Below are positions 1-44,452 of a stretch of DNA of 44,452 bases, piece by piece. The translations under genes were made by a program, and so were the position numbers. The stretch is from the IMG/VR virus record IMGVR_UViG_3300047317_000504, positions 1-44,452 of that record; one strand, given 5' to 3'. Below the pieces are notes generated by a model that was not told where the DNA came from, made no database searches, and worked only from the letters and a program-made list of their open reading frames with translations. The stretch comes from a virus. Numbering within the stretch: position 1 is the first letter of the stretch; the number at the start of each line of letters is the position of its first letter.

Positions 1-22
1 GGTTGATCGTATACGCGATCAC
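1..22 (-). other. Probable first codons of the VapE-like helicase, if the map is circular
   Basis: Reading leftward across the window ends (position 1 joined to 44452), the helicase frame continues without a stop to a GTG at 22-20. That GTG overlaps the TGA (21-19) of the upstream leftward gene as GTGA, the same coupling used at many other joints here. The full gene would be 1191 bases, an exact multiple of three, encoding 396 residues. Whether the ends really join is inference. Confidence 0.6.
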
Positions 23-240
23 ATCTTCACCGCCTTTAATACCTTGTTCGCGATTGGTAATCCGATCATGAACGCGAGCACGACAACTAGTTTCGCGGCC
101 ATGTGCTCAGTCAGATAAATGTGTTGTGTGTGCCCGCGGTACGTCGTGCTCGCGATGATTATGTCCTGTGGCTTCGCGCGATGTACTTCGACGGGGCCTT
201 CGCCTTCGACGCGAGCGGCTTGTTTGAACAATGTCGTCAT
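19..240 (-). CDS. Small hypothetical protein upstream of the VapE-like helicase
   Basis: This is a 73-residue protein of unknown function. I chose the ATG at 240-238 over an in-frame start at 348 because the longer version would run deep into the divergent Ro60 gene and adds only low-complexity residues. An AGGG lies about eleven bases upstream. The C-terminal third (IYLTEHMAAKLVVVLAFMIG and following) is hydrophobic and probably helical; it could be one membrane segment but may equally be a buried or amphipathic helix. Its stop overlaps a GTG whose frame runs over the window end into the helicase gene, so the two are likely one operon. Its start overlaps the divergent Ro60 reading frame by ten bases. 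Confidence 0.6.
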   Translation of the reverse strand: MTTLFKQAARVEGEGPVEVHRAKPQDIIIASTTYRGHTQHIYLTEHMAAKLVVVLAFMIGLPIANKVLKAVKM

Positions 241-2030
241 GGGATCAGCGACCCTACGCGAAAAAGTACCACGCATGTAAGAGGGACTTGCGCATTTCGC
301 CACATTATCCCAGAGTTGGGACTGTGGACAATACCCTTTTACAGCCACGCGTCACACCCAACAAAGCAGGCGGTAGCGCGTACAGCTACTCAGCCAAAGA
401 ACAACTCGCCCAGTACGCCGCCACTGGCTTCTTCGGCAGTACTTACTATACGACGGCGACCGAACAGTTAGACGACGTCAAGAAACTATGTGAGCAGCTG
501 GACTCAAGATTCATTGCTCAAGCGGCCACGTACGCGCGTCAACAGGGCAAGCTCAAAGACATGCCAGCATATTTGCTCGCTGTGCTTGCCGCCCGCCAGG
601 CGCCCGAGTTCACGCGCGCGTTCGCCCACGTGATCGATAACGGCAAGATGCTCCGTAACTTCGTCCAAATTCTTCGGTCGGGGATTACCGGACGTAAGTC
701 TTTTGGCTCGCGCCCCCGTCGCGCGATCGAATCGTGGCTCAACAAGCGTCATCCGATGGCCCTCTTGCGCGATAGCATCGGTGAGACACCGAGCCTGTCA
801 TATATTATTCGCACGATCCGCCCCGACACGTTGAGCGAGACACAGCGGGCGATGTACGGGTACTTGATCGGCGACGAGACGAAGCTCTGCACGCCGCGCA
901 CGAAGACGGGCGAGATCGACAAGGTCATGCTCTGGGCGATCACTGAGCGGCAGAAGAAGCACGGTCTGCCGTACATCCTCGACGAGCACGCGGGCACGAT
1001 CGTCACGACCAAGTATGACGCGTCGAAGCTACCGGAAGAGGTCAAGCGCTACGAAGCGTGGAAGAAGACGCGCGAGGGGGTTGTGCCTGACGTGGACTTC
1101 CGCATGCTCGACTCGATGAACTTGTCCGACGACGAGTGGGCGGAGGTCGCGTCTCGAGCGTCGTGGACGATGACTATCAAGAACCTGAACACGTTTCGTC
1201 GTCACGGCGTGTTCTCGAGCGCAGCAATGGTCGAGCTCATCGCTGAGCGTCTCAGCAACAAAGAGCTGGTGCAGAAGGCCAAGACCTTCCCGTACCAGAT
1301 CATGAGCGCGTTTCGCGCAGTCTCGAGCTTGGCTGATGTAAAAGATCCGTGGCGCTTTTCGACTCCGACCGAGGGCGCGGACACGCCCCCATCCATCGTC
1401 GCTGCCCTCGAGCAAGCCATGGAGCACGCGCTCGAGAACGTGCCCTATCTCGACGGGAACGTTGCTCTGTGCCTCGACGTGTCCGGGTCGATGTCGAGTC
1501 CCATCACCGGCAACCGTCCCGGACAAACGACCAAGGTGCGCTACGTGGACGCAGCGGCGCTGTTCACGGCCGCGCTCGTGAAGCGCTCGAAAAAGAGCAT
1601 TGTCCTGCCCTTCGACACGCGCTGTTTCGTAGCCGAGGTTACAAAAGAAGCGAGCGTCATGAACTTCGCAACGCGCCTGGCCCAGCTCGGCGGCGGCGGA
1701 ACTCAGTGCGAGCTCCCGCTCATCGAGCTCAACAAGCGCAAGCTCAACCCCGACATCGTCATCTTCGTGAGCGATAACGAGTCGTGGGCGGGGCACTCGT
1801 ACTATCGCGATACAGGCATGATGGCTGAGTGGGCAAAGCTCAAGGCTCGCTCGCCTCGCTCTAAGCTCGTGTGCATCGACATCGCAGCGATGACGTCGAC
1901 ACAAGCAACCTCGAGCACTGACCGTTTGAACGTGGGCGGTTTCTCTGACGCTGTGTTCGATGTCGTCGCGAACTTTTTGTCGGGCGATGCCAAGAATTGG
2001 GTTGGCGTAATCGAAGCTGTGGAGCTATAA
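231..2030 (+). CDS. rsr: Ro60/TROVE-domain RNA-binding protein (bacterial Rsr type)
   Basis: Ro60 proteins are ring-shaped RNA-binding proteins that bind Y RNAs on the outer ring surface and misfolded RNA ends in the cavity; bacterial orthologues work with exoribonucleases such as PNPase. This protein has the normal family length (599 residues as an open frame). Residues ~45-370 are the alpha-helical TROVE/HEAT part, opening with the usual NKAGG and GSTYY motifs. Residues ~405-599 are a von Willebrand A domain with an intact MIDAS: DVSGSMS near 415, Thr in GGGGTQC near 491 and Asp in VSDNES near 515. The start is uncertain. ATG 231 lacks a ribosome binding site and overlaps a divergent gene; GTG 324 gives a length closer to other Rsr proteins. 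The six-unit Y RNA array begins two bases after its stop. Confidence 0.93.
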   Translation: MSSWDQRPYAKKYHACKRDLRISPHYPRVGTVDNTLLQPRVTPNKAGGSAYSYSAKEQLAQYAATGFFGSTYYTTATEQLDDVKKLCEQLDSRFIAQAATYARQQGKLKDMPAYLLAVLAARQAPEFTRAFAHVIDNGKMLRNFVQILRSGITGRKSFGSRPRRAIESWLNKRHPMALLRDSIGETPSLSYIIRTIRPDTLSETQRAMYGYLIGDETKLCTPRTKTGEIDKVMLWAITERQKKHGLPYILDEHAGTIVTTKYDASKLPEEVKRYEAWKKTREGVVPDVDFRMLDSMNLSDDEWAEVASRASWTMTIKNLNTFRRHGVFSSAAMVELIAERLSNKELVQKAKTFPYQIMSAFRAVSSLADVKDPWRFSTPTEGADTPPSIVAALEQAMEHALENVPYLDGNVALCLDVSGSMSSPITGNRPGQTTKVRYVDAAALFTAALVKRSKKSIVLPFDTRCFVAEVTKEASVMNFATRLAQLGGGGTQCELPLIELNKRKLNPDIVIFVSDNESWAGHSYYRDTGMMAEWAKLKARSPRSKLVCIDIAAMTSTQATSSTDRLNVGGFSDAVFDVVANFLSGDAKNWVGVIEAVEL

Positions 2031-2032
2031 GT

Positions 2033-2098
2033 ATCGTGTGACTGGCCGTTGATGCTGACAATCCGGTTGGTGTCGCTCATAGGCAGGCCAGTCACGAT
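2033..2098 (+). ncRNA. Y-RNA-like unit A (divergent, minimal)
   Basis: This is the first unit of the array, starting two bases after the Ro60 stop. Positions 2033-2047 pair with 2086-2098 as thirteen base pairs interrupted by a two-base TG bulge (2039-2040). Inside, 2056-2060 pairs with 2071-2075 and CC (2063-2064) with GG (2069-2070). It lacks the ACTACAT motif and any tRNA-like module. Because four T residues follow, it could instead be a weak terminator of the Ro60 gene; the bulged long stem and its place at the head of the array favour an array member. Confidence 0.55.
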
Positions 2099-2102
2099 TT
2101 TC

Positions 2103-2172
2103 GCTATCAGATACTGTTCGGCACTACATACATCCATCAAAAACAAGTGTCGGGCGCCTTCCTGCTGATAGC
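2103..2172 (+). ncRNA. Y-RNA-like unit B (minimal, no tRNA module)
   Basis: The outer stem pairs GCTATCAG (2103-2110) with CTGATAGC (2165-2172), eight perfect pairs. After an internal loop, the inner stem pairs TTCGGCAC (2117-2124) with GTGTCGGG (2147-2154) and can extend by two pairs. The strand between the inner helices begins TACAT, as in all later units, and is a 22-base loop with no tRNA-like sequence. The 3' internal loop ends in CTG directly before the outer stem, as in units C to F. Confidence 0.72.
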
Positions 2173-2183
2173 ACCCATTTTCA

Positions 2184-2252
2184 GTTACTAGATTTAGTTC
2201 GGGACTACATTTTTTGGAATTGTCAAGTCTCGAGCGTTTACCTGCTAGTAAC
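2184..2252 (+). ncRNA. Y-RNA-like unit C (minimal, no tRNA module)
   Basis: The outer stem pairs GTTACTAG (2184-2191) with CTAGTAAC (2245-2252), eight perfect pairs. The inner stem pairs TTCGGGAC (2198-2205) with GTCTCGAG (2227-2234), all eight positions paired including wobbles. The 21-base apical loop starts TACAT and has a T-run; no D-arm or T-arm sequence is present. The stem sequences differ from unit B while the pairing is kept, so this is covariation rather than simple copying. Confidence 0.74.
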
Positions 2253-2261
2253 GCTATTTCA

Positions 2262-2398
2262 GTCACCAGATCTAGTGGGCACTACATTGCCATTCACGCC
2301 GGAAGTCGTTGGTTCGAATCCAACCGGTGAGCTTTAAACTTGCCGTAGTTCAGCTGGATAGAACGCCGAAGTTGTGTCCACGTCTCTCTGCTGGTGAT
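2262..2398 (+). ncRNA. Y-RNA-like unit D with permuted tRNA-like module
   Basis: The outer stem is GTCACCAG (2262-2269) with CTGGTGAT (2391-2398); the inner stem is GTGGGCAC (2275-2282) with GTGTCCAC (2374-2381). Between them lies a tRNA-like module in permuted order: T arm 2308-2324 with loop TTCGAAT, acceptor 3' strand 2325-2331, a seven-base loop, acceptor 5' strand 2339-2345, D arm 2348-2364. The acceptor strands pair at all seven positions (two wobbles). CCG 2366-2368 pairs with CGG 2300-2302 as a short anticodon-like stem leading to the Ro-type stem. There is no anticodon loop and no CCA end. Known bacterial Y RNAs (YrlA class) have such a tRNA mimic joined to the Ro-binding stem. Confidence 0.85.
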
Positions 2399-2409
2399 GT
2401 TGTTTGTTC

Positions 2410-2545
2410 GTCACTGAATCTAGTGGGCACTACATAGGGAGCCGTCTGTCGCTGGTTCAAATCCAGCTACCCCGACTATTCAGGGGTATAGTTCAGCCTG
2501 GTAGAACAACAGCATTGAACGTGTCCACGCCTATCTGTCAGTGAC
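2410..2545 (+). ncRNA. Y-RNA-like unit E with permuted tRNA-like module
   Basis: The outer stem is GTCACTGA (2410-2417) with TCAGTGAC (2538-2545), eight Watson-Crick pairs. The inner stem is GTGGGCAC (2423-2430) with GTGTCCAC (2521-2528). The module has T arm 2451-2467 (loop TTCAAAT), acceptor 3' strand 2468-2474, loop 2475-2481, acceptor 5' strand 2482-2488 (six pairs plus an end mismatch) and D arm 2491-2507 with loop AGCCTGGTA. The anticodon-like stem can pair 2509-2513 with 2441-2445 with one A-C mismatch, or 2509-2512 with 2446-2449 perfectly. Confidence 0.85.
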
Positions 2546-2556
2546 TCTGTTTTCTC

Positions 2557-2695
2557 GCTACCGAATGTTAGTTGGCACTACATCCGCAGATAACGGGGTT
2601 GTCGCTGGTTCGAGTCCAGCTGTTCGTCCGAAAGTTCGAATATAGCTCAGTTGGTAGAGCACCTAAAAGTGTGTCAACGCTTCTCTGTCGGTAGT
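2557..2695 (+). ncRNA. Y-RNA-like unit F with permuted tRNA-like module
   Basis: The outer stem is GCTACCGA (2557-2564) with TCGGTAGT (2688-2695). The inner stem is GTTGGCAC (2571-2578) with GTGTCAAC (2671-2678); against units D and E, a G-C pair has become T-A on both strands. The module has T arm 2604-2620 (loop TTCGAGT), acceptor 3' strand 2621-2627, a loop of about eight bases, acceptor 5' strand 2636-2642 (six pairs, terminal T-T mismatch) and D arm 2645-2660 (GCTC/GAGC, loop AGTTGGTA). CCT 2662-2664 pairs with GGG 2596-2598. It is the last unit before the terminator. Confidence 0.85.
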
Positions 2696-2704
2696 TTTCT
2701 CTCT

Positions 2705-2739
2705 GGCTCGTGTAGTAAATACACGGGCCATTTTCTTTT
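2705..2739 (+). terminator. Rho-independent terminator of the Ro60/Y RNA transcript
   Basis: GGCTCGTGTA (2705-2714) pairs with TACACGGGCC (2720-2729) over ten positions with one wobble and a GTAAA loop, followed by ATTTTCTTTT. It closes the array and lies directly against the ATG at 2740, so any transcript of the next gene that passes it would carry this hairpin at its start codon. Confidence 0.85.
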
Positions 2740-2931
2740 ATGCCAAAAGTCACACGCGCCACAACCCCCGAACAAAAAGCCGAAGTACTCAAGCGCTTGC
2801 TAAAAGCATGGGAACAGCACCCGAAGCAACGCCTCGGGCAGTTCTTATGGAACGCGAACACGCAATCGAATCAGGCGGACTTGTTCTACGTCGAGGATTA
2901 TGAGTTACTCGAGGCAGCCGAGGAGTTCTGA
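2740..2931 (+). CDS. Small acidic/helical phage protein, function unknown
   Basis: This is a 63-residue protein. Two helical stretches (QKAEVLKRLLKAWEQHP and QRLGQFLWNA) are followed by LFYVEDYELLEAAEEF. It resembles short hypothetical proteins found in many tailed phages, where a basic amphipathic helix and an acidic tail are usual; I know no function. No Shine-Dalgarno sequence is visible, because the ATG directly follows the T-run of the terminator. That suggests low or conditional expression. Its TGA overlaps a CTG that probably starts the next gene (CTGA). Confidence 0.72.
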   Translation: MPKVTRATTPEQKAEVLKRLLKAWEQHPKQRLGQFLWNANTQSNQADLFYVEDYELLEAAEEF

Positions 2932-3410
2932 ACTGTCCCTCGTGCAAAGGCGCCGCCCATCCTGCTACCGGTTGTGCCTGGTCTGCGAAGACTCTGATCT
3001 GTGGGCCGTGCACGCGCTCGTTCTGGGCGTGGATGATGCAACACACACGTACTCGAAAAGGGCGGCCGAGTTTCTATGACGCAGCTCTGCTAAAGGTCGA
3101 AGCCATGTACCCATGTCAAATACACAACGTGCCGATGATCTGTCCCGAGTGCGCGAAAGCAAAACTTGTCGCATGGGATGGAGTGCCAGCCTCGTTCTGG
3201 GACGCTATAGAGAACGTCTCACAGCATCGCGATATCGAGAGCGATCACGCTGTGCTCAGTGAGGTACTCGAACTAGCTCTGCTAAACTTGCTACATGCCC
3301 AGACGCCGCCCGCGCAAGTACATGTGGAAGTCGGAACGGAAGATCGAGAACCAGAGACGACGAGCACAGCTCAAGCAGCAACTGATCAAGCACTCGGAGA
3401 GCACGATTAA
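2928..3410 (+). CDS. Zinc-ribbon protein with probable CTG start
   Basis: The first ATG in this frame is 3033, but the frame is open from 2904. The translation before 3033 has a good zinc ribbon (NCPSCKG and then CGPC about twenty residues later, followed by FWAWMMQH). That cysteine pattern would be lost with the ATG. The only plausible initiator upstream is CTG 2928, which overlaps the previous stop as CTGA and has GAGGAG just before it, though very close. A second CxxC (CPEC) follows in the middle of the protein. The C-terminal ~35 residues are low complexity. It may bind nucleic acid or protein; no function is assigned. Confidence 0.6.
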   Translation: MNCPSCKGAAHPATGCAWSAKTLICGPCTRSFWAWMMQHTRTRKGRPSFYDAALLKVEAMYPCQIHNVPMICPECAKAKLVAWDGVPASFWDAIENVSQHRDIESDHAVLSEVLELALLNLLHAQTPPAQVHVEVGTEDREPETTSTAQAATDQALGEHD

Positions 3411-3456
3411 GTGGGAGCGGGCGAGTATCCGCTGGGATTGGTGGTCGTGGGACTGA
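3295..3456 (+). CDS. Possible small basic protein in an overlapping frame
   Basis: This open frame of 53 codons starts at ATG 3295, inside the end of the zinc-ribbon gene, and reads MPRRRPRKYMWKSERK and on to a tryptophan-rich end (WERASIRWDWWSWD). Such an even, strongly basic and Trp-rich composition is more protein-like than the overlapping C-terminus of the zinc-ribbon gene. There is no ribosome binding site, so it may be a shadow or the original end of the upstream gene after a frameshift. Confidence 0.3.
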   Translation: MPRRRPRKYMWKSERKIENQRRRAQLKQQLIKHSESTIKWERASIRWDWWSWD

Positions 3457-3465
3457 TGCTATAAT
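3438..3465 (+). promoter_or_regulatory. Extended -10 promoter, likely leaderless, for the HNH gene
   Basis: TTGGTG (3438-3443), a 16-base spacer and TATAAT (3460-3465) preceded by TGC form a textbook extended -10 promoter. The GTG start of the HNH gene is five bases after the -10, so the transcript would begin at or next to the start codon. Confidence 0.65.
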
Positions 3466-3470
3466 CCAGT

Positions 3471-3914
3471 GTGCAGTGCAGATGCGGTCTCACTCGAGAT
3501 CGCCCCGATCGAGTCCGATGTGCCACCTGCCGAGAACGACTAAAACGAGCGACGTTCGAGGCGTACGGAGGCGCGCGCTGTCTCTACTGCGGCTGCGCCG
3601 ACTTCGACGCGCTCAACCTCGAGCACCGATACGACGACGGGCACGTTGACAAGAAGCAAGGGCTAGCCGGGCAGACGCTGTATAGGCATCTGCGGGACTT
3701 GGGCTATCCACAGGGGCGCTTCGACGTCGCGTGCGCGAACTGTAACTCGATCAAGAAGATTCGGGGTCTGAGCTATCTTCTCGAGTTGCGACAGCCCACT
3801 CAACGCGACCAATGTACACGTACTTGCCGTGTTCAACTCGCAAGTACATGCAGCCAGGTAGCTTGTCTCGCTGTTCTGGTACCAGTGCATAGCACTGAAC
3901 ACCCCAACTCTTGA
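3471..3914 (+). CDS. HNH endonuclease
   Basis: The protein (147 residues from GTG 3471) starts with a CRCG...CATC zinc pair. It then has the HNH core: CLYCGC, LNLEHRYDDGH with the catalytic-type histidine, an RHLRDLGYPQGRFDVAC segment, and CANCNSIKK. This is the architecture of small free-standing phage HNH nucleases, which cut DNA and often behave as mobile genes or help packaging. The core ends near 3757; the last ~50 residues overlap the convergent leftward gene at 3751-3996 and look unconserved. It probably has its own leaderless promoter. Confidence 0.8.
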   Translation: MQCRCGLTRDRPDRVRCATCRERLKRATFEAYGGARCLYCGCADFDALNLEHRYDDGHVDKKQGLAGQTLYRHLRDLGYPQGRFDVACANCNSIKKIRGLSYLLELRQPTQRDQCTRTCRVQLASTCSQVACLAVLVPVHSTEHPNS

Positions 3915-3996
3915 CCTCGCTCACGATGCACAGCAGCGGCCCCCACGTGCTCTGTGCCGGGTCGAGCTGAATCACGTCGTTGACTTGAACGTTCAT
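3751..3996 (-). CDS. Small SH3-like hypothetical protein
   Basis: The 81 residues alternate polar and hydrophobic positions like a small beta barrel (VNDVIQLDP, WGPLLCIVSEVKSWGVQCY, YVYIGRVEW), a pattern of KOW/SH3-type folds in short phage proteins. The ATG at 3996 overlaps the stop of the amidase-like gene (ATGA). It is the last gene of the long leftward operon and overlaps the tail of the convergent HNH gene by 164 bases. Function unknown. Confidence 0.65.
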   Translation of the reverse strand: MNVQVNDVIQLDPAQSTWGPLLCIVSEVKSWGVQCYALVPEQRDKLPGCMYLRVEHGKYVYIGRVEWAVATREDSSDPESS

Positions 3997-4415
3997 GGGC
4001 CGACTATATCAAGGCCCGAGAACCGCGCAACTACCTCATCAAGCTTCGCGAGCTGAGCCTTCGTGAACGCGTGCCAGTACCGGTACCCGCCGTTCTGCTC
4101 GTCGCGGACTTCGTTGAAAGGGACCTCGTTGCCATAAAGAGCGCTATAAAACTTTCCCTCGCGCAGCACGAGCGGCCCCCACGACACTAGCCCAATCGCG
4201 ATACTGTCTCGGTTGTGAATGCCCGACCACGCGCATCGGTTCAACGGAACGAGCTGGGCGAGCTCGCCCGCCCGCCCGATGAGATAGTGCGCGCTCACCT
4301 TGCTCTTCTTGTCGCAGAACCATGCGCGCGTCTTGTCGAAGTCCCCGCTCTTGGTCGAACGAACGACGATACGTTTCGGGTCGCGGAGGAAGCCAGAGAA
4401 ATTCGGAGAAAACAT
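3993..4415 (-). CDS. N-acetylmuramoyl-L-alanine amidase-like protein, probably inactive
   Basis: The 140 residues follow the amidase_2 (PGRP/T7 lysozyme) fold: IVVRST where active enzymes have a VVH-type zinc ligand, VSAHYLIGRAGELAQLVP, CAWSG where AWHAG is usual, and SIAIGLVSWG. The protein stops at LDIVGP, where the family continues IVGH and the final ligand. All three usual zinc positions are therefore missing or replaced (R, S, truncated). Known active amidases need these ligands to cleave the Ala-MurNAc amide, so I infer a binding protein or decaying lysin rather than a working endolysin. It overlaps the next gene by ATGA. Confidence 0.65.
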   Translation of the reverse strand: MFSPNFSGFLRDPKRIVVRSTKSGDFDKTRAWFCDKKSKVSAHYLIGRAGELAQLVPLNRCAWSGIHNRDSIAIGLVSWGPLVLREGKFYSALYGNEVPFNEVRDEQNGGYRYWHAFTKAQLAKLDEVVARFSGLDIVGP

Positions 4416-4419
4416 ACAG

Positions 4420-4644
4420 TCAGCGATTCACGTAATCGTAGAGCGTCGTGTCGAGCCACGTCCCGTCGATATACGGGATGAGCTCGAGGGGCAGCAGCGG
4501 CATCGACGTGAAGATCGCGCACTGAACCTTGTCACAATCAGAACATGTGCGTTGAACGACAAGCTTGTCGTGATCAACGTACTGCATGATCGGTTGCGCG
4601 TACTGGCATACGTGCTTGCGAACGTACGGCTCACGTAATCTCAC
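4420..4644 (-). CDS. Small hypothetical protein with CxxCxxxxC motif
   Basis: This 74-residue frame starts with GTG 4644, overlapping the end of the upstream gene by 14 bases. It contains CSDCDKVQC, which could bind a metal, followed by a hydrophobic, proline-containing stretch (IFTSMPLLPLELIPYIDG). There is no family I recognise. It sits between two other short cysteine-containing genes and the amidase-like gene at the end of the structural operon. Confidence 0.55.
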   Translation of the reverse strand: MRLREPYVRKHVCQYAQPIMQYVDHDKLVVQRTCSDCDKVQCAIFTSMPLLPLELIPYIDGTWLDTTLYDYVNR

Positions 4645-4792
4645 GCCAAGCCCCCGTTCGAATGTACTCGAGGATTTCTTCGAGTTGTTGCTTTGAATCT
4701 ACGAACAGAAGCTGATACTTGAAAGGCTTCTCGAACGCGCAACCTGGTTTATGCACATGGTACCCACAATGCTTGCACGTGTGCTCGTTCAT
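4631..4792 (-). CDS. 53-residue zinc-finger-like protein
   Basis: The ATG at 4792 overlaps the TGA of the upstream gene (ATGA). The product begins MNEHTCKHCGYHVHKPGCAF, a compact CxxC...H...C knuckle, followed by FKYQLLFVDSKQQLEEILEYI. The tight spacing with both neighbours, the metal-site pattern and sensible hydrophobicity make this a real gene despite its length. Its function is unknown; it is probably a small nucleic-acid- or protein-binding factor. Confidence 0.65.
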   Translation of the reverse strand: MNEHTCKHCGYHVHKPGCAFEKPFKYQLLFVDSKQQLEEILEYIRTGAWREIT

Positions 4793-5115
4793 AACCCCAT
4801 GTCTTTCTGTAGCTCGTGCATGATCTTCTCGAACACGAGCGTGCCGGTCTTAGAGCGATTCCCCCGCTTGACTAGCCAGCGCGCGGCTGTGTCTAAATCA
4901 GCTTTGTGCAGCCACTGGTAAAGAGGCTTGTTGTGCTCGGGGCACTGCGAGATGTACCGATGCTCGCGACGCATCTCTTCGAAGCCCTCCGGCACGTCCT
5001 CGTCCGCGTCTGACAGGACGAGGTACTTGCAGTTGACACAGTCAGGGGGCTGAATGCGAAAGGCGCGGTAGTGTTCTACCACGCCCCTCATGGACTGGAT
5101 CGTGTACTTGACCAT
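4789..5115 (-). CDS. Hypothetical protein, 108 residues
   Basis: I chose ATG 5115 (MVKYTIQSMRGVVEHYRAF); a TTG at 5151, touching the previous stop, would add twelve unlikely residues. The sequence has DCVNCKYLVLSDAD and ISQCPEHNKPLYQWL, four scattered Cys/His that may form a metal site, and a C-terminal helix. No family is recognised. A TATAAG lies 14 bases before the ATG, so a local promoter with almost no leader is possible. Confidence 0.6.
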   Translation of the reverse strand: MVKYTIQSMRGVVEHYRAFRIQPPDCVNCKYLVLSDADEDVPEGFEEMRREHRYISQCPEHNKPLYQWLHKADLDTAARWLVKRGNRSKTGTLVFEKIMHELQKDMGL

Positions 5116-5151
5116 GCAGAGACTTATAGTCCCTACATGGGTACAGAGCAA

Positions 5152-5802
5152 CTAGGCTCTTACTTGAACACGCAAGAACGGCGCAAGCGCAACGGCCGAG
5201 TTCGCAACGGTCTGCGAGTAGAGAGCGCCCGTCTTGACATCGCCCACGGCCATCGGAGTCGTTACTGCCGTGGTCGTCTGAATATAACCAACCAAGAGAT
5301 CGAGCCCGACGCCAAAGACGGCTGGCTGTGGTGTGCCGGACATTGCGAACCGTGCGCCCGCCCAGAGGTGCGTCGCAGGCGAGACGGTATAACCCGCCGC
5401 GGTCGCGTTGCCCTTCACGAGACCGTTCGTGTAAGTACCCGTCACGAGGTTGTCGAGCGTGTTGTTCACGTACTTGACAGTCAACGACTTGGCAGTGCCA
5501 TCAGGTGCATCAGGAGTCGTCGCGAGATAGACCTCAGCTGTTTGAGTGCCCGCTGCCGCAGCGGTCTGAACGAACCGGATGTAGTCGACCGTCAAGGTCT
5601 TCTGGGTCATGCCGATATAAGTCCAGTATACGACTTGCGTGGCTGTCTGAAACGCAGTCGTCGGAACGACCTGCAGCGGCCCTTGCAGGATGAGCTGCGA
5701 GGCAGAAGCTGCGAGCGTCGCAAACTGGCGATTCTCAATGTTACTTACGTTTTCACCCGCGAGGTGCGCTAGCTTGCGATCGCGGGAACTCAATTTTCCC
5801 AT
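5152..5802 (-). CDS. Putative virion structural protein
   Basis: The 216-residue protein has a short charged N-terminus (MGKLSSRDRKLAHLAGENVS) and a Thr/Ala/Val-rich beta-strand body (VVYWTYIGMTQKTLTVDYIRF, TAEVYLATTPDAP, HLWAGARFAMSG). That composition is typical of phage decoration or fibre-type proteins rather than enzymes. It lies downstream of the internal virion proteins in the same operon. No catalytic motif is seen. The structural role rests on composition and position. Confidence 0.65.
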   Translation of the reverse strand: MGKLSSRDRKLAHLAGENVSNIENRQFATLAASASQLILQGPLQVVPTTAFQTATQVVYWTYIGMTQKTLTVDYIRFVQTAAAAGTQTAEVYLATTPDAPDGTAKSLTVKYVNNTLDNLVTGTYTNGLVKGNATAAGYTVSPATHLWAGARFAMSGTPQPAVFGVGLDLLVGYIQTTTAVTTPMAVGDVKTGALYSQTVANSAVALAPFLRVQVRA

Positions 5803-5804
5803 GT

Positions 5805-5936
5805 CTATTTCTTCTTCTTTTTCTTGACGTGCTCTGGAAGCTTTTTGCCCTTAGTGGTTTTGGCTTCGAACTCTTTTGCGACCTTCGGCTCATTCGCCCA
5901 GAGGTACGCACGCTGGGCCTTTGACTTCATTGGCAT
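5805..5936 (-). CDS. Small basic phage protein (KSKAQRAYLWANEP family)
   Basis: The product has 43 residues from ATG 5936 or 41 from ATG 5930. It begins M(P)MKSKAQRAYLWANEPKVA and ends in a run of lysines. Very similar short basic proteins starting with this motif occur in the structural region of many phages; their function is not established, and a DNA- or virion-associated role is inferred from the charge. The upstream gene's TGA shares one base with the ATG. The longer frame to 6044 overlaps that gene and is unlikely. Confidence 0.7.
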   Translation of the reverse strand: MPMKSKAQRAYLWANEPKVAKEFEAKTTKGKKLPEHVKKKKKK

Positions 5937-6250
5937 CAGACTTCTGTCTGTCCTGGAAAATAATAGTACAAGGTGCCGCTTGTCCCAACGAGTGCCACTG
6001 CGCTCATGTAGCGAGTTGCGCGATTGAGGGGCATGCGTACCCACTCAGTGCCGATAGGAAACGCATTGCTCGCGCTGGCGAGACTCATGCTGTTCGAATC
6101 GCCGAAAATCACACCCGCCGTTGCACCAAGTGCGCACATCACGATATCGATCACGCCCGAGCCGTCGAATATAAGCAGGGGAGCGGTAGCTATTGCGCCG
6201 AACAGAACCGAGTGAGGGATGACAGGCGCTTGCGGCGCTTTCTGTTTCAT
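5936..6250 (-). CDS. Small structural-type protein, paralogue of its upstream neighbour
   Basis: The start is ATG 6250, overlapping the previous stop as ATGA. The 104-residue product has a hydrophobic N-terminal half (VLFGAIATAPLLIFDGSG, VIDIVMCALGATAGVIFG) and ends NRATRYMSAVALVGTSGTLYYYFPG. The ending matches the upstream protein's KATRYMTLFGNGATSVYWY, so the two are probably a diverged duplication. A head or tail accessory role is inferred from location only. Confidence 0.6.
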   Translation of the reverse strand: MKQKAPQAPVIPHSVLFGAIATAPLLIFDGSGVIDIVMCALGATAGVIFGDSNSMSLASASNAFPIGTEWVRMPLNRATRYMSAVALVGTSGTLYYYFPGQTEV

Positions 6251-6534
6251 ACAACGTACCAATAAACGCTCGTGGCGCCGTTCCCAAAGAGTGTCATGTA
6301 CCGAGTTGCTTTCGAAATCTCTAAGACCGTGTAGACGCCAAGGGGTATTGAATCTGACGCATCGATAGGCGCGTTGTCCGAGTCAAACTGCGCTTGTACT
6401 GCTGCGCCGCTCGGGTGAGAGATGATAAGAGTCGCAACGCCGCTGCGATCTTCAAGCACGTCGATTGGGCTCGAGTTAGTCAGTGTCAGATTTGTGCGCG
6501 TCACATCGGTTGGCGCGTGCGGTAGTTCAATCAC
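6247..6534 (-). CDS. Small structural-type protein, paralogue of its downstream neighbour
   Basis: This 95-residue protein starts at GTG 6534, overlapping the stop of the large internal protein (GTGA). It is beta-rich (TNLTLTNSSPIDVLED, ATLIISHPSGAAVQAQFDS) and ends with the ATRYM...YWYVV motif shared with the next gene. An extended -10 promoter sequence lies about 30 bases upstream, inside the end of the preceding gene. It is likely a minor virion component; no family is recognised. Confidence 0.6.
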   Translation of the reverse strand: MIELPHAPTDVTRTNLTLTNSSPIDVLEDRSGVATLIISHPSGAAVQAQFDSDNAPIDASDSIPLGVYTVLEISKATRYMTLFGNGATSVYWYVV

Positions 6535-9365
6535 TGAAACATGCTCTTAGCTTTACCAAGCACATTATACCATGTATCCATAAGCTGTGTTTTCATGTCG
6601 TCGTTAGCCTTCTGCTCAACAGCAGCTTTCGGCGCACCGGGGTTTTCCTGCGCAGCCTTTGCGACCTCGGGATGATCGTTGCCTGTCCAACCGAGACCGG
6701 CACCCATGCGCGCTAGATCGCTACCAGCACGCGCCGCTGTTCCAGCACCCTCGAGTCCTTGCCCGAGTGCGTATTGCGAGTTCACGCCCAACAGACCGCG
6801 GCCAATAGCTGCAGTGCCTTTCAGCCCACCCCCGAGAATGCTCTCATTGCCCTGAATCGTGCTTGGTGTCTGAAAGTCTCGATTCGTGCGCCCTGCGAGG
6901 TTCTTGTTGACGTCCGCGACGGTGCTAAACGTCTTGTTCGCTTGACGTAGATCGGCGACGTCAGCGGGGCTCGCAGCGCCGTTATCGAAGGCGTCTGTGA
7001 CAGCGTCACCCATGCCCTTCCACGCTTCGACGTTCGCAGCGTTCACGTCGTTCTCGCGTTGCCCGAGCTGGCGCCCGTCAAAGTTCGCAATGCGATTGCC
7101 GAGTGTGCGGCGCGTGTGCATCGCTTCCTCGAGCGGATACGGGGCGGGGGCCGCGGGAGTCATGGGGCGCGGCGTTTGCGGGAAGAACCCGTTGTCGATC
7201 GGCGCGCTCGTGGGCGAGATACCCGAGATATCGAGGGGCTCAGCCGTGCCAGGCGCGAGGCTACTAGTCGTCGGACGCGGGCCGACTAACTTAGACAGTT
7301 CGTTGCGTTGTACAGGCCCAACGATAGGCGCGCGGCGAGACATGCCGAGAGGCGCGAGCTCGCCGGGTACATTGGGCGGCTGATCTGGATACAGCGCGGG
7401 CACTGGCTCAGACTCGGGCAGTGCACGTTCATTAAGCCCCGCTTTATATTCGTTCGGAACGTCGAGCCCTGGAGGCGGCGAGTTGCCTTGGAACCGGGGC
7501 GTGGGCTCTGTGACCGTCTGCTTGGCAGGAGGCAGCCCGGCCTCTTGTGGGGGCACTGGCGGCTCGTTACGAGACATCTCGTAAGGGTGCGGCCAATAGG
7601 ACGTGTCGACAGGCTCAGTGCCCTGTGGGAACGTCTCAGGCGCGTCGTGGATAGACACGGGCTTACCCGCTCCCCATCGCTGCGACGGCAAGATGTCCAT
7701 CTGCTCGCCCAGTCCGCTCAGTAGATTCAAGTCAGGCGTTTGCACGCCAGGCGCATTGGCATTCAAATCTGGTACGCCAGACTCGAGCCGTTGCATCCGC
7801 CGCTGATGGTGCCCACCGAGAGGCACAGTCTCGCCTCCCGGAGTCATAGGCACGTCGCGTAGTTCACTGCCAACTTGATTGAGCAAATCTTCGCGCGCTG
7901 GCACATCGATCGGTGCGCCCCGTCCCGGATACGGGCGAGGCTCAGGCGCGCTCGACATAAGATCTTCGTACGGGCTCGGCGACATGTTCGCAGTACCCGC
8001 GCCTGCGTCCCTTGCTGGGTTGCGAGGCGTGCCTCGGAACTCAAGATCGAGAATCGGCTGTTTGCTTACTTCGGGTGTGCTTGCTCGATACGTGTTCGCG
8101 AGATGTGAGGTCGTGTCGATCTCGCCAGGCGGGCCAGGCGGCGGGACATCTAACAGGTTGTCGCCGTGAAACTCAGATGGCGGCGGCGCGTTCGACTCAA
8201 TCGGGCCAGTAGGCTCGCTCGAGAGTGCGCTAGGATCGGGCGGTTGCTCGGGCATGCGTGACTCGAGCGGAAGCTGACTCACGGGCGGCTCAGACATGTC
8301 AGGCGCGCGTGACTCAAGGCCCTCGAGCGGTGTGATCTCTGGCTCGCCTGGCGCCGACTTTGAATACGGCGTAGTAACTCGATTCGCGACCTGGCGATAA
8401 CGCTTGGCCGCGTCGGGGACTTTGCCTCGCTCGAGTTCCGTTGCTTTGCCGTACAGGCGCGCGCGCACGGGATCCATGTTCACGCCCGCGTCGCCCACTG
8501 TCACGGGCGACATCTCGCCGTTCACGGGAGGTGAGAGCTCGCCTGTGGGCGTGCTGAGAATACGCTTCGTCGCAGCGGCTGCTTGCTCGTTGGCTTGGTC
8601 AAGAATGCCACGCGAATTCTCGCTCAGCGTGTTGGGCGATACACCGAACAAGTCCCTAACACCGCGAGGGCGAGTGAGGCCCATGTCGCGCAGTTCTTGT
8701 CCTGCGTTCACTACGCCCGCGCCACCTTCATTCGCACGGATCTTGGTGAGATCAGCGGGCGGGTACGCGCGCTCAGCGAGCTTGCGGTTTGCTGCGCCTT
8801 TAGCTGCACCGCCCATAGCACCAAGGCCCGCCCCGAGACCCTCGAGCCCGAGTGCTGCACTGCCCGCGACACCTGCACCTGTTAGTGCACGCTCACCGGC
8901 CTCGGGTAAGCTCGCGCCGCTAGCGAGTGCGTCTGCACCTTCGACGGTGCCGCCTGCGAGTGCACCGAGACCAGCACGCGCTGCGGGCGCACCGAACTTG
9001 CCGAGTGCGCCGACTTCCGGCCCACCGAGCAACATCCCAGCGCCAGGCCCGAGCTCGCGCGTGACGATACTCGCGGGATGCTGGAACGTGTTGGTGATCT
9101 GGTGCGCGGCTTGTTCTTGCTCGCGCTTGTTGTTAGCTTCGAAATCTTGACGCTCGAGAGGCGTCGGGTTCGTGTACTGAGACCAGAAATCGTACCAAGG
9201 ACGTTCAACGTGACCTGAGTCGTTGTGACTCACACGCTTCTCCGACTCAGCACGCGACTTCGCGATCAAGTCGTCGAACTCATCGCCCGTCGCTTTTGCA
9301 CCGTCACCTACGGTCTGCTTCGCTTTTGCGATTAACGCGTCGAACTCATCGGGTTCGGGAGGCAT
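6531..9365 (-). CDS. Large internal virion (ejection-type) protein
   Basis: The 944-residue protein begins with two repeats of an acidic motif (PDEFDALIAKAKQ, GDEFDDLIAKSRA). Residues ~100-200 form a long Gly/Ala-rich hydrophobic segment suited to membrane insertion. A very proline-rich central region (~300-680) follows, then a helical Gly/Ala-rich C-terminus. Podoviruses carry such proteins inside the capsid and eject them to form a DNA channel across the cell envelope. The order adaptor, nozzle and three long genes supports this. There is no transglycosylase motif that I can see. The assignment is by composition and position. Confidence 0.6.
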   Translation of the reverse strand: MPPEPDEFDALIAKAKQTVGDGAKATGDEFDDLIAKSRAESEKRVSHNDSGHVERPWYDFWSQYTNPTPLERQDFEANNKREQEQAAHQITNTFQHPASIVTRELGPGAGMLLGGPEVGALGKFGAPAARAGLGALAGGTVEGADALASGASLPEAGERALTGAGVAGSAALGLEGLGAGLGAMGGAAKGAANRKLAERAYPPADLTKIRANEGGAGVVNAGQELRDMGLTRPRGVRDLFGVSPNTLSENSRGILDQANEQAAAATKRILSTPTGELSPPVNGEMSPVTVGDAGVNMDPVRARLYGKATELERGKVPDAAKRYRQVANRVTTPYSKSAPGEPEITPLEGLESRAPDMSEPPVSQLPLESRMPEQPPDPSALSSEPTGPIESNAPPPSEFHGDNLLDVPPPGPPGEIDTTSHLANTYRASTPEVSKQPILDLEFRGTPRNPARDAGAGTANMSPSPYEDLMSSAPEPRPYPGRGAPIDVPAREDLLNQVGSELRDVPMTPGGETVPLGGHHQRRMQRLESGVPDLNANAPGVQTPDLNLLSGLGEQMDILPSQRWGAGKPVSIHDAPETFPQGTEPVDTSYWPHPYEMSRNEPPVPPQEAGLPPAKQTVTEPTPRFQGNSPPPGLDVPNEYKAGLNERALPESEPVPALYPDQPPNVPGELAPLGMSRRAPIVGPVQRNELSKLVGPRPTTSSLAPGTAEPLDISGISPTSAPIDNGFFPQTPRPMTPAAPAPYPLEEAMHTRRTLGNRIANFDGRQLGQRENDVNAANVEAWKGMGDAVTDAFDNGAASPADVADLRQANKTFSTVADVNKNLAGRTNRDFQTPSTIQGNESILGGGLKGTAAIGRGLLGVNSQYALGQGLEGAGTAARAGSDLARMGAGLGWTGNDHPEVAKAAQENPGAPKAAVEQKANDDMKTQLMDTWYNVLGKAKSMFQ
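6564..6572 (-). promoter_or_regulatory. Extended -10 promoter candidate inside the end of the 944-residue gene
   Basis: On the leftward strand this reads TGGTATAAT, a TGn extension plus perfect TATAAT, 30 bases before GTG 6534. It would give the short genes at 6534-3751 their own transcript. Confidence 0.45.
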
Positions 9366-11245
9366 TAGATCTCCACGACGCTAGCGATTACGTCTGTATG
9401 CGACCCCAACAGCTTCGCATCTTCAGGTGTCATTGCCTTGTCCGCAGTCTTGCCATCCTTCTTCGTGATCTTGTACATCTTCTGACCGGCCTCGAGCTTT
9501 GGGGCGGGTGCTGGCGCTGGCGCGGGGGTCGCGTGCGTGATCGGCGGCACCGGCGCTCGCTCAGTCAGAGTTTCGCTTGTCGTTGGTATAGGCTCTGTTG
9601 CACCAGCACCCGCCCGTGGCTCAACCGTTCGCGTACGTGGATTGTATTGCACCGGTTCCGGGATTGCCGGGGCTGGATGCTCAGCTCGCTCTTGTTCGGG
9701 CGTTCTAGCTCCATTATCAGTCGGCGCTTTTCCTGGTGCGCGAACGACGCCGCCAGCGGCAGTCACGCCATCTTCAAACATTCGATTAACGTCGTTAGAT
9801 AGAGCTTTCCACGAAGCGGGGCCGCGCAGATATGCAGTGACAGAACCAGCGACCGGAAGATCCATGCGGGTCTTCAGATCTTCCCACTGTTGCATCACGC
9901 CCAAGTTGCTATAGCTCTTGCTGCGCACGAAGTTCTGAATTGAAGTCTGCAAGATCGTCGCTTCGTTGACGAGATCGTGTACTTCTGGCCCGCCGATTTT
10001 CTCTGTCCATTTCGCAAGGGGTCCCAGAGCATTGAGCGCTTCGGCCGCGCCGCCCGTCAAGCCATGATCGGCCGCATACTTCGCCGCAATCTGCTCAATG
10101 CGCGTTTGAATCTGTTGCATGCGCTCGAGTCGGTCCGTGAAGCCCTTTTTGGTCTTCCAGAGTTCGCGCACGTCCTCAACAGCGTGGCCAGGCGGAGGCG
10201 TATTGTTGACCCAGTCGACGTCTGGAATGAAACCTTCGCCGCGCCGGTGTCGCTCTGCTCTCAGCTCATCATCGAGCTTCGCGTCTTGCTTGACCTTCTG
10301 CTCGAGAACGATTTGTCGTTCCTTGTTCGCTTCGTCTGCGGTCTTCTGACCAGCGGTATGACCAGCCGACAGAGTGATGTTATGCGCAGCGGCTGTGCCT
10401 TGCAGAGCCTTGCGTCCAAGCCCATCGACTTCCTCGGGGGCAATACCCTGAGCGATGAGCGATTTGCGCCACGCGATCGCTTGTGGATCGTTCGGGTCCA
10501 GCTCGGCGTCGATGTGCTCTTGGTTGAACTTGCGGTTTGTCTCGAGACTTCCCAGCACTGCATCTTGATGCATCTGGTCCATCAACTTGTCCGCGCCCTC
10601 GCGCTTGAGCTGACTCGCGCTCTTGCCACCTGGCACGGTCTTCATCATCTGCGCTTCTTTGAGAGCCGCGTCTTGGTTCGCCTTGTAGTCAGTCTGACCG
10701 TGCGTGAACAAGTTGGACAGAAGCGTGCTCAGGCCCGTGGACAACGCAGCCTTCCGCGCGTCTTGCGCCTTCAAATCCATCGGTCGACGTGGATCTTTCA
10801 TCGCCTGCAGAGAGCCTGCAGCGCCCATGTTACCGAGCATAGTCGCAGCGTCTGCCCATCCGCCATGCGAGGGCGGCGGCTTGCCTGCCTCATACCAACT
10901 GGGCGCGGCACTCACGAGACGTGATTCGGCAGTCTCGCCCGTCTTCGCGACTTCCTCGTTCGCAGCCTTTTGGCGAGCCTTTGCCGCGTCCCACTCTTCT
11001 TGCGTGAAGTGGGGCGAGAACATCTTCGGCGCTGCTTTCGCGATCTCTTCTTGGTAGGAAGTGACGGCGGGGCCTACGGGTGCGGGAGCTGGCGCTGGTG
11101 TCTCGGGCAAAGATTCAGGCGCGGGTGCCTCGAGCGCATTCAGATTGAGCATATCGCCCGTCAACGCACTCGGACGAGCGCGAGTGTCGACCGTGCCCTC
11201 GGGAGGCGTGAGCAGGTTGTCTTCTTCGAGTGAGTACTTATACAT
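9365..11245 (-). CDS. Internal virion (ejection-type) protein
   Basis: The 626-residue protein has an Ala/Pro-rich N-terminus (residues ~35-65, PAPAPAPV), a mostly helical centre with likely coiled coils (~200-420, LDDELRAERHRRG and DRLERMQQIQTRIEQIAAKY) and a second Pro/Ala-rich linker (~490-600). A lysine-rich end follows (MYKITKKDGKTADKAM). Length, lack of enzymatic motifs and place between two similar genes suggest a core or ejection protein. It shares one base with each neighbour (A of ATG/TGA type joints). Confidence 0.55.
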   Translation of the reverse strand: MYKYSLEEDNLLTPPEGTVDTRARPSALTGDMLNLNALEAPAPESLPETPAPAPAPVGPAVTSYQEEIAKAAPKMFSPHFTQEEWDAAKARQKAANEEVAKTGETAESRLVSAAPSWYEAGKPPPSHGGWADAATMLGNMGAAGSLQAMKDPRRPMDLKAQDARKAALSTGLSTLLSNLFTHGQTDYKANQDAALKEAQMMKTVPGGKSASQLKREGADKLMDQMHQDAVLGSLETNRKFNQEHIDAELDPNDPQAIAWRKSLIAQGIAPEEVDGLGRKALQGTAAAHNITLSAGHTAGQKTADEANKERQIVLEQKVKQDAKLDDELRAERHRRGEGFIPDVDWVNNTPPPGHAVEDVRELWKTKKGFTDRLERMQQIQTRIEQIAAKYAADHGLTGGAAEALNALGPLAKWTEKIGGPEVHDLVNEATILQTSIQNFVRSKSYSNLGVMQQWEDLKTRMDLPVAGSVTAYLRGPASWKALSNDVNRMFEDGVTAAGGVVRAPGKAPTDNGARTPEQERAEHPAPAIPEPVQYNPRTRTVEPRAGAGATEPIPTTSETLTERAPVPPITHATPAPAPAPAPKLEAGQKMYKITKKDGKTADKAMTPEDAKLLGSHTDVIASVVEI

Positions 11246-12375
11246 TACATGTTCGCAATCAGGCCACCGGTGCTCTTACGAGCAGTGTTGCCAGCCTTGG
11301 TTTCGTCGATGTCCTGCTTGAACACGTCATCCGCAGCGCTAAGTGCGCCGGTGCCAGAGTTACGAATACCGATTCCGCCCTTGACTAGTCCGGTTGTCGT
11401 ATCAATCAAACGGCCCTTGTCGTCGCGCAAACCACGGTTCACATCTTGTCCAGCTTGCAGCACACTCGTTGCCGCGCGTTGACCAGTGCCCGTGTCGAAC
11501 TCTCGACCGCCGATCTGTGCGCCCGAACGCGTGTTCGCGGTATTCTGGTTCACGTTGTTATTGAACATGTTGACTTGGTTCGCGAGCGCGCCCTCCTGCG
11601 TCTCTGCGCCTCGCATCTTGGCTGCGAGGTCTGAACCCATGCCCAGCATCTGTGTCGCGCGCCCTTGCGCCTGCGCATCTGCCGCTAAGTTCGCCATGTA
11701 CCGACGATTGGCCTCGTCCGCCTGACTCATCATGTTCTGAACAACTTCGGCACCCGAGCCGTACACGCCGCGAGCTTTGAGATCTTGCGCGATCGAGTCG
11801 CGCTGTCCCTTCATGTTCGCATCGGCTGTGCGCTGTGCCATCAACCGCTGAAAACGCTCTTGCGCCGTCTCAGTGGGATCACTGAGCGTCTTCATCTTCG
11901 CGAGCATTCCGCGCTGTTCTTGCACGGTCGCGTCAGTGGGCTTGGCTTGGTTCGTTACATCGCCAACGTCGCCATAGAAGTTCGGATTCTTGAACAGATC
12001 CTCGACAGGGGCGTAACCACCCATCGCCTTCTTGTAGTCGGCGAGATTCGCTGCATCGCTCGCCTCTACGCCCGAGTAGAAGTCATTGAGCTTCTCACCA
12101 TCGGCGCCGAGAATCTGTGTAGTGAGCTTTTCCCAGTCGGCTGTGTTCGACGCGACCGCTGCTTTAAGCCGCGCGTACTGCTCAGCAGTGATCTGACTCT
12201 TGATCTTGTCGAGCTTCGCGTTACGTCGATCAATCGCGTTGTTGAGCGCGCCCCCGCCGTAATCGAAGAGAATGTTCCCGCCGAGATCGTACTTGCCAAT
12301 CGAGCCCTCGAGCGAGTCGCCCTGCTTGGGTAACGGCTGCCCGATCAGATCCGCGTAATCGTCTTGAGCACTCAT
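11245..12375 (-). CDS. Internal virion or tail-associated helical protein
   Basis: The 376 residues are helical with a Gln/Ala/Met-rich middle (QRDSIAQDLKARGVYGSG, VVQNMMSQADEANRRYMANL, AQGRATQMLGMGSDLA). This signature is common in podovirus ejection or stopper-associated proteins encoded after the nozzle gene. Asn-rich NQVNMFNNNVNQNTANT follows. It is tightly packed between a short gene and the 626-residue protein. A role in genome ejection is inferred from context. Confidence 0.55.
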   Translation of the reverse strand: MSAQDDYADLIGQPLPKQGDSLEGSIGKYDLGGNILFDYGGGALNNAIDRRNAKLDKIKSQITAEQYARLKAAVASNTADWEKLTTQILGADGEKLNDFYSGVEASDAANLADYKKAMGGYAPVEDLFKNPNFYGDVGDVTNQAKPTDATVQEQRGMLAKMKTLSDPTETAQERFQRLMAQRTADANMKGQRDSIAQDLKARGVYGSGAEVVQNMMSQADEANRRYMANLAADAQAQGRATQMLGMGSDLAAKMRGAETQEGALANQVNMFNNNVNQNTANTRSGAQIGGREFDTGTGQRAATSVLQAGQDVNRGLRDDKGRLIDTTTGLVKGGIGIRNSGTGALSAADDVFKQDIDETKAGNTARKSTGGLIANM

Positions 12376-12734
12376 TAGCTCACCACCTCGAACGTCAGCG
12401 TGTAGCGCACGCCCTCGACCAGACCTGCCTGGTTCAAAATCTTCACGATACTATTACCTTGCCAAACCCAGTTTGTAGCCGCGCCCCATTCAACGACTGT
12501 CTCGGGGGCGGCTGTCAGAACCGCGTTCCCGAGCCTGATGATGTTGGGCTTGATGTTGCGTGGTTGCGTGTTCCCTGCTTCGGGGATCTGCAGCACGAAC
12601 GGGACCTTCCAGACTACAGTCACAGTATAGCACTGGCTATCAGGCTGGATTTTGAGGCACTTCACGATAGCTGTGAGCAACGTTATGAGCTTGACGTCTT
12701 GAAGGCCAACGGGAACTGTAGGCGCGAGTCTCAT
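12375..12734 (-). CDS. Small structural-operon protein, function unknown
   Basis: The 119-residue beta-rich protein (CYTVTVVWKVPFVLQIPEAG, ETVVEWGAATNWVWQGNSIV, GVRYTLTFEVVS) lies between the nozzle gene and the helical internal proteins and overlaps both neighbours by a few bases. It may be a tail accessory or head-closure subunit; I recognise no family. An extended -10 sequence (12624-12632) lies inside it and may serve the downstream genes. Confidence 0.55.
   Translation of the reverse strand: MRLAPTVPVGLQDVKLITLLTAIVKCLKIQPDSQCYTVTVVWKVPFVLQIPEAGNTQPRNIKPNIIRLGNAVLTAAPETVVEWGAATNWVWQGNSIVKILNQAGLVEGVRYTLTFEVVS
12624..12632 (-). promoter_or_regulatory. Extended -10 promoter candidate (TGCTATACT)
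   Basis: The leftward strand carries TGCTATACT with the same core and flank (GCCA before TGC or one base away) as the portal promoter candidate at 22293. It is internal to the 119-residue gene and would transcribe the ejection-type genes. Confidence 0.4.
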
Positions 12735-15421
12735 CGTTTCAACGTGTCACTCGCGACCCGATATCGGACCGTGAAGCCTTGAAGTTGAAAGTTGAAGCCC
12801 GTGACATCGACGTCAAAGCCCGACGCGTGAAACTGCACGCCCAACTGCATCTGATCCGACAGAGCAGCGCGCCTCGGAATCCAGAAGTGCACGTCGCGTG
12901 AGAGTTCGACCATGCTCTGGCTGTTCACCGAGAAATCGTCCTCGTACGGGTCCGTGTTTTCATTGCGCGCGTCAAAGAGCCCGTGCATGTAGCTAGTCGC
13001 GGCGCCTACTTCGGTTTGTACGTTCGCAACGAAATAGTTCACGTCCATCCACTGCTTGAGCTTGCCTTTGTCGTCGGTTTGGATCGCGTTGAACCATACC
13101 GTTGCGGGCAGCCAGCCGTCGCCCGCGGGGTCGTAGAAGTCACTCTGCACAGTCAGAGCGATGTTGTTCGGACTGCCCGAGACGAACACGCTCGAGACCA
13201 TGCGATTTGCGTCGGGCGAATAGACCACGTTTGCGAACAACGGTCTTTGCAAGCGCGTGAAGTTCTTCGTGTCGGTGTTGTACACGAGAGTCGTAACGTG
13301 GTCGGGTCCGCCTGAGCCTGTGCTGTAGGCTCTGTGCACATTGAGCCAGACCTCGTTCCAGAAGCGGTCGCCTGCGAGACTTGGCCCCCAGAAATAGGGC
13401 GCGCCCCAGCCTTTGATCGTCGTTGCCCACTCGCGGATGTCGGGGCCGACTGCATCGGTTGAGATAGTTTGCGCGCCGTCTTCACCGATGAGACTCAGAC
13501 CGTCCTCGACCCAACCATAGATCTGATTGTTGAGCGTTGTTAGACAAGCGGGATGTAACAGTGTGACGGTGGGGTCGACCTGGTTCACTTGCCAGCTCGT
13601 GCCGTCGCCTGTGACACGCCAGAGACCGTCTGTTGCGAGAACTAAGAGCGCGGACTGGGTCGGTGCCATCTTGAGGATGGTCCCCGCGCCGATGTCTACG
13701 TTATTCGTGAACGGAACTTCTTCGGGCTTCCCCGTCTTGGAAAAGAACAGGGCATTGGGTCGCGTATCGTTCGACGACTTCAGAGGTAGCGTCTCTGCGA
13801 TGAAATCGCCCGTGTACGCCGGGCTGTAGTTCTGCCCGTTCGTCAGAAACAAATCGAAGTACAAGACCCGCTTGATAGCCGGATACGTGAAGATGAACGT
13901 CACCTCGCGCCCGTACGCAGGCAGCGGATACTCACCAAACGGCCCGAAGATACGGAAGCCGGGCGCGGGTGGATATACAGGGTAGTTACTACTCGTGAAG
14001 ATCGACTGTGCGCTTACTACGTTGTAGTAACTTGCCGTCGAACCGTCTGCATAGTAGACGTGAATCTTGTACGCGTCCTGAACGATCGCAAAACCCGTAG
14101 CGCCGCTCGTATAGGGCCACACATCAGCAACCGTAAACGTGCCCGAGCCAACACTGACGATATGCGTAAGAATCGAATTCGAACCTTTCGCCAGGAACAC
14201 CAACTGGCCAGGAACGATACCCGTCAACGAGGTTGTGGTTGTGACAACTGCGCTCCCGCTCGTGAGCGTGCAGTTCAAAAGCTTGCGTGTGCCTATTCCC
14301 GACGCGCGATCCGCTTCCGAGAACAGCCCTGTTCCGTTGACCGAATCGAGCAGAGGTCCCGGTACAGTGAGAACACGCTCAGCGAAGCCCGCGCGATTCG
14401 CATAGAACGTCGTATCTCGAAACACAGCGACGTCACGAGCGGTGGGCGGACAGTAGGAACTGCTTTGTTCACCCTGTTGCTCGGCATTTGTGTACAGATA
14501 CACGCCCTTCGAACGCGCAAGGTCCGAAGTCTTGTCTACTATGGTGTATGTATCGCTGTTATATGTGCTGTCGAGCTTCTGCCTGTAGATCAGCTGAAAG
14601 TCGTACGGCAGGTCTTGTGCTGTATCGACGAGGTCTTGCGTCGAACGGTACAAGTTCAGATAGATGTCGTAGTCAGTGCTACTCGTGAGATATGGCTCAT
14701 CGCGTGAAATAAACGCCTGAACCGTCGTGTACCCAGTATCAACAGAGTAGACCGCGAGCACATTACTTACTGGCCCAACTACAATGAACGGCTGAGCAGA
14801 GTTGCGCGACTCGAGCGAATAATGTGCGCGATACAAGACGCTATTACCGTCTATGAACCATGGGTAGGCTGTTGACGCGGTATTCGTCCCGTTCTTCAGC
14901 ACAGGCGGCACGAGTCCCGCCCAACGGATGTTAGCGAGACCTTGCCCATCCGACACGATCGTTCCCCACTTCTCGGTGACGATCGTGCGAAAATGGCTAT
15001 ATGTGGCGTGCGTGAGGCCCGGCAAGAAGCCGATGTTCCGGTACGTGTAACTCGCGAACTTGCCGATCTGAAGCTGCGTCAGCTGCCAGTTCTGAGTCGC
15101 GCCCACTTCCTGATTCACGGTAAAAGCCGTGAGCCAGCCCGTCTGTGTCTCGTCAGTGCCAGGCATCCATACGTTCGGATCAGTCGCAGCGGGCGTAGCA
15201 GCGAGCACAGCATTGTCTGCGTCGCTCCAGAGAGCGCGACCTGTCGTGTGACCGGGCACTGGCACCGTGACTAGTGCAGTTGAGCTTGGACACGGCGTGA
15301 GGGTGCCAGGGCGCCTTGAGACAACGTTTTCAGCGACCGCGCATGAGCCCGCGGGCAAGCTGTTGGCGTTGGGATTGCGCGCGAGCCCTGAAACCGTGAC
15401 TTGCGGGACACTCTTCTTCAT
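12731..15421 (-). CDS. Tail nozzle-like protein (tail tubular protein B type)
   Basis: The 896-residue protein starts KKSVPQVTVSGLARNPNANSLPAGSCAVAENVVSRRPGTLTPCPS. This matches the opening of podovirus nozzle proteins, in which an N-terminal segment says that the subunit has been seated with correction of its reference values ('NxLPxGxxxxxENVVxRRPG' type). The rest is beta-rich with repeated Tyr/Thr/Asn strands, consistent with a beta-propeller-like nozzle. In such phages it hexamerises below the adaptor and forms the end of the tail conduit. It is preceded by the adaptor candidate with no gap. Confidence 0.68.
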   Translation of the reverse strand: MKKSVPQVTVSGLARNPNANSLPAGSCAVAENVVSRRPGTLTPCPSSTALVTVPVPGHTTGRALWSDADNAVLAATPAATDPNVWMPGTDETQTGWLTAFTVNQEVGATQNWQLTQLQIGKFASYTYRNIGFLPGLTHATYSHFRTIVTEKWGTIVSDGQGLANIRWAGLVPPVLKNGTNTASTAYPWFIDGNSVLYRAHYSLESRNSAQPFIVVGPVSNVLAVYSVDTGYTTVQAFISRDEPYLTSSTDYDIYLNLYRSTQDLVDTAQDLPYDFQLIYRQKLDSTYNSDTYTIVDKTSDLARSKGVYLYTNAEQQGEQSSSYCPPTARDVAVFRDTTFYANRAGFAERVLTVPGPLLDSVNGTGLFSEADRASGIGTRKLLNCTLTSGSAVVTTTTSLTGIVPGQLVFLAKGSNSILTHIVSVGSGTFTVADVWPYTSGATGFAIVQDAYKIHVYYADGSTASYYNVVSAQSIFTSSNYPVYPPAPGFRIFGPFGEYPLPAYGREVTFIFTYPAIKRVLYFDLFLTNGQNYSPAYTGDFIAETLPLKSSNDTRPNALFFSKTGKPEEVPFTNNVDIGAGTILKMAPTQSALLVLATDGLWRVTGDGTSWQVNQVDPTVTLLHPACLTTLNNQIYGWVEDGLSLIGEDGAQTISTDAVGPDIREWATTIKGWGAPYFWGPSLAGDRFWNEVWLNVHRAYSTGSGGPDHVTTLVYNTDTKNFTRLQRPLFANVVYSPDANRMVSSVFVSGSPNNIALTVQSDFYDPAGDGWLPATVWFNAIQTDDKGKLKQWMDVNYFVANVQTEVGAATSYMHGLFDARNENTDPYEDDFSVNSQSMVELSRDVHFWIPRRAALSDQMQLGVQFHASGFDVDVTGFNFQLQGFTVRYRVASDTLKR

Positions 15422-16444
15422 TTAGAACTGAGTGCCCCCGAAGCCCCAACGTCCAATTCTGCGCCTCAAGTACGAGTTCCGCGTCTTGAATACGGAAGGC
15501 TGGCCCTTCGAACGTGGTATTTGGACGTCAACCAGATTTTTTATCGCGAGCTCGGCCTTCTGTGAGAAGACTTGTGCCTTCTCAGAGTCGCCCTTCTCAG
15601 CGAGAACGACGGCGCCAACATAGGACACGAGCGCGTTGCAGAGTTCTTGGGGAAGCGGGACGACAAAGGTCGGCGAAGTCGCGGGATTGATGATGGCGTC
15701 GTAGCTAGACGACAGGTAGTTCGTGCGCGATTGACGCAGCAATGCGACTTCATTGTCGGTCAGGAACACTTCAAGCTGATTGGGGAGGCTAGGATAGCTA
15801 CCGAGCACATCAACAGCGAGCCATTCACAGTTACCCGTTGTGAATTGGATGTCGTACAGATGCCCGCCATTGTCGAGACCGTTAAAAATCGCTGAATCAA
15901 GCGTCAGGCGGTAGAGACCCGTCCCGATCGTGTTTACAGCAACAATCTGAGCGCCGAAATCACTGATATATTCGTCTGACGTTACGAGTTGCGTGGGTCG
16001 AAGGTAGTACCAAACACGCAGCGTCCAGTTCGCTGAGGGCGTCGGATAGATATCGACCGAATCGCTAATGTACGTGAATGCCGCGGGTCGCCCCGTGTAG
16101 TTGATACCCTCATAGTCCGTGGCCTGAATGTTCGTCTGAACATTGAGCAGGTACCACTGGCTCGCATTCGAGTTGCTTTGGCCCTGCATCATCGCGCACT
16201 CGATCTTCTCGAGACCTTGCGCGATTGAACGCGACGGGATGCGATAACGCGAAACGCCCGCGGTCGTCGTGAACGTATAGCTGTGTAGCCACGACCCGTT
16301 ACGCAACATGATCACGGGATGCGTGAACCGCTCGAGAAGACCGAGATAGGCTTGATTTAGGATGAACTCATCGGTGATGTCCTCGTCGTTGTCGGGCACC
16401 TGTGCGAGATCGCGAACGTTTGTGATGAGCTCGTCGGTGAACAT
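15422..16444 (-). CDS. Head-tail adaptor candidate
   Basis: The 340-residue protein opens with a helical segment (ELITNVRDLAQVPDNDEDITDEFILNQAYLGLLERF), then has beta-rich blocks (WLHSYTFTTTAGVSRYRIPS, VDIYPTPSANWTLRVWYYLRP) and a helical C-terminal part (LCNALVSYVGAVVLAEKGD). Helices for docking to the portal with a beta insertion and the IYPTP...LRVWYY motif are usual in podovirus adaptor or tail tubular A proteins. Its position after the capsid and directly before the nozzle agrees. Confidence 0.6.
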   Translation of the reverse strand: MFTDELITNVRDLAQVPDNDEDITDEFILNQAYLGLLERFTHPVIMLRNGSWLHSYTFTTTAGVSRYRIPSRSIAQGLEKIECAMMQGQSNSNASQWYLLNVQTNIQATDYEGINYTGRPAAFTYISDSVDIYPTPSANWTLRVWYYLRPTQLVTSDEYISDFGAQIVAVNTIGTGLYRLTLDSAIFNGLDNGGHLYDIQFTTGNCEWLAVDVLGSYPSLPNQLEVFLTDNEVALLRQSRTNYLSSSYDAIINPATSPTFVVPLPQELCNALVSYVGAVVLAEKGDSEKAQVFSQKAELAIKNLVDVQIPRSKGQPSVFKTRNSYLRRRIGRWGFGGTQF

Positions 16445-16804
16445 TTAGAGGAGGTACTCGTCATCGTTATCTTGAGGGCCGTTCGCGCCGCCGTATTCAT
16501 CACCATCAGGTTCAGAGTGGGCCGGCCCGTAGGGATTCTCAGTATCGATCTTCCCGCCGCCTGGACCTGGAACTGGACCTGGACCTGGACCTGGAACTGG
16601 AGTCGGCGATTTCTTCTTGCCGCCCCCGAGTCCGCCGAGCAGTCCGCCGAGCCCTTGGAGCAAACCGCTCTTATCAGAACCGCCCCCTCCGCCTGAGCCT
16701 GGCGCGTGGCCCATGTACGCGGCGATCTCGTCCTGTTTGGCTTGCTCAGCTTGCTTCTGTTTGTTCTGGAGCAGGCCCGCGATTGCTGGTAGAAATTGCA
16801 ACAT
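16445..16804 (-). CDS. Small Gly/Pro-rich linker-like protein
   Basis: The 119 residues have a helical N-terminus (FLPAIAGLLQNKQKQAEQAK), a glycine-rich middle with LLQGLGGLLGGLGGGKKK, a P-G/P-V dipeptide repeat (PVPGPGPGPVPGP) and an acidic tail. The repeat is encoded by a near-perfect six-base tandem (about 16560-16600) that could slip in length. It may be a flexible virion or head component; no function is known. Confidence 0.55.
   Translation of the reverse strand: MLQFLPAIAGLLQNKQKQAEQAKQDEIAAYMGHAPGSGGGGGSDKSGLLQGLGGLLGGLGGGKKKSPTPVPGPGPGPVPGPGGGKIDTENPYGPAHSEPDGDEYGGANGPQDNDDEYLL
16560..16601 (+). repeat. Six-base tandem repeat (GGACCT/GGAACT)
   Basis: About seven copies of a hexamer, GGACCT or GGAACT, lie inside the Gly/Pro-rich gene. 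They encode its Pro-Gly/Pro-Val run in frame, so unit number can change without a frameshift. Confidence 0.7.
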
Positions 16805-16826
16805 AGTCTATTACTGGTCTTTCGTT

Positions 16827-17321
16827 CTAAGCGGCTTGTGCCGCTTGTCGTGTCTTGCGCCAGACGCGCTTGTATTCTCGGAGATAAGCGCACTGCTTGG
16901 CCCACCACACCGGATCGGCGCGCCTGCGTGCATAACGTTCGCGCCCCTTTTGCTGCGCGCATCGTTTGCAGGCATGCTGATTAGTTCTAGCGCCGGGCAA
17001 CTCTAAGTCGTGTCCGCGCTGGCATATGCTACGGCGCCGACCGTTCGGCCCCCCAACCGCAATATTGAAGCCTGTGCGCGCACTGCCGTGTTCAGCGATG
17101 AGCGCAATCTCTAGCGTGTCGGCCGCTTCCTTCGACAGGTCGTGAGCGATCTCGTAACAAGTGAATGCGTCGCGCCCGTACTTTTGGATCGCGTTACGCA
17201 GGTGAATGCATGGGTTACTCGGACGAAAGTGACATTGGAGTCGCAAGTCTACCGGATACGAAGTTTGTCCGACGTAGACACGACCAGAATGGTTGTGAAC
17301 AATTATATAGATCGAATACAT
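16827..17321 (-). CDS. GIY-YIG endonuclease with C-terminal zinc ribbon
   Basis: The N-terminal ~95 residues are a GIY-YIG nuclease: SIYIIVHNHSGRVYVGQT (Ser replaces the first Gly of GIY, YVG replaces YIG), then HFRPSNPCIHLRNAIQKYG, and LEIALIAEHGS...TGFNIAVGG with the metal-binding Glu. Residues ~98-125 carry CQRGHDLELPG...CKRC, a zinc ribbon that resembles those in mobile HNH/GIY proteins. A basic tail follows. It is free-standing, inserted between the capsid and small linker genes, and looks like a homing endonuclease. Activity depends on tolerance of the Gly-to-Ser change. Confidence 0.8.
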   Translation of the reverse strand: MYSIYIIVHNHSGRVYVGQTSYPVDLRLQCHFRPSNPCIHLRNAIQKYGRDAFTCYEIAHDLSKEAADTLEIALIAEHGSARTGFNIAVGGPNGRRRSICQRGHDLELPGARTNQHACKRCAQQKGRERYARRRADPVWWAKQCAYLREYKRVWRKTRQAAQAA

Positions 17322-17333
17322 CCAGAACGAAGG

Positions 17334-17373
17334 AGCCCCGAGGACACACGAAGAACCGCGTGCGCTCGGGGCT
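17334..17373 (-). terminator. Strong hairpin after the capsid gene
   Basis: AGCCCCGAG (17334-17342) pairs perfectly with CTCGGGGCT (17365-17373), with further partial pairing inside. There is no T-run on the leftward strand, so it may be a factor-dependent terminator, an RNA-processing site or an mRNA-stabilising hairpin. That would fit high capsid expression followed by lower expression of the downstream genes. Confidence 0.5.
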
Positions 17374-17397
17374 AAGCAAAGCTGTAAGTAGCTACCG

Positions 17398-17416
17398 TTA
17401 GCTAGTGACTAGCTAA
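17398..17416. repeat. Perfect palindrome over the capsid stop codon
   Basis: TTAGCTAGT, one central base and ACTAGCTAA form a nine-base inverted repeat overlapping the last codons and stop of the capsid gene. It may act as a protein site or add to the downstream hairpin. Confidence 0.45.
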
Positions 17417-18734
17417 GCGAGGGCAAACTATCGAAGGAATTTTCGAGACCCGTGAACCAGATCGTAGTGAAGAAGAAGTCAGCGATGAGCGCCTGATCAC
17501 TGTAAGTACGGAGCTCGGCGCCGTTGTTGGATGGGAGCTGCAAGAAGAAAAACTCATCGGGCTGGCCTGGTAGAGTTGCAGTGATGTCGCTCGAGCCAAC
17601 GCGATGCCAAACGTCCATCGGAACGAATGCGGCATTGCCTTGCTTCATGTACTGGTAGGGCTTGATCTGAATCACGCCCGTTGCAGTAATAAACTCGAGC
17701 TCCTTGAAACCAGGAGTTGCCTTACCTCCCATCTCGTCGCCAAAGTAACGCCGCAGCGCAACCTCGTCATTGAGCAGGTCAGTCCAAGTGCGATTACAGA
17801 TGTAAAGCTTACCGCCACGCTTCAAGCCGTTATCAGCGGCCACGCTGAGCGCGCCAGTGACGTTATCGAATGTCAGTACACCGTTGACAGCGAAGTTGAT
17901 GACCTTCCACTGCGGGTAGGTGATGTTCGAGATTCCGAAGACAGAACCGCTGGTCTCAGCAATGCCCTGGAAACCGAGCATGCTGTTACCAACCGCGTCG
18001 TGGAACTGGATCGTTGATGCGACAACACCGATCGCGTTGTTAGCGATCAGAGCGAGGTCAGTGCCCACGAGTGGAGTGACAGCAATGCGACACTTGAGAA
18101 CGTCAACACCGGTAACCTGCAAGGCCCCGCCCACGTTGATCTTTGTCGCACCGTTGTAGAGATCGAAGAGCCCGTTCTGGAAATTCTGCCAGAAACCGGG
18201 GATCCAGGAAGCCCGTGTGGTCGTCAGATAGCAGCTACCAGCAACGGGAGTGCCAGAGACACCGGTCGCAGACACGACACCGATGTTGCTGGCTAGTGGC
18301 GCGGCCGTAGCCGAACCCGGCCCATACCACAGCTGCATCTCTCGAAACAGCTCGTGACCTTGGGTCATGCCCAAGATCTTGATTGCCACGCCCTGATCGT
18401 ACGCTTTCGCGGAGTCGCCCTTGGACTCGGAGAGGGTGGACATTTGCCCGTACGAGATCTGACTGCGAACAGTCATCTCGGCGCCGGACACAGTTGCATC
18501 CTGGTAGATCGCGTCGACCGCGTTACCAAGTGCGTAGGCATTGTGGGTGAGCGAGAAGCTCACGCCCAGCTCGAGGCCCAAGCGAACGGGCCAGTAGTAC
18601 TCACGACCGATTTTTTTACCGGTCATGAACTTCACATCACGAGCAAACGAATCTTCTGGCGCGAGCGGGTCAGCGAGGTCACCATAGACCTGCTTGAGCA
18701 GCGCGCCGGTATTAGCGGAATCAGCAGCAGCCAT
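17409..18734 (-). CDS. Major capsid protein
   Basis: The 441-residue protein lies directly downstream of scaffold and portal. It has the texture of a HK97-fold capsid of the P22/podovirus kind: an N-terminal helical arm (SANTGALLKQVYGDLADPL), FMTGKKIGREYYWPVRLGLE, a spine-like helix region and a beta-rich C-terminal half rich in Gly/Asn/Val. The C-terminus contains ELEFITATGVIQIKPYQYMKQG and PDEFFFLQLPSNNG. It has the longest leader of the operon, with its own promoter candidate and two hairpin-forming repeats, and a strong hairpin after the stop. These fit the most expressed late gene. It has no protease partner, so maturation cleavage is not suggested. Confidence 0.8.
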   Translation of the reverse strand: MAAADSANTGALLKQVYGDLADPLAPEDSFARDVKFMTGKKIGREYYWPVRLGLELGVSFSLTHNAYALGNAVDAIYQDATVSGAEMTVRSQISYGQMSTLSESKGDSAKAYDQGVAIKILGMTQGHELFREMQLWYGPGSATAAPLASNIGVVSATGVSGTPVAGSCYLTTTRASWIPGFWQNFQNGLFDLYNGATKINVGGALQVTGVDVLKCRIAVTPLVGTDLALIANNAIGVVASTIQFHDAVGNSMLGFQGIAETSGSVFGISNITYPQWKVINFAVNGVLTFDNVTGALSVAADNGLKRGGKLYICNRTWTDLLNDEVALRRYFGDEMGGKATPGFKELEFITATGVIQIKPYQYMKQGNAAFVPMDVWHRVGSSDITATLPGQPDEFFFLQLPSNNGAELRTYSDQALIADFFFTTIWFTGLENSFDSLPSLS

Positions 18735-18923
18735 AATTTATTTAAAGAACCTTTATTGTTGTAAGTAACGCACGAGGTTCTCTAAGAGACTGCCGAGGTT
18801 ATCCAGAGCGGCGCCTACGTCGGCTTGTCGGTGGGTACCGGGCCGAGCAACAGCTGAGCATAACAAGGGCCTCGCGAGTGCTCGCGAGAACCAGTCAATA
18901 AGTATTGTAGCAGAGTCTAAAAC
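18735..18923 (-). promoter_or_regulatory. Capsid gene leader region with extended -10 promoter
   Basis: This 189-base gap between scaffold and capsid has no gene. The leftward strand carries TGCTACAAT (18912-18904), then the double CTCGCGAG palindrome. Near the gene, AGAACCT is followed by AGGTTCT, an inverted repeat that could hide the AAAGG ahead of the ATG. The AAAGG is unusually far (about 17 bases) from the start. Confidence 0.5.
18871..18888. promoter_or_regulatory. Double palindrome in the capsid leader
   Basis: CTCGCGAG occurs twice with two bases between; each copy is itself palindromic. It lies about 15 bases downstream of the capsid -10 candidate and would be near the 5' end of the transcript, as an operator or a stabilising hairpin. 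Confidence 0.45.
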
Positions 18924-20042
18924 TCACCGAATTCTGACACCTTGACGCTCGCGCATCTCGCGCATGATCTCGTCAGTCGTCTTCTTCGGTTGAACATTCT
19001 TGGGCGCGCGGTCAGAGACCTGTTTGCCAGAGCGTGTGTCGAGCGGGGCGGCGCCAGGGCGAGCCTCAGCCGTGGGCTGTTGATGCGCCCGTAAGAACGT
19101 GTCGATTTCTTCTTTGACCAGACGCACAGCCTCTTTTACGTCCGCGCGCGTGAGCGGTTTCTCGCTACCGTCGCGGGGCTCGGGCTTGGCATCGTAGATT
19201 CGCTGCAAGTGCTGAGCAGCTCGGTCCCAATACTGCGGGTGCTTGACGGGGTCGACGCTCACAGCCTTGAAGGCTTCCATCGCGACGGTTTGCACGGCTG
19301 TTGAGCGCTGTTGGAACTGTTGCTGCTCCTGGTGCTGGCGCTGTTGCCGCGTCTGGTGCTCTTGCTGGCGCTTGAGGCTCTGCAGCTCTTGCCGGGCCTT
19401 GATAGCCTCGTACCAGTCATCGCCTGGCCCACGCTGGCCCTGTTGCACGCCCGCCTGCTTGTTCATGTAGTCGCGCGTGGCGTACTGAGTTGCGAGCAAC
19501 TTGGCAGCCTCAAGCACGGGCATGCCCATCGACTCCATCGAGTGTAAGAACTGCTCGGGACTCTCGCGTAGACCGCGTAAGTCGTCGATGAACTGCGTGC
19601 GCTCAGAGTAGAAGCCGTCGCGCTCTTGCTTGAGCTGGTTCATCTGGCGGGAGAACTTCTCGCGCATCATGGCCCCGTTGCGCATGGACGCGACCGATCC
19701 CTCCCACTCCTGATCGCCGTCTTTCAAGCGCAAGTGGAGCTTGTCGTGCAACGGGTCGGGGAGCTGTCCGTTAGCAATCTGCTCGAGAAGCTCTTGCACG
19801 GGTACGCCGTGAATGCCCTCTTTGTAGTTGTCGAGCCAGCTGTAGTCACCGGGGGCTTGATGCTGTGAAGTCGCATCAGGCTCGCTCGAGGACGGCTCGG
19901 GGTGGAAGAGCTTGTCGCTGAGCTCGGCGGTCGTACTGCGTACGGGGGCCGGCGACGTCGGTACAGAACTCGGCGCTTGGCTCGAGGTAGGTGTTGAACT
20001 GGGCGCCGCGGCTGGTGCCGCTGCGGGTGCAATATCAGGCAT
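18924..20042 (-). CDS. Scaffolding protein
   Basis: The 372-residue protein sits between portal and capsid, the standard place for scaffold. The first ~65 residues are a disordered Ala/Pro/Ser/Thr region. LHLRLKDGDQEWEGSVASMRN resembles the conserved domain of phage scaffold or capsid-assembly proteins. Residues ~120-260 are charged helix with likely coiled coil (FSRQMNQLKQERDGFYSERTQ, a Gln-rich stretch). The basic C-terminus (MREMRERQGVRIR) would contact the capsid protein. Scaffolds direct procapsid assembly and leave before packaging. Confidence 0.75.
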   Translation of the reverse strand: MPDIAPAAAPAAAPSSTPTSSQAPSSVPTSPAPVRSTTAELSDKLFHPEPSSSEPDATSQHQAPGDYSWLDNYKEGIHGVPVQELLEQIANGQLPDPLHDKLHLRLKDGDQEWEGSVASMRNGAMMREKFSRQMNQLKQERDGFYSERTQFIDDLRGLRESPEQFLHSMESMGMPVLEAAKLLATQYATRDYMNKQAGVQQGQRGPGDDWYEAIKARQELQSLKRQQEHQTRQQRQHQEQQQFQQRSTAVQTVAMEAFKAVSVDPVKHPQYWDRAAQHLQRIYDAKPEPRDGSEKPLTRADVKEAVRLVKEEIDTFLRAHQQPTAEARPGAAPLDTRSGKQVSDRAPKNVQPKKTTDEIMREMRERQGVRIR

Positions 20043-20056
20043 CGTTACTTAGTGAA

Positions 20057-22279
20057 TCAGGCGGCTACCGCGCCTTTGGGTGGCTCTGCGGGTTTAGGTA
20101 GCTTTGTGACGCTGTCGTCCGTTTGATCTGCTTGGGGCGGTGTAGCGTTCTGCTCGAGCCGTTTCTGATCGGGCTCGCTTTGAGGTTTATCGGGGCCGGC
20201 GCTCTTCTGTTGTCCTTGCTCGGGCGGCTGAGGCTGCGCTCCACCTGGCGCCATCGGTGCTGGGTTGCCCAGCAACTGCGCCAAGTACGCGTCTCCGCCG
20301 CGTGCGAGCTGCACGTGCTGCATAATATGCGCGAGCACGGCGCCCGAAATCTTCGGGTCTTGCATCGCGGCGGGCGAGTTGAGAACTTCCAAGTGTCCGA
20401 AGATATGCGCCGCGGCGTTGTCGGTCGCCATCACCGGTATTTCCGGCACAGACTGCGTAGGCTGGCCCGTCATCGGGTCTTGCCCTTGCTGGACTTGCGG
20501 ACCTTTGAACAGCGCCTCGTTCTCGTACCGGATGCGAAGCTCAGACGTGCGCGTGGTCGTGATCATTGGCTTGAACACGCCGCTCGTAATGAACTCGACG
20601 ATTTGCTGCGGGTCCTTGAACGGCAGCCCCGGAAAGTCTTTGAGCATGTCGATCAGCTGCATCCTCCCGGCTTGAGTTTTCATCATCGGGTTCGCAGTCT
20701 TGATCTTGACGCGCTTAATGCCGTCCCAATCCTTCGCTTCGAAGTACTGCATGTATGGGCGCTCATCGAGCCCCGCTACAGCGACGAGCTGAGGATGCTT
20801 GGCGTATCGCTTCAGAAACTGTATGATAAGATTGCCAACGCGTTCTCGATGAAGATCGAGTGCGAGCTGGCGATCTGACTGAGCTTCGATAGCAATCTGA
20901 CTGTAAAGAGCAGCATGCGCGCCTGAAGTGATGTTAGTTGACGTGTCGCCACGGGCGATCGCGTTGAGTCCCGAGAGAGACTGCTTGAACTGCCGGAACA
21001 TCTCGATTGCCTTGAGGCTGAGCTGCGGCATTTCAGGGAACTTGATGGGCTGCGGCTGGGCATCCTTCCCTGGGGGTACAAACACAATCTTCTGTCCGTT
21101 TGCGAGCGCATCTATATCAATGTCGCTTCCTTCGACGAGCGCGAGGCTGGGCCTACCGAACGACTCAAGGTTCGTAGCGACATCGCTCATGACCTGATTC
21201 TGGAGCTGATCGAGTGGGATCAGGTTCCAGAGTTCACTGATGCCCATGCTCGTTCCATGCAGTTCGCACGTGACGAAGGGGATGAGCGGAATCTCGTCAG
21301 TCGCTACGGGCTCGTTGCGCGCGAGGTTGTCGTCAACCATCACGTCGTTGACGAAGATCACTTTGCGCCCGAGGGGCATCGCCATCGAACGGCGGTAATA
21401 GAAAATGCGAACGGCGCACAGGTCGAGCGGCTCTTGCTGGAGCGGGTCGCAACCTGGCACTGAGTACTCGTACAAGTTCGGGACGAGGCTCGAGCTCTCA
21501 ATCTGCTTCGCATAGAGCGGATAGCGGGCCTGTAGTTCGACCTTCGACCGCTTGGGCAGGATCAGTAGCCGCCACTGATGTTCGTCGAACTCAGACCGGT
21601 AGGGCTCGCACGCGACGTCCCACCAGTACATTCGGTCAATCGTGAGCTTGCCTGCGCGACCCGTCTTCTGAACCGGATGCGTCATCCCCGTTGCGGGGTC
21701 GGGCATCTCTTCCTCGTACTGGATCACTTCGCCGTCGTCTGGATCCCAGCCGACGTGCGTGTACGCCTTCCCGTAGAGTTCCTCGATCTTGACGACTTCG
21801 CGCTCTTTACGCTCGCCGTACGCGTCCTCGTAGAAGTACATCACGAGGTTATCGCTCGCGTTTACCTGTGCGAGTGACTTGTAATCGGTGTTGGTGACTT
21901 GAGCTTGGAACGCGGGCCTGTTCTTACAGGCCATGTTCGTGATCTGGTCAATGAAGCTGCGATACTCATTGATTGAGACCTCCAGCAGCTCTTGATTGTC
22001 CCCGCCGTAAGAGACCGACTGCGTTTGCCACTGTCCATAAGTCCCTTGAGTGTTAGTCGTACCGAAGTACATACTGAATGAGAGACGAGCGATGTTGAAC
22101 AGACCGCGGCGAGCGCAGGCGTCAAAGTACTCTTCCTCTTTGTCTTTGCACGAGGCCCAGAACTTAAGAGGGTCGCGCTCATTCGCCCAAAACTTTGATA
22201 GGTAGTCTTGGACGTCTTGAACAGTAGCGTACTTGTCACTGCTCACGTCAGTGATCTGAACAAGCTTCTCGTCTTGCAT
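20057..22279 (-). CDS. Portal protein
   Basis: At 740 residues this is the size of P22-type portals. The N-terminus (DVQDYLSKFWANERDPLKFWASCKDKEEEYFDA) and RLSFSMYFGTTNTQG are followed by NMACKNRPAFQAQ, VVKIEELYGKAYTHVGWDPDDG and DRMYWWDVACEPYRSEFDE. The central block YEYSVPGCDPLQQEPLDLC and the later SGLNAIARGDTSTNITSG, typical of podovirus portals, agree. The C-terminus is Pro/Gln-rich. The portal dodecamer forms the DNA gate at the packaging vertex. Its ATG has no Shine-Dalgarno sequence and lies 13 bases after an extended -10 candidate. Confidence 0.85.
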   Translation of the reverse strand: MQDEKLVQITDVSSDKYATVQDVQDYLSKFWANERDPLKFWASCKDKEEEYFDACARRGLFNIARLSFSMYFGTTNTQGTYGQWQTQSVSYGGDNQELLEVSINEYRSFIDQITNMACKNRPAFQAQVTNTDYKSLAQVNASDNLVMYFYEDAYGERKEREVVKIEELYGKAYTHVGWDPDDGEVIQYEEEMPDPATGMTHPVQKTGRAGKLTIDRMYWWDVACEPYRSEFDEHQWRLLILPKRSKVELQARYPLYAKQIESSSLVPNLYEYSVPGCDPLQQEPLDLCAVRIFYYRRSMAMPLGRKVIFVNDVMVDDNLARNEPVATDEIPLIPFVTCELHGTSMGISELWNLIPLDQLQNQVMSDVATNLESFGRPSLALVEGSDIDIDALANGQKIVFVPPGKDAQPQPIKFPEMPQLSLKAIEMFRQFKQSLSGLNAIARGDTSTNITSGAHAALYSQIAIEAQSDRQLALDLHRERVGNLIIQFLKRYAKHPQLVAVAGLDERPYMQYFEAKDWDGIKRVKIKTANPMMKTQAGRMQLIDMLKDFPGLPFKDPQQIVEFITSGVFKPMITTTRTSELRIRYENEALFKGPQVQQGQDPMTGQPTQSVPEIPVMATDNAAAHIFGHLEVLNSPAAMQDPKISGAVLAHIMQHVQLARGGDAYLAQLLGNPAPMAPGGAQPQPPEQGQQKSAGPDKPQSEPDQKRLEQNATPPQADQTDDSVTKLPKPAEPPKGAVAA

Positions 22280-22292
22280 TACTAGTTGTAAA

Positions 22293-22301
22293 AGTATAGC
22301 A
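22293..22301 (-). promoter_or_regulatory. Extended -10 promoter candidate for the portal gene
   Basis: TGCTATACT on the leftward strand is in the 27-base gap between terminase and portal genes. The ATG follows 13 bases after the hexamer, so the transcript would be nearly leaderless. Confidence 0.5.
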
Positions 22302-22306
22302 CGTGG

Positions 22307-23827
22307 CTATTTTCGCCCGAATCGGCGTCTGACTGACAGATTGCTAGAGAACAGCTTCTTAGCCGCCTGCACCAGAGACCGTTCAGTCGTGAAGTGCTCG
22401 GGTAATGAGTGCATCTCATGGAGGGGCACAGTTCTATTCAAGACCACGCCGTAGGGAGGGAACGGGCTCATCTGCTGATTGACCCCACGCCACAGGTACT
22501 TGAGGGCATCGACGATATCGCAGTGTCCGAGCACGTCGGAACGGACATAGTCCGTTCGTTGTGGGTTCCATATCGCGCCCTCTAAGTGCAGGATCGAGTT
22601 CTTGGCCGTGGGGAGGATGGCTATGCGGTTCTGATGGAAGGCATTGCGCAGGTTGTTGAGGCTAGCTTCCTTGCCGTCTGTCTTATCCGCGCTACCGACC
22701 TTCAGGTCGTGCTGGACGTTGAGATCGTGGATGAGCCGGGGCTCTGTGTCGGATAAGCGCAAGAACGGGTTCGTCTTGAACTTGTCGTGATCCCAAAAGA
22801 AGCTCTCACCGAAGGCTTGCTGCTCGCACTCGCGGAGAGCCGCGGCAATCTCGGCCGTGCTCGCGTTTCGTTTCGCCCAGTCGGACGCTACAACGAGCTT
22901 AGCCGCGCTGAAATCGTAGTAAGCGCAGACGACAGCGCACAGATCTCTCGAGCCGGGGTCGATTGCGGTGTATCCGAGGAAGTACTCAGGCTGTTGCCAC
23001 TCCATGATATGGATGGCGGGGTTGAACTCCGGGATAACAGTACGAGATTCAGACCTGACGTCGATGCACAGGAGCTCGCGCTTGCATTGCTCTGAGTCGA
23101 TACCTCCCAAGGTCGCAATGAACTCGTTTCGTTCGGCGTCCTTAATCCTCGGGTTGTCGAATATCGTCTTGTGTTGGTATGCGCCGCGTGCGATCGCATC
23201 AGGAACAAAGTCTACTTTCCACGGGTGCCCCGGCTCATCGCTCGGGGTCGAATTCATCATCAACGTGGCTTCTAGGAAGCCCATGAACTGAGGCATGATC
23301 ACTGACGTGACCACGTACTTGAGCTTGTCGCAGAAAGAAGCCTCGGAGATCGTAAACCCGTTGCTCGCTCGACCACGTAACCCGTTGGGGTTCGTGTCGA
23401 TACCCACGAGACGAATGATCGAGCCATTCGGAAAGAAGAGACCGGCCTCGGTGCCTTGGTAGCTCTGCCGATAGATCGGCTTTATCGACTCTGGACAATC
23501 TGCTACTAACTGGTCGAAAAGTGGTAGGACAATCGAGGCAATGTCTTTTGCGTACGCGGTCGCGTACGTGTACGTGGCACCGGGGTTGCGAAGACTATCC
23601 TCAATCCGTATGAGCAAAGACATGAAGTCTTTGCCGAAGCGCCGCCCGCAGTTCGTGATGTAGATGCGAGGCCAGTAGCCTTCTTGTGCTTCGCCACGTT
23701 TGCGCGCTTCGAACGAGCGCTTCTCCCACGTGCGATAGTGATCGTAGATGTCACGTTGACCGGAATGCAGCTTGTAGCGTAGACGCGCGGCTCGCCAGAG
23801 CTTCGCGCTGTCTAGGGTGACGCTCAC
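22307..23827 (-). CDS. terL: Terminase large subunit
   Basis: The 506-residue motor protein packages DNA into the prohead and cuts the concatemer. The ATPase part has Walker A at residues 61-67 (GRRFGKD, the Arg-containing form usual in terminases) and an adenine-binding RIYITN strand before it; GFTISEASFCDKL is near the Walker B/coupling region. The C-terminal RNase H-like nuclease starts near residue 290 with FLGYTAIDPGSRDLCAVV and ends with DVLGHCDIVDALKYL, supplying the acidic cluster. The start is GTG 23827, overlapping the stop of the upstream gene. The portal gene follows at once. Confidence 0.92.
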   Translation of the reverse strand: MSVTLDSAKLWRAARLRYKLHSGQRDIYDHYRTWEKRSFEARKRGEAQEGYWPRIYITNCGRRFGKDFMSLLIRIEDSLRNPGATYTYATAYAKDIASIVLPLFDQLVADCPESIKPIYRQSYQGTEAGLFFPNGSIIRLVGIDTNPNGLRGRASNGFTISEASFCDKLKYVVTSVIMPQFMGFLEATLMMNSTPSDEPGHPWKVDFVPDAIARGAYQHKTIFDNPRIKDAERNEFIATLGGIDSEQCKRELLCIDVRSESRTVIPEFNPAIHIMEWQQPEYFLGYTAIDPGSRDLCAVVCAYYDFSAAKLVVASDWAKRNASTAEIAAALRECEQQAFGESFFWDHDKFKTNPFLRLSDTEPRLIHDLNVQHDLKVGSADKTDGKEASLNNLRNAFHQNRIAILPTAKNSILHLEGAIWNPQRTDYVRSDVLGHCDIVDALKYLWRGVNQQMSPFPPYGVVLNRTVPLHEMHSLPEHFTTERSLVQAAKKLFSSNLSVRRRFGRK

Positions 23828-25548
23828 TCTTCGTCGTCAGCACGCTTCTTCATGAGAGCCTTGACGTCTGTCTTTTTCTTGGCTCCAGGAGCGGAGCTTA
23901 ATTTGAATTCGCCATAGTCGAAGGCGCCAGTCTTACCGTTGCCGTGTTGAGGGTGACCCTCGGGGAACTCGCTGTGATAGCCGCCAGTAGGGCGCTCGGA
24001 ACGCTTGTACTCAGAGGGCGTCTTGGGACTCGGATTGCCCGCGAGCTGGTCCGCGTCGAACATCGACTGGCCCGAGCGCTGAGGCCGTTCGCGTAAGTGA
24101 TCGCCAGCGGGCTTGCCTTGTGCTTGATGCAGAGCGGCGCGATCTTCTGCATCTTGGATAGCGATGCGCGCCTTCATTGCTTTGTCGGTCTCGTTGGGCA
24201 ATCGTTCAAAATTCGTTACCGCCGGACGCATGCGTCCCGAATACTCAGTCGGTATGCGCGGTGTCTGCGGCCCGCCCATGATCATCGAGTTGTCGAGGGC
24301 TTCATCTGACGAGGGCGGCAACATTGCGTTACGCGCACGTTCACGCATCGGCCCTACTGACTGTTCATAGTTCAACGCACCCGGCGGAGTTGTTCGCGGC
24401 CCGTGCCCCGCGATCACATCGTCTGCGGGCATGAAGGGCGCGCGCTCGCCTGCCAACGCTGATCTCGCGGCTGGTGAAACCGCGTCAGGTGGAACAGTGG
24501 GCGGACCAAGATCATGGAATGGTGCCGCCTCGCCGGCTTGAATTGCTTTGGCTTCGGTCGAGATCGCACTGGGCGGAATAGTAGGGATTCCTGGTCGAGG
24601 GGGCTCGATTGGGATCGTACGACCCATCAGGCGGGCCATGCGCGGCGCATCGGTTGCGCCTCTCTTTATGTTCGGAGTTACACCGGCGATCTCTACGTTG
24701 TTGCCGAAATCAATGTGAGGGACATTCGGCAGACCAGTATCTTTCGGAACCTTGAAATCGCCGCCGTAACCTTTGGGTGGAGGCAACGCGTTCGTTCGCA
24801 TCGCCGTCTCTTCCGGCCCGAGCTTTCGACCTCCCGCGAGTTCCTTGTCGACCATGCTCTGTTGCGCACGACGAGGAGGGGGTTGGGTTTTTGCGGCGGC
24901 GCCCGCTCGAGCAGGCGGAGGTACCGTGGGCGCGCTCACTGCTCGATTGATGAGCGGCCCGCCCAGCTCGGCCGCGCTTTGACTTCCCGCACCTCGAGCT
25001 GCAGCCGCACCTCTCGCAATCTCGGATGCCTCGGGTGCTGCCTCCCCGCCCACAGTCGCCATCGCTGGTGCGAGCGGAGGTCCACCTGGCGGCCCGTTCT
25101 TGAACAAGTCTTTGATGTAAGGTGCCGCTTTCGCGACTCCCGCACCGAGACCGCCGAGCACAGCAGAGGGGCCAGCGCCCCAAGCAGCGCCCATGGCTCG
25201 GTTGCCCTCCGTGCCCCCGCCTGCGCCCTCTAGCCCGCCTCGAGCGCCCGCTAAGAGCGCGTTGGCAGCTACACCTTCGCCGGCCATGCCACCCGTCGCT
25301 ACGGCGCTTGGAAGCGCGCCGAGGGCCTGTCCCGTGTAGAAGTTGCCAGGGTACTTATCGGCCGCTTCTTGGTTCTCTGCACGCTCGTTGTTGCGCAAGT
25401 CATTGTACGCAGAGCCAGCTGCGTAATTGCGCGGGATGCCCGTGTCGTCACTCGCGTCTGGTGTGAGTAGGGGAATGAGTTCATCGCCCCACTTGCCTGT
25501 GAACCCCTGTCCGAGCCCACGCATCAATGCTTCTGCTTTACCAGACAT
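23824..25548 (-). CDS. Ejection-type internal virion protein encoded before terminase
   Basis: The 574-residue protein opens with GLGQGFTGKWGDELIPLL, NAYNDLRNN-like residues, and YPGNFYTGQALGALPSAVATGG, followed by a long Gly/Ala hydrophobic region. This opening is common in proteins I know as podovirus DNA-ejection or internal proteins. The remainder is Pro-rich with repeated PTVPP/PTIPPSA motifs. It shares its composition with the 944-residue gene. It is unusual to find such a protein upstream of the large terminase; the repeats PTIPPSAIS and PTVPPDAVS suggest internal duplication. Confidence 0.55.
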   Translation of the reverse strand: MSGKAEALMRGLGQGFTGKWGDELIPLLTPDASDDTGIPRNYAAGSAYNDLRNNERAENQEAADKYPGNFYTGQALGALPSAVATGGMAGEGVAANALLAGARGGLEGAGGGTEGNRAMGAAWGAGPSAVLGGLGAGVAKAAPYIKDLFKNGPPGGPPLAPAMATVGGEAAPEASEIARGAAAARGAGSQSAAELGGPLINRAVSAPTVPPPARAGAAAKTQPPPRRAQQSMVDKELAGGRKLGPEETAMRTNALPPPKGYGGDFKVPKDTGLPNVPHIDFGNNVEIAGVTPNIKRGATDAPRMARLMGRTIPIEPPRPGIPTIPPSAISTEAKAIQAGEAAPFHDLGPPTVPPDAVSPAARSALAGERAPFMPADDVIAGHGPRTTPPGALNYEQSVGPMRERARNAMLPPSSDEALDNSMIMGGPQTPRIPTEYSGRMRPAVTNFERLPNETDKAMKARIAIQDAEDRAALHQAQGKPAGDHLRERPQRSGQSMFDADQLAGNPSPKTPSEYKRSERPTGGYHSEFPEGHPQHGNGKTGAFDYGEFKLSSAPGAKKKTDVKALMKKRADDEE

Positions 25549-27010
25549 GATCTGGATCTTCTTTCTGTACGTCTTCCGTGAACGGCTTCGGCTTCTCAGG
25601 CTGAGTCGGCGCGGTCGGTGTGTTAGTTTGAGTCTGACCAGTGTTCGCTGTTTGCCCGCCCGTAGAACCTGTTGGTTGCGCGGGTAGTGCCGGCGCTGGC
25701 GTTGCGGCTTGCTGCGCGGTCTGTTGGTTCGGTTGCGCCTGTGAGCCCGTCGCTGTTTGCTGGAGCGTGTTACTTGGGCCAGGCGGGGGATTCGCGGCGG
25801 CGCTACCTGGTTTGATGACCGGGTTGCCAGACGCGTCCTTCTCTGTCTCGGGTGGCTTAGCCTTGTCAGCTGGGCTCACGTAGTCAGAATGTACTGAGCT
25901 CGTGTCCACGTCCGCGGTCGAGGCTTGCGGGAGCGGCGCGTCCGCCTTCGGTGGCTCCGGTGCCGTCCATCCAAGAATCCCGGCAGCGGCTTGGTTCTCG
26001 GGCTTGGGCGCTTCGACGTATTGATGCACAGGCGCTGTACCCGCGAAGTTACCCGGATCTTTCACTTCATCGGGCGCGACTTCTGCATCAGGCACGCGCA
26101 TGTTCGGTCGCAAGTTCCCTGCGTTTACTTGTTCCCTGAGCGCGTTGATCTCGTTGAGGTCCGCCCCTTGCGCCATAAACTGATAAGGATTAACGGCATA
26201 ACGACCTGCATTAATATCCGCCTGGCGATTCGCAGTGTCTTGGTCATACATCGCTTTCTTCGCCTGGTACATCTTGAACGCGGCGTAGTCTTTGTCGTGC
26301 TGAGTTACAGCGTTCTCGTACTCAGACCTGGCTGCGTTGTATGCCTTATCGAACTCACCTTGCTTCTTCGTGTTGTCACGAAGCGTGATCGCTAGATTCG
26401 TCGCGTCGGTGTAGTTTTTTTCTTGCGGACCGATGATCTTGTCGTATTCGGCCTGTGCGCCGCTGTTGAAATCGTCGAGTGCACTTTGGGCGCCTGCAGT
26501 ATATGTGGCGTCAAGGTTCTTGATCCCTTGATTCAACAGATTCGCACGCGCCATCAGTGCATCATACTGATCCTTCGCTGCTGCACTCTTCTGAATCTGA
26601 GGTTGTAAACCTTGCATGATAGGCTTCAGAGCTAGGAGCTCGGCGTTGATATCTTCTCTGGCTTGCTCACGCGCCGCAGTCGCGGCGTCTAGACCCTTCT
26701 GCAATTCGGTACGTTTTGCGTCCTGCTTTTGCTTCAATGCATGGGCTTCAGCATCAATGCGCGTCCGCTCACGCCCCAACGCGATCGCGTACTGATCGCC
26801 GCCGCCCGCGCGCAATGCTTGATCCTTGAGTACATTCGGACCGGTCAGGGCTTCGCGCTTGACGATGAGCGGATCATCCTCGCCGTTCATGCCAGTCAAC
26901 GAGGCGATATCGCTCGGCGTGAGCGTGACACCGGGTTGAGCTGTCCCACCCCAAGAAGAAGGCAGGACTTGCGTCGCGCCCGCGCCATTAAGCAGAGTCC
27001 GTAACGACAT
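25538..27010 (-). CDS. Coiled-coil, Pro/Gln-rich virion-type protein
   Basis: Residues ~85-280 of 490 are charged helix with long coiled-coil potential (AKRTELQKGLDAATAAREQAREDINAELL and so on, split here). The C-terminal ~130 residues are Pro/Ala/Gln/Thr-rich and disordered (GQTANTGQTQTNTPTAPTQ). There are no enzymatic motifs. With the following gene it forms a pair upstream of terminase and is likely another internal core protein. It overlaps the next gene by eleven bases. Confidence 0.5.
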   Translation of the reverse strand: MSLRTLLNGAGATQVLPSSWGGTAQPGVTLTPSDIASLTGMNGEDDPLIVKREALTGPNVLKDQALRAGGGDQYAIALGRERTRIDAEAHALKQKQDAKRTELQKGLDAATAAREQAREDINAELLALKPIMQGLQPQIQKSAAAKDQYDALMARANLLNQGIKNLDATYTAGAQSALDDFNSGAQAEYDKIIGPQEKNYTDATNLAITLRDNTKKQGEFDKAYNAARSEYENAVTQHDKDYAAFKMYQAKKAMYDQDTANRQADINAGRYAVNPYQFMAQGADLNEINALREQVNAGNLRPNMRVPDAEVAPDEVKDPGNFAGTAPVHQYVEAPKPENQAAAGILGWTAPEPPKADAPLPQASTADVDTSSVHSDYVSPADKAKPPETEKDASGNPVIKPGSAAANPPPGPSNTLQQTATGSQAQPNQQTAQQAATPAPALPAQPTGSTGGQTANTGQTQTNTPTAPTQPEKPKPFTEDVQKEDPDHVW

Positions 27011-27016
27011 AGTTCT

Positions 27017-27511
27017 CTAGCGGTTCAGCAGTTGGATCGTTGCTTCAGTGAAATCAGCCTTGTTGAATCCCGAAAGAAACGGGACGAAGAACCAACCGGA
27101 AGGATCGTTCTTCGCGGCACTCGTCGCGACCTGCACGATTTTGTTGAAGTCGATAATCTTCGCACCTCGACGTGGAGAGTCAGTGCACTCGGTGGCGATG
27201 TCGATCGGTCGACTGATGAAGAGCTCGAGGGCCTTCTTCCACACTTCCTTCCCCGCGCGGTCCTTCACCTTCTTCTTCACGCGCACGGGATGCGCGAGAT
27301 AGATAATCGAGTCCTGCGAGATCTCGGCGACCTTGATCGCGTTGACGAGCGGGGGCGGATTCTCGAGGTTGAACTGTTCCTCGAACGTGCGCCGGACATA
27401 CGTCTCGTGCTTGGAGTTCGCAGGGACTAGGACGACGACGTATCGCCCGCCGTGTTCGAAGGGGCGAGTTGGTTCTGTGACGAGTGCTGTGGCGTCGGCT
27501 TGTTTAGCCAT
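27017..27511 (-). CDS. Hypothetical protein, 164 residues
   Basis: This is a mixed alpha/beta protein with GGRYVVVLVPANSKHETYVRRT, an IIYLAHPVRVKKKVKDRAGK basic hairpin and a conserved-looking C-terminus (GWFFVPFLSGFNKADFTEATI). I do not recognise it. It follows a small gene with an 85-base overlap and precedes the coiled-coil protein, so it belongs to the packaging end of the structural operon. Confidence 0.6.
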   Translation of the reverse strand: MAKQADATALVTEPTRPFEHGGRYVVVLVPANSKHETYVRRTFEEQFNLENPPPLVNAIKVAEISQDSIIYLAHPVRVKKKVKDRAGKEVWKKALELFISRPIDIATECTDSPRRGAKIIDFNKIVQVATSAAKNDPSGWFFVPFLSGFNKADFTEATIQLLNR

Positions 27512-27777
27512 TTAGAGATTGTTTCGAATGTTGCTAGGTTGAACTTGACTGTCTTACCACTGCCTTTTCGCGGGTACGTCAGCCAATAGTTTGCGAGATG
27601 TTTACCCTTCTCGCTGGGAATGATCGGTTTCTGCCAGACTTCGACGGGCTTGCGCCAGTTGCCGAATGGGAAGCGCTTGTCGACCTTCTCTACGATGAGT
27701 GAGAGATCGATGCCTGCTTGCGCGATGGCAGTGAAGAGAGCGGCGCGCTGGGCGAGGACGAAATCAGTGACGTTCAA
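27427..27777 (-). CDS. Hypothetical protein with TTG start
   Basis: The best start is TTG 27777, four bases after GGAGG and overlapping the previous stop as TTGA. It gives a 116-residue product beginning NVTDFVLAQRAALFTAIAQAG. The upstream extension to 27840 only copies the other frame of the 49-residue gene. The middle, FPFGNWRKPVEVWQKP and YWLTYPRKGSGKTVKFNLATF, looks folded; the C-terminal ~25 residues are a Ser/Gln-rich tail that overlaps the next gene by 85 bases. Function unknown. Confidence 0.6.
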   Translation of the reverse strand: MNVTDFVLAQRAALFTAIAQAGIDLSLIVEKVDKRFPFGNWRKPVEVWQKPIIPSEKGKHLANYWLTYPRKGSGKTVKFNLATFETISKWLNKPTPQHSSQNQLAPSNTAGDTSSS

Positions 27778-27923
27778 GTTTCCTCCACGTCGACCGCGAT
27801 AACGAGACTCGAGGGCTTGGTCGTGTTGAGCTCGTCCCACGCGAGGTCTTCCGCTTCCTCGGGCGTGGCTGCTTTCACGTCGACGATGAGAGTGAAGGTC
27901 ACGCTGTACCTAATGTCTTTCAA
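27774..27923 (-). CDS. 49-residue protein with TTG start
   Basis: The frame reads (M)KDIRYSVTFTLIVDVKAAT, then PEEAEDLAWDELN and VIAVDVEET, a beta-alpha-beta pattern with good codon use. GGAGG lies six bases before the TTG at 27923. The start overlaps the end of the terminase small subunit candidate by 14 bases and the stop overlaps the next TTG (TTGA). Short ferredoxin-like phage proteins of this shape are common; the function is unknown. Confidence 0.65.
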   Translation of the reverse strand: MKDIRYSVTFTLIVDVKAATPEEAEDLAWDELNTTKPSSLVIAVDVEET

Positions 27924-28341
27924 GACGTGCCTCCGCCGCCGCTAGATCTTCCTCTGCCTGTGACTCGTCGAGGCCCTGTACAACTTCCTCCTGCACGCGG
28001 TCTTCGATAGCGTGGATACGCTCAGCGAAGCGCTCTTCGTCCTTCTGCAGACGGTGCTTGTACAAGAACTTGACCGCGTCGAGATTGGCCTCGTTAAACG
28101 CTGCCTTGTACAAGAACTCGAGAATCGAGCCCGAGAGCTTCGCGCGCTCTTCATCGATCATGTCGACAAAGGCCATGTAATCGACGGCGCCGCGGCGGCC
28201 CATCTCGATCCATTTGAGCAGGGTCTTTTGTGGGACCTTGACCATTGTCGCGGCGATCTCGAGCGTCATGCAGTTACGCAGAGCTTCGCGAAACGCTTCA
28301 ATGATACGAGGACTAGGGGGTGGGGGCGGTGCTCGGTACAC
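27910..28341 (-). CDS. Terminase small subunit candidate
   Basis: The 143-residue protein (GTG 28341) has a proline-rich start and a helix-turn-helix (MTLEIAATMVKVPQKTLLKWIEMG). A long helical region follows (RAKLSGSILEFLYKAAFNEANLDAVKFLYKH), then an acidic coiled end. An N-terminal HTH plus helical oligomerisation domain is the layout of terminase small subunits, which recognise the packaging site. The terminase large subunit lies four genes downstream, somewhat far but in the same operon. It could instead be another HTH regulator. A TGCTATAAT promoter begins nine bases upstream. Confidence 0.62.
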   Translation of the reverse strand: MYRAPPPPPSPRIIEAFREALRNCMTLEIAATMVKVPQKTLLKWIEMGRRGAVDYMAFVDMIDEERAKLSGSILEFLYKAAFNEANLDAVKFLYKHRLQKDEERFAERIHAIEDRVQEEVVQGLDESQAEEDLAAAEARLERH

Positions 28342-28349
28342 TGTGTACT

Positions 28350-28358
28350 ATTATAGCA
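28350..28358 (-). promoter_or_regulatory. Extended -10 promoter for the structural operon
   Basis: TGCTATAAT on the leftward strand lies in the 19-base gap upstream of GTG 28341. Only eight bases separate hexamer and start codon, so transcription would begin at or beside the GTG. No clear -35 is present. Confidence 0.6.
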
Positions 28359-28360
28359 GA

Positions 28361-28639
28361 TTAGTTCAGTGTCTCGTCTGGCTCTACTTCGCGCGCCATC
28401 TGCATCGCCGAGCTCATCGCATAGTGAAACATGTACAGCAGCTGCTCGGGCGTCACGCCTGGCATCGTCCCGATGAAGTTCGCGAGCACAGCCGTCATGA
28501 GCTTGCTCTGTAACCGAAGTTGGCGCGCGCCATCTTCGGGCGCAGCCTCAACGAATGACTGGCCGGCCTCGTCAATCTGTGCAGCGATTTTACCGTACGC
28601 GTCGATGAGAAGTGCAGCATCTGCGTGCTCAGTCGTCAT
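28361..28639 (-). CDS. Hypothetical helical protein, 92 residues
   Basis: The start is ATG 28639 (MTTEHADAALLIDAYGKIAAQ), overlapping the stop of the upstream 49-residue gene. The protein is all-helical with LRLQSKLMTAVLANFIGTMPGVTPEQLLYMFHYAMSSAMQMA. It precedes the terminase small subunit candidate. No family is recognised; a small regulator or packaging accessory is possible. Confidence 0.6.
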   Translation of the reverse strand: MTTEHADAALLIDAYGKIAAQIDEAGQSFVEAAPEDGARQLRLQSKLMTAVLANFIGTMPGVTPEQLLYMFHYAMSSAMQMAREVEPDETLN

Positions 28640-28778
28640 CGGTCGGCGGCTCTTCAATTAAGACCAAATCCTTGCCCAGTGAGCGCAGATACTCGGCGTC
28701 CGGGCTATCTTCCGGCGCACCCGACTCAATCAGCAGCCACAGGGCTACGTCCGCGGGGATGTACAACGGTGCTTCCAT
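28629..28778 (-). CDS. 49-residue acidic protein, first gene of the leftward block
   Basis: The frame MEAPLYIPADVALWLLIESG continues to an acidic end (EEPPTDDD). Its stop overlaps the next ATG (GATGACGACTGA). It is the first gene of the leftward structural operon, and only 16 bases separate it from the divergent gene at 28795. Any promoter must lie in coding DNA or overlap both starts. Function unknown. Confidence 0.6.
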   Translation of the reverse strand: MEAPLYIPADVALWLLIESGAPEDSPDAEYLRSLGKDLVLIEEPPTDDD

Positions 28779-28794
28779 GTACTAAGACTAGCAT

Positions 28795-29193
28795 ATGGAG
28801 AAGTGTCCTCTTTGTGGCTCGCGGGCCTTCTACGCGGGCTTGTTTATGGCTAAATGCGGCGGGCGCGGGTGTCAGAACTATGAGGCGCCAGTACAAGAAG
28901 AAAAAGAGCTCGAGTACGGCACTTGGGCTTGGGGGTGTCGTGCACAGCGACTCGGGTATAGGCTCGAGTGGCGACGCGCGAACACAACAGAGCCGTGGGA
29001 TGATCTCGATGAGCAGCTCGAGAACGACGAGTCACCGAACAACGATTACGCTTATCGTATCCAACAGAGTTTCTACCACGTGCCGAGCGGCTACATTCGC
29101 GGAACGGATCGATGGGCACGCGATCAAGAACGAGCGGGTTGGCAGACATATTACAACGGATCTGAGTACGAGATACGACCTGCTAAACTATAG
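28795..29193 (+). CDS. Zinc-ribbon protein
   Basis: The 132-residue protein begins MEKCPLCGSRAFYAGLFMAKCGGRGCQNY, a CxxC...C...C zinc ribbon like those in Lar-type and related phage proteins. WGCRAQRLGYRLEWRRAN and an aromatic C-terminus with repeated YxxxxYE-type spacing follow. Lar proteins protect phage DNA against restriction, but similarity here is limited to the ribbon and I do not assign that function. It is divergent from the structural operon and directly precedes the fibre gene. Confidence 0.6.
   Translation: MEKCPLCGSRAFYAGLFMAKCGGRGCQNYEAPVQEEKELEYGTWAWGCRAQRLGYRLEWRRANTTEPWDDLDEQLENDESPNNDYAYRIQQSFYHVPSGYIRGTDRWARDQERAGWQTYYNGSEYEIRPAKL
29181..29189 (+). promoter_or_regulatory. 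Possible extended -10 promoter for the fibre gene
   Basis: TGCTAAACT in the end of the zinc-ribbon gene has the same TGC-plus-hexamer form as other promoters here and would place transcription start at about 29196, the base before the TTG of the fibre gene. Confidence 0.35.
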
Positions 29194-29196
29194 TGT

Positions 29197-32100
29197 TTGG
29201 CAAATCCGACTCCTAAGAATACTTCGACCCGCGTCCAGCTCCCTGTAGGCCCTAGCGGAACAGAACCACCTAACGCACCCGAGGGCGGGCTTGCGTACGC
29301 GAACGACACGGAAGTTGTTCGGGTCAAGACAAGCACGGGATGGGAGGACGTGGCGGGTGGAGGCGGGGGCGGCTCGATCTCAGGCATCAACTCGCCTGAC
29401 GGTTCGATCACAGTCACGAATCCTGGCGGGCCGACCGTCTCGGTCGAGGTGAACGAGGCGAACGTCATGCTTGCGGGCGATGCGAACGGGCCGGCGAACG
29501 CGAACCAGGTCAACGCGATTCACGAGACCTCGGGGCCGACCAAGCTCACGATCGGGCCGATCAACGACTTTCAGTTGCTGCAGCGAGTCGGAACGACGGT
29601 CGTAGGCACTGCGTACCCGCCGACGACACTCGCGGGCGATGTCAATGGGCCGATGACGTCGAACCAAGTGAATGCGATTCACGAGACGTCGGGGCCAACG
29701 CAGCTGACGATTGGGGCGATAGGCGCGGGGCAGTTTCTGTTGCGCTCGGGCACGAACGTGGTTGGCGCGAACGTCGTGCAGACGAACGCGGGTAACCCGT
29801 ACGTTGATCCGCCGCTCGTAGCTGGCACGCTTGATGACGAGTTCGACTCAGGCAGTCCCGATCTCGTTGCGCGTGGTTGGACGATTCAGACAACGACGGG
29901 CACCATTCTTACTCGGGCAGGGAACGTCGAACCGTTCACTGTGTTACCGACTGTGCTAACGACGACGACGTACCTATCTACGATCGTTGGTAGCCAGCTC
30001 TTATTGCAGCTATACCCTGGCACCAACTGCTATATCTCGAAGCCCTACACGATGACTTCGGGCAACGGCGGCTTGGTCTGGGCACGTGTTGGCACGCCGG
30101 CATATACGCTGGGTTCAACTACGGCTACGAGCTTCATCGGCGTGAATCTTTGGTACGCAACGGCTGGTCGGCCAGATAGTAACAACAGGCAAGTTGCGCA
30201 GACTGAAAGTAACGGCACCAGCGTTGTAAACGCGGTGGACACAGGTTCTGTTGTCGGAGGAACAGCATCTGTGGTCACGAAGTCTACGAATCTTGGTAGT
30301 CTGGATCTTCTAGGTATAAAGCTGAGAAGCGGCACTACTGACTGGGTCTGCTTTGCCGCGGATTCTAGCAATGGCCACACGGAAAGTGCAGTTGTAGGCG
30401 GGGTAACTGCGACTACGGTTGCATTCGCAGGTTTTCAGCTCAATGAAGCTGCGGGCACAGGTCTGCCAAACAATACGAATGCGCGTATCTACTCGATAGA
30501 CTTCTTCCGTTCTGCTAGTGGTGGTAATGCTTGGATAGGCCAACCAACCAAGCCCTTACTCACTGGTGTAGGCAACGCAGCTGGCGGCGACCTCAGCCAG
30601 ACGTACCCGAATCCATGGGTCAGTGCCGTGCACGAGACCTCAGGCCCGAGCCAGCTCACCATCGGCGCTATCAGCAACGGGCAGGTGTTGCAGCGCTCGG
30701 GGACCTCGCTCGTAGGTGTGTCGGCGGGGCTACCTAGCGGCAATCCGTATGTTGATCCGCCGCTGGTAGCTGGGCCTTATGACGACGAGTTTGATTCGGG
30801 ATCGCCGGACCTTGCTGTTCGCGGGTACATCGTAAGAAACGCCTCCAACGTCGACATGAGCCGGGTCGGTGATGTCCTGCCGTGGGACAACGTCGGGGCT
30901 GCCGGCCTAACAGCCGCAACCTACCGCTCCACGATCGTAGGTAGTCAAATCTTTGTGCAGACATTGGCCGGAAATACCATGGGTTTTTACAAACCCGTGA
31001 CTGTTGTTGCGGGTAGCGGGGCCTTGTTCTGGGGTAGAATGGGCGCCCCGATGTATTATACCGGCGCATCGACTGGAACCTCATTTCTAGGAATCGAAGT
31101 CACTTACTCAGCTGGCGGGAACCCGGACGGGAACAACCGGATATTCTCGCAGATGGACTCTCTGGGCACGAGCGGGAACTGGACGATAGAGCTTGGATCG
31201 TTCTCTGGCGGCGTTCTAACGAACAATCAGAGACCTTCCAATAACGCAGGCCCCGACATACTCGGGCTCAAGTTGAACGGCGGTACGGGCGATTGGCGCA
31301 TGTTCATCGCAGACTCAAGAGCTGGTACGACGCAATCGGCTAACGTGACCGCACTGACTGCCTCGTCTCTGGCTTTCTTGCGGGTGTACATGGCCCAAGC
31401 TGCAGGAACCGGCTTTCCGAACAATGTACACGCACAGGTCTTCTCGATAGACTTCATCCGTAGCGCGAGTGGCCCAAGCGCATGGATAGGTCAAGCGCCC
31501 AAAGTCTCAGTCACTGGCACGTACGCTGGTCTTCCCACCGGCAACCCCTACGTCGACCCGCCCGCCGTAGCGAACAATTTCGACGACGAGTTCGAGACAG
31601 GCAGCCCCGACCTGGCGACGCGCGGGTGGACGATCAAGAACACGGCGGGAACGACGCTCACGCGCTCGGGTGACGTGGACGCGTGGAATGCGAGCGGTCC
31701 CGCTGCTGGCACGTATTGGTCGACTCTGCGAGGCTCACAGCTGCTCGTGCAGTTTCCCACGGCCGCTTCGACCTACTCGATCTTCAAGGCCATCACGACC
31801 TTGTCTCTGGGCGACATCTATTGGATGCGAGCTGGCGCAGCGACTCGTCTTGACGCTTCCACGCCCGCGGGTTTCTTCGAGATGGGCTTGTATGCGAATG
31901 CAAGCGGACAGCCCGACCAGAACAATCGCGTGTACGTGAGCTCGTACGGAAGCACGACTGGCGCGTGGTACGTGGACATGAACCGAACGACGGCGGGGAC
32001 CACGGCGGGCACGAGCAGACAACCGCTAGGCGCTGCTATCCCGGACATGCGCGGGATTCAAGTATCGGGTGCCACGACTTACCACCCGTTCATGACGAAC

Positions 32101-33156
32101 TCGGGCAACGGCGATACTTTGTCCACTGAGCCCGCGGGCGCGGTCAACATCAGTACGATCGCGTACGCGGGCTTGCAGTGGGCGCCGCCAACGGCCTATA
32201 CCGGCACGATTCCGTACGTCATCTCGCTTGACTTCTTCCGAAAAACGACGTTGGGCGGGGGAATTGCAAGCACGCCTCGGCCCGTGCTGTGGAATGTCGT
32301 GAACGGGAACATCGGGGCTTATACTGCGAAACCAACACCGGTTGCTGCTGATCAGATCTATATTGCGAATAGTGCGGCGAACGACGCGATATACCGCTCG
32401 ACGGCTAGGCAAGTCGCAGTCGCGGGCGGGACGATGTACGAGGCGTACCCGACGACGACTGATAGTTGGAGCGACGAGTTTGATGGTGGGAGTTCGGATC
32501 CAACCGTGAGAGGGTGGACCGTGATTCAGCTCGCTCCGACTATCTCTGCGATGACTCGGCTTGGCGACGTTGATCCGACCATCGTCCCGCCTACAGCGAT
32601 GGCTGCGGGGCAATATCGCTCGACCGTGCGTAACGGCAAGCTCTACGTCCAAGTCGGCGGGAACAGCGGAAACATTCTTTACATATACAAAGCAACAACG
32701 GGTACTTTTGTCTATGCATCGGGAGCGGGCTGTTCAGCGTTCGGAAGTAGTACTCTGCGCGGAATCTACATAACAGACAACGTGTCCGTACCTTTCGGTA
32801 ACGCCGCGCAAAACTCAGTCGTCGTGAGTCAGGACAACACGGGGACGGGCAATGCGTACAAACAGACGGGGGCCACGCAGACGTCATACGCAAGCCAAAC
32901 GCTCGGCGAACCGTATCGGTCGCTGACGTTTTTCGCGGATTGGAAGGGTAGCGGAAATCTTGTTGACTGCATCATCATGGGCTTAGATAATGAGGCGCTA
33001 TTTTTGTACACAGTCAACAACACGGCGCCAACCGCTTGGGCGCCGGGATTCGCGGGCGCATTGGTTCGTAATACGCCTCAGTTCACCCTGAGTCGCAACT
33101 GGATAGTCATCGACTACATCAGGCGCTACCCGTCAGGCACATTCTTCCCAGTCTGA
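29197..33156 (+). CDS. Large tail fibre/adhesin-like protein with repeats
   Basis: The 1319-residue protein starts with TTG three bases after the previous stop, with no ribosome binding site. It has a short N-terminal anchor-like region, then three copies of a ~45-residue module (GDxNGP...HETSGPxxLTIGxI...VG) near residues 95, 140 and 465. Four copies of a ~250-residue domain open with NPYVDPP..DDEFDSGSPDL.xRGW near residues 198, 514 and 781; the fourth near 1088 has only DSWSDEFDGGSSDP. Each copy is beta-rich with WI-ended strands (DFFRSASGGNAWIGQ). Modular, duplicated receptor-binding fibres are usual for phages; binding target is unknown. Confidence 0.72.
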   Translation: MANPTPKNTSTRVQLPVGPSGTEPPNAPEGGLAYANDTEVVRVKTSTGWEDVAGGGGGGSISGINSPDGSITVTNPGGPTVSVEVNEANVMLAGDANGPANANQVNAIHETSGPTKLTIGPINDFQLLQRVGTTVVGTAYPPTTLAGDVNGPMTSNQVNAIHETSGPTQLTIGAIGAGQFLLRSGTNVVGANVVQTNAGNPYVDPPLVAGTLDDEFDSGSPDLVARGWTIQTTTGTILTRAGNVEPFTVLPTVLTTTTYLSTIVGSQLLLQLYPGTNCYISKPYTMTSGNGGLVWARVGTPAYTLGSTTATSFIGVNLWYATAGRPDSNNRQVAQTESNGTSVVNAVDTGSVVGGTASVVTKSTNLGSLDLLGIKLRSGTTDWVCFAADSSNGHTESAVVGGVTATTVAFAGFQLNEAAGTGLPNNTNARIYSIDFFRSASGGNAWIGQPTKPLLTGVGNAAGGDLSQTYPNPWVSAVHETSGPSQLTIGAISNGQVLQRSGTSLVGVSAGLPSGNPYVDPPLVAGPYDDEFDSGSPDLAVRGYIVRNASNVDMSRVGDVLPWDNVGAAGLTAATYRSTIVGSQIFVQTLAGNTMGFYKPVTVVAGSGALFWGRMGAPMYYTGASTGTSFLGIEVTYSAGGNPDGNNRIFSQMDSLGTSGNWTIELGSFSGGVLTNNQRPSNNAGPDILGLKLNGGTGDWRMFIADSRAGTTQSANVTALTASSLAFLRVYMAQAAGTGFPNNVHAQVFSIDFIRSASGPSAWIGQAPKVSVTGTYAGLPTGNPYVDPPAVANNFDDEFETGSPDLATRGWTIKNTAGTTLTRSGDVDAWNASGPAAGTYWSTLRGSQLLVQFPTAASTYSIFKAITTLSLGDIYWMRAGAATRLDASTPAGFFEMGLYANASGQPDQNNRVYVSSYGSTTGAWYVDMNRTTAGTTAGTSRQPLGAAIPDMRGIQVSGATTYHPFMTNSGNGDTLSTEPAGAVNISTIAYAGLQWAPPTAYTGTIPYVISLDFFRKTTLGGGIASTPRPVLWNVVNGNIGAYTAKPTPVAADQIYIANSAANDAIYRSTARQVAVAGGTMYEAYPTTTDSWSDEFDGGSSDPTVRGWTVIQLAPTISAMTRLGDVDPTIVPPTAMAAGQYRSTVRNGKLYVQVGGNSGNILYIYKATTGTFVYASGAGCSAFGSSTLRGIYITDNVSVPFGNAAQNSVVVSQDNTGTGNAYKQTGATQTSYASQTLGEPYRSLTFFADWKGSGNLVDCIIMGLDNEALFLYTVNNTAPTAWAPGFAGALVRNTPQFTLSRNWIVIDYIRRYPSGTFFPV

Positions 33157-33194
33157 GTTAACAGCCCAAATTCGCCTTAGTTCTCCCTGTTTTC

Positions 33195-33497
33195 TTAGCT
33201 AGTTTTGGGTCGAGTTTTTCGTACGACAGAGTCTTCGATGGTTTCGACTTGGGTTTTACAGTCCCAGTCTTCAGTGTCTTTTTCATTCTGACAGTCTAGC
33301 ACGTACTTAGCCGAGGCATCTCGCGCTGCTTCATACCTCACGACGTCGAGTGCGCCGAGCAGTGCGAAGTCTCGTATCTCGTAGCCCATCCTCACGTCGC
33401 CATTGTTAGTCGTAGTCGCGATCACGAAGCTCGTGATCTCGTCACGATGGGCGCGTTCGAGGAACCGCTCGAGTTCACGGATTAGATGATTGTTCAT
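33195..33497 (-). CDS. Hypothetical phage protein, 100 residues
   Basis: The sequence starts MNNHLIRELERFLERAHRDE, followed by SFVIATTTNNGDVRMGYEIRDFALLGALDVVRYEAAR and a charged tail. Short proteins with the YExxDxxxLLGALDVVR-like pattern are frequent in tailed phages with no known function. It faces the fibre gene and is divergent from the Fis-like regulator; a TGCTATTGA sequence lies just upstream on its strand. Confidence 0.6.
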   Translation of the reverse strand: MNNHLIRELERFLERAHRDEITSFVIATTTNNGDVRMGYEIRDFALLGALDVVRYEAARDASAKYVLDCQNEKDTEDWDCKTQVETIEDSVVRKTRPKTS

Positions 33498-33533
33498 GTT
33501 GCGTCAATAGCACACACGTCCTAAGTTGGGAAC

Positions 33534-33929
33534 ATGAAACATCGTATCTTCGAAGACGAGCTGCGGCGGATTCAGAAATGTCACATCGCGCATGCAATGC
33601 TCGCTCACAACTGCAAGATCATGGACGCGGCCCCCGTGGTTGGTTATCACCGGCGCACGTTGGGCTTGTGGCTCAAGAAACTTGAACTGCGCACGCTCGA
33701 GTCGATCATCAACGCGAGCTCGCTAGAGCCCGCGCCGGTTGATCTCGATATCGAGCGCGCGTACCTCGAATACGAACGCTCAGAACTAGTCCGAGCGCTC
33801 GACGAGAACGGAGGCAATCGCGTGCTCACTGCACGGGCGCTGGGAATAGGGCGCCGGACACTGATCAAGAAGATTAAGGAGTACGGCCTGCCCCACCGTT
33901 CGATAGGCTGGCAATTGCGCGCTCAATGA
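33534..33929 (+). CDS. Fis/NtrC-type helix-turn-helix regulator
   Basis: The 131-residue protein has two HTH units. The first, AHAMLAHNCKIMDAAPVVGY and HRRTLGLWLKKLEL, is residues ~19-55. The second, ERSELVRALDENGGNRVLTA, RALGIGRRTLIKKIKEYGL, is ~80-120 and closely matches the Fis-type DNA-binding end of NtrC-family activators (GNxxxxARxLGIxRRTLxxKIKEYGL). It lacks a receiver or AAA+ domain, so it should bind DNA alone, possibly as an architectural or late regulator. TTGGGAAC precedes the ATG. It overlaps the convergent gene by 56 bases. Confidence 0.78.
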   Translation: MKHRIFEDELRRIQKCHIAHAMLAHNCKIMDAAPVVGYHRRTLGLWLKKLELRTLESIINASSLEPAPVDLDIERAYLEYERSELVRALDENGGNRVLTARALGIGRRTLIKKIKEYGLPHRSIGWQLRAQ

Positions 33930-34179
33930 CATCGCTACCGTAACGAACGATCAACTTGATAACTTCGGGCGGGATTGGCTCAGACGTTACTGGCTGAGCT
34001 TGTACTTTCTTGACTGTGACGACGGGCTCGACGGGCTTGGGCTTTTTCTTCATTTCGTGCCGAATTTGGTAAAACTGCTGTTTTGTCGTCTTGTAGCCTG
34101 CCTTTTTCGCGGCTGCGACAGCTTGAGCTGCAGTTGTGGTCGGGGGTAACGAGCGCAAGAAGTCAGTTTTTGTGGGCAT
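33874..34179 (-). CDS. Small basic protein downstream of the helicase
   Basis: I chose ATG 34179 (MPTKTDFLRSLPPTTTAAQA), overlapping the helicase stop by 17 bases. The first 45 residues (AVAAAKKAGYKTTKQQFYQIRHEMKKK) look like a small helical DNA-binding fold. A Pro/Val linker and a short helix follow (IPPEVIKLIVRYGSDVIERA). The arrangement suggests a partner of the helicase. Its end overlaps the convergent Fis-like gene. Confidence 0.6.
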   Translation of the reverse strand: MPTKTDFLRSLPPTTTAAQAVAAAKKAGYKTTKQQFYQIRHEMKKKPKPVEPVVTVKKVQAQPVTSEPIPPEVIKLIVRYGSDVIERAIASLSNGGAGRTP

Positions 34180-35953
34180 GAGTCTGTTTTCCTTTGCACT
34201 TGTGACAGGTTGGTAAGATCGAGCGCATGCCGCAAGTCTTGCAGCGAGGCTTCGTCGGGTCTTTGCGCTCAGCAAAATCGCGGGCCTTGCATGCTCTATG
34301 CATCGTGATCCCTTGCTGCTCAGCTTTCTGAGACAGTAAGACTGTGGGAGTCCCGCACTTCGCGTACTGGCACTTGCGCATTTCTAGCTGTCGTAATTTC
34401 AAACATGCGCCATGCATCACGCGCGTTGAACTTGGTTTCGAGGGGAACAGTTCATCGGGGCGCGGACATTTCTCGTAAGTGCAACGCGCCTTGTTCTTAG
34501 GGACCGAGCCTTTGAGCGCGACCGAGCACCAGCGGTGCATGGTCGTGTTGTTGTTCTGAGAAAGTGGCTTGTCGGGGGTCGAACAGTGCTCGTACTGGCA
34601 CTTGTGTTTCTCGAGTGCGAGAAGAGACACGCAAGCCATGTGCATCGTCCCGTGCGTGACTACGTGAGGCGTTGGACACTTCTCATAGGCGCACTTGCGC
34701 CGTCGATTTCGTCTCTCTACCTGAACGAGTTGCCCTTGTGCTTCGTCGGGTATTGCGTTCTTCGCCCACCACTCATGCTGGCAGTAGCCGCACACGCGCA
34801 CGAACCCGTTCACTGAGTTCTTACACTTTGGACACTGCTTTTCCCCGAGTCCGCTGCCAGGACGGTGAATTCGCGGGCGCGTTTTGAGCGAATAGTCAGT
34901 ATCCTCGAGCGGCAGACCGTGCATCAGTGCGTTCCCCGCGTGGTCGAGCACGATCGGCTGGACTTTACCTGGCCTCGTGACTCGTCCGACGAGCTGAAAC
35001 CACAGCCCCGCGCTCAACGTAGCCCTCGCGATGATCGCGCACCTGACAATTGAGCTGTCCCACCCTTCCGTGAGCAGACGACAGTTCGTGATGACGTCCA
35101 GCTCGCCCTTGTCGAACATGTCGAGTGCGTCGTTGCGTGCTTTCACGCCCATTTCGCCGTAAACAGTCGCCGCTCGCACGCCTCGGTGCCGGAACTGTTC
35201 CGTGAGGTGATGACAATGAGTCAGATTCACGCCGTACACGACCGTTGGGCGATTTTTCGCATACTCGAGGTAGTGATCGACGACCGAACCGACGAGATAG
35301 GGCAAATCCGTGACTCTGGCGAGCTGTCCCGTGTCAAAATCCCCATCTCTCTTGCGCAATCCGAGCAACTTGGGCCGCTGATCTCTCGGAACAGTGTAAA
35401 CGAGGGGCTTTGAGAGCCAGCCAGCCTCGATAAGTGCGGAGGGCGGGGCACTCGGAACGATCTCGTCGAACAAGTCGTCTAGCGGGCGCTCATCGAGCCG
35501 GTAGGGCGTTGCAGTGAGCCCGTGAACTGTCGCTCTTGGATACTGCTCGAGTATCTCTTTGTAGCTGTCAACTGGCGCGCGGTGGGCTTCGTCTATCACA
35601 ATCAGGTCTGCGGGCGGCAGTTCGTGCGTGCCAGCACCCGTGAGGGCTTGCACGACGGCGACCTGGACGCGTGCGCGCGGGTTTACGGCGAAATCCTCGA
35701 GGTCCTCGCCAATAATCACGCCGATCTGCCCATGCGGCACGCCTGCCTCGACAAGTCGCTGACACGCCTGGCTGATGAGCTCACGGCGGTGTGCGAGGAA
35801 CAGCACGCGCTTACCTTGAAGAACTGCACGCTTCACGAGCACAGCTGCAACAACGGTCTTCCCCGACCCTGTTGGGCCTACTATCAGGATACGCTTGGAC
35901 TTGGACTTGGTAACTCTGGCTAGCCAGTCTGTCTCGTATTGTCGTAATTGCAT
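34163..35953 (-). CDS. SF2 DEAH helicase with tandem zinc-finger C-terminus
   Basis: The protein has 596 residues from ATG 35953; a TTG 39 bases earlier is possible. It has all superfamily 2 motifs: Walker A GPTGSGKT (residues ~26-33), VIDEAH, LTATPYR, VVYGVNLTHC and QLVGRVTRPG. Such RecG/UvrB/RIG-I-like helicases unwind or remodel nucleic acid. After the core come a CPKC...CGYC ribbon (~375-400) and four repeats of the form CxYxxCxxP...MHxxC (~420-441, 452-476, 491-517, 528-555), then a final CKTC...CHKC. This finger array is a strong oddity. It lies in an operon of regulators, so replication or transcription modulation is possible. Confidence 0.88.
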   Translation of the reverse strand: MQLRQYETDWLARVTKSKSKRILIVGPTGSGKTVVAAVLVKRAVLQGKRVLFLAHRRELISQACQRLVEAGVPHGQIGVIIGEDLEDFAVNPRARVQVAVVQALTGAGTHELPPADLIVIDEAHRAPVDSYKEILEQYPRATVHGLTATPYRLDERPLDDLFDEIVPSAPPSALIEAGWLSKPLVYTVPRDQRPKLLGLRKRDGDFDTGQLARVTDLPYLVGSVVDHYLEYAKNRPTVVYGVNLTHCHHLTEQFRHRGVRAATVYGEMGVKARNDALDMFDKGELDVITNCRLLTEGWDSSIVRCAIIARATLSAGLWFQLVGRVTRPGKVQPIVLDHAGNALMHGLPLEDTDYSLKTRPRIHRPGSGLGEKQCPKCKNSVNGFVRVCGYCQHEWWAKNAIPDEAQGQLVQVERRNRRRKCAYEKCPTPHVVTHGTMHMACVSLLALEKHKCQYEHCSTPDKPLSQNNNTTMHRWCSVALKGSVPKNKARCTYEKCPRPDELFPSKPSSTRVMHGACLKLRQLEMRKCQYAKCGTPTVLLSQKAEQQGITMHRACKARDFAERKDPTKPRCKTCGMRSILPTCHKCKGKQTHAHKN

Positions 35954-36017
35954 AGACCCAATGAGTCTCAGCGGGGAGGTAAGCGAAAACAAGGGTACGG
36001 GGGCTTAAACGAGTTGC

Positions 36018-36410
36018 TCACTTCTTCTCGAGCACAGCCAACACCTTCACGTTTTCGAACTTCCCAATGATACCTCCGCCGCCCGTGTGCTTTCGGTACC
36101 GCGGATCCCATGGCCCGTAGTGCCCGCTGTCTCGGTTGAGCTTGGCAGCCTCGAGGACGGTATAAACAGTGCGTTCAACGACGTTGTAAGCAGCGTAAAA
36201 CCACACGCGGTCAACGGCGAACCATCGGCGACCTGGCATGCCTTGCCAAACGCGATCGCCTTCCTCGACCCACGCGTGCGCGTACGGCCCGAGCACCGAG
36301 TAGCACAGCCCGTGCACGAGCCTGAACGCATCTGCCTTGTCGAGGTCGACGAGCTCGAAGAACTCGATCGCGTCGTCGAAACAGCTGTGGGTGGGCCTGA
36401 TTTCGGTCAT
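36018..36410 (-). CDS. Hypothetical protein with HAWVE motif
   Basis: The 130-residue protein reads THSCFDDAIEFFELVDLDK, VHGLCYSVLGPYAHAWVEEGDRVW, then WFAVDRVWFYAAYNVVE and a conserved-looking C-terminus. The Cys near residue 9 and the HAWVE motif resemble short phage proteins with an otherwise unassigned fold related to cysteine-hydrolase shapes. I do not claim activity. It overlaps the upstream HTH gene as ATGA. Confidence 0.55.
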   Translation of the reverse strand: MTEIRPTHSCFDDAIEFFELVDLDKADAFRLVHGLCYSVLGPYAHAWVEEGDRVWQGMPGRRWFAVDRVWFYAAYNVVERTVYTVLEAAKLNRDSGHYGPWDPRYRKHTGGGGIIGKFENVKVLAVLEKK

Positions 36411-36610
36411 CGGTAATAGCCCGTGTTCAAGCCATCCGCGATCACGCGACGAAGCTCTGCCTCTGTGACTCGCATAGCCCTTCCCACCCGAATCACGTGC
36501 AGGTGACCAAGGTCAACAGCACGAACGAGTGTGCGGCGTGAGACGCTCAGTCGCTCTGCAACGACGTCTAGGGGGTAGGCGCGCAGGAGGTCATCGGGTG
36601 GCTTCTTCAT
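36407..36610 (-). CDS. Excisionase/MerR-like HTH protein
   Basis: From ATG 36610 the 67-residue product is a winged helix-turn-helix of the excisionase type: DVVAERLSVSRRTLVRAVDLGHLHVIRVGRAMRVTEAELRRVI. Such proteins bind DNA at promoters or att sites. With no integrase in the window, a role in transcription of the leftward early block is more likely. It is the first gene of that block, next to the repeat-rich 1-kb region that could hold its operators. Confidence 0.75.
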   Translation of the reverse strand: MKKPPDDLLRAYPLDVVAERLSVSRRTLVRAVDLGHLHVIRVGRAMRVTEAELRRVIADGLNTGYYR

Positions 36611-36756
36611 TGGCTGGCCATACCAGGACTGGCGGGGACAGGGCAAGACAGCTTGAGGCTCGAGCTTGTCCCTCCACAGCAGGCTTGTCCGCTAGGCTTG
36701 TCCCCCACTAGGCCCGACCCGCTCAACGGCGGCAGCTGTTGGAGCGACTGGGCCGC

Positions 36757-36788
36757 GTCTCGTTGACGAGACACGTTCTTAGAACGTG
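36757..36788. promoter_or_regulatory. Two adjacent perfect palindromes
   Basis: GTCTCGT-TG-ACGAGAC (36757-36772) is followed without gap by CACGTTC-TTA-GAACGTG (36772-36788). They are likely operators for the nearby HTH protein or stem-loops at a transcript start. Confidence 0.5.
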
Positions 36789-36913
36789 GACGTGTCCTGG
36801 TACGCGGACGCGTGCCTTGTACGCGAAATGGGCGCATAGCGCACGCTAGAGACCAGGGGCGAGCAAGTGTACCCCGTACCCCCACCCCCTCGCGTAGCCC
36901 GAGCTCGGGCGCT

Positions 36914-36932
36914 CGTGTAGGTTGCGCTGCGC
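36914..36932 (+). repeat. Direct repeat, copy 1
   Basis: CGTGTAGGTTGCGCTGCGC is repeated exactly at 36998-37016, 84 bases apart, within the gene-free region. Confidence 0.75.
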
Positions 36933-36997
36933 GCGTACGTGTCGGTGCGCCTGCGCACGCCAGCGCTGCGCACGCATGAGCGCCTAGGCGCGCGGGG

Positions 36998-37016
36998 CGT
37001 GTAGGTTGCGCTGCGC
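36998..37016 (+). repeat. Direct repeat, copy 2
   Basis: This is the exact second copy of the 19-base sequence at 36914-36932. The role is unknown; it may be a binding site pair. Confidence 0.75.
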
Positions 37017-37167
37017 TCGCACCCTGTGCGCAAGCCTGTTTGTGGAAGCCACGGCACGAGCGTGCTCCGTTCCGCCGCCGTGAGCGGCAAGCACGCCCGC
37101 CGCCGCCGCTGCGCATGCTCGCTGAGCATGAGGTCGCACGCGCGGCCAGCTCACGACCGACCGGTGC

Positions 37168-37222
37168 GAACGGAGCGCCAGCTGCTGGCGGCGCCGCAAA
37201 CGAGCGCGAGCGCGCTCCGTTC
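37168..37222. repeat. 11-base inverted repeat with nested palindrome
   Basis: GAACGGAGCGC (37168-37178) and GCGCTCCGTTC (37212-37222) are perfect inverse copies. Inside lies CGCCAGC-T-GCTGGCG. The pair could form a cruciform or a branched RNA. Confidence 0.6.
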
Positions 37223-37511
37223 GGGCGTTCTGGCGCCTCTACTGAAGAGCACTGCGCGTTGCTGTAAGGACAGAACGCTACACCCACACTGCACACATTC
37301 CGCTGTGAGTGTGGAATAACAGAAATAACGGAATGCCCTGGTCGTGCGTGTGGCGCGCAGCGACAGGCTGAATTATGTTTAGTGTGTGGTCGCAAACAGC
37401 GGCCCGCCGGGAGAGTGAGAGACTCCCAAGTGCAGCAGCAGCTACGCCGCGGTGACAGCGCGGTCTGGTAGGGTAGCTAGCTGGATGCACCGCAAGCCCA
37501 AGACGGCAAGC

Positions 37512-37532
37512 GGCTCTTTGACAACTGAATAG
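37512..37532 (+). promoter_or_regulatory. boxA-like antitermination site ahead of the early genes
   Basis: GGCTCTTTGACAACTGAATAG closely resembles the boxA element of bacterial rRNA leaders (core GCTCTTTAACAA), where NusB/S10 load onto RNA polymerase. It is about 140 bases before the first rightward gene. TTGACA is contained in it, so a -35 element is the alternative, but no -10 follows at a proper distance. Confidence 0.55.
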
Positions 37533-37586
37533 CCTGCGCGAGACCGCTACGACGGTGCGTGGGTAGTGAGGAACTAGGGTGTAGCT

Positions 37587-37650
37587 GAGCAGCTGTGACA
37601 GAGCTGCTCGCACACTGTAAGTCTAACAGGCGCGAGTCTGTAGGCTTACA
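37587..37650 (+). promoter_or_regulatory. Tandem hairpins before the first early gene
   Basis: GAGCAGCT (37587-37594) pairs with AGCTGCTC (37602-37609). Directly after, TGTAAGTCT-A-ACAG (37616-37629) pairs with CTGT-AGGCTTACA (37638-37650), leaving a bulged A. They could act as attenuator, protein target or 5' stabiliser of the early mRNA. Confidence 0.5.
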
Positions 37651-37673
37651 GGGTGTTTACGCACGGAGTACAG

Positions 37674-37871
37674 ATGTTTACGCAACGCATGATTGATTCA
37701 CTCAAGGCGCAGCGGCGCTATCTGCTCGACTGTCTCGGCGAATACGGAATGCGCATGGACGACGGTGAGCAGGTAGACGAGTGCCTAGTGTTGGACACTG
37801 AAGAGACCGCAGAACGCGTGAACGTGGCACTTCACAAGCTTTATCGCCGCGCTAAGAGGTCCTACCGATGA
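37674..37871 (+). CDS. First early gene: small helical protein
   Basis: ATG 37674 follows GGAG by five bases, which is why I prefer it to the upstream start at 37653. The 65-residue product MFTQRMIDSLKAQRRYLLDC is helical with basic ends (HKLYRRAKRSYR). No family is recognised. Its stop overlaps the next ATG (ATGATG). It opens a series of very small rightward genes. Confidence 0.65.
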   Translation: MFTQRMIDSLKAQRRYLLDCLGEYGMRMDDGEQVDECLVLDTEETAERVNVALHKLYRRAKRSYR

Positions 37872-38083
37872 TGACCGCGTTCTGGGTTCTGTTCCTAATC
37901 GCGGTCGCCGTCGTAGGCGCTGCGCTGTTCTGGTATCTGATGATTCCGATTATCTTGATCGGGCTCTTGATTCTGGCTTGGGGACATTGTGGAGGCGAAC
38001 ATGGTAGGCGCGTGGGACAAACAACGGATTCTAACAGTTCTCAGTCTGCGCATAGTGCAAGCGGCCATATCAGGCAAATCTAG
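37868..38083 (+). CDS. Small membrane protein
   Basis: The first ~40 residues (MMTAFWVLFLIAVAVVGAAL, FWYLMIPIILIGLLILAWG) make two closely spaced transmembrane helices. The rest is polar and overlaps a separate frame with a strong ribosome binding site at 38001, so the true C-terminus may be short. A holin-like or superinfection function is possible from the shape, but early position and small size argue for a membrane modulator. Function unknown. Confidence 0.6.
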   Translation: MMTAFWVLFLIAVAVVGAALFWYLMIPIILIGLLILAWGHCGGEHGRRVGQTTDSNSSQSAHSASGHIRQI

Positions 38084-38126
38084 TCCGGTTGCAGCGCGAG
38101 TGTTGAGTAAGCTTGAAGCTCTATAG
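38001..38126 (+). CDS. 41-residue early protein
   Basis: ATG 38001 is preceded by an excellent GGAGG seven bases upstream. The frame reads MVGAWDKQRILTVLSLRIVQ and AAISGKSSPVAARVLSKLEAL. It overlaps the polar tail of the membrane protein in another frame, and its stop lies in the first bases of a duplicated leader element. Function unknown; the ribosome binding site is the main support. Confidence 0.55.
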   Translation: MVGAWDKQRILTVLSLRIVQAAISGKSSPVAARVLSKLEAL

Positions 38127-38179
38127 TTCGACGGTAGCGACTAAGAACACTTAGACGCTACAGTGGGCACTGATAGGGA
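38121..38179 (+). repeat. 59-base leader repeat, pair 1, copy 1
   Basis: The element is repeated at 38542-38600 with one base difference. It holds a hairpin (GTAGCG, A, CTAAG, loop, CTTAG, A, CGCTAC at 38134-38161) and ends TGGGCACTGATAGGGA, whose AGGGA is the ribosome binding site of the next gene. A duplicated control element for two early genes is the simplest reading. Confidence 0.8.
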
Positions 38180-38187
38180 GTTAGCAC

Positions 38188-38541
38188 GTGAACGTCAAAG
38201 TAATCTCAGTGAACGACACGCAGTATTACAATATCCAGCCCGAAGATCGCGCGGACATAGTCTCGATTCATACGGTGTATATGTACACACCAGAGGTAGG
38301 CGTGTACTTGTGCGAACTCCGGCCATCTCACGAGCTGCATTACCTCTACACGTATCTCGTAACAGCCGACAACGTAGAATCAGACCGCGCAGACGAACTT
38401 GATAATCGCTACTGCCACGAGGGCGGCGACGATACATACCAGCACTGCGACTCGGCACTCCTAAAGACTGCGAAAGACTGCGGGGAGTTTGATGATATGG
38501 AAGCCGCGCGAGAATACTTACAGGGTAACTGCCCGTTCTGA
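38188..38541 (+). CDS. Hypothetical early protein, 117 residues
   Basis: The GTG at 38188 follows AGGGAG by seven bases. The sequence has VSIHTVYMYTPEVGVYLCEL, a two-Cys segment (RYCHEGGDDTYQHCDSALLK) and an acidic end (GEFDDMEAAREYLQGNCPF). I know no function. Such short acidic proteins are common in phage early regions. It is flanked by the two copies of the 59-base leader repeat. Confidence 0.65.
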   Translation: MNVKVISVNDTQYYNIQPEDRADIVSIHTVYMYTPEVGVYLCELRPSHELHYLYTYLVTADNVESDRADELDNRYCHEGGDDTYQHCDSALLKTAKDCGEFDDMEAAREYLQGNCPF

Positions 38542-38600
38542 CTATAGTTCGACGGTAGCGACTAAGAACGCTTAGACGCTACAGTGGGCACTGATAGGGA
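38542..38600 (+). repeat. 59-base leader repeat, pair 1, copy 2
   Basis: This copy differs from 38121-38179 only in the hairpin loop (AACG instead of AACA). It again ends in AGGGA, which serves ATG 38609. Confidence 0.8.
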
Positions 38601-38608
38601 ACTTGAAT

Positions 38609-39046
38609 ATGACCACAATCAAAGCTGACGTATCTGTGATGTTTTCCGCGCGCGAGCCTTGGGACTGTTCTAACAGTCAAGCGAACCTAGGCGATCAAGC
38701 TGGTCGATTGACCTGGCAGTGTGCGCTCGAAGTGGCGGAATCGGCCGATAAATGGCTGCTGAGTGACCGCGCTGACGCTTGCGAGGGTATGCAGGAGTGG
38801 GCGCGCGAGATGGGCGCTTGGGACCGCGAGGAGATCGCGGCATGGTCGGATGAAGAGTGTCTCGCACTGTTCGTTCAGAACGTTGCGAGCGAGCTTCGTA
38901 CGCTACTAGGCGCAGACGATAACGAACTCGAGACGTGTGTGCACACGTACGAGACCACGAATTGGGAGCAAGAATCAGAGTATCCAACCGGCCGGTATTC
39001 AATCGAAGCCGAGCACGTGACTGTCGATTACTACACAGGCTGCTGA
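38609..39046 (+). CDS. Hypothetical acidic early protein
   Basis: I chose ATG 38609, eight bases after AGGGA; TTG 38603 is too close to it. The 145-residue protein has a Trp/Cys-containing acidic middle (WLLSDRADACEGMQEWAREM, AAWSDEECLALFVQNVASEL) and a C-terminal beta part (YSIEAEHVTVDYYTGC). Function unknown. Confidence 0.62.
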   Translation: MTTIKADVSVMFSAREPWDCSNSQANLGDQAGRLTWQCALEVAESADKWLLSDRADACEGMQEWAREMGAWDREEIAAWSDEECLALFVQNVASELRTLLGADDNELETCVHTYETTNWEQESEYPTGRYSIEAEHVTVDYYTGC

Positions 39047-39047
39047 A

Positions 39048-39097
39048 AGTGCGAGCGTTACGCGAGTGCATGGATGTACTCGCGCATAGCTGACACG
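39048..39097 (+). repeat. 50-base leader repeat, pair 2, copy 1
   Basis: It is identical over 50 bases to 39784-39833. A hairpin of about nine pairs (GCGAGTGCA/TGTACTCGC) lies in the middle, and a CGGAGC ribosome binding site follows at matching distance before the next gene. Confidence 0.82.
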
Positions 39098-39119
39098 ATT
39101 TAGCAACGGAGCAAAGAAT

Positions 39120-39371
39120 ATGAACTATCTCAACATGACAACGGTCCGCGCGGCCCGATTGACAGAGGCGCCTCCCATTCGGTCGCGCTCAGGCTACGGA
39201 AACAAGCTGTCTACCGCGTGGCAAGTACAACTGGCCGATAAACGCTGGCGTCGCGTCTACTGCGTGTGTTGGGGCAACAGCGGCACTTGGTATGTGCTTG
39301 TGAATGGCAAGCCGGAATATATCGCGAGTCACGACACGCACGATATCGTCGCACTAGCATCTAAGGAGTAA
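39120..39371 (+). CDS. Hypothetical early protein, 83 residues
   Basis: ATG 39120 follows GGAG by eight bases. The protein has a basic, Arg-rich start and a compact beta region (TAWQVQLADKRWRRVYCVCW, GTWYVLVNGKPEYIAS). A small beta fold is likely. Function unknown. It is separated from the next gene by five bases and an AGGAG. Confidence 0.62.
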   Translation: MNYLNMTTVRAARLTEAPPIRSRSGYGNKLSTAWQVQLADKRWRRVYCVCWGNSGTWYVLVNGKPEYIASHDTHDIVALASKE

Positions 39372-39376
39372 GTAAA

Positions 39377-39781
39377 ATGATCTCACCACAAGCCAAAAAA
39401 CTACGCGACACGTTCGACCTTGACACCGCGCAAGCGAAACTAATCAAGGACCTCTGCGCAGCGCGCGATTACCGCGAACTACTCGAGCCACTCATAGAAG
39501 CGAAGTGTCCAGAAACCGCCGCGTATGCGCGCTCTTGCTACAACGATCCTTACAACAGCCGTATGTGGCGGACCACGCTCGTGCTCCACGCTATCGACCA
39601 CATACTCGGAACGAGCGGTGTCGAGTGCATAGGTGAGGGCGAACATTCAGAGGGTTACGCGCCGCCTTACGAGTACTGCAACGCTGGCGACACGTACGCG
39701 ACCACGCTCGTGTACAAGCGCGCGAGTGACCGGTTATTCATCGGGAATTGGGGCGATATCGTGGAACGTGAGGGACTGTAG
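39377..39781 (+). CDS. Hypothetical early protein, 134 residues
   Basis: ATG 39377 has AGGAG eight bases upstream. The N-terminal half is helical (AKKLRDTFDLDTAQAKLIKD); the C-terminal half is polar with EGYAPPYEYCNAGDTYATTL and LFIGNWGDIVE. I recall such ~130-residue proteins in early phage regions without a function. The second copy of the 50-base repeat follows its stop. Confidence 0.62.
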   Translation: MISPQAKKLRDTFDLDTAQAKLIKDLCAARDYRELLEPLIEAKCPETAAYARSCYNDPYNSRMWRTTLVLHAIDHILGTSGVECIGEGEHSEGYAPPYEYCNAGDTYATTLVYKRASDRLFIGNWGDIVEREGL

Positions 39782-39783
39782 CT

Positions 39784-39833
39784 AGTGCGAGCGTTACGCG
39801 AGTGCATGGATGTACTCGCGCATAGCTGACACG
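39784..39833 (+). repeat. 50-base leader repeat, pair 2, copy 2
   Basis: This is an exact copy of 39048-39097, followed by ACAACGGAGC, the ribosome binding site of the gene at 39856. Confidence 0.82.
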
Positions 39834-39855
39834 TAGCTAACAACGGAGCGAGACA

Positions 39856-40176
39856 ATGACACTCAAGACTGCAGAACCGGGAACAGTAAGCGCGGGAACA
39901 CTCAAGACAGAGGACTTGTTGTCTGCTTTCGCGGACACTCTCGAGAGTCTCATTCAAGACAATGCCGACCACTGGTGTGGGCGTCAGAACGAGCGCGACG
40001 AATTCTTGAATCTGATCGCTGATGCACGGGAATCCGACCACGGTGACGACGTCAATAGCGAAGTAGTTGATCAGCTTATGACCGCACTCGATTACTTCGC
40101 GCCTGAGGGTCACACGTTCGGTGCGCATTGGGGCGATGGCGCGGATTTTGGTTTCTGGCCTAGCGACGAAGATTGA
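39856..40176 (+). CDS. Hypothetical acidic early protein, 106 residues
   Basis: ATG 39856 has GGAG seven bases upstream. The protein is acidic with a helical centre (LLSAFADTLESLIQDNADHW, NERDEFLNLIADARES) and an aromatic/acidic end (HWGDGADFGFWPSDED). Acidic DNA-mimic behaviour is possible from composition, but that is only a guess. No family is recognised. Confidence 0.62.
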   Translation: MTLKTAEPGTVSAGTLKTEDLLSAFADTLESLIQDNADHWCGRQNERDEFLNLIADARESDHGDDVNSEVVDQLMTALDYFAPEGHTFGAHWGDGADFGFWPSDED

Positions 40177-40249
40177 CACATCTGCACTAGAGCTCGCGCT
40201 AGGACTGTGCGAGCTACTGTGTGGTTGCGTTAGTTAGGGAGAATAGAAC

Positions 40250-40558
40250 ATGGAATGGACACAGAAACAGACCGCGATTGCGGCAATGAATCGTAAAAAC
40301 ATGGGCGTGGCTTGGACTGCCATGAAGGTCGCCGCGGAAAAGTACTGTGACGCGTATGCAGCTCTTAGTGATGGCGAGTCACGTATCGGCGACGACGGTT
40401 ATGCAGACGAGTACATGGCCGATATCCTGAACGCGCTCATCAAACTGTTGAGCTGCGAGACGGGCAAGCTTGATGGCGGTACGGAGGACAAGGCTATCCG
40501 CGCCATTGCAGCAAAAGCCGGCCTCTTGAACGATCGCGGCGACATTACACCGGAATGA
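40250..40558 (+). CDS. Hypothetical helical early protein, 102 residues
   Basis: ATG 40250 follows GGAG by eight bases. The product is helical (NMGVAWTAMKVAAEKYCDAY, MADILNALIKLLSCETGKLD). The 73-base gap before it contains no repeat that I can find. Function unknown. Confidence 0.6.
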   Translation: MEWTQKQTAIAAMNRKNMGVAWTAMKVAAEKYCDAYAALSDGESRIGDDGYADEYMADILNALIKLLSCETGKLDGGTEDKAIRAIAAKAGLLNDRGDITPE

Positions 40559-40571
40559 ATAGGAGCACACA

Positions 40572-40844
40572 ATGACACCCGCAGATCTCAAAGCAAAAGT
40601 CACAGCAACTGGCTCGAACTTCTTTGACCGCAAGAGCATGGCGTTTTTTGGTGACACAATGCGCAACTATAGCGTGCGCAGTAAGCCGGTCACGGTCGAG
40701 ACGTGGTCCGGCGACACGTACGAGTGTTGGGAACTTGTGCGCAAATCAGCTGTAAAACACGGTCTTTGCGACTCGGCTTACTTCGACGTCAAGACATTCA
40801 AGCGTGTACACGCGCGCGTGAATGTCGAGCAAGTATCAGTGTGA
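40572..40844 (+). CDS. Small early protein, paralogue of the next gene
   Basis: ATG 40572 follows AGGAG. The 90-residue protein has an N-terminal helix and a beta core PVTVETWSGDTYECWELVRK ... YFDVKTFKRVHARV. The next protein has PVTIDTNEGETIEVWEMRPR ... YFRTDNYQRVYLRT, so the two share one fold by duplication. The genes overlap by one base (TGATG). Function unknown. Confidence 0.62.
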   Translation: MTPADLKAKVTATGSNFFDRKSMAFFGDTMRNYSVRSKPVTVETWSGDTYECWELVRKSAVKHGLCDSAYFDVKTFKRVHARVNVEQVSV

Positions 40845-41014
40845 TGGCCTCGTACGAGGTCATCGGACCGGTCACAATCGACACGAACGAGGGCGAGACA
40901 ATCGAAGTATGGGAGATGAGACCGAGGGCAGCCGCGGGGCCTTCGGTCTACTTCCGGACCGACAACTATCAACGCGTGTATCTACGCACAAAAATGACGG
41001 GCAAGAGTTACTAA
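40844..41014 (+). CDS. 56-residue early protein, paralogue of the previous gene
   Basis: ATG 40844 shares a base with the previous stop. It encodes only the beta core of the previous protein, without its N-terminal helix. No ribosome binding site of its own is evident, so it is probably translated by coupling. Function unknown. Confidence 0.62.
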   Translation: MASYEVIGPVTIDTNEGETIEVWEMRPRAAAGPSVYFRTDNYQRVYLRTKMTGKSY

Positions 41015-41034
41015 ACCTAGCGATACGACACTGT

Positions 41035-41060
41035 AACCCGAGCACGTACGTGTTCGGGTT
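41035..41060. promoter_or_regulatory. 26-base near-perfect palindrome between early genes
   Basis: AACCCGAGCACG and CGTGTTCGGGTT face each other around TA, twelve pairs with one G-T. No T-run follows, so an operator or RNA-processing hairpin is more likely than a terminator. Confidence 0.55.
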
Positions 41061-41094
41061 CGTGTGTGGCACGATAGGTTCGCGGAGTGAGATT

Positions 41095-41340
41095 ATGAAC
41101 TTGTACCGATTTACCGTGGAACATTACGACGCAGAGTGTGATGACTGGTCAGAGGCCGGCGCAGTCTTGCTTCCGTTCAATGCATCACACTCGCACACAG
41201 AACACGCGTTGGCCGCTGTCGGCGTGTTCGCGCCTAGAGGCGCCGATGAGCTCTACTGGAATCACACGCCGCGCCCAGAACAATACGGCGAGATTTACGA
41301 CGCTACCGGACAAGTAATTGTGCGGATCACACAGTGTTAG
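41095..41340 (+). CDS. Hypothetical early protein, 81 residues
   Basis: ATG 41095 has GGAG seven bases before it; the longer frame from 40822 is a shadow of earlier genes. The sequence is MNLYRFTVEHYDAECDDWSE, AVLLPFNASHSHTEHALAAV, and ends YDATGQVIVRITQC. It is a beta-alpha protein with no function I know. It is followed by the first copy of leader repeat pair 3. Confidence 0.6.
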   Translation: MNLYRFTVEHYDAECDDWSEAGAVLLPFNASHSHTEHALAAVGVFAPRGADELYWNHTPRPEQYGEIYDATGQVIVRITQC

Positions 41341-41349
41341 AGTAATCGT

Positions 41350-41391
41350 ACAACGGCCTCGGCAACCTACCGCGGCACGGGCCAAAGAACA
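41350..41391 (+). repeat. 42-base leader repeat, pair 3, copy 1
   Basis: It matches 41625-41666 at 39 of 42 positions. The core is GCCTCGGCAACCTACCG followed by GGCACGGGCC; the hairpin GCCTCGG/CCGAGGC is perfect in copy 2 and has one mismatch here. It ends next to the ribosome binding site of the next gene. Confidence 0.78.
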
Positions 41392-41398
41392 GGGAACA

Positions 41399-41617
41399 AT
41401 GATCACTGTACATAGTGTCTTAGCAGCCGCTTATCCCGGCAAATCCCGCGCTAAACTGGACGGCCCACTACTCACGCACGCGAGCGTTGACGATGCCGCC
41501 ACGGCCTTATGTGGGCGGGTAAAACCGGGCCACCTATGCGATGAAATTGAGGAGGGCGAACCGACTTGTAAACATTGCGTGCGTAAGTTGGAAGCACTAC
41601 GCGCAGCAAAGAAGTAG
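41399..41617 (+). CDS. Small cysteine/histidine early protein
   Basis: From ATG 41399 (AGGGAA four bases upstream) the product has 72 residues. C..(14)..C then CKHCVRKLEAL (ALCGRVKPGHLCDEIEEGEP, TCKHC) suggests one zinc site. Short zinc-binding proteins of this type occur in many phages, with no known role. Confidence 0.65.
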   Translation: MITVHSVLAAAYPGKSRAKLDGPLLTHASVDDAATALCGRVKPGHLCDEIEEGEPTCKHCVRKLEALRAAKK

Positions 41618-41624
41618 TAAGCGC

Positions 41625-41666
41625 ACAACAGCCTCGGCAACCTACCGAGGCACGGGCCAAAGGACA
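41625..41666 (+). repeat. 42-base leader repeat, pair 3, copy 2
   Basis: This copy has the perfect seven-base hairpin GCCTCGG/CCGAGGC. AAAGGAC at its end is the ribosome binding site for ATG 41672. Confidence 0.78.
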
Positions 41667-41671
41667 AAGTT

Positions 41672-41821
41672 ATGCGTTGTTATGCTGTGCAGACCAAGTG
41701 GCAGAGTGAATGGTGCTTCGTCTCGGACGGGCAAAACCTTCTTTATGAAGAGGCCGTCGAGATGGCCGAAGACATTCAACGGAACGGTGGGCAAGTGCGC
41801 ATTGTGCGCGTGCAGGAGTAG
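41672..41821 (+). CDS. 49-residue early protein
   Basis: The frame MRCYAVQTKWQSEWCFVSDG, ALEMAED-like helix and GGQVRIVRVQE makes a small beta-alpha-beta fold typical of tiny phage proteins. AGGA lies seven bases before the ATG. The next GTG follows after two bases. Function unknown. Confidence 0.62.
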   Translation: MRCYAVQTKWQSEWCFVSDGQNLLYEEAVEMAEDIQRNGGQVRIVRVQE

Positions 41822-41823
41822 TC

Positions 41824-41970
41824 GTGAGAGATAAGTTTTTAGACGAGTGTCAGACTGAACAGGAAGCGTTCGAGCGTGCGCCGTGGGCTCGTGCAGTCGT
41901 CAAGTTTGAGGACGGCTACCACGCATTCTCGAGCCTCGACGAGGCTAGACAATGGGACGGTGTACAGTGA
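41824..41970 (+). CDS. 48-residue early protein
   Basis: GTG 41824 follows AGGAG by five bases. It reads (M)RDKFLDECQTEQEAFERAPW, ARAVVKFEDGYHAFSSLDEA and ends RQWDGVQ. Its TGA overlaps the next GTG (GTGA). It is similar in shape to its upstream neighbour (a short beta pair and one helix). Function unknown. Confidence 0.6.
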   Translation: MRDKFLDECQTEQEAFERAPWARAVVKFEDGYHAFSSLDEARQWDGVQ

Positions 41971-42155
41971 CCGCGCAACAAGCAATCGCGCAGAGCATCG
42001 CGACCGACAACACGATCACGCTCGAGTACAATGGACAAGAGCTCGACGCGCTATTGAACGTCACCCGTGACTATGTACGTGGACCGAGTCAATGGCAGTT
42101 TTGGGGCGAGACTGACGACGGTCGCGCTTGGCGTGTGAATGTGAGGTTTCCATGA
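41967..42155 (+). CDS. 62-residue early protein
   Basis: I chose GTG 41967, four-base GTGA overlap with the previous gene, over the ATG at 41952. The product is (M)TAQQAIAQSIATDNTITLEY and on to RGPSQWQFWGETDDGRAWRV. It is a small alpha/beta protein. Its TGA overlaps the next ATG. Function unknown. Confidence 0.6.
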   Translation: MTAQQAIAQSIATDNTITLEYNGQELDALLNVTRDYVRGPSQWQFWGETDDGRAWRVNVRFP

Positions 42156-42331
42156 GCACTACATACAACATGCCCTGGCTTTTCCTTTCATCCGAGACCG
42201 GGTGCCCACACGCGTGCACTATCACCGTTCGACACACGCGCTACTATTCAGCTTGGATACAAACCTGTCCGCGTGAGTGCGAGACACTTTACGTTGAAAT
42301 TATCTGGAGCAAGGAAAATAGGAACATATGA
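42152..42331 (+). CDS. 59-residue early protein
   Basis: ATG 42152 overlaps the previous stop (ATGA). MSTTYNMPWLFLSSETGCPH, ACTITVRHTRYYSAWIQTCP and RECETLYVEIIWSK contain four cysteines, two with adjacent histidines, so a metal site is possible. The stop overlaps the next ATG by two bases. Function unknown. Confidence 0.58.
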   Translation: MSTTYNMPWLFLSSETGCPHACTITVRHTRYYSAWIQTCPRECETLYVEIIWSKENRNI

Positions 42332-42429
42332 TCAACTTCATTATCGACCACGGCGGCGTGCCCGGCATGATCTTTTGCACACTTGTGACGCTGCTTATGG
42401 CGCAAGTTTTGATGCGTCTCGGAATATGA
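42328..42429 (+). CDS. 33-residue single-span membrane peptide
   Basis: ATG 42328 has AGGA upstream and overlaps the stop of the previous gene. The peptide MINFIIDHGGVPGMIFCTLV, TLLMAQVLMRLGI is one hydrophobic helix, likely membrane bound. Its TGA overlaps the start of the regulator gene (ATGA). Size and tight coupling suggest a real but tiny gene. Confidence 0.5.
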   Translation: MINFIIDHGGVPGMIFCTLVTLLMAQVLMRLGI

Positions 42430-42926
42430 CGGTCAAGCCCGATTCGGTCGTACGCTCGCGCCAGGATCCCGCACCGGTTGTGGGGCCTGTGACAATCAAG
42501 CCCGATTCGGTCGTACGCTCGCGCCAGGACGGCGCGATTGGCATCGTCAAACGCCTGCACAGAGACCTTCCGGGAGACCCGGAACAGGCGCTCGTGCGCT
42601 GGCATGACGGCATGATGAGCTGGCACCAGCCAGACGCACTCGAACTAGTATCTGCGCCGGTCGAAGCGCTTGCCGACTTGTCACCAGATGAGGCTGTTAT
42701 GGCAACTGAGATCGCACACAATTTGGCCATGAACTTGAAGCGGATTCGCGAAGAGCGGGGCTTTAGCCAACGGGCGTTCGCGCCCCGGATTGGCCTATCC
42801 AGGCCATATCTCGCGGACATCGAGACGGGTAGGCGAGATATGAATCTGCGCACCTTTCTGCACATGTGCGCACTTCTCGAGGTCGACCCGAGCACACTGC
42901 TCGGACTGGGCAGGACTCGTGCATAG
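42426..42926 (+). CDS. Cro/CI (XRE) helix-turn-helix regulator with KOW-like domain
   Basis: From ATG 42426 the 166 residues comprise a 21-residue duplicated N-terminal segment (KPDSVVRSRQD occurs twice), a small SH3/KOW-like stretch (GAIGIVKRLH...ALVRWHDGMMSWHQPDALEL) and a C-terminal XRE HTH (LKRIREERGFSQRAFAPRIG, LSRPYLADIETGRRDMNLRT). XRE proteins of phages repress or switch early transcription. Here it ends the early operon just before a terminator. The duplicated DNA element may double as an operator. Confidence 0.78.
   Translation: MTVKPDSVVRSRQDPAPVVGPVTIKPDSVVRSRQDGAIGIVKRLHRDLPGDPEQALVRWHDGMMSWHQPDALELVSAPVEALADLSPDEAVMATEIAHNLAMNLKRIREERGFSQRAFAPRIGLSRPYLADIETGRRDMNLRTFLHMCALLEVDPSTLLGLGRTRA
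42433..42466 (+). repeat. 34-base in-frame direct repeat, copy 1
   Basis: It is identical to 42496-42529, 63 bases (21 codons) away, encoding the duplicated KPDSVVRSRQD segment of the XRE regulator. Confidence 0.85.
42496..42529 (+). repeat. 34-base in-frame direct repeat, copy 2
   Basis: This is the second exact copy of the sequence at 42433-42466. The absence of silent changes implies recent duplication or a DNA-level constraint. Confidence 0.85.
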
Positions 42927-43073
42927 CCAACACTAGCTATCTGCTGACGCGCAGGCGTCAGGCTGACAGCGCTAGCCTCAATAGGCTATGTGCAAAGATT
43001 GGACACCTTCGAAGGCTTCGAGGTGTCCTTTTTTAGTTGTTATAGGCTATGAGCCGGCCTGCATTGGCTATTC
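42923..43073. repeat. Iteron-like GGCTAT motifs and hairpin
   Basis: ATAGGCTATG occurs at 42981-42990 and 43042-43051, TTGGCTATTC at 43064-43073, and the inverse ATAGCC at 42923-42928. A perfect hairpin CTGACGC-GCAG-GCGTCAG is at 42944-42961. Repeated short motifs beside a helicase gene and an AT-rich tract suggest an origin. Confidence 0.45.
43001..43034 (+). terminator. Rho-independent terminator of the early operon
   Basis: GGACACC and GGTGTCC enclose TCGAA/TTCGA with one bulged T, a twelve-pair stem followed by TTTTTT. It stops rightward early transcription before the helicase gene. Confidence 0.85.
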
Positions 43074-43283
43074 AGCGGTAACGGAGTAGCGGAAGTATCG
43101 GGTTTCAACCTATGTCCCTACTCATATAGATCCCCCCCCCTCTATATATTCTATCTATACTCTTTATATTATCTAATCTACTGTTACTACTGTTACCTAC
43201 TAGTACTAATGATTGGTATTCATGGAAGAAAACCGGTAACCTACTGAACAACTTTTCAGCGAGTTACCGGTAACTGCATCTCG
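43035..43283. other. AT-rich tract, candidate replication origin
   Basis: No gene is seen in 42927-43283. From about 43115 to 43215 the DNA is strikingly AT-rich for this genome, with a run of eight C flanked by TATAGA/TCTATA and repeats of TACTGTTAC. GTTACC/GGTAAC inverted copies follow up to the helicase stop. An unwinding element near the VapE-like helicase is the most natural reading; no function is shown. Confidence 0.45.
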
Positions 43284-44452
43284 TTACCTAGCCTGATTGT
43301 ACCAAATGCGATACGGCGTGCCGGCGTGCTTCTCGAGTTTGCAAGTCCATCCGAATCGTCGGAGCACATCAGCGACCCGACGTTCTTTCTGTTTGTCCCC
43401 CAAGTCATACCCAAGCTTGAGCAGCAACTGCCCAAGCCTGACTTTGAGCACGCGCTTACCGTCGAGCTGCCAAGCCTGCATGTGGTAGTTCGGGTTTTCG
43501 AATTTCGATTCCCCCGGCCATTCGGCGAGCAAAGCTCGGACTTCCTCAAGCAGAGTGTCCTCCTCTTGGTAGTCCTCCCGCACTTCGCCCGCTAAAGCCT
43601 CCTCAGCGGCCCCCAGATGCCAGGAAACGCCTCGGTGGTACGCACCCACGGCCTCGCCCCACAAATCGCTCCTGATGGCGCGTAGGGCCTCTAAATCGAG
43701 ACGACCTTTTACCTCGACTGGCCAGAAGCGGCGAGCCCCTGTCGGGTCCCGTAGAAAATCGCCTCGGTTGGTCGTCCCGACGAACACGGCCCGTCTCGGA
43801 TAGCGAGCGTGCAGCTGGGCGTATGCCGCGCGTTCATCTCCCACGCGCTGCGAGATAGCCATCTTGACCGTCTCGATATCGCTCTTGTTCATCGCAGCGA
43901 GCTCGCCGATCTCGACGCACGCGTACCTGCTCAACTTGACGATTTGATCGCGCTCGAGACGAAGCATGTTCAACGAATCGGTGTAGGCTGCCTCCTGCAG
44001 TTCAGGCGGAAATAGTTCCTGTAAGAACGTGGACTTACCCAAACCCTGCTCACCCACCAAGATGAGCAAGTTATCCATCTTGCACCCCGGCTGAAATTGC
44101 CGCGCCACCAGTCCGATGAACCACTTCATCGTGACCGCGCGCGTGTATGCACTGTCTTCGGCTCCCAAGACCCGACACAGCACTGTTTCGATTACATTTG
44201 TACTTGTTGCCTTAACGCAGTTCTTGAAGTACTCCAACAGGGCGTCGTGCTTACTTCGGTTAGCTAAATCAGCCAAGCCCTCGAGTGCTGTTCGTGGCTT
44301 GACATTCGCGACTCCCAACTGCTCGCGTAACCAGCACGCAAGAGGCTGCCGATCGCTGTCCTCGAGTCGCCGCGGATAGCCCAGTTCGAGTCCTTTGTGC
44401 CAGGGCGGTTCACGCAAGTACATCGGCGCGCCCTCGCGTACATCATGCGCAG
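43284..44452 (-). CDS. VapE-family (virulence-associated E) replicative helicase/ATPase, start outside the linear window
   Basis: The C-terminal 379+ residues are present. The P-loop is ILVGEQGLGKSTFLQELFPP, followed by ALLAMNKSDIE-type Walker B region (YACVEIGELAAMNKSD) and the arginine-containing VGTTNRGDFLRDPTGARRFWPV. These are the hallmarks of VapE-like SF3-type helicases that drive replication in phages and satellites. The ORF is open to the window edge with family-like residues (AHDVREGAPMYLREPPW), so ATG 44423 is internal. If the map is circular, the gene starts at GTG 22-20 and is 396 residues. No primase domain is visible. Confidence 0.85.
   Translation of the reverse strand, partial: AHDVREGAPMYLREPPWHKGLELGYPRRLEDSDRQPLACWLREQLGVANVKPRTALEGLADLANRSKHDALLEYFKNCVKATSTNVIETVLCRVLGAEDSAYTRAVTMKWFIGLVARQFQPGCKMDNLLILVGEQGLGKSTFLQELFPPELQEAAYTDSLNMLRLERDQIVKLSRYACVEIGELAAMNKSDIETVKMAISQRVGDERAAYAQLHARYPRRAVFVGTTNRGDFLRDPTGARRFWPVEVKGRLDLEALRAIRSDLWGEAVGAYHRGVSWHLGAAEEALAGEVREDYQEEDTLLEEVRALLAEWPGESKFENPNYHMQAWQLDGKRVLKVRLGQLLLKLGYDLGDKQKERRVADVLRRFGWTCKLEKHAGTPYRIWYNQAR

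What the first reader, a model, noticed from the sequence alone, without database searches (positions are those of the whole stretch)
231..2739. Phage Ro60 gene followed directly by an array of six Y-RNA-like units
Seen: a full-length TROVE/vWA protein with intact MIDAS, then from two bases after its stop six consecutive stem-loop units, ended by a strong terminator. Established: Ro60 binds Y RNAs, and bacterial rsr genes usually have one or two Y RNA genes nearby; Ro60/Y RNA pairs have, as I recall, been noted in a few mycobacteriophages. Inference: a tandem array of six on one transcript would be a phage-made multi-Y RNP, perhaps to redirect host RNases (PNPase), guard RNA after host shut-off, or act as a decoy for tRNA-modifying enzymes. 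I know of no described case with this many units.
Basis: partly seen in the sequence, partly recalled or inferred. Interest (0 to 1): 0.95.

Follow-up and report, generated by a model that had tools for sequence, protein, structure and literature searches.

The report
Phage Ro60 gene with Y-RNA array
A bacterial virus carries a gene for an RNA-binding ring protein followed by a row of five small RNAs built like those that grip such rings, three of them imitating transfer RNA, and related viruses carry similar rows in which the tRNA-imitating part is swapped, rearranged or mixed with real tRNA genes.

Summary
Window 231-2030 encodes a full-length Ro60 (TROVE plus vWA, MIDAS intact; AlphaFold model matches solved Ro60s). 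Six stem-loops and a terminator follow, but five, not six, look like Y RNAs: two minimal (about 70 nt) and three tRNA-mimicking YrlA-type (about 137 nt). The first hairpin fails all Y tests. The three YrlA-type units match Rfam YrlA at E 3e-9 to 8e-9, below its curated cutoff.

"No case with this many" does not hold in nature: of 85 non-redundant viral Ro60 loci, 45 carry two or more Y units and 9 five or more by a stem descriptor (pooled with a covariance model: 50 and 14, maximum 9), all on the Ro60 strand. In several phages the Y RNAs sit between tRNA genes.

New here: the tRNA-like module is exchangeable. In a phage whose Ro60 is 94% identical, unit 3 keeps its Ro60-binding stem but carries a different circular permutation of tRNA; five phages share that isomer with covarying helices. 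I read the array as Ro60-bound adaptors presenting tRNA mimics to tRNA-acting enzymes. RNA identity is strong; function is inferred. New variant of a known kind.

The parts
231..2030 (+). Ro60 (TROVE + vWA, Rsr-like) gene, 599 codons; start codon uncertain (31 low-confidence N-terminal residues)
2033..2098 (+). hairpin 1: conserved stem-loop right after the Ro60 stop; not Y-like by any test
   Evidence: negative; also in L001 and L003
2103..2172 (+). minimal Y RNA 1 (Ro60-binding stem, YUACAU motif, short loop; no tRNA module)
   Evidence: not reported by Rfam
2184..2252 (+). minimal Y RNA 2
   Evidence: not reported by Rfam
2262..2398 (+). YrlA-type Y RNA 3: Ro60-binding stem plus permuted tRNA-like module (T-arm 2308-2324, acceptor 3' strand 2325-2331, loop, acceptor 5' strand 2339-2345, D-arm 2348-2364)
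2410..2545 (+). YrlA-type Y RNA 4 (permuted tRNA-like module)
2557..2695 (+). YrlA-type Y RNA 5 (permuted tRNA-like module)
2704..2740 (+). intrinsic terminator closing the array

Best explanation
Window 231-2740 is a phage Ro ribonucleoprotein operon. One transcript (inferred from the layout) carries the Ro60 mRNA and then five Y RNAs, and ends at one terminator. Cuts in the short linkers (T-rich in most of them) would release RNAs of about 70 nt (two) and about 137 nt (three); the cuts are inferred. Each Y RNA has the bacterial Ro60-binding stem (outer helix, asymmetric internal loop, inner helix, YUACAU). The two minimal ones most likely only occupy and regulate the ring. The three long ones carry a tRNA whose anticodon arm is replaced by the Ro60 stem and whose acceptor stem is closed by a loop, so they should be unable to be charged or to decode. 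They most likely act as interchangeable adaptors that present a tRNA mimic, and so bring tRNA-recognising host or phage enzymes (nucleases such as PNPase, repair or modification enzymes) to Ro60 or keep them from real tRNAs. Shown computationally: protein family, RNA folds, covariation, co-orientation, recurrence, module swapping. Inferred: co-transcription, Ro60 binding, processing, partner enzymes and benefit to the phage.
For: Ro60: Pfam; AlphaFold pLDDT 86 whose 13 best PDB chains are Ro60 or TROVE structures, including the Thermus phage phiLo Ro60 dimer 9l5y. Y RNAs: Rfam YrlA on 3 units; descriptor and R1 agree on the same 5 units in the window (the three long units helped build R1, the two minimal ones did not). 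R1 on 682 kb and 499 kb, both strands: 148 and 96 hits, all on the Ro60 strand (31 of the 244 are partial hits, 28 of them at tRNA-tRNA junctions). Covariation. Recurrence beside Ro60. Adaptor reading: the Ro60-stem strands of unit 3 are 92% and 88% identical to L001 while the module is 46% identical with another topology; the alternative isomer covaries in five phages. Mixing with tRNA genes in relatives: 31 of 157 units have a tRNA within 12 nt, random placement mean 1.7, maximum 8 in 500 trials. RtcB and RlaP near some arrays. YrlA's tRNA-like domain is modified by DusA and TruB and binds PNPase per a review (PMC8394870, passages).
Against: No expression, binding or processing data; no promoter-like site stronger than chance was found (2 found, 1.4 expected). 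Rfam's curated YrlA cutoff is not reached in the window, and Rfam does not report the two minimal units. The best-covered named relative by Ro60, Myxococcus phage Mx1 (37.5%), shows no Y unit within 4 kb, and 33 of 85 viral loci have none by the descriptor, so Ro60 and a nearby array are not inseparable. RNA-repair genes are rare nearby: RtcB 2 and RlaP 1 of 100 ORFs scanned (which shows 25 of 38 matched families), and none among the 18 window proteins besides Ro60 scanned with Pfam. No partner enzyme is identified.
Confidence: 0.6

Rival explanations
1. RYPER-like degradation machine: the Y RNAs tether phage Ro60 to host PNPase (as reported for Deinococcus), and the array only raises Y RNA dose to speed decay of structured host RNA during takeover.
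For: Established model for bacterial Rsr and Y RNA (PMC8394870 and PMC7790460, passages); proposed for Listeria phage CKA15, whose putative Rsr lies within 2 kbp of three highly transcribed regions (PMC12282133, passages).
Against: Dose alone does not explain why modules within an array differ (60-66% identity among the three in the window) or why a module is replaced by another isomer in a close relative, nor the association with tRNA genes in relatives.
Confidence: 0.3
2. Anti-defence decoys: the modules are sacrificial tRNA look-alikes that occupy host tRNA-cleaving defence nucleases or toxins, Ro60 stabilising them.
For: Phage tRNA genes do counter tRNA-cleaving defence (Septu and tRNA-Tyr in T6; PMC13096335, abstract and section list); a competitive-inhibitor role for YrlA against an anticodon nuclease was suggested in PMC7790460 (passage). 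Module diversity and turnover and interleaving with tRNA genes in relatives fit an arms race.
Against: The window's modules lack an anticodon arm, so anticodon nucleases would have no cut site; isomer B keeps an anticodon-like hairpin. No defence target is known.
Confidence: 0.2
3. Redundant copies: tandem duplication produced extra Y genes with no separate role; only one or two matter.
For: Units 3 and 4 share 88% of their 5' strand; copy number varies between relatives.
Against: The five units keep intact stems in two phages whose Ro60 genes are 92.6% identical; several units per locus are usual (45 of 85 viral loci by the descriptor; 10 of 10 bacterial loci with 2-4 each in the pooled count, though one of them, L060, has none by the descriptor alone).
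Confidence: 0.12
4. The long units are circularly permuted tRNA genes processed into working tRNAs, as in some algae and archaea.
For: Order T-arm, acceptor 3', loop, acceptor 5', D-arm resembles that of permuted tRNA genes (recalled; PMC3978253 seen in a search listing only).
Against: No anticodon arm in the window's units; ARAGORN finds no tRNA; a conserved covarying Ro60 stem occupies its place.
Confidence: 0.03
5. Not Y RNAs but decayed tRNA or attachment-site fragments left near the integrase.
For: The longer contig of the same phage has an integrase-like ORF upstream of Ro60 (Pfam Phage_integrase for the ORF at the like place in L008).
Against: Five regularly spaced Ro60-type stems, covariation and YrlA matches.
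Confidence: 0.02

Closest known systems
Bacterial rsr-Y RNA loci (Deinococcus Rsr/Y RNA; Salmonella rsr-yrlBA-rtcBA)
   Same: Ro60 gene with Y RNAs on the same strand; minimal (YrlB-like) and tRNA-like (YrlA) members side by side. The locus in L006/L007 shows the same order: Ro60 gene, YrlB, YrlA, a third YrlA-like unit, then an ORF that I read as RtcB from memory.
   Different: Phage-borne; five units; no RtcB hit among the 18 window proteins besides Ro60 scanned with Pfam; module replaced in a close relative; Rfam score below the YrlA cutoff.
YrlA (Rfam RF02553)
   Same: Full-length match 1-114 on three units, E 3e-9 to 7.6e-9: Ro60 stem, T-arm, acceptor-like stem, D-arm.
   Different: 45.9-47.3 bits against a gathering score of 69. 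Isomer B of relative L001 is not YrlA in order of arms.
Phage Ro60 proteins (actinobacteriophages; Thermus phage phiLo Ro60, PDB 9l5y)
   Same: Same protein family; 121 of 50,697 phage records match (at least two of them look like host DNA, L006/L007); the fold matches 9l5y. R1 finds 1-3 full-length units in 9 of the 12 further named-phage loci fetched, L069-L080.
   Different: 21.7-30.2% identity in 57 of the 60 rows listed; fewer Y units per locus; none found for phiLo, Phosso or Samisti12; the strict stem descriptor finds none in any of the 12.
Circularly permuted tRNA genes
   Same: Similar order of tRNA parts in the long units (order recalled).
   Different: No anticodon arm; fused to a Ro60 stem; no sign of a mature tRNA.

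Membership tests
Ro60/Rsr protein | TROVE (HEAT-ring) domain plus vWA domain | tested here: met
   Pfam TROVE 39.9 bits (cutoff 23) and vWA_Ro60 61.6 bits (cutoff 27.7); Foldseek best matches are Ro60s
Ro60/Rsr protein | intact MIDAS (DxSxS...T...D; recalled motif) | tested here: met
   D416, S418, S420, T491, D515 invariant in 40 sequences
Ro60/Rsr protein | binds Y RNA and misfolded RNA ends | not testable with these tools
   needs biochemistry
Bacterial Y RNA | Ro60-binding stem: two helices around an asymmetric internal loop, conserved (C/U)UAC after the inner helix | tested here: met
   5 units in the window; hairpin 1 fails; covariation of the long units
Bacterial Y RNA | encoded near and on the strand of a Ro60 gene | tested here: met
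   R1 hits on the Ro60 strand, 148 of 148 and 96 of 96
Bacterial Y RNA | bound by the cognate Ro60 in cells | not testable with these tools
   no RNA or protein data
YrlA (RF02553) | tRNA-like module with T-, D- and acceptor-like arms | tested here: met
   units 3-5; the two minimal units lack it
YrlA (RF02553) | Rfam gathering score of 69 bits | tested here: not met
   45.9-47.3 bits; hence filed as YrlA-type Y RNA, not as RF02553
YrlA (RF02553) | substrate of tRNA-modifying enzymes (DusA, TruB) | not testable with these tools
   needs modification assays
Circularly permuted tRNA gene | complete tRNA including an anticodon arm | tested here: not met
   ARAGORN 0 genes in the window; no anticodon arm by inspection

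The most novel reading that the evidence does not exclude
The Ro60-binding stem is a chassis into which phages plug tRNA circles opened at different points. Classical YrlA opens the tRNA at the anticodon (order T-arm, acceptor, D-arm). A second isomer, in five phages including a close relative of the window's phage where it stands in place of the classical module in the same slot, opens it between T-arm and acceptor (order acceptor, D-arm, anticodon-like arm, T-arm). The modules arise by recombination inside phage tRNA arrays: the classical module is formally the junction between two neighbouring tRNA genes (28 of 31 partial R1 hits are tRNA-tRNA junctions). Phages would thus keep exchangeable libraries of Ro60-bound tRNA mimics against tRNA-targeting host factors.
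Probability: 0.3. Interest if true: 0.82.

Novelty: new variant of a known kind. Interest (0 to 1): 0.62.

Why it matters
Why bacteria and phages keep Ro60 with tRNA-like Y RNAs is an open question. Arrays of Y RNAs whose stem is kept while the tRNA-like part is replaced give natural variants for asking what that part recognises. Named phages with R1 units and a recorded host (Arthrobacter Atuin, Rhodococcus Trina, Gordonia VanLee, Neville and GMA2, Streptomyces Beuffert and Alone3) make it testable in laboratory hosts. Y units wedged between tRNA genes with 0-12 nt to spare suggest that tRNA maturation may also release Y RNAs, which would be a further processing route. The second permutation isomer, if confirmed, shows that the tRNA fold has been grafted onto the Ro60 stem in more than one way.

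Tried and rejected
Six Y units: rejected; hairpin 1 fails Rfam, the descriptor and R1. Rfam at gathering threshold gave nothing in the window; E-value mode was needed, and even then the two minimal units are not reported. In the fold of the whole array unit 3 pairs otherwise than proposed, and in the centroid of unit 3 alone the inner helix is lost. Canonical tRNA nested in the Y stem: my first reading of the 'D>T' units; L092 and L093 showed that the acceptor-like helix forms with upstream sequence, so I changed it to a second permutation; L041:2116-2244 remains canonical in order, a single weak case (z -0.42). For L001 the plain MFE fold gave other pairings in the module, so its isomer-B fold rests on the comparison. 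MAFFT registered the isomer-B acceptor helix badly; the count uses an alignment fitted to R2's structure, which leans towards it; L092 and L093 were not used to build R2. R2 gave 89 and 48 hits at E 0.001; most look like ordinary tRNAs, as expected of a model that contains one, but I did not check them one by one.

The stem descriptor missed units that R1 or Rfam finds (such as L041:3267-3394), found nothing strict in the 12 named-phage loci L069-L080 or in Mx1, and at its lower threshold gave one extra hit inside a gene in L006. Four full-length R1 hits are tRNA-tRNA junctions and were left out of the unit counts. Of the other 209 full-length R1 hits in the two searches (raw rows, near-identical loci included), 137 coincide with a descriptor unit and 72 do not; these 72 enter the pooled counts without individual checks. 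One search pools 57 of the 85 loci (those with an R1 hit). The random-placement control spans whole loci, genes included, so it is generous to my claim. R1's 16 units were mostly chosen by pairing tests, so one search is not independent evidence; the Rfam YrlA hits in 5 of 7 other phage loci are (L011 and L018 gave none). The Pfam scan of neighbours took 100 ORFs picked by hand from 179 and shows 25 of 38 matched families.

Papers not held: Chen 2014, Sim 2020; Wang 2018 was seen only in a reference list. That Y arrays, the second isomer or Y RNAs inside tRNA arrays are unpublished is not shown: eight searches of open papers listed none by title, abstract start or the passages I opened, but the lists were capped (for example 20 of 344 and 10 of 184) and the key subscription papers are outside the library.


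Full report
What is in the window. The window is an IMG/VR virus record of 44,452 bases. A longer contig with an identical Ro60 protein is 62,692 bases (L002/L009); the stretch held begins with an integrase-like ORF upstream of Ro60, and the ORF at the like place in L008 is Phage_integrase by Pfam. ORF 231-2030 is Ro60: Pfam TROVE and vWA_Ro60, sequence matches to Deinococcus Rsr, animal Ro60 and a 'TROVE domain-containing protein', and an AlphaFold model (pLDDT 86.3, pTM 0.85) whose 13 best PDB chains are Ro60 or TROVE structures, among them the Ro60 dimer of Thermus phage phiLo. The MIDAS residues are invariant in 40 sequences.

The array. Between the Ro60 stop and 2740 the + strand folds into six stem-loops and a terminator. 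Rfam finds YrlA three times, E 3e-9 to 7.6e-9, 45.9-47.3 bits, below the curated cutoff of 69; it does not report the two minimal units. A descriptor of the Ro60-binding stem, written from these units and checked on the YrlB/YrlA pair in L006, finds five units in 1900-2900 and no more in the first 12 kb. A covariance model R1, built from 16 long units, finds the same five and nothing else in the whole window; the three long units are in the model, the two minimal ones are not. Hairpin 1 is rejected by all three. In each long unit the order is T-arm, acceptor 3' strand, short loop, acceptor 5' strand, D-arm, with the Ro60 stem where the anticodon arm would be.

Is it more than chance? On 85 non-redundant viral loci (839 kb, each cut at 12 kb; 91 before removing near-identical Ro60 genes) the descriptor finds 157 units on the Ro60 strand and none on the opposite strand; shuffles of 45 viral loci, three times each, gave none. 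R1 gave 148 and 96 hits, all on the Ro60 strand. On alignment A4, 94.4% of cells pair, 26 of 31 pairs show changes on both sides and the covariation score is 0.721 against 0.227 in shuffles and 0.11-0.19 when slid. Because most of those units were picked by pairing, I weigh more the independent Rfam YrlA hits in five of the seven other phage loci scanned: L026, L033, L038, L041, L057, not L011 or L018.

How common. By the descriptor 52 of 85 viral loci have at least one unit, 45 two or more, 28 three or more, 9 five or more, maximum eight. Pooled with full-length R1 hits that are not tRNA junctions the figures are 55, 50, 40 and 14 of 85, maximum nine in L115 (57 loci pooled; R1-only hits not checked one by one). 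Ten bacterial loci hold 2-4 units each in the pooled count, 0-4 by the descriptor alone. Of 12 further named-phage loci, nine hold 1-3 R1 units and three none (L071 Samisti12, L076 Phosso, L078 phiLo); the strict descriptor finds none in any of them. Mx1 has none by either. So several Y units per locus are ordinary for this Ro60 group, and five is at the upper end rather than unique.

Mixing with tRNA genes. The window has no tRNA gene. But L003 carries a tRNA-Met inside the same array, and in several phages Y units alternate with tRNA genes: in L041 (35 ARAGORN calls, one of them inside a Y unit) five of six descriptor units start directly after a tRNA and all six end 3-5 nt before the next. 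Over all loci 31 of 157 units lie within 12 nt of a tRNA, 13 on both sides; random placement gives a mean of 1.7 and at most 8 in 500 trials. Inference: there, tRNA end maturation could also free the Y RNAs.

Module exchange and a second permutation. Window and L001 share 92.6% of Ro60 nucleotides. Hairpin 1 and minimal Y 2 are identical, minimal Y 1 is 90%; units 4 and 5 keep 93-100% of their stem strands and 85-88% of their modules. Unit 3 keeps 92% and 88% of its stem strands but only 46% of its module. The L001 module runs acceptor-like hairpin, D-arm, anticodon-like hairpin, T-arm. A model R2 from L001, L018 and L137 found two more, L092 and L093, shortly downstream of Ro60. Across the five, 91.0% of cells pair, 23 of 39 pairs change on both sides, score 0.554 against 0.246 (alignment fitted to the model). 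ARAGORN reads L018 and L137 as tRNA-Ile, L092 as tRNA-Phe and L001 and L093 as undetermined. I read this as tRNA opened at the T-arm/acceptor junction instead of the anticodon.

Where modules may come from. Of 31 partial R1 hits, 28 are junctions of adjacent tRNA genes, and four full-length hits are such junctions too, including Met-Met and Arg-Arg neighbours. The classical module is thus formally a tRNA-tRNA junction; that it arose so is inference.

Mechanism. Co-transcription, Ro60 binding, cleavage in the linkers, and partners are inferred. Published roles of bacterial Y RNA are tethering PNPase and tRNA mimicry (PMC8394870, passages; PMC7790460, passages). Phage Ro60 with Y RNA has been suggested for a Listeria phage (PMC12282133, passages), and a subset of jumbo phages is noted to have a TROVE protein in an RNA-repair context (PMC7824862, passages). 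I recall, without having read it here, that Chen et al. 2014 report Y RNAs near Ro60 in more than 250 bacterial and phage species. RtcB (2) and RlaP (1) occur among 100 of the 179 neighbour ORFs listed. I favour interchangeable adaptors: Ro60 stem constant, tRNA mimic variable.

Verdict. Real, correctly spotted, slightly over-counted, and not alone. A new variant of a known kind; the exchangeable modules and the second isomer are the surprising part.

Noticed in passing
L073:3854-3991, L079:3364-3489, L070:3832-3970 and 4047-4179, L080:3932-4077: R1 Y-RNA hits beside Ro60 in named phages overlap features annotated as tRNA (tRNA-Arg in VanLee, tRNA-Thr in prophiGD43A-5, tRNA-OTHER in Trina, tRNA-Ser in Alone3): possible misannotation of Y RNAs as tRNAs.
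   Followed up: partly
L006, L007: Two GenBank 'phage' records (Escherichia phage ECO95 1-6-1, Salmonella phage S.Kent 1-2-1) look like host DNA: Ro60 gene, YrlB, YrlA, a third weaker YrlA-like unit, then an ORF that I read as RtcB from memory.
   Followed up: partly
L075:6695-7106 and 7416-7472: Gordonia phage GMA2 has a tmRNA, then an R1/YrlA hit (7117-7242), then a Pistol ribozyme just after the first gene (7341-7412) of its tRNA array.
   Followed up: no
L018:6575-6989, L051:7161-7569: tmRNA genes close beside Y RNA units in two viral contigs.
   Followed up: no
L033:3336-3485, L041:3048-3190: Long Y units that seem to keep a T-arm/D-arm module plus an extra anticodon-like hairpin.
   Followed up: no
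L022:2824-2896, L045:2599-2672: ARAGORN tRNA-Pyl-like genes with a CTA anticodon upstream of Ro60.
   Followed up: no
window 3993-4415 (-): Amidase_2 (endolysin-like) gene about 1.2 kb beyond the array.
   Followed up: no
window 2033-2098: Hairpin 1: strongly conserved stem-loop after the Ro60 stop, with changed but paired positions in L003; may be a degenerate Y RNA, an mRNA 3'-end guard or a nuclease site.
   Followed up: partly
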